Program-made: the position numbers and the translations under genes
Shown: piece after piece, positions 1-24,391 of the stretch
Numbering within the stretch: the stretch's first letter is position 1
Layout of the letters: each line of letters begins with the position of its first letter
Origin: a virus
DNA: 24,391 nucleotides
Direction: 5' to 3' (one strand)
Virus record (IMG/VR): IMGVR_UViG_3300018421_000199
Span: 1-24,391 of that record
Notes under the pieces: generated by a model
What the model saw: the letters and a program-made list of their open reading frames with translations, nothing else
Database searches by the model: none
What the model was told of the DNA's origin: nothing

Positions 1-729
1 CATATCAGAACTAAAGATGCTATCGAGGGTGTCATCAACATCAACAAGAACACAGCTAGCAAATTGTCGAAGTGGAGTTCGCACTCCCGCCATGATAGGT
101 GTGGGAATGTTGATTTTGTGTTTGCTGATTGCGTCATAGTATCTCCTGACGTATGACATTTTGGTTTCTTTTGGATACTCTGCAAAAATAGTCAGAGCAA
201 TCATCATGTACATAAATTGTGGTGTTTCGTAAACTCCACCGCCACTTCTGTCTTGCACAAGGTACTTATCAACGACTTGACGTAAACCTGCATAAGTGAA
301 TAAGAGGTCCCGATCATGATCGATGTAACTATTAGCCCGTGCAATCTCTTCCTTAGAATACTTTGTGAAGATTTCACTATCATAAACTTCAGAGTTCACA
401 CAATTAATTATGTGACTTTCAAGGTTAGGAAGTTCTTTATGTCCACCATAGAGTTGCTTACGAACTGCAAATAAAAGCAGACGTGCAGCAACATACTGAT
501 AATTCGGATGCTCCAGATCAATCAGATCACTTGCACTACGAATCAGAATCTCTTGAATCTCTGCTGTCGTAATACCATCATAAAACTGAATACCCGACTT
601 CATCTCAACTTGACTCGCAGAGACCCCTGCAAGACCCTTGGTTGCCTCTTCAACCATCAAATGCATCTTATCCAAGTCAAGAGGTTCAATTCGTCCATTT
701 CTCTTGACTACCTTTGTACCGTTGCTCAT
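1..729 (-). CDS. nrdA: Class Ia ribonucleotide reductase large subunit, N-terminal 243 residues (3' end outside window)
   Basis: NrdA reduces ribonucleoside diphosphates to deoxynucleotides for phage DNA synthesis. The reading frame starts at ATG 729 (MSNGTKVVKRNGRIEPLDLD) and stays open to base 1, so only the first 243 residues are visible. Residues 1 to about 95 are an ATP-cone allosteric domain, and segments such as SQVEMKSGIQFYDGI match the E. coli NrdA N-terminus closely. The last visible stretch, ASCVLVDVDDTLDS, contains the first redox-active cysteine (Cys226, equivalent to E. coli Cys225). Its start overlaps the primase stop as ATGA (726-729), so translation is probably coupled. NrdB would be expected further downstream, outside the window. 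The class I assignment rests on the E. coli-like N-terminus and is firm. Confidence 0.96.
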   Translation of the reverse strand, partial: MSNGTKVVKRNGRIEPLDLDKMHLMVEEATKGLAGVSASQVEMKSGIQFYDGITTAEIQEILIRSASDLIDLEHPNYQYVAARLLLFAVRKQLYGGHKELPNLESHIINCVNSEVYDSEIFTKYSKEEIARANSYIDHDRDLLFTYAGLRQVVDKYLVQDRSGGGVYETPQFMYMMIALTIFAEYPKETKMSYVRRYYDAISKHKINIPTPIMAGVRTPLRQFASCVLVDVDDTLDSIFSSDM

Positions 730-1691
730 ATTTTCTTCCAAGTGTTAAATTTAAGTTTTGCTTCTAAACCAGAGTAAGTATTTAATTCTATCACAGACTG
801 CACATCCAGTCCAGATAATACCATGTCGTTAATGTCTTTATCAGTTATGTTGGATGGCCAGATTACTACCTTATCTCCACGCTGGGTGGCTGCATCAATC
901 TTTGCAACGATTTCCTTGTTTCTTGGTTCGTTGTCGTAGACGTATACGAACTGATAATCCAGAGTGCTAAGGTTAGCATCGCTACCACACATAGCAATAG
1001 CATTTCTAACGAAATGACTGTCGAACGGTCCTTCTGTGACGTAGACTGTTTTAGTCGTATCGATTTCATCAAGTCCGTAAATCTTAGGAACATCTTCCTC
1101 CAACATGATGGTAATGTATTTAACCTTGCTAGGACCAAGTGCTCTTCCCTGAATTCCGATAAGTTTTTTCTGGTAGAAAATTGGAATGACTATCCTAGGT
1201 TCATCATAATAAGTATTATCAAATGTCTTCTTCAGACTATTGACCCACTTCTTAAAAGTAGGGGTGTAATAAAATTTATGCGGATTTAATTTTCTACCTT
1301 CCAGATACTTTTTTGCGTCTTCATTCTCTGACGCTTTTGGAAGATTAATCTTGGTATTGAATACAGGTTTCTTAAACTCAAACTTAGGTTCTTCTGCTAC
1401 AAAGTTTTTACCAGTCTTACCCTCTTTAAATTTTTCAAAAGTGTATTCTTTATAAAGATTAACATCAATCTTCTTCAAGAAGTTATTGAATGAAATGTTA
1501 ACGCCACAATTGTGACACTTAAAGTTAGTATTGTTTTTTACTTGGTAAAGATAACCTCTCGCTCTGTTCTTATTCTTCTGCGAGTCCCCACAAATTGGGC
1601 AACGGAAGTTATAGAGATTACTCTTTACTCTTTTAAATTTCAGAAGTCTAGGAGACAAAATACCAATGTATTTGGTATCAACAAAATCCAT
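726..1691 (-). CDS. 61: DNA primase, T4 gp61-like
   Basis: The 321-aa protein matches the T4-type primase that makes RNA primers with the gp41 helicase at the fork. An N-terminal zinc-binding domain shows C31-P-I-C34 and C59-H-N-C62. The TOPRIM catalytic core shows YVTEGPFDS with the acidic residue E220, followed by the metal-binding stretch VYDNEPRN near residues 251-258. Length is close to T4 gp61 (342 aa). The start ATG at 1691 lies 15 bases after the stop of the coiled-coil membrane gene and shows no strong ribosome site. The stop overlaps nrdA by four bases. The primase is far from helicase gp41 (10259-11638) because a late structural block lies between them. Confidence 0.95.
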   Translation of the reverse strand: MDFVDTKYIGILSPRLLKFKRVKSNLYNFRCPICGDSQKNKNRARGYLYQVKNNTNFKCHNCGVNISFNNFLKKIDVNLYKEYTFEKFKEGKTGKNFVAEEPKFEFKKPVFNTKINLPKASENEDAKKYLEGRKLNPHKFYYTPTFKKWVNSLKKTFDNTYYDEPRIVIPIFYQKKLIGIQGRALGPSKVKYITIMLEEDVPKIYGLDEIDTTKTVYVTEGPFDSHFVRNAIAMCGSDANLSTLDYQFVYVYDNEPRNKEIVAKIDAATQRGDKVVIWPSNITDKDINDMVLSGLDVQSVIELNTYSGLEAKLKFNTWKKI

Positions 1692-1706
1692 AATGTAGTA
1701 GAGAGT

Positions 1707-2132
1707 TTATTTTACCTGTTCTACTATTCTATCTGGGGATGCAACAGAAGTCAATAAGTTAGATGCGATTCCACTTGTAGCAGCACCAATAAGAAGACTT
1801 GCTACTATAATGACTCCACCCACTTGCCATCTGAATTTAGCAAACTCTTGTATCTTTTCTTCTACTTTTAAAATTCTATCTTTTACTTCTTTATGGTCTC
1901 TTTTATTTTCTTCCTTAACTTCATCAAGCATTTTTAACAATAAGGCATCAGTCTTTTCTGATTCTTCTAGTTTATTTTCATGCCTCTCAAGTATAACAGA
2001 AATCTTATTACTATTCTCGGAAATAGACGTTACAGCACGTTCTAACTTGTCCAACATTTCCTTGGACAAGTTCTCATACATGTCGAACTTTGATTCTAAA
2101 ACGGCAATGTTCTTACCAAACCCGAACGCCAT
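1707..2132 (-). CDS. Coiled-coil protein with one membrane segment, unknown function
   Basis: I do not recognise this 141-aa protein as a named family. Residues about 15-95 are heptad-like and highly charged, as expected for a long coiled coil. One hydrophobic segment follows near residues 105-125 (VGGVIIVASLLIGAATSG), then a short tail. The topology suggests a cytoplasmic N-terminal coiled coil anchored in the inner membrane, which can suit an anchor, a spanin-like or a superinfection-exclusion protein; none is proven. A ribosome site AAGG lies 9 bases before ATG 2132, behind a 143-base intergenic region with a TATAAT element and a 14-base palindrome. It probably begins a unit with primase and nrdA. 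Confidence 0.8.
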   Translation of the reverse strand: MAFGFGKNIAVLESKFDMYENLSKEMLDKLERAVTSISENSNKISVILERHENKLEESEKTDALLLKMLDEVKEENKRDHKEVKDRILKVEEKIQEFAKFRWQVGGVIIVASLLIGAATSGIASNLLTSVASPDRIVEQVK

Positions 2133-2275
2133 TTTTCTACCTTATAATTTTTGGTTACAATAAAATGTAATCACTCCTGTCCACTTTACCACGGAATTTG
2201 ATAGTTTAAGAAGATTATAAAGTGAAGGACTTTTATTTAATTTTTCCATTTGGCACTAGTGCCATTTACTTATTA
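2133..2275 (-). promoter_or_regulatory. Intergenic control region: TATAAT -10 element with upstream 14-bp palindrome
   Basis: On the minus strand this gap holds a perfect -10 hexamer TATAAT (2219-2214). There is no good -35: the hexamer at 17-bp spacing is AATTAA. A perfect 14-bp palindrome, TGGCACTAGTGCCA (2251-2264), is centred about 50 bases before the predicted start site. A promoter lacking a -35 with a dyad at that position suggests a regulator-assisted promoter. The palindrome has no U-tract and only a 5-bp stem if folded, so it is a poor terminator. The promoter assignment is inference. Confidence 0.45.
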
Positions 2276-2467
2276 TTATTTATTTCTAAGATAATCTAAC
2301 CACTTCTTACGAGAACCTCTTCCGCCTTTTGCATACTTTTTCATTGGTTTATCATAACCAGCAACAGGTCCTCCTTCATCAGCGGATGATGTAAACCCAC
2401 CAGTTCCAACAACCATAGATTCTCTAAGGTTTCTAAAGTGATTGATGACCCTATCTATCTTACTCAT
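2276..2467 (-). CDS. Small glycine-rich hypothetical protein (63 aa)
   Basis: This small basic protein has a helical N-terminus (DRVINHFRNLRESM), a glycine-rich centre (VGTGGFTSSADEGGPVAGYD) and a lysine-rich tail. From memory, the central segment resembles a short motif in T4-like cyanophage hypothetical proteins, but I cannot name a function. Its start overlaps the end of the 127-aa gene by 8 bases (2460-2467), which supports a coupled real gene. The stop is followed by the 143-base control region. It might be a small virion component. Confidence 0.7.
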   Translation of the reverse strand: MSKIDRVINHFRNLRESMVVGTGGFTSSADEGGPVAGYDKPMKKYAKGGRGSRKKWLDYLRNK

Positions 2468-2843
2468 CTTTAAAAATTAAGTTTAGTTCTCTTAAACAAT
2501 TCAAATCAACTGGTATGTCATGAATGTTTGTTTTGGGATAATCAGGAATCTTATTCAAAAAAACCATAAATGTTTTTAACTGTGGCCACATCTCCGATTC
2601 CAATTTAAAGAATAGCATAGGAGTTGCTGCTTCACCAAAAACATTATACAAAATAGTAAAATGATTAATTAACAGGTGAGTACGAATCTCACCTGTTTTT
2701 TTATATCTCTTTAGAAGTCTTTTGACATATTTAAAGTGATTTAAGTCACGATTAAAATCATCTTTGGTCACTGCCTGAGGATTTTCATAATTTTTAATTG
2801 CAAATAAAAGGAAGTTATCCTCATTCAGATGATCAAATTTCAT
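2460..2843 (-). CDS. Conserved marine T4-like phage hypothetical protein (127 aa)
   Basis: This soluble, helical 127-aa protein has no membrane segment and no motif I can assign to an enzyme. Its composition (KFDHLNEDNFLLFAIKNYEN, then a basic helix KYVKRLLKRYKKTG) is typical of conserved hypothetical proteins near primase in marine T4-like phages. Position next to primase and size do not establish a replication role. The start ATG 2843 lies 18 bases after the stop of the 182-aa gene with no terminator between, so late readthrough could express it. A gp59-like helicase loader was considered but there is no recognisable similarity. Confidence 0.75.
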   Translation of the reverse strand: MKFDHLNEDNFLLFAIKNYENPQAVTKDDFNRDLNHFKYVKRLLKRYKKTGEIRTHLLINHFTILYNVFGEAATPMLFFKLESEMWPQLKTFMVFLNKIPDYPKTNIHDIPVDLNCLRELNLIFKDE

Positions 2844-2861
2844 ACTTACACTATATTAAAA

Positions 2862-3410
2862 TCAAGTTCCAGGGAAGTATCCGTCATCAGCATCATTATC
2901 AGTTGTAGTAAGAATTCCACCAGCAACTAATACTTCGTGCTTAACTCTCAGCTCTCCATGCATGTCGATGTAAGTGGTAACACCTACCCATCCACTATGT
3001 CCTACAGCATACTCAGTAGTTGATGCTGCACCAACTTCAATTGCATCAACACCATACACAGCAGTTGTTACAGGACTTGTAGAGTAACCAACTGTCTTCT
3101 CTTCAGGTGCTCTGTAAGTGCTGTCAAGAATTGTGTAACTTGGTTCCTGTGAAATGTAGTATGCAGTGCCTGCAGGAATTACAGTAGTAGTAAATCCAGC
3201 AGTAGAAGCAAGAGTTAATGCAGTACTTCCTACGCCAACGATTGCTGCATAACCATAAGTCGCACCAGCACCTACGGTAATAACATCACCTTCACCAACC
3301 GCATCAGTGAAAGTAACTACTCCAACAGGACCATAAGCAGTCTTAGTCGCAAAATCAACTTCAATTGTACCAGCATCATATACTAAATCGGTATTTCCCC
3401 AGAGTGCCAT
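2862..3410 (-). CDS. Beta-rich virion-type structural protein (182 aa)
   Basis: The protein begins MALWGNTDLVYDAGTIEVDF and is rich in G, T, V and A with alternating hydrophobic residues, which predicts an almost all-beta fold. The MALWGNTD-type opening is, to my knowledge, shared by proteins annotated as structural in cyanophage genomes. It is preceded by a clear TATAAATA late promoter (3452-3445) and an intrinsic terminator. Late control supports a virion role such as head decoration, tail or fibre; which one cannot be told from sequence. No catalytic motif is visible. The start ATG 3410 is the first possible one, about 34 bases from the late promoter. Confidence 0.85.
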   Translation of the reverse strand: MALWGNTDLVYDAGTIEVDFATKTAYGPVGVVTFTDAVGEGDVITVGAGATYGYAAIVGVGSTALTLASTAGFTTTVIPAGTAYYISQEPSYTILDSTYRAPEEKTVGYSTSPVTTAVYGVDAIEVGAASTTEYAVGHSGWVGVTTYIDMHGELRVKHEVLVAGGILTTTDNDADDGYFPGT

Positions 3411-3444
3411 TCTCTTTACCTTTTTGAAAAGTTTTACTAAAAAA

Positions 3445-3452
3445 TATTTATA
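3445..3452 (-). promoter_or_regulatory. T4-type late promoter TATAAATA
   Basis: The minus strand reads TATAAATA, the T4 late-promoter box recognised by the gp55/gp33/gp45-modified RNA polymerase. It is 34 bases upstream of the 182-aa structural gene. Its first T is the last U of the terminator at 3452-3473. Confidence 0.85.
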
Positions 3453-3473
3453 AAAAAGGAGAGTTTCCTCTCC
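3452..3473 (-). terminator. Intrinsic terminator after the 62-aa gene
   Basis: On the minus strand, the 6-bp stem GGAGAG/CTCTCC with a GAAA tetraloop is followed directly by TTTTTT. It lies 28 bases after the stop at 3501 and merges into the late promoter TATAAATA. Confidence 0.88.
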
Positions 3474-3500
3474 CCTTTGATTGTATTTTATTTATGCGAT

Positions 3501-3689
3501 TTATTTTGCTGCTTCACCTGCTTCTTGAAAAAGCAGTGACTCAATTACATCTACAGCACCATCATCGAGTTTGTTGTCAGTGGAAGCAGCAAGACTACGA
3601 AGAATTGAAACCAAATAACGACGGACTTCTTCTTTCTCAAGAAGATTTCCAATCGTTTTCTTTGCTAGAGGGAGGAATAATGCCCACAT
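3501..3689 (-). CDS. Small hypothetical protein (62 aa)
   Basis: The protein starts MWALFLPLAKKTIGNLLEKE and is predicted to be mainly helical, with an amphipathic rather than strongly membrane-spanning N-terminus and a central helix rich in leucine and aspartate. I do not recognise the family. It stands alone between a TATATATA late-like box (3719-3712) upstream and an intrinsic terminator downstream, which marks it as its own small late unit. A holin-like or small virion role is conceivable, but the hydrophobic stretch is too short to claim one. Confidence 0.7.
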   Translation of the reverse strand: MWALFLPLAKKTIGNLLEKEEVRRYLVSILRSLAASTDNKLDDGAVDVIESLLFQEAGEAAK

Positions 3690-3711
3690 AATTTTTTACC
3701 AAAGTCTACAT

Positions 3712-3719
3712 TATATATA
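3712..3719 (-). promoter_or_regulatory. Possible late promoter, TATATATA variant
   Basis: The minus strand reads TATATATA, one mismatch from TATAAATA, 23 bases upstream of the 62-aa gene. Position fits a late promoter but the sequence is not exact. Confidence 0.4.
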
Positions 3720-3723
3720 GCAA

Positions 3724-5451
3724 TCAACCTTCAGTTTTTTGACCCTGCTGTGAAGTTTGCTTCTGAACTTTCCTTTGACGGATTGATGCAAGTTTCTTAT
3801 CAATCTGTGCAGACTTTCTCTGAAGTTGAACTTCTTGAGGACTCATCTGTACTTCACCCTGCATAGATTCTTTGACTTCAGGGAGTTTCTTATGCTTTGT
3901 TGATGCAAAATCCTTTGCATCTTTCTTGCTCATGCCCGCAGCTGCTTTGGCGACCTCAGCAGATGCAGGCGCTTCACCCTTTTTTGCGGCATAAACCATC
4001 CCCATAAATCTCTGTTGTTTTTTGGAGACTGCTTTCTCATCAATCTGCTCAACTTCTTCACTCATACGATCGACAACTTTCTGTGCCTGTCTTTTCACAA
4101 ATCTCTTTAAAGAAGTCTTTGCCCTATTTTTTACATCACTTCCTTTTTGAGAAAGTTCTCTTGCTTTATTGTAAGCAGCGACTTGTGCTTTAGCAGATGC
4201 CATACCATACTTTTCTTTTGCCTTTGTTTTTGCAGCAGAAAGTTTTTCACCAACCTTTCTCTTAATGTATCTCATACGACCTTGAAGTTTGCTTTGCTTC
4301 TTAGGTTCAAGTCCCCTACTATCGTGACCGTAAGTTACAGTTGCTTCATCAAGTAAAACAACTTCAAATGCTTCTTCAATCTCATCTTCGGTATAACCTT
4401 CTTCAAGGAACTCATCATAGATGGTATTAATAATAACATCCAACTCATCAATCTCTACTTCTTCAAGGAGAGTTCCACCAATACCTTCTACTGCTTCACC
4501 CAACTTTGGGTTAATAGAGATTTTATTTTTCTGGTTTTTAGGCATCTCTTTGATTTGCTTCTCACCATCTTCATCAGCAACTTCAATCAAATCCTGTCTC
4601 CAGTTTGAGAAAGATTCCTTTGTCACTTTCTTAGGTCCAGTGAATACCTTTTTCTTGCCATCAGGAGTTGGGACAAACTCACCATACTCACCCTTATGCT
4701 TATCATTATGCTCTACATCACCATCAACATCAGTATCAATTCTCTTTGATGCCTTCTTAGCAAGTTTTCCAATGTTTCCAGAAGGAACTTCTACTTCACC
4801 ATGGACATTTTTTGCTTCCATGTAGGGAGCAAGTTTTTTCTCAGTCTTTCTGAATTCAGCAGGTGATTCGTATCCAGTCTTCTTAGCATCGGGATTGATA
4901 GAAGAACCTCTACCAAGAGACTTTCTCTTGGATGATTGCTTTCTTACATCAATCTTTTCATCAACCATCTCTCCTTCTGGTTCATAAGAATTATAAACAC
5001 CAGTCTTCATTCCCTTATAGTGCTTCATAAGATAAGCAAGTTCTGCTTTCTTATCTCTTATACTCTTAATATTCTTAGCACGTTCTTTTACTTTAGATTT
5101 ATCAGCAAGTTTAGTTATTCTAAGTTCATCAATCTGCTCAACTTCTTCATCCTCACCTTTTTTCTTGGAGATTGCCTTACCAATCGCCTTTCTCTTCTTA
5201 TGAAGATACTTATCTGACTTATCTACATCACCATCATTATCGATGTCTGCATCTTCCTGACCTACTGGGTCAAGTTTTTTTCCTTCCTTCATCCAACGAG
5301 GAACAGTGTCGTCCTTCACTTTCTTCATGTCTGCAATCGCTTTCTCATTATTCTTTTGACGCTTTTTCATATCAGTCTCAAGATATGAATCGTCTTTTTT
5401 CTCAGCAATCTGTTCTAGATAGATTTTTGAAATATCGTTAAGATGAGTCAT
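3724..5451 (-). CDS. Large charged virion-type protein with two EF-hand-like loops and a DUF3008-like segment (575 aa)
   Basis: This 575-aa protein alternates basic segments with short acidic ones. Two loops have the same calcium-binding pattern: D69-x-D71-x-D73-G-D75-x-D77-xx-D80 and D239-x-D241-x-D243-G-D245-x-E247-xx-D250. Residues 333-368 form an acidic helical region like that near residue 268 of the 364-aa protein at 7880-8974. Residues 476-523 (KKQQRFMGMVYAAKKGE, then MSKKDAKDFASTKHKKLP) resemble small DUF3008 proteins. The motif EEVEQIDE occurs twice, at basic-segment boundaries. A late TATAAATA box lies 33 bases upstream inside the previous gene. Known relatives in cyanophages are annotated as structural or prohead proteins; an internal head or scaffold role is inferred. 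Confidence 0.85.
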   Translation of the reverse strand: MTHLNDISKIYLEQIAEKKDDSYLETDMKKRQKNNEKAIADMKKVKDDTVPRWMKEGKKLDPVGQEDADIDNDGDVDKSDKYLHKKRKAIGKAISKKKGEDEEVEQIDELRITKLADKSKVKERAKNIKSIRDKKAELAYLMKHYKGMKTGVYNSYEPEGEMVDEKIDVRKQSSKRKSLGRGSSINPDAKKTGYESPAEFRKTEKKLAPYMEAKNVHGEVEVPSGNIGKLAKKASKRIDTDVDGDVEHNDKHKGEYGEFVPTPDGKKKVFTGPKKVTKESFSNWRQDLIEVADEDGEKQIKEMPKNQKNKISINPKLGEAVEGIGGTLLEEVEIDELDVIINTIYDEFLEEGYTEDEIEEAFEVVLLDEATVTYGHDSRGLEPKKQSKLQGRMRYIKRKVGEKLSAAKTKAKEKYGMASAKAQVAAYNKARELSQKGSDVKNRAKTSLKRFVKRQAQKVVDRMSEEVEQIDEKAVSKKQQRFMGMVYAAKKGEAPASAEVAKAAAGMSKKDAKDFASTKHKKLPEVKESMQGEVQMSPQEVQLQRKSAQIDKKLASIRQRKVQKQTSQQGQKTEG

Positions 5452-5463
5452 TAGTATGAAGTA

Positions 5464-6608
5464 TTACTTTTTAGCCTTATACTTATTTATAAAATTGCGG
5501 ATGCTCTTAACATCTGCCATTCTCATTGTGTATTGAGTAAGTGCTGGTGTTCCAACTTCTCTTTGGTCTGCAGGGACACCAGATACATCAGTAAATGCTT
5601 TCTTCTCCACCACATCAGTAATCCAAGACTTGAACATTAGATTCTCTTCAGTAGCACAGATAAGATAGTTAGTTCCACGACGAATAATCTTACCTCTCAA
5701 TCCAGTGTTTGCGTTCTCTACGATTGTTCCCTTTCTAAAGATGTCTCCACCAACATAATGTTCTCTTAGATTCTTATAGTTAGATCTTGGAGACACTTTC
5801 CACATCTCGCTTTTTGTCTCTACGCCAATACCACTCTTGACTTTCTTGAATAACTTTTCAGAATCTTTGAAGTTCTTTGGAAGACCTGCCTTAAATCCAT
5901 CAAGATTATCTTGAGCAGCAAACTCTCTCATCTTCGATGATGTCTCACTATCATTATCTCTTTCACCACCAGCAACTACAGTAATGTCGTCAAAGTTGTA
6001 AAGTTCTCCATTGTGTTTCTGGGCAAGACCTCTGAACTCACCAAGTCTATCAGCACCAACAACAATAGTTACTTCTGAGTATCCCTCATTCTCCATCTTT
6101 TGGAGAACATCAAAAATAGTAATTGCCTCTTGGTCATTTACGATGTTATCCTTAAATGAAGGGAACATCTTTTTCATAAACTCAATTTTGATATCAGGTT
6201 TCAGAGGATTCATGTCAGAATCTTGTCCTCTAGAAGGATAAATCTTCAGGTCAGAACCACCAGCAATTCCTTTTGCAGCAGTGAATAATTGCTGATGCTT
6301 CTTGGTTGGTGGGTTGAACTTACCAAATACCAAAGTTACTTTGTTACCACCTTCACCATCTTCTGGTGCTGGTTCTTGTTGAGGTTTATCTGGTTCTTTT
6401 GGTTTCTTCTGCTGATCTGGAGGAACATCTCTTCCAGGTCTTTGTCCTTGATTATAAAACTTTAGATCACCACCTTCGGTTTTGCAACAAACTCTCCAGA
6501 CGCATTATACCATCCGCCATGACCGTCTCCCTTGAGTCCCATTTTCTTTGCTCTTTGGGACGCAAGTGACTCTTGTGCTTCAGTTATAAAACGCGAAAAG
6601 TTTTTCAT
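5464..6608 (-). pseudogene. Cytidylyltransferase-like nucleotidyltransferase with an apparent -1 frameshift near base 6480
   Basis: ATG 6608 opens MKNFSRFITEAQESL, then GLKGDGHGGWYNASGEFVAK, but this frame stops at 6462 after 48 codons. The frame one base back continues without stops from 6480 to 5464: TEGGDLKFYNQGQRPG, a proline/glutamine linker, then the catalytic domain. That domain has the signature GKFNPPTKKH (HxGH with Thr in place of the first His) near 6320 and an SSKMRE motif matching the family's second nucleotide-binding motif. The downstream frame has no ATG ahead of the catalytic motif. Joined, the product is about 381 aa. One missing A in a run of four explains the break. This may be a sequence error, a real mutation or recoding. 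A late-type AATAAATA box precedes it. Substrate unknown. Confidence 0.85.
5484..5491 (-). promoter_or_regulatory. T4-type late promoter TATAAATA inside the end of the nucleotidyltransferase gene
   Basis: The minus strand reads TATAAATA across codons for Ile-Asn near the C-terminus, 33 bases before ATG 5451 of the 575-aa gene. Spacing matches the other late promoters in the window. Confidence 0.8.
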
Positions 6609-6630
6609 TCTTTTAAACTTATATATACTA

Positions 6631-6638
6631 TATTTATT
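6631..6638 (-). promoter_or_regulatory. Possible late promoter AATAAATA
   Basis: The minus strand reads AATAAATA, fitting the NATAAATA form described for cyanophage late promoters. It is 23 bases upstream of ATG 6608 and just after the stop of the 146-aa gene. Confidence 0.5.
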
Positions 6639-6642
6639 GCTA

Positions 6643-7083
6643 TTAAGATCTCTTGATTTTTGCGTAGTTAATATTTCTCATTGACATAATCTCATCATTT
6701 TCAACTACATGAAGACGACCAGCAACTTCTTGCCAAGTATATCTTCTTGGTTCATTCCAATGGAAATTAATTCCTTGAAATCCCCAATTAAAAATGGAAG
6801 TCACAGCAACTAATGGATGCTGATCATAATCAATATCTGGGGTCTTGGGATTATAGATGAAAGTATAATAATTTCCCTCTTCAGGAACTAATTCAGTTTT
6901 ATCAAAGACATCAATTATTTCAACCATAATATCTTCTGGGTCAGAAAGATTTTCAATTCTCTCATTAAGAATATCAAGTCTACTTTTAGATTCTGCTTTC
7001 TTTCTTCTCTGCTCTTCTAATTTTCTCCTTTGAGATGTTAAAAGAGATGGTGCTTTTTTAGCCTTACTTAGTTTTCTAGGCAT
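6643..7083 (-). CDS. Conserved hypothetical protein, late cluster (146 aa)
   Basis: The N-terminal 50 residues are very basic and helical (LTSQRRKLEEQRRKKAESK). The rest is a compact domain rich in aromatic residues, with stretches such as NYYTFIYNPKTPDIDYDQHP and WGFQGINFHWNEPRRYTW. I recall similar aromatic domains in T4-like phage hypothetical proteins but cannot assign a function. The start overlaps the stop of the 248-aa gene as TAATG, so the two are probably translated together. Being behind a late promoter and between structural-type genes, it may be a packaged DNA-binding protein; this is inference. Confidence 0.78.
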   Translation of the reverse strand: MPRKLSKAKKAPSLLTSQRRKLEEQRRKKAESKSRLDILNERIENLSDPEDIMVEIIDVFDKTELVPEEGNYYTFIYNPKTPDIDYDQHPLVAVTSIFNWGFQGINFHWNEPRRYTWQEVAGRLHVVENDEIMSMRNINYAKIKRS

Positions 7084-7829
7084 TATCGTCTAAGTGGAGT
7101 TTCTATAAAAATTGCATTACTAATTTCTTTTTTTGGCCTAGCTTCTACTCTAATTCCAGGAAATCTATTAACATTTCTTCTTTCAGATCTTCCCCTAACA
7201 TGAAAGTATGGATAAATGTCTCTAGGAATCTCTCTCACATTTTCAATTAAATTACTACAATTCACAATAAGTTCTCCAGAAGAGTTCGGATTAATTTGAT
7301 TGTTAAAATTTTTTATTATAATTGAACCATTGTCCAAAATATCATCACCAAAACATACCTTTTTAGCATCAGATGGTCCGCATTTATATGCTAGTCCTAT
7401 TTTCTTTTTTGTTCTAGGTTCAACTATATCATAAGAATACTTTGTTCGTTTACCAGAAACTGGTATATGATCAATTTCAAAATTTCTATTGCCACTTTTG
7501 CCTTCAATTTGATCTATTGCAAAATCAAAAATTTTTTCAGCAACCACATCTCCAATTAATGTATCTGCCGATTCCCATTCTCCAAATTTATTTTTTTTCA
7601 AAGAAACTTTGTATTCTTTATTATCAGAATAATAGACAATAAAGTCAGATTTTTGTCCTCTTTTGTCTTCTCCACCAATAAACTTTACTTTATATACATC
7701 GTTCAAAACTATATTTTTAGTAGTAGTTTTAAATACTATAGTATTGATCTGTTGTTTTTTTCTATTAAGAATGTTATAAAAGTTTCTTTCGTTACTATCT
7801 TTTATATTTGTTCCTAAAACTTCGATCAT
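7083..7829 (-). CDS. PD-(D/E)XK-like putative nuclease, late expressed (248 aa)
   Basis: The strongest functional hint is residues 55-78, where SDFIVYYSDNKEYKVSLK has the shape of a PD-(D/E)XK nuclease core: D62 at the start of a strand, then S76-L-K78 replacing E-x-K after a beta turn. The next segment, KFGEWESADTLIGD, resembles what follows the core in restriction-like families I recall. The C-terminal half is unrelated to anything I know. The gene begins only 11 bases from a perfect TATAAATA box, so its mRNA would have almost no leader. A nuclease made late could act in packaging or host DNA exclusion, but activity is unproven, and a degenerate or structural role remains possible. Confidence 0.72.
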   Translation of the reverse strand: MIEVLGTNIKDSNERNFYNILNRKKQQINTIVFKTTTKNIVLNDVYKVKFIGGEDKRGQKSDFIVYYSDNKEYKVSLKKNKFGEWESADTLIGDVVAEKIFDFAIDQIEGKSGNRNFEIDHIPVSGKRTKYSYDIVEPRTKKKIGLAYKCGPSDAKKVCFGDDILDNGSIIIKNFNNQINPNSSGELIVNCSNLIENVREIPRDIYPYFHVRGRSERRNVNRFPGIRVEARPKKEISNAIFIETPLRR

Positions 7830-7839
7830 TTTTTTTAAC

Positions 7840-7847
7840 TATTTATA
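7840..7847 (-). promoter_or_regulatory. T4-type late promoter TATAAATA
   Basis: The minus strand reads TATAAATA with its last base 11 positions before the A of ATG 7829. Its first T is the last U of the terminator at 7847-7872. Confidence 0.83.
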
Positions 7848-7872
7848 AAAAAACCTCCCATTTCTGGGAGGT
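7847..7872 (-). terminator. Intrinsic terminator after the 364-aa gene
   Basis: On the minus strand, a perfect 8-bp stem ACCTCCCA/TGGGAGGT with a GAAA tetraloop runs directly into seven T residues. It lies 7 bases after the stop at 7880. Confidence 0.93.
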
Positions 7873-7879
7873 CTCTAAA

Positions 7880-8974
7880 TCAAACTCCACCTCTTGTCTT
7901 AAACTTATCAGTCCTTCCACCTTTACCATAAGTAGAAACTGAAACCTCAGGTCTTCTCTTATCTACAGTGTATCCAGGATCTTTTTTCACTGGTTCCATA
8001 GACCTTCCTGCGTATTCAATTTTTTTTTCAGGATTCTTTTTGAACATTCCCAAGATTTCATCAATCTGCTCTTCAGTAATCGCATTCGCCATAATCCAGT
8101 TTGCTTCCTGAATGTCTTGTGCGATTTCCTCATCAATCAGAAACTCAAGGATAACATCAAAAGCATCGAACTCTTCTGAACGGAGTGCCTTACGACGACG
8201 CTTCTCTGCTTGTTTAGGACTTACAGTAGCACCTTTACCACGATTGGCATCGGGATCCCAGTTTCTGGGTGGGGTATATTCTATGTTACCCTTCTTAAAC
8301 ATCTTAATTCTATCGCGAATCCCCTGATCGCGTTTACCCGTTTCATCAAGATACTCTTCCTTACGAAGTTTCTCTTTTACCTTTCTCTTTACTTCACCAG
8401 CAGCATACTGAACTGCTGCCTTTGGGTTCTTTTTGATGTCGTCTCTTACTGCTTTGTTGAGAGCAGCTCTCTTTTCTGGTTTTCTCAACCAACCAGGATT
8501 GTTATGGATTCCCTGCTTGTAAGCATACTTATTTACATGCTTCTTAACTTTCTCACCAACTTTATCTCTGAGACCTTCTTCTACGTTCTCGACTTCTTCC
8601 ATTCTAGCACCAGACTTATGGCGGGTTGTGCCTGCAGAATCAACATAAGTTTCTCTCTCCCTTCTAGGAGTTACATAACCAACACCAGGGACTACGCCAG
8701 TCTTACCAGCATCTCTAGCAGCATTTCTTGCTGCTGCTCTTTGTGCTGCTCTCTTACGGTTGCGATCGTAAGAGCTCATTGCCTCATCAACTTTATCTTC
8801 TTCCTTATACTGAGGATGATCATCAACCTTCATACCACGCTTCTTCTCAAGACGTGCCTTACGCTCAGCAGTGCCTTTCTCGGGATCTAAATCACGAACA
8901 CCCTCTTCTACTTCTTGAGGAGCACTGATTTGCTGGTATGCTTCCATCAAACTTCTAAGTCCTTTAGAATCCAT
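7880..8974 (-). CDS. Charged virion-type protein (364 aa), same style as the 575-aa protein
   Basis: The protein mixes basic, disordered segments (YDRNRKRAAQRAAARNAARD near residues 69-88) with an acidic helical domain at residues 268-306 (FDAFDVILEFLIDEE, then ITEEQIDEI). That acidic domain has a counterpart in the 575-aa protein. Short acidic stops ending in Val/Ile/Leu-x-Glu recur (VEEG 22-25, VDEA 62-65, VEEG 131-134, IDEI 304-307). It sits alone between a late promoter and a terminator. Known cyanophage relatives are annotated structural or prohead-core proteins. An internal head protein processed by the prohead protease is a reasonable inference, not shown by sequence alone. Confidence 0.83.
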   Translation of the reverse strand: MDSKGLRSLMEAYQQISAPQEVEEGVRDLDPEKGTAERKARLEKKRGMKVDDHPQYKEEDKVDEAMSSYDRNRKRAAQRAAARNAARDAGKTGVVPGVGYVTPRRERETYVDSAGTTRHKSGARMEEVENVEEGLRDKVGEKVKKHVNKYAYKQGIHNNPGWLRKPEKRAALNKAVRDDIKKNPKAAVQYAAGEVKRKVKEKLRKEEYLDETGKRDQGIRDRIKMFKKGNIEYTPPRNWDPDANRGKGATVSPKQAEKRRRKALRSEEFDAFDVILEFLIDEEIAQDIQEANWIMANAITEEQIDEILGMFKKNPEKKIEYAGRSMEPVKKDPGYTVDKRRPEVSVSTYGKGGRTDKFKTRGGV

Positions 8975-9003
8975 CTTTGATAATCTTTAACTATTATAAA
9001 AAT

Positions 9004-9011
9004 TATTTATA
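9004..9011 (-). promoter_or_regulatory. T4-type late promoter TATAAATA
   Basis: The minus strand reads TATAAATA 30 bases upstream of ATG 8974. It shares a T with the terminator U-tract at 9011-9017. It opens the late structural block. Confidence 0.87.
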
Positions 9012-9031
9012 AAAAAACTCCCGAAGGAGTT
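9011..9031 (-). terminator. Intrinsic terminator ending the gp43-to-63-aa early unit
   Basis: On the minus strand, the 6-bp stem AACTCC/GGAGTT closed by a stable TTCG tetraloop is followed by a run of T. It begins 5 bases after the stop at 9037 and merges with TATAAATA. Confidence 0.9.
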
Positions 9032-9036
9032 AAATA

Positions 9037-9228
9037 TCAAGCACCAATAACGGCACCAATACTATCATCAAGTTTTTGAATGGTTGAACGAATATCAACA
9101 ATACGAGGAGGAATACTTACCTCATCATAGGTGTATCCTTTTTGAGCATCAAACAGGACTTGACGAACTGCAGCTGCTGCACGAGCATCAAGTTTAATTG
9201 TTACTTGTTTTTCTTTAGTCATTTTCAT
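9037..9228 (-). CDS. Small conserved hypothetical protein (63 aa)
   Basis: The 63-aa protein starts MKMTKEKQVTIKLDARAAAA and continues with AVRQVLFDAQKGYTYDEVSI, a strand-helix pattern seen in small cyanophage hypothetical proteins; no function is known to me. Its start overlaps the previous gene by 14 bases (9215-9228). A second in-frame ATG (9222) is also possible. It is the last gene before the terminator at 9031-9011, so it closes the helicase-mazG unit. Confidence 0.75.
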   Translation of the reverse strand: MKMTKEKQVTIKLDARAAAAVRQVLFDAQKGYTYDEVSIPPRIVDIRSTIQKLDDSIGAVIGA

Positions 9229-9568
9229 CCACCACCATATTCACATCCATTAATTTATTTTTAGTTGTATCATCTTTCTTTCTGAATTCGTGCAAATCTT
9301 CCCAATACCTCCTTACATTTTCTCTAACTTTATCAAGTGCTTCTTTACTTTCTTCAGTTTCCTCACCAACTTTCATAGAGGTAATAGTAACTCCGCCAGT
9401 TTTATTTCTGTAAGAATAGATGACTTTATTAGAACCACTATCAAGTTGTTGTCGAACTCCCTCCATAGTTCCGTGCATTTTTGCTGATGGAACATCCTCA
9501 AAATCTACATTAAGATGTGCGAAAGAATATTTAAGGGTATCCAATTGTAGTTTCGTTAAGGTAGTCAC
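9215..9568 (-). CDS. Hypothetical protein with GTG start (117 aa)
   Basis: I do not recognise this soluble 117-aa protein; the C-terminal half is helical and charged. The start is a GTG at 9568 that overlaps the mazG stop as GTGA. A perfect ribosome site AAGGAGG lies 7 bases ahead of it, inside the end of mazG, which decides this start over any internal ATG. The tail overlaps the next gene by 14 bases. It belongs to the helicase-mazG unit and is likely expressed early with it. Confidence 0.78.
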   Translation of the reverse strand: MTTLTKLQLDTLKYSFAHLNVDFEDVPSAKMHGTMEGVRQQLDSGSNKVIYSYRNKTGGVTITSMKVGEETEESKEALDKVRENVRRYWEDLHEFRKKDDTTKNKLMDVNMVVDEND

Positions 9569-9972
9569 AGGTCTCCCTCCTTACGATTCTCAGAATAGTG
9601 AACATCAAACTCACCACCAGGATAACGAGACCTCAGTTTCTCAACATTCATCTCCATGATTTCATCAATAGATGTATTAAGACCCATACATGCCTGAGCA
9701 ACATACCACATGATGTCGCCAAGTTCACGCTTCAGATGAAACAGATTCTCTTCAGTTACAGGTTTGCCTTGGAAGATAGTCTTCTTAATAATTTCAGTAA
9801 ACTCACCTGCTTCGGCAGACATACCTACAGCAGCAGTAAGCAGTCGCTCGGTAGGAAAGTCTTCTTCTTCAAGAGTTTCAAGTCGAGCAATGAAACTTTC
9901 ATAGTCTTTACTTTCATTTGACGTGACTGCATCAACGAATTCAACATACTTTTGGGTATCAACATTACTCAT
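9565..9972 (-). CDS. mazG: MazG-type nucleoside triphosphate pyrophosphohydrolase
   Basis: MazG enzymes hydrolyse NTPs or dNTPs to monophosphates and pyrophosphate. This 135-aa protein has the two metal-binding motifs in order: EAGEFTE (ExxE type) near residues 55-61 and ELGDIMWY (ExxD type) near residues 88-95. It is a single all-alpha domain, like other cyanophage MazG proteins and half the length of E. coli MazG. It begins with an ATGA overlap with the 96-aa gene, and its end carries the ribosome site for the next gene. Phage MazG has been proposed to alter host alarmone or nucleotide pools; substrate preference cannot be read from the sequence. Confidence 0.93.
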   Translation of the reverse strand: MSNVDTQKYVEFVDAVTSNESKDYESFIARLETLEEEDFPTERLLTAAVGMSAEAGEFTEIIKKTIFQGKPVTEENLFHLKRELGDIMWYVAQACMGLNTSIDEIMEMNVEKLRSRYPGGEFDVHYSENRKEGDL

Positions 9973-10259
9973 AGTTCTAAAGGTTGTAGGTCAGATTGGG
10001 GGAGTGATTGTTGCATAGGAAGTTCAAAGTCTGGTGCCACTGCAACATGAGGCACGTCAACTGTTTGTGGTGGATGTGGAAGATAAATCTTTTCCCAGGT
10101 AGACCCAGGATACCTTTCACACATCTCTATAGCATACTCTTCTTTTCCACAATGAACTTGTGGTAGTCCATTCGGATGATTGTTGAGTTTTACCTCATAG
10201 TAATGAGGAAGTTCTTTAGCAACCAATTCAGATTGCATTTTTCTTGTAGTGAGTCCCAT
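9969..10259 (-). CDS. Conserved hypothetical protein between helicase and mazG (96 aa)
   Basis: The first 60 residues form a small domain (ELPHYYEVKLNNHPNGLPQV, then CGKEEYAIEMCERYPGSTWE). The last 35 residues are a proline- and glutamine-rich tail. Two cysteines (38 and 47) are too few for a zinc finger of standard type. I do not know the function. The gene overlaps helicase by one base (TAATG) and mazG by four (ATGA), so all three are likely made together. Confidence 0.77.
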   Translation of the reverse strand: MGLTTRKMQSELVAKELPHYYEVKLNNHPNGLPQVHCGKEEYAIEMCERYPGSTWEKIYLPHPPQTVDVPHVAVAPDFELPMQQSLPQSDLQPLEL

Positions 10260-11638
10260 TAGAAATTAAATGCTCCAAACTTATCCTTTAGGTTTGGTTT
10301 ACTTTCTTCATAAGTATACTCCTCATCCTTACCATTGTCAAGGATGTCGTCTTGTGCTGACTGCTCACAATCGAACAATCTCATCTTTGCTCTATCAATA
10401 CCCACTACAAATCTTTTATTCATTGTGGGGTCATTGTATCGGTTCTTCAACTGCTTCACCATAATTTGTCCCAACTCCTCAAGCTCATCTGTAGAAATAA
10501 GGGCAAACATAAGATCAGCAGTAGCAGGGAGACCAAAGGACTCGCTAGTATCAGTAAGCTCAACATCAGAGCTACCATAACCAGAACGAGTGGTCTGCGT
10601 GGCAGAAACGATAGGGACGTTTGCTTCAACAGCCAACCCTCTAAGTTCTTCTGCAATAGACTTAATATACGAATATGAATTGACAGTGCTGTTTCCGCGA
10701 TACCTGCTGGAAGCACATATATTAAGGTAATCAATGAAAATAATGTCAGGTCTAAATGACTTCTTAAGGGCGAGTTCATTAAGAAGTGACTTAAAGTGTC
10801 CAGCATGAGCAGAAGCAGTAGGATACTCTTTAATAATTAGGGTTCCATTTGTCTTCTTAGAGAGGTTATTAATTTTAGTATCAAAAACACTCTTCGGAAG
10901 TTCAGAAATGTCTTTGATGTTTACGTTGAGGAGGTTCGCGTCAATTCGTTCAGCAATTCTCTCTTCCGCCATTTCCATTGTAATGTAGAGAACGTTCCTC
11001 CCCTGGAGCAGCACGGAGCTAGCCACATGGCACATGAATAGAGACTTTCCGACCCCAGTACCAGCGAGCGCGACATTAAGAGTCTTGTTAGGTAAACCAC
11101 CTTTCGTGATTTTGTTAAAGTAGTCGAGATCAAATTCAATTCTATCTTCCTTTTTTCTATAGTATTCGTATCTTCCTTCTGCATCTATAATGTAATCATG
11201 TCCAACATGATTATCGAAACTTACTGCTAATGCCTCCTGAAGGATAGAAGGAATAGCGTCTCTATTTTTTTCACCCTGCCCATCAGCAAGTTGAACTGAT
11301 TCCATAAGTGCTAGATATATAGCACGATCACGGCACCACTTTTCAGTTGTATTAATCAACCAATCATTTTCAACACTGATTGGATCTAAATTTTGAATAA
11401 GATTACAAATCTCACCATACTGCTGTTGATTAAGATCAGAACGATCATCAACATCAATTACCAACGATTCCCTTGTAGGAATGCTATTGTATTCAATTAC
11501 AAACTTTTTAATCTCTTCATACACAACTTTTTGATTGAAGTCTTCGAAGTATTCTTCCTTAATAAAAGGAAGAACTTTTCTAGTATACTCTTCATCATTC
11601 AAGAGGCATTTCAAAATTAAGAATTCAACTTTATCCAT
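10259..11638 (-). CDS. 41: Replicative DNA helicase, T4 gp41-like (DnaB family)
   Basis: The 459-aa protein is the hexameric 5'-3' helicase that works with primase gp61 at the fork. Its N-terminal domain (EYFEDFNQKVVYEEIKKFV, then SIPTRESL) matches T4 gp41. The RecA-like motor has Walker A GTGVGKS (about residues 193-199) and Walker B IIFIDYLN (299-306), followed by a Q-T-T-R segment that fits the DnaB H3/H4 region. I chose ATG 11638 (MDKVEFLILKCLL) because it matches the family's start; a longer frame would need a TTG at 11650. The start overlaps the oxygenase stop by 8 bases. Confidence 0.96.
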   Translation of the reverse strand: MDKVEFLILKCLLNDEEYTRKVLPFIKEEYFEDFNQKVVYEEIKKFVIEYNSIPTRESLVIDVDDRSDLNQQQYGEICNLIQNLDPISVENDWLINTTEKWCRDRAIYLALMESVQLADGQGEKNRDAIPSILQEALAVSFDNHVGHDYIIDAEGRYEYYRKKEDRIEFDLDYFNKITKGGLPNKTLNVALAGTGVGKSLFMCHVASSVLLQGRNVLYITMEMAEERIAERIDANLLNVNIKDISELPKSVFDTKINNLSKKTNGTLIIKEYPTASAHAGHFKSLLNELALKKSFRPDIIFIDYLNICASSRYRGNSTVNSYSYIKSIAEELRGLAVEANVPIVSATQTTRSGYGSSDVELTDTSESFGLPATADLMFALISTDELEELGQIMVKQLKNRYNDPTMNKRFVVGIDRAKMRLFDCEQSAQDDILDNGKDEEYTYEESKPNLKDKFGAFNF

Positions 11639-12284
11639 ATCTAAATGCAAACGAAATACTTACTCTTGTTTTATCTTCTCTAAATGGAAGAACCATGTGA
11701 AGAAGATATGATGGAAATAAAATCAATACTGATGCTGTTGGATAAAGATGATAAAAATCAACGTTGAAAGCAGATGCTTTATTTGTTGGTAGTTGAACTT
11801 TTTTACCATAAGAAGGGTCTTGTAAAACCAAAGACCCACCATCCTCATTATCCCAACTTCCAGGTTTTAATGGATTTTGTGTTGTGTAATTAAATCTCCA
11901 ATCATCACCAATAATAGATTCTATCGGATAATAAACACCCGCTAGAGCAGTTGTTCCGTGATGATGCATAAAGTTTAAATCACCAGATTGATTTATGTTT
12001 GCCCACAAGTCTGTACATACAATACCATCTTTGTATCCATGTTGCAAACAATACTGATTTCCACATTCAGTTAAAATCTTAGAAAGAGATTTATAACTAT
12101 CATACTTTCTTTCTAAGTTAGTTGTACTGTGCCATCCTCCCATGTTGCTGTGGTCTTCACCAGAATTCTTACTCTTCTCGGAGATAGCATCTTCAACTAA
12201 CTTGATATTTAAGTTATGGTTTGTCTTCCCAAAATTTTCTAGTCCAATTGGAATAGGAAATAATGGTAAAGACTTAAGTACCAT
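11631..12284 (-). CDS. Putative 2-oxoglutarate/Fe(II)-dependent oxygenase (217 aa)
   Basis: The protein matches the TIGR02466-type family of putative 2OG-Fe(II) oxygenases common in marine phages. The early motif SNMGGWHS is characteristic. Iron and cosubstrate residues are consistent with a double-stranded beta-helix: the HHH at 107-109 in NFMHHHGTTALAGVYYP, a distal His196 in FPSYLLHMVLPF, and Arg207 in TRVSISFAF for 2-oxoglutarate. The start is ATG 12284, with a perfect AAGGAG ribosome site 9 bases before it inside uvsX; a longer TTG start has no such site. It overlaps uvsX by 11 bases. Substrate unknown: a nucleic acid, protein or small molecule are all possible. Confidence 0.87.
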   Translation of the reverse strand: MVLKSLPLFPIPIGLENFGKTNHNLNIKLVEDAISEKSKNSGEDHSNMGGWHSTTNLERKYDSYKSLSKILTECGNQYCLQHGYKDGIVCTDLWANINQSGDLNFMHHHGTTALAGVYYPIESIIGDDWRFNYTTQNPLKPGSWDNEDGGSLVLQDPSYGKKVQLPTNKASAFNVDFYHLYPTASVLILFPSYLLHMVLPFREDKTRVSISFAFRYG

Positions 12285-13290
12285 AACTAAATTCTCCTTG
12301 TGCAATCACATCCAGTTTTTCCATGACTTCTGGAGTAAAGTATTTCTCAGGTTCTTTTAGAATTTGTTTTGCATAAACTTTCTTCATTTCACCATCAACT
12401 TCTACTTCATAACGTCCTGCTACATTCTTCCACATTCCGCCAAGTTCTCCCAATTCAAGAAGACCATAGTATCGATCAAGACCACGTTCATCATAATAAA
12501 GACGAACTTCAACATCCTTATTTTCTTTACTCAAACGCGACTTAGCAGTCTTTGCCTTGATAATGTTTCCAATAACTTCTTTTCCATCTTTCTCTTTCTT
12601 CTTGCTGAGATGAATAATGGTAGAAGCAGCATACTTAAGACCAGAACCACCACCCATCTCTTTAGTAGGAACATAAGCACCGATGACATCATAAGTGTGA
12701 TTAGTCACAATCATAGGAATGTTTGCTTGACCCAACTTGAGTGTGAGCATTCTGAATGCACCTTTGATGAGTTGGGATTTAGTCATGTCCCGAACTTGCT
12801 TATCATTCAGCGCATCATTAATCTCCTTCTCAGTGGAGAGCATACCCAAAGAGTCTAATACCATTATGCAGGGTTTACGCTCATCTTCAGGTTTTTTTAA
12901 GTACATGTCTACCATCTTGAGTGCCTTACCACGGAACTCTTCAACAGTAACAACATTCACTACAACAGTGCGATTAAGGTCAACACCACGACTTTCTAGG
13001 AGCGATTTATTGACAGCTGCCTCAGTATCAAAATACAAGCAGTATCCATCAGGATTAGTGTCCAGAAAATTCTTAACCACTGCGAGGCTAAAAAAAGTTT
13101 TTCCAGTACTAGACTCGCCAGCAATGGCAGTAATCTTATTCCCAGATACACCACCAAATATACTACCTGAAACCAGTGCATTAAAAATGTACGAACCTGT
13201 GTCCACGTAAGTTTCTTGGTCGTCGATGTCGGCGGCAAGTTTGGTGTGCTCATCTCCAACCTCTTTTATAATATCCTTTAAAAAATCCAT
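12274..13290 (-). CDS. uvsX: UvsX recombinase (RecA-like)
   Basis: UvsX forms filaments on single-stranded DNA and drives recombination-dependent replication and repair. The 338-aa protein has Walker A GESSTGKT (58-65), Walker B IMVLDSLG (142-149) and the RecA/UvsX DNA-binding region with TNHTYD and MGGGSGLKY. It is somewhat shorter than T4 UvsX (about 390 aa), mostly at the C-terminus. It starts at ATG 13290 and follows DNA polymerase by 30 bases with no terminator. The oxygenase ribosome site lies within its last codons. No intein or intron interrupts it. Confidence 0.96.
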   Translation of the reverse strand: MDFLKDIIKEVGDEHTKLAADIDDQETYVDTGSYIFNALVSGSIFGGVSGNKITAIAGESSTGKTFFSLAVVKNFLDTNPDGYCLYFDTEAAVNKSLLESRGVDLNRTVVVNVVTVEEFRGKALKMVDMYLKKPEDERKPCIMVLDSLGMLSTEKEINDALNDKQVRDMTKSQLIKGAFRMLTLKLGQANIPMIVTNHTYDVIGAYVPTKEMGGGSGLKYAASTIIHLSKKKEKDGKEVIGNIIKAKTAKSRLSKENKDVEVRLYYDERGLDRYYGLLELGELGGMWKNVAGRYEVEVDGEMKKVYAKQILKEPEKYFTPEVMEKLDVIAQGEFSYGT

Positions 13291-13320
13291 TTCAATTAAT
13301 AGCAGAGTACAAGTATAACA

Positions 13321-15822
13321 TCAGGAGAAGAATGAATCAAGAGTTGCTGTCCTCTCAACTTTCCACTCAATCGCATCAAGAATAGCCTTCAAAGGTTCCA
13401 AGAAACTTTTATCGAACTGTAAGTCATAATCAATGTAAGAAACAACCCCAAGTTCTTTTGGAAATTCTTGAATGAACGAAATCACATTCTCGTGAATTAT
13501 GTTTGGTTTTTTGAGATAGAGAAACTTAATTTTCTCTCCGTTCTGAATAAGTGAGTATTTATTGGTCAATTTTTTCTTCTTCACATAATGATTATAAAGA
13601 AGTGCTCCACGAACATGAATAGGTGTTCCTTTTGAATAAATGTCTGAAGAAGACTTCCATTTAATCACATCAGATACTGAACGAGGAAAAGCAATCTCTT
13701 CTGGGGAAAGTGTCTTGAACTTTTTCCTACTTTCATCAATGTATTCAATCACCTCATCTTCAGTTCCACTCATCATAAGTTTGAGAGCATCCTTAATCAT
13801 CTGACGACAAGGTGCTGGTGTAGAAGATTTGACTGCCTCAATACCCATCATCTTGAGTTTGGGTTCAGTGTATTGAACACCTTCACTGTTCCATACGTTG
13901 AGAATGTATCGCTTCTTTGCAGTCCAGATTCCACGTTCAGCAATGTTCTCACGTTTCATCTGCATCTTCTGATCGTAAGCATTTACGTATTCCGCCAGTT
14001 CTTGGTAAGAACTTTCAATATACTTCTCAAGTTCCACTTGGCAGATCTTATCAAGGATCGAAACAATGCTCTTAGAAGTTTTTTCTCTTCCTTCGAATAG
14101 TTTATCGACCAAAGGACCCATGTTGAGATAGATAGAATCAGTATCAGAAGCAATAACATAATCAACTTCCTCAGTGTGTAAGATTTTGTTTAGATGTTTG
14201 TTCATTTTGTTTTCAATCCAACGGATTGATACTTGACCAGAGAGAGTAATCGCTTCCGCGTTGGCAAGCTTATAATACCTGAAATACTGGTTGCCAATAG
14301 CACCATAAGCACTATTAAGTTGGATTTTACGCGCCATCTGAATGTTATTACATCTAGCAATCTCCTTCTCAAGTTCCTTGGTAGGTGTCTTTTCATAGTC
14401 CTGTTTGGCGGCAAGCATTTTCTTTTTGTAGATGGTTCGATCCTTATAGATCTTATCCATCAGTTCAGGAAGAAACCCACGAACATCCTTACGATACATT
14501 GCCCCATTAGCACATACCGCATTATCTTTATACATCTCAAAGGTCAATTCTTCGTTAAGAATTTTATCCACAGTCACACTTGGATGACGCTGATCCAGAA
14601 GTGTCTCTGGAGAGATGTTGTATTGCATAATCAAATGGGGGTATAGAGAGTTAAGGTCAAAACTCACAACCCAATCATACTTACCAGGAATTGGTTCTTT
14701 TACATAAGCACCTGCATACCTTTCATCCTTATCAGAACGAACGATTGGAGGAATTACAATGTTTCTCTTTTTCAGATAGTTGTAGATAATCGTGTCCCAC
14801 ATACGAACCTGAGAGAACACATCAGCATAATTTGCCTTAGCGTCATACGCCATGACGATAGCAAGTTCAATGAGTTTCATCTTGTCCTCCATTCGGTCAA
14901 CAAGTTCCACGTCAATGATGTTGTATTCTACAAACTTCTGCCATCCATTTGTATAGAAATCTTTGAAGGTCTCAAACTCAGAGTGATCTAGTTTTTTCTG
15001 TCCCAATTCTACACTTGCGATGTAATCCAGTCGATAAGATTCCTGTGCCTTATAAGTAAACTTCTTATAAAGAGTCAGATAGTCAAGTTGAGTGATACCA
15101 CCAACGTCATAGTAAATTTGCTCACGACCAGAAATAAAAGCCTTTCGTTCAGTCACCAATCCCCAAGGAGAAAGACGCTTCATTAACTTCTCACCAAGAA
15201 CACGATCAATACGACGAACCAAATAAGGCATGTCGTAAAACTCACTGTTCCATCCAGTCACAACTTCTGGGCAGTTTTCTTCAACCATCCACCAGTTGAT
15301 AAAATTAATCAGAAGATCATACTCGGTTTCAAATCTTTTGTAGATAACATTCTTCTGTTTGTTATTGAAAGAACCTTTTCCCCAAGTACGAATCTGTTTG
15401 GTAGCATAATCCTGTACTGTAATCAGCAGAACTTCTTCAGCAGCAGATTCCACATCGGGGAATCCATTTTCTGATGCTACCTCAATGTCAATAGTAGAGA
15501 TTTTGATTTTCTTAGTATCAAACTTGATTTCATCTTCAGGATACATCTCTGAGATGTATTGATAGATAAACCTTTCATTTCCAGAAATACTAAAGTTTTC
15601 TACACCCTCATACTTTTTGATAAAGTCTCGACATTCACGAACTGTTCCAGGTTGAACTGATTCAACACTATCCCCATTCAATGTTTTATATTTTGTTTTC
15701 TTATTTGAAGGGACAAAAAGAGTTGGGTAAAACTTCTCTCGGATTGCAAAATGTTTTCCATTTTCATACCCTCTAACGAGAAAGTTATCTCCAACCATCT
15801 GGACGTTTGTGTAGAAGCGCAT
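13321..15822 (-). CDS. 43: DNA polymerase, T4 gp43-like (family B)
   Basis: This 833-aa replicative polymerase has a 3'-5' exonuclease domain with ExoI STIDIEV (D112, E114), ExoII GWNSEFYDMPYL (190-201) and ExoIII near YNIIDVELV (300-308). Its polymerase motifs are A DLNSLYP (389-395), B QLNSAYG (501-507) and C ASDTDSIYL with the catalytic aspartates 560 and 562. It is shorter than T4 gp43 (898 aa), as in marine relatives. The tail KVERTATLDSFFS fits the clamp-binding C-terminus. The start overlaps the preceding Sm-like gene stop by one base (TAATG). No intein is present. Confidence 0.98.
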   Translation of the reverse strand: MRFYTNVQMVGDNFLVRGYENGKHFAIREKFYPTLFVPSNKKTKYKTLNGDSVESVQPGTVRECRDFIKKYEGVENFSISGNERFIYQYISEMYPEDEIKFDTKKIKISTIDIEVASENGFPDVESAAEEVLLITVQDYATKQIRTWGKGSFNNKQKNVIYKRFETEYDLLINFINWWMVEENCPEVVTGWNSEFYDMPYLVRRIDRVLGEKLMKRLSPWGLVTERKAFISGREQIYYDVGGITQLDYLTLYKKFTYKAQESYRLDYIASVELGQKKLDHSEFETFKDFYTNGWQKFVEYNIIDVELVDRMEDKMKLIELAIVMAYDAKANYADVFSQVRMWDTIIYNYLKKRNIVIPPIVRSDKDERYAGAYVKEPIPGKYDWVVSFDLNSLYPHLIMQYNISPETLLDQRHPSVTVDKILNEELTFEMYKDNAVCANGAMYRKDVRGFLPELMDKIYKDRTIYKKKMLAAKQDYEKTPTKELEKEIARCNNIQMARKIQLNSAYGAIGNQYFRYYKLANAEAITLSGQVSIRWIENKMNKHLNKILHTEEVDYVIASDTDSIYLNMGPLVDKLFEGREKTSKSIVSILDKICQVELEKYIESSYQELAEYVNAYDQKMQMKRENIAERGIWTAKKRYILNVWNSEGVQYTEPKLKMMGIEAVKSSTPAPCRQMIKDALKLMMSGTEDEVIEYIDESRKKFKTLSPEEIAFPRSVSDVIKWKSSSDIYSKGTPIHVRGALLYNHYVKKKKLTNKYSLIQNGEKIKFLYLKKPNIIHENVISFIQEFPKELGVVSYIDYDLQFDKSFLEPLKAILDAIEWKVERTATLDSFFS

Positions 15823-16079
15823 TATTTAATCAAAGTTTGATACTTTTCAAGAAGTGTTGGTTTAGGGTCAGCAAGAGTCAGAATCTTATCTGACGAAATC
15901 ATGTACTTATTATCAGAAGTATACTCAATCAACCATGGGGAAAGTGTACAGTCTGACTGGTTCAATAAAAATGGTTCAGTCAGCCTACAATCAGGTTCGC
16001 CAAGTTCTGTAGTTACTTCCTCAATCTGACTGATCAGAATCTGATTGTTCGTCAGCAGAATCAATTTGATCGGGTTCAT
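15822..16079 (-). CDS. Sm-like protein, short paralogue (85 aa)
   Basis: This 85-aa protein aligns with the 118-aa and 97-aa Sm-like proteins in the window. The start IKLILLTNNQILISQI corresponds to their KIVVFKSGQEVIADI and KLFRIVTGEEVVAEL, a shared SPW matches their PW, and LLEKYQTLI matches the ends of the others. It belongs to a marine phage family for which, as I recall, one structure showed an Sm-fold pentamer; it may bind RNA or DNA. Its first 59 bases overlap the preceding Sm-like gene out of frame. Because the alignment begins at this Met, the overlap looks real. It couples to gp43 by TAATG. Confidence 0.82.
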   Translation of the reverse strand: MNPIKLILLTNNQILISQIEEVTTELGEPDCRLTEPFLLNQSDCTLSPWLIEYTSDNKYMISSDKILTLADPKPTLLEKYQTLIK

Positions 16080-16377
16080 TTAAAATTTGCTCCTCATACA
16101 TTTTTTTAAGTCCAGATGTTGGTTCCAGTGCAGTCACAAGAAAATCTGGAATAATAGGCACTACAGTATCAGCAGAGAACCTTGGCCAAGGGTTCAAAGA
16201 AATACTCATTTGCTCTTTCTCATCACCATCATCATTAGTAATTCGATACTTGCCATTCACATCAATGGTACAAGGTTTCTCCAAAACATAAGTAATCAAC
16301 TTACCCTCATCAAATCCTTCTTTAATGTCAGCAATAACTTCTTGACCAGATTTGAATACTACAATTTTTACAGACAT
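16021..16377 (-). CDS. Sm-like protein, polymerase operon (118 aa)
   Basis: A 118-aa member of the marine phage Sm-like family: KIVVFKSGQEVIADIKEGFD, then SISLNPWPRFSAD, then LKKMYEEQI. The last 20 or so residues are an acidic tail rich in D, S and Q, encoded by the same DNA as the start of the next gene. The ribosome site GGAGAG is 5 bases before ATG 16377, and a sigma-70-like promoter lies 22 bases upstream of the start, so this is the first gene of the polymerase unit. An RNA-binding or RNA-chaperone role is suggested by the fold only. Confidence 0.85.
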   Translation of the reverse strand: MSVKIVVFKSGQEVIADIKEGFDEGKLITYVLEKPCTIDVNGKYRITNDDGDEKEQMSISLNPWPRFSADTVVPIIPDFLVTALEPTSGLKKMYEEQILNEPDQIDSADEQSDSDQSD

Positions 16378-16398
16378 AACTCTCCAATGCTCACTACG

Positions 16399-16427
16399 AT
16401 TTTAGCACAAAAAAATCGGGGTGTCTA
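16399..16427 (-). promoter_or_regulatory. Sigma-70-like early promoter of the polymerase operon
   Basis: On the minus strand, -35 TAGACA (16427-16422), a 17-base spacer, and -10 TAAAAT (16404-16399) preceded by TGC, which is an extended -10. The start site would be near 16392, about 15 bases before ATG 16377. The -35 lies inside the terminator stem at 16417-16449. Confidence 0.72.
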
Positions 16428-16449
16428 TGGATTTTGCCATAGAACCCCG
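16409..16449 (-). terminator. Strong intrinsic terminator upstream of the polymerase operon
   Basis: On the minus strand, CGGGGTTCTATGG pairs with CCATAGACACCCCG, 13 base pairs with one bulged base and a CAAAAT loop, then A and seven T. It follows the 27-aa gene by 64 bases and would stop transcripts from hsp20. Confidence 0.93.
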
Positions 16450-16470
16450 TGCGACGACGATATTCAGTTT

Positions 16471-16478
16471 TATTTATG
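16471..16478 (-). promoter_or_regulatory. Possible late promoter CATAAATA, directly before a terminator
   Basis: The minus strand reads CATAAATA, fitting the NATAAATA form. The only thing between it and the terminator is about 20 bases, so it would make a very short RNA if active. Confidence 0.35.
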
Positions 16479-16513
16479 GGGTTGTTAGAAAGATTTCTGC
16501 TGTGGGTGGTCCA

Positions 16514-16597
16514 TTAGGGTAGTACACTGCCGAGGGCCCAACTACTAAAAAGAGTCATTGCGGTCCCAATAGTGAGAGTGGCGGCTGTTAGATTCAT
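16514..16597 (-). CDS. 27-aa single-pass membrane peptide
   Basis: A perfect ribosome site GGAGG lies 7 bases before ATG 16597, followed by 27 codons ending in TAA at 16514. The peptide is almost wholly a hydrophobic helix (ATLTIGTAMTLFSSWALGSV), long enough to cross a membrane once. Size and composition recall the small subunits of photosynthetic complexes, but it does not match PsbT, PetN, PetG or PsaJ as I remember them. It sits between hsp20 and the polymerase promoter, behind a compound inverted repeat. Function unknown. The strong ribosome site and membrane helix are the grounds for calling it a gene. Confidence 0.72.
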   Translation of the reverse strand: MNLTAATLTIGTAMTLFSSWALGSVLP

Positions 16598-16636
16598 AAG
16601 TCGTCCTCCATAAGTACATAACTATCTATACTATAC

Positions 16637-16664
16637 TGTATCACAGTGATACACTTCTGTATCA
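16637..16664. promoter_or_regulatory. Compound dyad operator with three half-sites
   Basis: The plus strand reads TGTATCAC A GTGATACA (16637-16653), a perfect 17-base dyad, then CTTC, then TGTATCA (16658-16664). The middle half-site therefore also pairs with the third (TGATACA-CTTC-TGTATCA). It is 40 bases upstream of the 27-aa gene and is expected to bind a dimeric helix-turn-helix regulator. An RNA hairpin is the alternative. Confidence 0.6.
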
Positions 16665-16688
16665 ACCGCAGCAAAAATTAGTCAGGAT

Positions 16689-17123
16689 TTACAAATAATC
16701 CTTTCTTTGGTGGTGCTCTGGGACAATTTTTCCCAAAACAATACTCAGTAACCCATCCTCAAAAGTAACTGATCTAACTTCCGTTTCATCACTGAGTGTC
16801 CAAGATCTGGTGAAAGATCTCTGAGCCACTCCTCGATGGACGTATTCTGTTCCAGTTTCTTTATCCTCTTTTTGTCCTTCAACAAAGAGTTTACCGTCTT
16901 GTGTGTAGACATTGACTTCTGCTTTTTTGAATCCTGCTAGTGCGAGTTCTAGTCTCGATTCTACGTTGCTGACCGTGACTAGATTGTATGGAGGATAGTT
17001 TGTCGTCGTTTCGTGCAATCTAAACAGACGATCAAAGTATTCGTCCATACCAATACTGTTTCTATTTATACGGTCCAACAGTTGATCCAAGTTGGCAGCA
17101 TTATACTTCATGAGGTTAGTCAT
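16689..17123 (-). CDS. hsp20: Small heat-shock protein, Hsp20/alpha-crystallin family
   Basis: An ATP-independent holdase chaperone of 144 aa. The alpha-crystallin domain spans about residues 40-130: NLVTVSNVESRLELALAGF, then VNVYTQDGKLFVEGQKED, then RSFTRSWTLSDETEVRS, and the conserved GLLSIVLGKIVPE near the C-terminus. The start is ATG 17123 because a perfect AAAGGAGA ribosome site lies just upstream; a longer in-frame start at 17177 lacks one. A TATAAATA late promoter at 17188-17181 gives a leader of about 50 bases. Hsp20 is a hallmark of T4-like cyanophages, where a role in virion assembly or heat tolerance has been suggested. Confidence 0.95.
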   Translation of the reverse strand: MTNLMKYNAANLDQLLDRINRNSIGMDEYFDRLFRLHETTTNYPPYNLVTVSNVESRLELALAGFKKAEVNVYTQDGKLFVEGQKEDKETGTEYVHRGVAQRSFTRSWTLSDETEVRSVTFEDGLLSIVLGKIVPEHHQRKDYL

Positions 17124-17180
17124 TTTACTTCTCCTTTTAAAGCGAGATTTGATTGTGTGGACCCCGAAGGCATCCATTAA

Positions 17181-17188
17181 TATTTATA
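17181..17188 (-). promoter_or_regulatory. T4-type late promoter TATAAATA for hsp20
   Basis: The minus strand reads TATAAATA, ten bases after a terminator U-tract and about 58 bases before ATG 17123. Confidence 0.83.
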
Positions 17189-17197
17189 GCACAATAC

Positions 17198-17231
17198 AAA
17201 AAAAGAGGCAAGGTAAAAACCGAACCTCTTT
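17198..17231 (-). terminator. Intrinsic terminator after regA
   Basis: On the minus strand, AAAGAGG pairs with CCTCTTT (7 bp), with an inner GGT/ACC pairing, then a run of seven T. It ends the clamp-loader/regA unit. Confidence 0.88.
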
Positions 17232-17285
17232 ATGGGTTGTTCCGATTGTAGAGTGTGCCGCACGAAAAGCACGGAACTATTTATG
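17202..17285 (-). ncRNA. Candidate small structured RNA between regA and hsp20
   Basis: On the minus strand, a CATAAATA box (17285-17278, overlapping the regA stop) is followed by GTTCCG paired with CGGAAC 27 bases later, with inner GTGC/GCAC pairing, and then by the terminator at 17231-17198. If the box is active, it would produce an RNA of about 75 bases with two hairpins. It could equally be a structured 3' end of the regA mRNA. It is not a tRNA: no T-loop or anticodon arm. Confidence 0.4.
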
Positions 17286-17721
17286 CTTCCTCTTGGGGTT
17301 TTGACTTCTTACCGATGTTATACTTTTGCTCAAGAATCCACTCACCCTTTTCTTTGTAAGGAAGAACCTTGATTTGATTCAAAGGAGCAATGTCGCCAAT
17401 AAGGTCTGGTTTTACAACATCAACCAGTCCCCAATCAAACAAGAGTTTGACGATACGGTTGCGTCTTTGAACATCGTTTACTGTAAGATTTGCTCTCTTA
17501 CCATCAAGAGCAAAAAGTTCTTTGAAATGAGTGATGTAGTATCTACCCTGCTTATGAAGGATGTGAGCACTTTGATAGAGTTTCTTTTCCTTTCTCGATG
17601 CAACTCCTATGCGAGTCAAAGTCTCTCTTACTTTCAGAAAATCATCAGGTTCGCCAAGTGTAACCTCAACCATCATTTCTGGTGCCCACTGCACCTGTGC
17701 TTCAACAATTTGATTTGCCAT
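17281..17721 (-). CDS. regA: RegA translational repressor
   Basis: RegA binds start regions of early mRNAs, including those for the clamp and clamp loader in T4, and blocks their translation. The 146-aa protein matches T4 RegA along its length: MVEVTLGEPDDFLKVRETLT, LYQSAHILHKQGRYYITHFK, and RRNRIVKLLFDWGLVDVV. It is about 24 residues longer than T4 RegA, including an N-terminal extension. I take ATG 17721, preceded by an AAGG ribosome site; a longer TTG start is less likely. It overlaps gp62 by 20 bases, so it is probably coupled to it. A terminator follows. Confidence 0.95.
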   Translation of the reverse strand: MANQIVEAQVQWAPEMMVEVTLGEPDDFLKVRETLTRIGVASRKEKKLYQSAHILHKQGRYYITHFKELFALDGKRANLTVNDVQRRNRIVKLLFDWGLVDVVKPDLIGDIAPLNQIKVLPYKEKGEWILEQKYNIGKKSKPQEEA

Positions 17722-18094
17722 TCTGTCCACCTTTTTCAAGTCGCTGTTTAATAAAATTAAGTTGTGTATTATTTAGGATTTTCAAAGCTTGAGTTGCTTT
17801 CTCATTGCCATAACCATAGTATTGTTTCACAATCTCAATGTCCTTAACCTTATCTTTGCGAATCCAAGGAGAGAACCTTTTCTTTTTCCTGATGCTATTT
17901 AGATAGAAAGCATACTGCATGTCTTTGGAGAGATGAGGTTGCATGTTCATCTCATTCGCATAAAGAATACAATCGACATGACCAGACATACAGCGATTGA
18001 TGATGTAAGGTGGATAATCTTTTTTGTTTGATGGGTCTTCCATCAAGTTTTCTTTGGTATGATTAATTGAATTCAACCAGTCCTTCAGTTCCAT
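17702..18094 (-). CDS. 62: Clamp loader small subunit, gp62-like
   Basis: The 130-aa protein joins four gp44 subunits to load the gp45 clamp. Recognisable segments are KKDYPPYIINRCMSGHVDC, YANEMNMQPHLSKDMQYAFY and the basic stretch RKKKRFSPWIRK. It is shorter than T4 gp62 (187 aa), as usual in cyanophages. Its position between gp44 and regA agrees with the T4 order 45-44-62-regA-43. Its start overlaps the stop of the 47-aa gene by one base (TAATG). A strong hairpin within that gene may affect its translation. Confidence 0.9.
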   Translation of the reverse strand: MELKDWLNSINHTKENLMEDPSNKKDYPPYIINRCMSGHVDCILYANEMNMQPHLSKDMQYAFYLNSIRKKKRFSPWIRKDKVKDIEIVKQYYGYGNEKATQALKILNNTQLNFIKQRLEKGGQNGKSNC

Positions 18095-18237
18095 TATTTA
18101 AATACAGCAGTAACACCAACAACTTTTGCACCAGGATTTCGTGCAAGAGCAACTTCTCTTGCATCCTGGTAATCTCTTGCAATCACACTTTCAGTAAAGA
18201 CTTGACCTGCCTTATACAATTTCACTTCGCATTTCAT
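18094..18237 (-). CDS. Small conserved-type protein (47 aa) between dam and gp62
   Basis: ATG 18237 opens a 47-codon frame: CEVKLYKAGQVFTESVIARD, then YQDAREVALARNPGAKVVG, ending in TAA 18094. It has a strand-strand-helix-strand pattern and, from memory, resembles a very small cyanophage protein with a YQDAR helix; I cannot name a function. It overlaps the end of dam by 26 bases out of frame and gp62 by one base, which fits a coupled gene and leaves no gap. Its middle encodes a 14-bp RNA hairpin (18131-18169). Confidence 0.8.
   Translation of the reverse strand: MKCEVKLYKAGQVFTESVIARDYQDAREVALARNPGAKVVGVTAVFK
18131..18169 (-). promoter_or_regulatory. Strong RNA hairpin in the 47-aa gene, upstream of gp62
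   Basis: On the minus strand CCAGGATGCAAGAG pairs with CTCTTGC and ATCCTGG (7 + 7 bp) around a 6-base loop, with a 5-base bulge ACGAA on one side. No U-tract follows, so it is not a terminator. It could control translation of gp62 or mRNA decay. Confidence 0.45.
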
Positions 18238-19063
18238 AATTAAACAATAGCAATTCTTTTCTTTCTTTCTGGTCTCTCATGTATTCACCAACAGACCTCA
18301 TGGTATAAGTAAGGTCAAACTCAGCAGCATTCCAATCAGTAAATCTTTCTTTGATTAGTTGCGACGAATTGTAAGAAATAAGTTGATGACCGATAAAACG
18401 ATCACAATCCCCAGCAAAGGTGTCGTGGTCAAATCCTTTGTGCATAGATCCCCTTCGACCATAAAGATTACTTCCGATCTCGTAGGGGGGATCAAGGTAG
18501 GTAAAGGTGTCCTTGTCGTCAGTAAGGAGTTGTTCATACGTCAGATTGGTTATTTTCCAGTCGGAAACAATCTTGGAGTAACCGGGCAGTTTTTCAATTC
18601 CACGCAGAGTAAAATTATTTGATGACGCCTGCGCTGAGAAAGACGAACTCTCAGTGAGTCCACTGAACGAGCACTTATTAACGACATAGAAATGAACAGC
18701 GCGATCAATAGCAGATAAAGTCTGATCATTGACCTTCTCCTTTGACTGTAAGAACAATTCTTTCGCCAATTCTGGAGTATTATTTGATGTCTTTAGATCA
18801 ACCAGAGTATCTTTGAGTATATCCCCTCTATCTTGCAACTGTTGCCAAAAATTTACAAGTGGTTGATAAAGATCATTTACCCAAATATTTAGGTGTGGAT
18901 ACTTCTTTGCGACATGAATTGCAACACTTCCACCACCAAGAAATGGTTCTCGGTATTCCTTATAGTCCCTAAGGTCTGGAAAGTATGGATCCATTTTGGC
19001 GACTGCTCTGCTCTTACCGCCCGGATATCTTAAACAAGTTTTATAAGACTTCAGAGATTTCAT
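18212..19063 (-). CDS. dam: DNA adenine N6-methyltransferase, Dam-type
   Basis: The 283-aa enzyme transfers a methyl group from S-adenosylmethionine to adenine N6. Motif I lies in CLRYPGGKSRAV near the N-terminus and the SAM-pocket glycine-rich segment in EPFLGGGSVA (39-48). Catalytic motif IV is DPPY at 191-194 within TYLDPPYEIGSNLYGRR. It belongs to the D12 (alpha) class, like T4 Dam, which recognises GATC; specificity here is inferred. I take ATG 19063; a GTG six bases earlier is possible. It sits between gp44 and gp62, splitting the T4 clamp-loader pair, with no matching restriction gene nearby. It may protect phage DNA from host nucleases. Confidence 0.93.
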   Translation of the reverse strand: MKSLKSYKTCLRYPGGKSRAVAKMDPYFPDLRDYKEYREPFLGGGSVAIHVAKKYPHLNIWVNDLYQPLVNFWQQLQDRGDILKDTLVDLKTSNNTPELAKELFLQSKEKVNDQTLSAIDRAVHFYVVNKCSFSGLTESSSFSAQASSNNFTLRGIEKLPGYSKIVSDWKITNLTYEQLLTDDKDTFTYLDPPYEIGSNLYGRRGSMHKGFDHDTFAGDCDRFIGHQLISYNSSQLIKERFTDWNAAEFDLTYTMRSVGEYMRDQKERKELLLFNYEMRSEIV

Positions 19064-19065
19064 AA

Positions 19066-19359
19066 TCACACAATAAGTTTCTTTTCGTCTGGAGTAATCA
19101 ACTTACTTCCATAAACTTCATTATACTTCTTGGTAATACCAGAATCAACTTCAGCAATGTATACAATGTGATTGCGAGACACTGTAATCTCAGGATTACT
19201 TCTATCAATCACAGTTGCCCAAGGAGCAAATCCAACAGAACCATTAGCAGTTGGAAGTACAACCAGACCATTCTGTACGGTCACAGTTGTTTCATCTTCA
19301 GTGAGAAGTTCTGCTACAACTTCTTCACCAGTTACGATACGAAATAGTTTTACGTTCAT
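19066..19359 (-). CDS. Sm-like protein next to clamp loader (97 aa)
   Basis: Third member of the Sm-like group in the window: VKLFRIVTGEEVVAELLTED, then VGFAPWATVIDRSNPEITVS, then ITKKYNEVY. The positions of T-G-E-E/V-V-A, P-W and the C-terminal KKY agree with the 118-aa and 85-aa proteins. Predicted mostly beta, as the fold requires. It overlaps gp44 by four bases (ATGA) and sits directly before dam. A nucleic-acid-binding role is likely from fold only. Confidence 0.85.
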   Translation of the reverse strand: MNVKLFRIVTGEEVVAELLTEDETTVTVQNGLVVLPTANGSVGFAPWATVIDRSNPEITVSRNHIVYIAEVDSGITKKYNEVYGSKLITPDEKKLIV

Positions 19360-20303
19360 TTAAAGTTACACTCACACATTAGTTCGGTCAACGCCGCCAG
19401 AAGATTAATTTCTTGATCTGCGACGAACGCAATCTGATACTGATACTTAGCAATAATAAGCACAGCAGCAGGAATGCTATTGTTTTCAAGGGATGTAAGA
19501 AGAGCATCGTAAATACGACGCAAAAGTACGTCAGAGTCATTATCCAGATTACTAACAACCCACTTTCGGACTTCAGTAAAGTTTTTAGTTTTGAGATGCT
19601 TGATAAGTTCATTTACAGAAACGTCAGAAAAAGTTGCAAGAATACCACTATCAATCTTTCCACCAACAGAATAACGTTGGCACTCATTTAGAACACGTCT
19701 CCAATCAGGGAAGTGCTTATTGATGAGTTCAATAATTACTTTATCTTCGTATTCAATGTTCCTTTCTTGTAGGATTTTTTGAAGGCGTTGATAAAAACCT
19801 GCAGCAAGTTTTGCTTTTTCTTTTCCTTTGATGTTGAAGTCAACGACTGCACATCTGGAGTGGAGGGGTTCAATGATTTTGTTTTTGTAGTTGCAGGTGA
19901 AGATGAATCTACAGTTGTTATAAAACGTCTCAATATTAGCCCGTAAGAGGAGTTGTACATCGTTCCCTGTGTTATCTGCTTCATCAATGATGATAACTTT
20001 GTGTTTTCCATTGCCTTGAAGTGAGACGGTCGATGCAAAATTCTTTGCTTGGTTCCGTACCGTGTCCAGAAACCGTCCCTCGTCAGATCCGTTGATGACA
20101 TAACAATCAACTCCCAGTTCGTTACAAAGTGCCTTTGCTACTGTGGTCTTACCAATACCAGGAGGACCAGAAAGCAAAAGATTTGGAATCTCTCCTTTAT
20201 TTAGAAAGTCCTTAAATGTCTTCTTGATGTGATCAGGAAGAATGCAATCATCAATAGTCTTTGGGCGATAAGATTCCACCCAAAGAAAGTCAGTGTTGTT
20301 CAT
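19356..20303 (-). CDS. 44: Clamp loader large subunit, gp44-like AAA+ ATPase
   Basis: The 315-aa protein opens and closes the gp45 ring on DNA at the cost of ATP. Walker A is GPPGIGKT (46-53), Walker B VIIIDEAD (103-110), and the SRC arginine-finger motif is at 149-151 in PLHSRCAV. The N-terminal SYRPKTIDDCILP matches T4 gp44 (KYRPSTIDECILP), and the length equals T4's 319. It follows the 170-aa gene with a 6-base gap. T4 places gp45 directly before gp44; here three extra genes lie between them. Confidence 0.97.
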   Translation of the reverse strand: MNNTDFLWVESYRPKTIDDCILPDHIKKTFKDFLNKGEIPNLLLSGPPGIGKTTVAKALCNELGVDCYVINGSDEGRFLDTVRNQAKNFASTVSLQGNGKHKVIIIDEADNTGNDVQLLLRANIETFYNNCRFIFTCNYKNKIIEPLHSRCAVVDFNIKGKEKAKLAAGFYQRLQKILQERNIEYEDKVIIELINKHFPDWRRVLNECQRYSVGGKIDSGILATFSDVSVNELIKHLKTKNFTEVRKWVVSNLDNDSDVLLRRIYDALLTSLENNSIPAAVLIIAKYQYQIAFVADQEINLLAALTELMCECNFK

Positions 20304-20309
20304 AATAAA

Positions 20310-20822
20310 TCATACCCATTCAGGTTTGCGGTCGGGATAACGAAGATAATTATCTTTTACCCAAGGTTTGGATGCAATGTACATCTTATAAGCATCAAAA
20401 GTTGAGATGCTTGTATCAAGTTTATATTCGTCAGGCATTGCCCGTGCGAATGGTGTGACTTCATCCACCTTACCTTTTGGAAAAAGATAAAAAGCATCTA
20501 CAAGAGTCTTGTAGCAAGCATGTGTCTTATCATACCTTAAAGTGTATTCATCACACAAGTTGAGACCGTGCTTGATTAACCAGTAGGCATTATGAATAGA
20601 CTCTGCTGCCCACTTGGTACATGGATGGTTTCTGAATGCTCCCTTGTCTGTCTTGTAGGGCGTGTGGTCTGCCTTATAGAGTTTTCCATACCCATGCCCC
20701 CACTTGTCTGAAGCGACGATAGAGAGCATCTGACAGCACTCTAGAGGCATTTTGACGACGTGCTTATCTGGTAGACAGATAGCAGATTCAGCAGGCCAAG
20801 GAGAAGTCACAAAGATGTTCAT
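20310..20822 (-). CDS. Conserved phage hypothetical protein, possible pyrimidine-dimer glycosylase-like (170 aa)
   Basis: The protein opens MNIFVTSPWPAESAICLPDK and continues with HVVKMPLECCQMLS and later NHPCTKWAAESIHNAYWLIK. Conserved His, Cys and Trp positions are a pattern I know from a widespread family of phage and bacterial proteins of unknown function. Some members of that family have been compared with DNA-repair glycosylases, but no catalytic residue can be fixed here, so the repair role is only a suggestion. It overlaps the 151-aa gene by four bases (ATGA) and precedes gp44. Confidence 0.75.
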   Translation of the reverse strand: MNIFVTSPWPAESAICLPDKHVVKMPLECCQMLSIVASDKWGHGYGKLYKADHTPYKTDKGAFRNHPCTKWAAESIHNAYWLIKHGLNLCDEYTLRYDKTHACYKTLVDAFYLFPKGKVDEVTPFARAMPDEYKLDTSISTFDAYKMYIASKPWVKDNYLRYPDRKPEWV

Positions 20823-21274
20823 TTAAAGAACTGCATAAGATACGCTACACCCCAGTGTAGTTTATCAGCAGGGATGTCGTCAATGTTTTCTTTCAAAATC
20901 TTTGCACCATTCATAATTCGTTCAAGACCAACAGCAACAGCAGTTGCCTCAGAAATCCTCATAAACTCTGCAAAGTCCTCGTCACTTCCATTCTTCACGC
21001 CACTGATGTAATAGTTTCGTGCTTCACGGAGAAGTTCTTGTGTCTCAGGTTCAAATGTAATGGTCTCATCCTTCAGAGGAATCGCCAAATTTTTCATACA
21101 AGACATACTGAACTTCATTGCCTTGCGGGTTTCCTCAATAGGCAGTGCCCATTCTTCATTGTCTCGGAAGGCATGTTGGATTACACCATTGGTACATTCC
21201 ATCACACGAAGAACGGCAATCTTATCCTTCTCGGTGTCAGGTAGATTGCCGTAGATTTCTTTCCAATCTTTCAT
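20819..21274 (-). CDS. Helical hypothetical protein between gp45 and gp44 (151 aa)
   Basis: This soluble protein is almost entirely predicted helix (KIAVLRVMECTNGVIQHAFR, then EDFAEFMRISEATAVAVGLE). I do not recognise the family. It has no membrane segment and no obvious metal motif. It overlaps neighbours by four bases on each side, so it is part of the clamp/loader unit. Confidence 0.75.
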   Translation of the reverse strand: MKDWKEIYGNLPDTEKDKIAVLRVMECTNGVIQHAFRDNEEWALPIEETRKAMKFSMSCMKNLAIPLKDETITFEPETQELLREARNYYISGVKNGSDEDFAEFMRISEATAVAVGLERIMNGAKILKENIDDIPADKLHWGVAYLMQFFK

Positions 21275-21483
21275 GATAATAGTTTACTAAAGCTAATTGC
21301 TAAGAGAAATCCTAGCATGATTACAATGTCCCATGATTTTGTTTTCACAAAAAATGGAATTGAGATTGTGTCTGCAATCACGTTCATAATAACCCCAGCG
21401 GTCAAATTAACGTGCAATACAACAAAATAGGCAGCAATAACCATAATGCTGCCTATCACTCTCATTACAGTGAATGTTTTCAT
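21271..21483 (-). CDS. Small membrane protein (70 aa)
   Basis: Two or three hydrophobic segments are visible: VMRVIGSIMVIAAYFVVLHV near residues 6-25, a weaker middle one, and IVIMLGFLLAISFSKLLS at the C-terminus. No signal peptide cleavage motif. It overlaps gp45 at its start and the 151-aa gene at its end by four bases each. Function unknown; a membrane protein inside a replication operon might tether or serve as a lysis/exclusion factor. Confidence 0.77.
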   Translation of the reverse strand: MKTFTVMRVIGSIMVIAAYFVVLHVNLTAGVIMNVIADTISIPFFVKTKSWDIVIMLGFLLAISFSKLLS

Positions 21484-22151
21484 CCAAAAGAAGAATCAGG
21501 TTCGAGTGCAATGTAATAAGTCAATTTGTGATCTTTGCTCTGGAAGCGTGAAAGAAGTTGCTTGGAAATAACAACTTCATAAGAACCAGGAAGAATCTTC
21601 ATGTTTTCAACTTTGAAGTTGAATGTAAAGTTTTCTTCGGATTCACCAACCACAACAGAGAAATCATTAGATGTATCGTTTCTCTTATCACGAGCAACCA
21701 GTTTTACAACACCTGCCTCACCAACGACAGAAAGGTCAGGGAGTTGAAGAACTGCTGCTGCTTTAAGAACTTTTGCAAGTTGTTCAGTAGAAAGAACAAA
21801 GCAAACATCTTGAGAAGGAAGAGTGATTGATTTCTCGGGAGGAGTTACAATCACATTTGCATCAGCAAAGAAATACTTTGAGCGTGACTTACCTTCTTTA
21901 ATCAAAACATACTCATCAGTCTTGAAATCAAGTTCAGGATTCTGATGAAGGTCAATGTTTTGCAGAAACTGATTCAGATCATAAATTCCAAAATCCTTTG
22001 GGAAATATTCTTCAACTTCTGCTTCTGCAAGAATGTTCTTCATCACAGAAATAGTCCGAAGAGACTTTCCTTCCTTAAACAAAATAGATTGGTTAATAGC
22101 AGAAAAGTTCTTCAGAACAGAGAGAGTTTTATCAGACAGTTTCATGTTCAT
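21480..22151 (-). CDS. 45: Sliding clamp, gp45-like
   Basis: The 223-aa protein forms a ring that holds gp43 on DNA and, in T4, also activates late transcription at TATAAATA promoters. It aligns with T4 gp45 from MKLSDKTLSVLKNFSAINQS to the end YYIALEPDSSFG (T4 YVVALEADST). Internal matches include FGIYDLNQFL and FTFNFKVENMKILPGSYEVV. Two start codons are close: ATG 22151 (ATGA overlap with the DUF3310 gene) and ATG 22145, which matches the T4 start. The late promoters here imply it doubles as a late co-activator, as in T4. Confidence 0.95.
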   Translation of the reverse strand: MNMKLSDKTLSVLKNFSAINQSILFKEGKSLRTISVMKNILAEAEVEEYFPKDFGIYDLNQFLQNIDLHQNPELDFKTDEYVLIKEGKSRSKYFFADANVIVTPPEKSITLPSQDVCFVLSTEQLAKVLKAAAVLQLPDLSVVGEAGVVKLVARDKRNDTSNDFSVVVGESEENFTFNFKVENMKILPGSYEVVISKQLLSRFQSKDHKLTYYIALEPDSSFG

Positions 22152-22609
22152 TGATTATAAGTTTCACGTTTTGCATTCTTGTTTCGGAAGAACTTCAGAA
22201 GAACAGAGTAGTGCTGAATCTTCATGATGTCTCTATCGGCAGTTCCTTTCTTATCATACCGAGAAGTATACTTAAGAATGTTATCTCGACAGAATGCTTC
22301 ACCATCTTGATGTGCCGCTTCGATGAAGTCCAAGGTCTGGATATTTTCATCATTAGCAGCATAGTGTTGCTTGTATGTACCACGAATGTACTCAAGGAGT
22401 TCTTTTACAATCTCCTCTTCATTATACTTCCAGGGAATAGCAGGAGAATCTGCAATCAAACTATCAGAAACTACGTTCTCATCGCCCAGAGTTATCCTAA
22501 AATCGTGTTGCCCAAAATCAATCACATCATCATCATAAGAACTAAAGATTGAAAGATTATCATTAAAACTGTTCATTTCATCAGAAAGCATAGACCAAGA
22601 ATTAATCAT
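22148..22609 (-). CDS. DUF3310-type protein (153 aa)
   Basis: The C-terminal half (about 65-140) matches the DUF3310 pattern also seen in the C-terminal part of T7 gene 1.7: TLDFIEAAHQDGEAFCRDNI, then LKYTSRYDKKG, compared with the T7 segment FKGYCFGNILKYRLRAGKK. The N-terminal 60 residues are acidic and unrelated. T7 gp1.7 is a nucleotide kinase, but whether this domain alone has activity is not known. It sits between cobS and gp45 and overlaps gp45 by four bases. Confidence 0.82.
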   Translation of the reverse strand: MINSWSMLSDEMNSFNDNLSIFSSYDDDVIDFGQHDFRITLGDENVVSDSLIADSPAIPWKYNEEEIVKELLEYIRGTYKQHYAANDENIQTLDFIEAAHQDGEAFCRDNILKYTSRYDKKGTADRDIMKIQHYSVLLKFFRNKNAKRETYNQ

Positions 22610-22620
22610 AAGTTATTTTA

Positions 22621-23721
22621 TCAGGAAAAGTTGTGAGAGTCAAGACATTCTTTCTGCTGTTCCTCAGAAGGCATCTGGAACTCAGCGTCTACTTTATCAT
22701 AAAGTTCCATAAAAACTTGCTTGGTTTCATCATCAAAACGATTCAGACACACTTGCATTGCTTTTGCTTTATCACCAAAGATTTCAAATGCCTTGACGAT
22801 GTGAACCAAACGGCGAGTGCTGATAATCTCATCAATACCACCATCGTAGAAGGTCTTACGGATAATGTCTGCCCAGTCAGAAAGACGCTTGCAGAACTCA
22901 GCATCAGCACAGAGTTTGTTGAGAATCTTCTGCTCAATAGCAGGAGTTGGATACTCTTGCTCAAAAGTCACAGGGAAACGCTCAAGGAATGCCTCATTCA
23001 GAACATTGGTGCCGATGAAACGACCATCATCAGAACCCTTACCTTTGGTGTTTGCAGTAGCAATCACTTGGAAACCAGCAGCAGGTTTGATGAACTTACC
23101 AATCTTCTTCAGGAAGACACCTTTTCCTTCGAGAATTGATTGGAGGCAAAGAATCTTGTTGGAAGCAAGGTCAATCTCGTCAAGGAGCAAGATAGCTCCT
23201 CGTTGGAGTGCTTCAATGACTGGGCCATTGTGCCAGACGGTTGCACCATCAACAAGGCGGAAACCGCCAATAAGATCATCTTCATCAGTCTCAATAGTAA
23301 TGTTTACACGGATGAGTTCTCGTCCGAGTTGGGCGCAAGCTTGCTCAACACCGAACGTTTTGCCGTTGCCAGAGAGACCCGTAATGAACGTTGGATAGAA
23401 TAGACGGGACGAAATAATTTTCTTAACATCACCGAAATTGCCAAACTTGACGAAGGTATCATCTTTTTGGGGGATAAGGTTTTGTTCCACAGACGGAAGT
23501 GCTGCAGGAGCATTATACGTCACTTCAAGTTCTTGAACTGTCTCTTTTGTTACTTTCAGGTTCCACTTGCCACGGCCAACTTTACAATCAGCAAGTTTAC
23601 CAGTAACGGTCTGATACCCATGTCCGTTCATCACACACCAAGCACGAACATCACCAGAGGTCACAGTTTCACCGTAGAGTGCTTGAAGGGAAGTGCGGAT
23701 GTAGTCGGCAGAGAGTGCCAT
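22621..23721 (-). CDS. cobS: CobS-like AAA+ ATPase (cobaltochelatase-type, MoxR-like)
   Basis: The 366-aa protein has an AAA_5/MoxR-like core: Walker A GLSGNGKT (115-122), Walker B ILLLDEID (177-184), sensor-1 VIATANT (219-225) and arginine finger in AFLERFP (R248). Its N-terminal 80 residues are a small separate domain (ADYIRTSLQALYGETVTSGD). In cyanophages this protein is annotated cobS, the ATPase subunit of aerobic cobaltochelatase, and it is a core gene there. No CobN or CobT partner is seen, so a cobalamin or other chelatase-remodelling role depends on host proteins; that remains uncertain. Confidence 0.9.
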   Translation of the reverse strand: MALSADYIRTSLQALYGETVTSGDVRAWCVMNGHGYQTVTGKLADCKVGRGKWNLKVTKETVQELEVTYNAPAALPSVEQNLIPQKDDTFVKFGNFGDVKKIISSRLFYPTFITGLSGNGKTFGVEQACAQLGRELIRVNITIETDEDDLIGGFRLVDGATVWHNGPVIEALQRGAILLLDEIDLASNKILCLQSILEGKGVFLKKIGKFIKPAAGFQVIATANTKGKGSDDGRFIGTNVLNEAFLERFPVTFEQEYPTPAIEQKILNKLCADAEFCKRLSDWADIIRKTFYDGGIDEIISTRRLVHIVKAFEIFGDKAKAMQVCLNRFDDETKQVFMELYDKVDAEFQMPSEEQQKECLDSHNFS

Positions 23722-23747
23722 TGCTTTCTTTGTTTGAACTGAAGTTA

Positions 23748-23930
23748 TTATAGATCAAAATCTAGGTCTTCAGACACTCGAACAGACGGTTCTTCTACTG
23801 GCACACCATCATGCTTCTTACGACAAACAGCACGGGCATAAGCCCGTGCCAAACTTGTTATTTCGGAGCAAGGTTTATCCCTCTCCCCACAATAAGGACA
23901 AGTTTCATACTTGTCCGAAATCTTAGACAT
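23748..23930 (-). CDS. Small cysteine-rich protein, possible zinc ribbon (60 aa)
   Basis: The N-terminus shows CPYCGERDKPC (Cys11, Cys14, Cys21) and a fourth cysteine at 36, followed by His40. A CPxCG knuckle is typical of a zinc ribbon, but the second CxxC pair is missing, so metal binding is only possible. The acidic tail EEPSVRVSEDLDFDL is short. It overlaps the preceding gene by one base and precedes cobS by 26 bases. Function unknown. Confidence 0.77.
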   Translation of the reverse strand: MSKISDKYETCPYCGERDKPCSEITSLARAYARAVCRKKHDGVPVEEPSVRVSEDLDFDL

Positions 23931-24391
23931 TAGGCAATCAACTCCACGAACTCGCCCAGTATTTTCTTATTTAGTTTCTTGGACTTCAAGCTTTTCATGA
24001 AAGCATTCTTGACTTGTGCTTTTGTTGCATCATCCTTTACAAAGAAATCAGTTTCGTTTGAAAGTGCAGAACCAGAAATACCAAAATACTTTTCATAAGC
24101 ACTAGAAGTGATAGAAATACACCTATCCTTCTTCCATCGCTTCATTGCATTATCATGATCATCTCCATAATAACCGCAGTGGCGACGAATAAAGGAACCA
24201 CTATTTCCATCAAGAATACGAATACCAATAAAGTTCACACCAGGAACTTCATCCTTCAAATCCTCAATCAAGATGTCTGTGAACTCCCACCATGCTTCAG
24301 GAACCTTATAAGTGTTTCCAGTCTTACGATTGCGAAGATAGGTTCCAGTGCCCAACCTACGACATCCGATGTAAGGTTCAGAATAACCAGG
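23930..24391 (-). CDS. Hypothetical protein, 5' end outside the window
   Basis: The frame is open from base 24391 to its stop at 23930, so at least 153 residues are visible and the true start lies beyond the edge. The internal TTG at 24355 is not a credible start, because the frame upstream (YSEPYIGCRRLGTGTYLRNR) reads as continuous protein. The rest is soluble and mixed alpha/beta (WWEFTDILIEDLKDEVPGVN, then SAYEKYFGISGSALSNETDF). I do not recognise the family. It overlaps the Cys-rich gene by one base. Confidence 0.75.
   Translation of the reverse strand, partial: PGYSEPYIGCRRLGTGTYLRNRKTGNTYKVPEAWWEFTDILIEDLKDEVPGVNFIGIRILDGNSGSFIRRHCGYYGDDHDNAMKRWKKDRCISITSSAYEKYFGISGSALSNETDFFVKDDATKAQVKNAFMKSLKSKKLNKKILGEFVELIA

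Follow-up and report, generated by a model that had tools for sequence, protein, structure and literature searches.

Terminator hairpins sharing a base with T4-type late promoters in T4-like cyanophages

The question raised by this locus is why, at three gene junctions, what resembles a transcription terminator should run straight into a late promoter. Is this an accident of base composition, a consequence of crowding, or an arrangement with a function of its own? The window (the whole stretch of DNA that was analysed, 24,391 nucleotides) is a 24-kb fragment of a T4-like cyanophage. Such phages are abundant in marine and lake waters and, to our knowledge, lack the MotA/AsiA middle system of T4.

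The three junctions in the window

The features concerned are as follows.

2862..3410, minus: downstream gene 1, 182 aa, related to cyanophage 'head protein' (phrog_3086, phrog_613)
3445..3452, minus: T4-type late promoter TATAAATA, junction 1, exact match; predicted +1 near 3439
3452..3457, minus: T-run of 6, junction 1; its last T (3452) is the first T of TATAAATA
3453..3478, minus: terminator hairpin 1, core GGAGAG-GAAA-CTCTCC at 3458-3473; -14.0 kcal/mol, z -3.7
3501..3689, minus: gene upstream of junction 1, 62 aa (phrog_2738/402)
6643-7083, minus: DNA-end-protector-like gene, 146 aa, after downstream gene 2 (phrog_429)
7083..7829, minus: downstream gene 2, 248 aa (phrog_12709)
7840..7847, minus: late promoter TATAAATA, junction 2; predicted +1 near 7834, leader only about 5 nt
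7847..7853, minus: T-run of 7, junction 2; last T common to the promoter
7849..7876, minus: terminator hairpin 2, core CCTCCCA-GAAA-TGGGAGG at 7854-7871; -18.1 kcal/mol, z -5.4
7880..8974, minus: gene between junctions 3 and 2, 364 aa (phrog_9737)
9004..9011, minus: late promoter TATAAATA, junction 3; predicted +1 near 8998
9011..9017, minus: T-run of 7, junction 3; last T common to the promoter
9016..9031, minus: terminator hairpin 3, AACTCC-TTCG-GGAGTT; -7.2 kcal/mol, z -3.2
9037..9228, minus: gene upstream of junction 3, 63 aa (phrog_24723)
17181..17188, minus: TATAAATA before hsp20, after a 9-nt gap (17197-17189) from the T-run at 17204-17198
17198..17231, minus: hairpin and T-run of the looser hsp20 version; -15.1 kcal/mol, z -4.3, folded within 17189-17240

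At each junction the minus strand passes from hairpin to T-tract to promoter with no gap, just as the first-pass annotation had described: the T-runs at 3457-3452, 7853-7847 and 9017-9011 adjoin copies of TATAAATA at 3452-3445, 7847-7840 and 9011-9004. Its description of three different stems closed by the loops GAAA, GAAA and TTCG also agrees with the sequence, the stem of hairpin 2 reaching 12 bp on folding. The looser version that it placed before hsp20 is present too, with a gap of 9 bases rather than 10 and with an interrupted stem, in which an outer AAAGAGG/CCTCTTT pairing encloses an inner hairpin. As expected of intrinsic terminators, the hairpins at the three junctions are stable, G+C-rich and short-looped (z -3.2 to -5.4), and each is followed directly by its T-run (6, 7 and 7), 3' of a gene and after its stop codon; as expected of a T4-type late promoter, TATAAATA lies at -13 to -6 shortly before a gene on the same strand. 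The late sigma factor gp55 and the co-activator gp33 are encoded in relatives, the 24-kb fragment itself having been checked by gene list only. The S-PM2 counterpart of downstream gene 1 is annotated as a head protein, S-PM2 having its junctions at 108089 and 136653. A replication block with gp41-, uvsX- and gp43-like genes sits upstream of the 63-aa gene. No sigma-70-type promoter on the minus strand at the three junctions is among the matches listed, Rfam returned no family match anywhere in the window, and Pfam gave nothing useful on the flanking genes apart from HSP20.

The simplest explanation would be chance co-occurrence of common A+T-rich words in a genome that is 62% A+T. However, TATAAATA occurs six times in the window, always on the gene strand, against 1.2 copies expected, TTTTTATAAATA is confined to the three junctions, and the fused element, present three times, did not appear in any of 1,500 dinucleotide-shuffled windows.

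Enrichment, spacing and stem turnover in relatives

Among 237 terminators (160 non-redundant cyanophage loci) ATAAATA follows at a gap of 0 in 35, with 0-2 cases at any other gap, and 14 control words gave two cases in total. Approached from the promoter side, a T-run of at least 5 precedes 91 of 961 ATAAATA sites, 57 of those 91 with a hairpin, and hairpin and T-run of this length stand before the 14 control words in only two cases altogether. An independent scan of IMG/VR found a hairpin at 47/123 (38%) T7-ATAAATA sites against 2/79 (3%) T7-AATAATA sites (p=3e-10). Counted by family, gap 0 occurs in 9 downstream gene families and other gaps in at most 3 each (p=3e-8). Relatives are thus clearly enriched in the joined element, as the first-pass annotation had proposed to check; the observation is confirmed and lies far outside chance, and chance co-occurrence, refuted by shuffles and control-word tests alike, has a negligible probability.

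The geometry of the element is narrow as well. After a hairpin and T-run the promoter position -13 is T in 57 cases and another base in 2, against 318:643 over all sites, so that the last U is truly common to terminator and promoter, as had been claimed. Exactly 7 A/T bases separate the last G/C from ATAAATA in 30 of 46 fused elements; the A/T tails of other terminators are shorter and spread in length. In a larger set of 113 elements, consisting of 109 fused elements and four S-SRM01 cassettes, the hairpins mostly begin 0-25 nt past the upstream stop codon, and an ORF starts within 90 nt in 112, mostly 20-35 nt beyond the promoter. Head protein, portal, tail tube, Alt, endolysin and tail-fibre assembly are among the downstream families. 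Most late promoters carry no attached terminator, and insulation is therefore not needed everywhere. A double late promoter flanking the terminator, for which CATAAATA at 3489-3496 and a copy before the hsp20 unit were candidates, was rejected as not enriched, ATAAATA occurring in 9 flanks of the fused elements and control words in up to 9.

Might the zero gap reflect genome economy, two required signals being squeezed into little intergenic space and their contact having no function of its own? This reading, possible though unlikely, draws on the density of phage genomes (93-97% coding by a crude count) and on terminator-less head-gene relatives, in which the same promoter is often directly preceded by the stop codon of the upstream gene. 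However, gap 0 stands far above gaps 1-12 with no tailing off, and it accounts for 18 of 29 roomy cases, those with at least 40 nt between stop codon and hairpin, and for 28 of 45 tight cases, which is 62% in both, so that lack of space as its cause is rejected.

Conserved junctions reveal how the parts of the element change. In the head-gene family (junction 1), [T/A]ATAAATA stands 28-37 nt before the ATG in 71/71 distinct orthologous upstream regions, being kept whether the terminator is present or not. The 34 elements of this family carry 32 distinct hairpins, and the 38 of the junction 3 family carry 29; at both junctions stems have been replaced and the fusion retained. Such turnover under a constant layout supports the earlier suggestion of selection on the architecture, and on sequence comparison the arrangement is enriched, conserved and re-evolved.

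The same family bears on the improbable reading that the T-run belongs to the late promoter as an upstream element, to which hairpins attach secondarily. Runs of exactly 4 Ts precede 18 of the 961 ATAAATA sites, mostly without a hairpin and about three times as often as with control words, and some head-gene orthologs show T4-T5 without a strong hairpin; this mild enrichment suggests that the promoter itself may make use of part of the tract. Yet T-run and hairpin co-occur in the head-gene family (28/12/0/31, p=1.2e-10, the last two counts being hairpins without a T-run of at least 5 and conserved promoters with neither), the T-run is absent at most ATAAATA sites, and Aeh1 has terminator and CTAAATA with spacers.

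Relation to known devices of phages

The fused element is the late-promoter counterpart of the known PeSL (promoter-early stem-loop) cassettes (PMC4503421, PMC5931544), which PMC4503421, citing Arbiol 2010 and Comeau 2014, presents as terminator/early-promoter cassettes mediating shuffling in T4-like phages. In both, a stem-loop terminator adjoins a promoter in intergenic DNA of a T4-like phage. Unlike PeSLs, the window elements have the late TATAAATA in place of a sigma-70 early promoter, a base common to T-run and promoter, stems that are not repeated near-identical copies (orthologous junctions turn over in place) and no sign of recombination in the window. The shuffling ascribed to PeSLs, together with the four near-identical terminator/late-promoter cassettes that S-SRM01 carries before different genes, would favour regarding the fused elements as recombination seams, with T-run and TATAAATA as short homology for module exchange. 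The probability of this is slight: the three stems in the window are unrelated, the common part amounts to only 13-14 nt (T-run and promoter), and the two big families keep the downstream gene while the stems change, which is in-place turnover and not swapping.

Outside the cyanophages, T4 has a fused element before alt, at a junction that lies at 125538 in T4 and where RB49 has a 1-base gap; ahead of genes 9 and 36 T4 has versions with a 4-nt gap. Most gaps among the Straboviridae examined measure 1-12 nt, and exact fusion is therefore mainly a cyanophage trait. For Aeh1 the late motif given in PMC1524935, CTAAATA, outnumbers every other 7-mer within 16 nt of the terminators; in RB49 words containing TTGACA are commonest at this distance, that is, the scan recovers PeSL-type units. 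Nolan et al. 2006 (PMC1524935) placed T4 terminators upstream of alt, between 35/36 and after 23, conserved in T4-likes, and those before late genes have the same neighbours as the fused elements. The terminator section of that paper lists terminators and infers operons from promoter positions, and makes no mention there of contact or base sharing with a late promoter. In Kayvirus 515A1 the promoter p98 likewise comes right after the terminator t97, but it is early, a single case, and base sharing is not reported (PMC7698491). The literature on T4-likes, searched apart from the original PeSL papers, yielded no account of a late promoter that touches or overlaps a terminator; a transcriptome paper on Syn9 did not come to light either, so that an earlier mention is possible.

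Hairpin and late promoter likewise silence a late gene on early transcripts where the hairpin sequesters the ribosome-binding site (T4 e, soc, 49, I-TevI and segB; Aeh1 mobE), a known T4 device in which, for e, soc, 49 and I-TevI, the late promoter lies inside the structure (PMC3014915, PMC2988022). By this reading, early read-through RNA would cover the ribosome-binding site and late RNA would not. Four homing-endonuclease-like genes of S-SRM01 do have an outer stem of 10-16 bp around terminator and late promoter, and at junction 3 weak A/U-rich pairing reaches the start region. For the class as a whole the reading is nonetheless very improbable, though it may hold for the endonuclease subclass. 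Whereas in the T4 e/I-TevI type the promoter is inside the hairpin and translation is blocked, the window hairpins lie entirely upstream of the promoter and would stop transcription. Moreover, complementarity between upstream flank and leader over the 113 elements equals that of mismatched pairs (mean 14.4 vs 14.3), and a sequestering stem as a general function was rejected, a strong outer stem occurring only in the four S-SRM01 endonuclease cassettes and one further locus (L398).

Proposed mechanism and significance

The likely reading is that each junction combines two signals at a fixed distance, an intrinsic terminator acting on the upstream gene and a T4-type late promoter acting on the downstream one, and so shields the late gene from read-through. 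A stable hairpin is followed by an A/T tail, usually of 7 nt, whose final T doubles as the -13 T of TATAAATA. A polymerase arriving from upstream, which at junction 3 and before T4 alt would be making an early or middle transcript and elsewhere possibly a late one, would free its RNA at about the 7th-8th U, corresponding to -13/-12 of the late promoter, and a gp55-type late polymerase would start about 12 nt beyond this termination point. The downstream late gene would be left out of upstream transcripts and its promoter shielded from polymerases passing through, such late genes probably being read only from their own start sites. The zero gap is probably commonest because the A+T-rich promoter can form the distal end of the weak tract of the terminator, the two signals sharing bases.

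Insulation of late units, with read-through ending just at the point of late initiation, as proposed in the first-pass annotation, is partly supported, the joined element being enriched in relatives, but the units upstream are not only late. They include MazG, NrdB, psbA and Hsp20, also gp18-, gp19- and gp23-like genes, and in T4 alt.1, beside the ligase gene, so that the element appears to mark the border between early and late units no less than to insulate late units from one another. Several upstream neighbours are, however, late genes themselves, and a temporal barrier makes less sense there.

A more speculative and quite doubtful idea is that the fixed 7-nt spacing allows a hand-over, in which the polymerase, after release at -13/-12, would stay on the DNA, gain gp55 and re-initiate at the late promoter. 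In vitro, E. coli polymerase is retained after termination and reinitiates at nearby promoters, the more so with added sigma (PMC6978380, PMC6978322). Exact spacing is unnecessary for long-range sliding; direct capture would fit. If hand-over were true, upstream transcription would feed late initiation rather than only being excluded, and if the spacing reflects polymerase recycling, the elements would be natural substrates for studying reinitiation after termination.

For T4-like cyanophages the fused element offers a simple, searchable mark of transcription-unit boundaries. It also suggests that late genes may be silenced on early transcripts at the level of transcription, the route known from T4 being translational.

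Fused elements in the window

The window (24.4 kb, an IMG/VR virus fragment) is a piece of a T4-like cyanomyovirus genome whose closest records, S-SKS1, S-SRM01, Sf-CH5 and Bellamy, show 76-79% identity across part of its length. Nearly all of its genes lie on the minus strand, and those from 9 kb to 2.8 kb form a series of small, poorly known genes, one head-protein-like, downstream of a replication block with gp43-, uvsX- and gp41-like genes, as annotated in the matching records. The first-pass annotation had described three junctions where hairpin, T-tract and late promoter follow without a gap and have one T in common, and all three are present.

Fused terminator/late-promoter elements in the window
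3452, minus strand: junction 1, stable hairpin and 6 T, then ATAAATA
7847, minus strand: junction 2, stable hairpin and 7 T, then ATAAATA
9011, minus strand: junction 3, stable hairpin and 7 T, then ATAAATA

At each the final T of the T-run is the first letter of TATAAATA. Within the window TTTTTATAAATA is confined to these three junctions, and no fused element arose when the window was dinucleotide-shuffled 1,500 times. The looser version reported before hsp20 also exists, with a gap of 9 bases rather than 10 and an interrupted stem; the 9-12 nt gap class covers this site (17181-17204) and two in S-SKS1 (NC_020851, near 82050 and 26634). At the S-SKS1 sites the spacer holds TTATAAT directly ahead of the late box, suggesting that an early -10 overlaps the late promoter after the terminator.

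Three further features of the window concern late promoters. At 5484-5491 TATAAATA falls inside the cytidylyltransferase gene, at its 3' end and 33 nt short of the ATG of the following gene, and since most relatives retain NATAAATA at the counterpart within coding sequence (..FINKYK..), the stretch may serve as coding sequence and promoter at once. At 7829-7840 the predicted late leader is only ~5 nt (AAAAA, then ATG) and has no Shine-Dalgarno sequence, giving a predicted late mRNA that is nearly leaderless. At 3489-3496 CATAAATA, conserved in five close relatives, stands 5' of hairpin 1, and a second late start here would yield only a ~30-nt terminated RNA; over the whole set of elements, late-promoter boxes upstream of the hairpin are not enriched.

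Occurrence in cyanophages and other T4-like phages

Among 160 non-redundant loci (1.6 Mb), retrieved by protein similarity alone and related by descent, ATAAATA follows the T-run with no gap in 35 of 237 strict terminators, with hairpin thresholds of our own choice; every other gap from 1 to 40 bases accounts for 0-2 terminators, and fourteen control words of the same composition for 2 in total. With six reference cyanophages included, gap 0 occurs before 9 downstream gene families and any other gap before at most 3 (p ~3e-8), gene calls being crude outside annotated records. In the same loci and reference genomes (2.77 Mb), a T-run of at least 5 precedes 91 of 961 ATAAATA, with a hairpin in 57 of the 91, a combination almost never found before control words. 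An IMG/VR scan independent of protein similarity found a hairpin at 47 of 123 T7-ATAAATA sites as against 2 of 79 T7-AATAATA sites, so that the joined element, which the first-pass annotation had proposed to compare with chance in relatives, is enriched there. Altogether 113 distinct fused elements, preceding 29 gene families, were gathered, a collection that takes in pattern-selected loci of the IMG/VR scan. By the terminator scan exact fusion is absent from the cyanophages Syn9, Bellamy and S-CRM01. An RBS-sequestering role of the hairpin was rejected, as flank-leader pairing over the 113 elements was no better than with mismatched partners.

Genomes of other T4-like phages (T4, RB49, KVP40, Aeh1) were also compared. 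T4 contains a single fused element and two more in which 4 bases intervene; in RB49 the gap is 1 base, at the position before alt that it shares with T4; KVP40 and Aeh1 have no terminator/ATAAATA contact at gap 0. The late promoter of Aeh1 is CTAAATA (PMC1524935), and this word ranks first among the 7-mers lying up to 16 bases from Aeh1 terminators. A terminator adjoining a late promoter is therefore widespread in T4-like phages, tracking the promoter word of each phage, and exact fusion is mainly a cyanophage trait, though not one of every cyanophage. In RB49 (L169-L177) the 7-mers that most often follow terminators within 16 nt are TGTTGAC, GTTGACA and TTGACAA; these are early-promoter -35 boxes and presumably represent the known PeSL (promoter-early stem-loop) cassettes, recovered without a prior. 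PeSL and fused element alike join a stem-loop terminator to a promoter, but strict identity was rejected, as the promoter of the fused element is late and its copies are not repeated.

S-SRM01 has a near-identical terminator and late promoter (4-nt spacer) before each of four homing-endonuclease-like genes.

Cassettes in S-SRM01 (NC_070963, loci L102-L103)
48479-48536; 51290-51348; 56002-56059; 62453-62515

Each sits inside an outer stem of 10-16 bp, whose arms vary in sequence among copies while complementarity is kept and whose 3' arm lies directly before the start region of the gene; from the pairing, the terminator is predicted to lie nested within a structure that contains the late promoter and sequesters the RBS. 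A similar outer stem occurs at locus L398 near 12069 (psbA to endonuclease VII).

Shared base, spacing and stem turnover

Cyanophage late promoters read NATAAATA, with N free to be any base. Directly after a hairpin and T-run N is T in 57 cases, A in 1 and C in 1, compared with 318 T and 643 non-T over all NATAAATA (p ~1e-26, a generous value, given that orthologous junctions do not provide independent elements); the direction of the bias is clear and points to a base truly common to T-run and promoter. In 30 of 46 elements the A/T tail from the last G/C of the stem to ATAAATA measures 7 nt, and tails of other terminators in the same genomes are shorter and more varied. Shortage of space does not explain the zero gap, which occurs in 18 of 29 roomy cases and also in 28 of 45 tight ones. 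This favours a reading in which terminator and late promoter both make use of the A+T-rich stretch; direct hand-over of the terminated polymerase to the late promoter, on which PMC6978380 and PMC6978322 bear, is less likely than such joint use.

For the gene downstream of junction 1, all 71 distinct orthologous upstream regions carry the promoter, 28-37 bases before the ATG, with T at -13 in 70. T-run and hairpin are both present in 28 and both absent in 31, 12 have a T-run but no hairpin by our criteria (longer loops occur in some of these), and a hairpin never occurs in the absence of a T-run. The two largest families contain 29 different hairpins in 38 elements and 32 in 34, with at least three pair types at most stem positions, which, the hairpins having been chosen for pairing, is evidence of turnover and not an unbiased covariation test. 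The shared architecture without sequence similarity noted at the outset thus also holds at two conserved junctions in relatives, where stems turn over while the fusion stays. In relatives lacking the terminator the stop codon of the upstream gene often abuts the promoter, suggesting that the promoter persists while terminators are gained and lost precisely at its border.

Neighbouring genes and proposed working

Families downstream of fused elements include head protein, portal, tail tube, Alt, endolysin, tail-fibre assembly and homing endonucleases. The T4 element lies at an early-to-late boundary, where the alt.1/DNA ligase side ends and alt, encoding a virion protein, starts; that of S-PM2 at 108089 precedes a head-protein gene within a metabolic and replication region. 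Upstream families include MazG, NrdB, psbA, Hsp20, peroxiredoxin and alt.1 as well as late ones (tail sheath, tail tube, major head protein), so that the proposal of insulated late units is only half right. A further S-PM2 element (NC_006820, 136653; L465, 136544-136741) separates psbA from F-CphI and falls within the antisense RNA CfrI, which would span both the psbA terminator and the F-CphI late promoter.

The sequence itself shows both signals, in contact and with a base in common, their spacing and conservation, and their location after a stop codon. Intrinsic terminators release RNA ~7-8 bases past the stem, and T4 late initiation occurs ~6 bases after TATAAATA. Most likely, then, the upstream RNA would be released at -13/-12 of the late promoter, so that the upstream transcript would stop some 12 bases short of the late start, and the late gene would then be transcribed solely from its own promoter.
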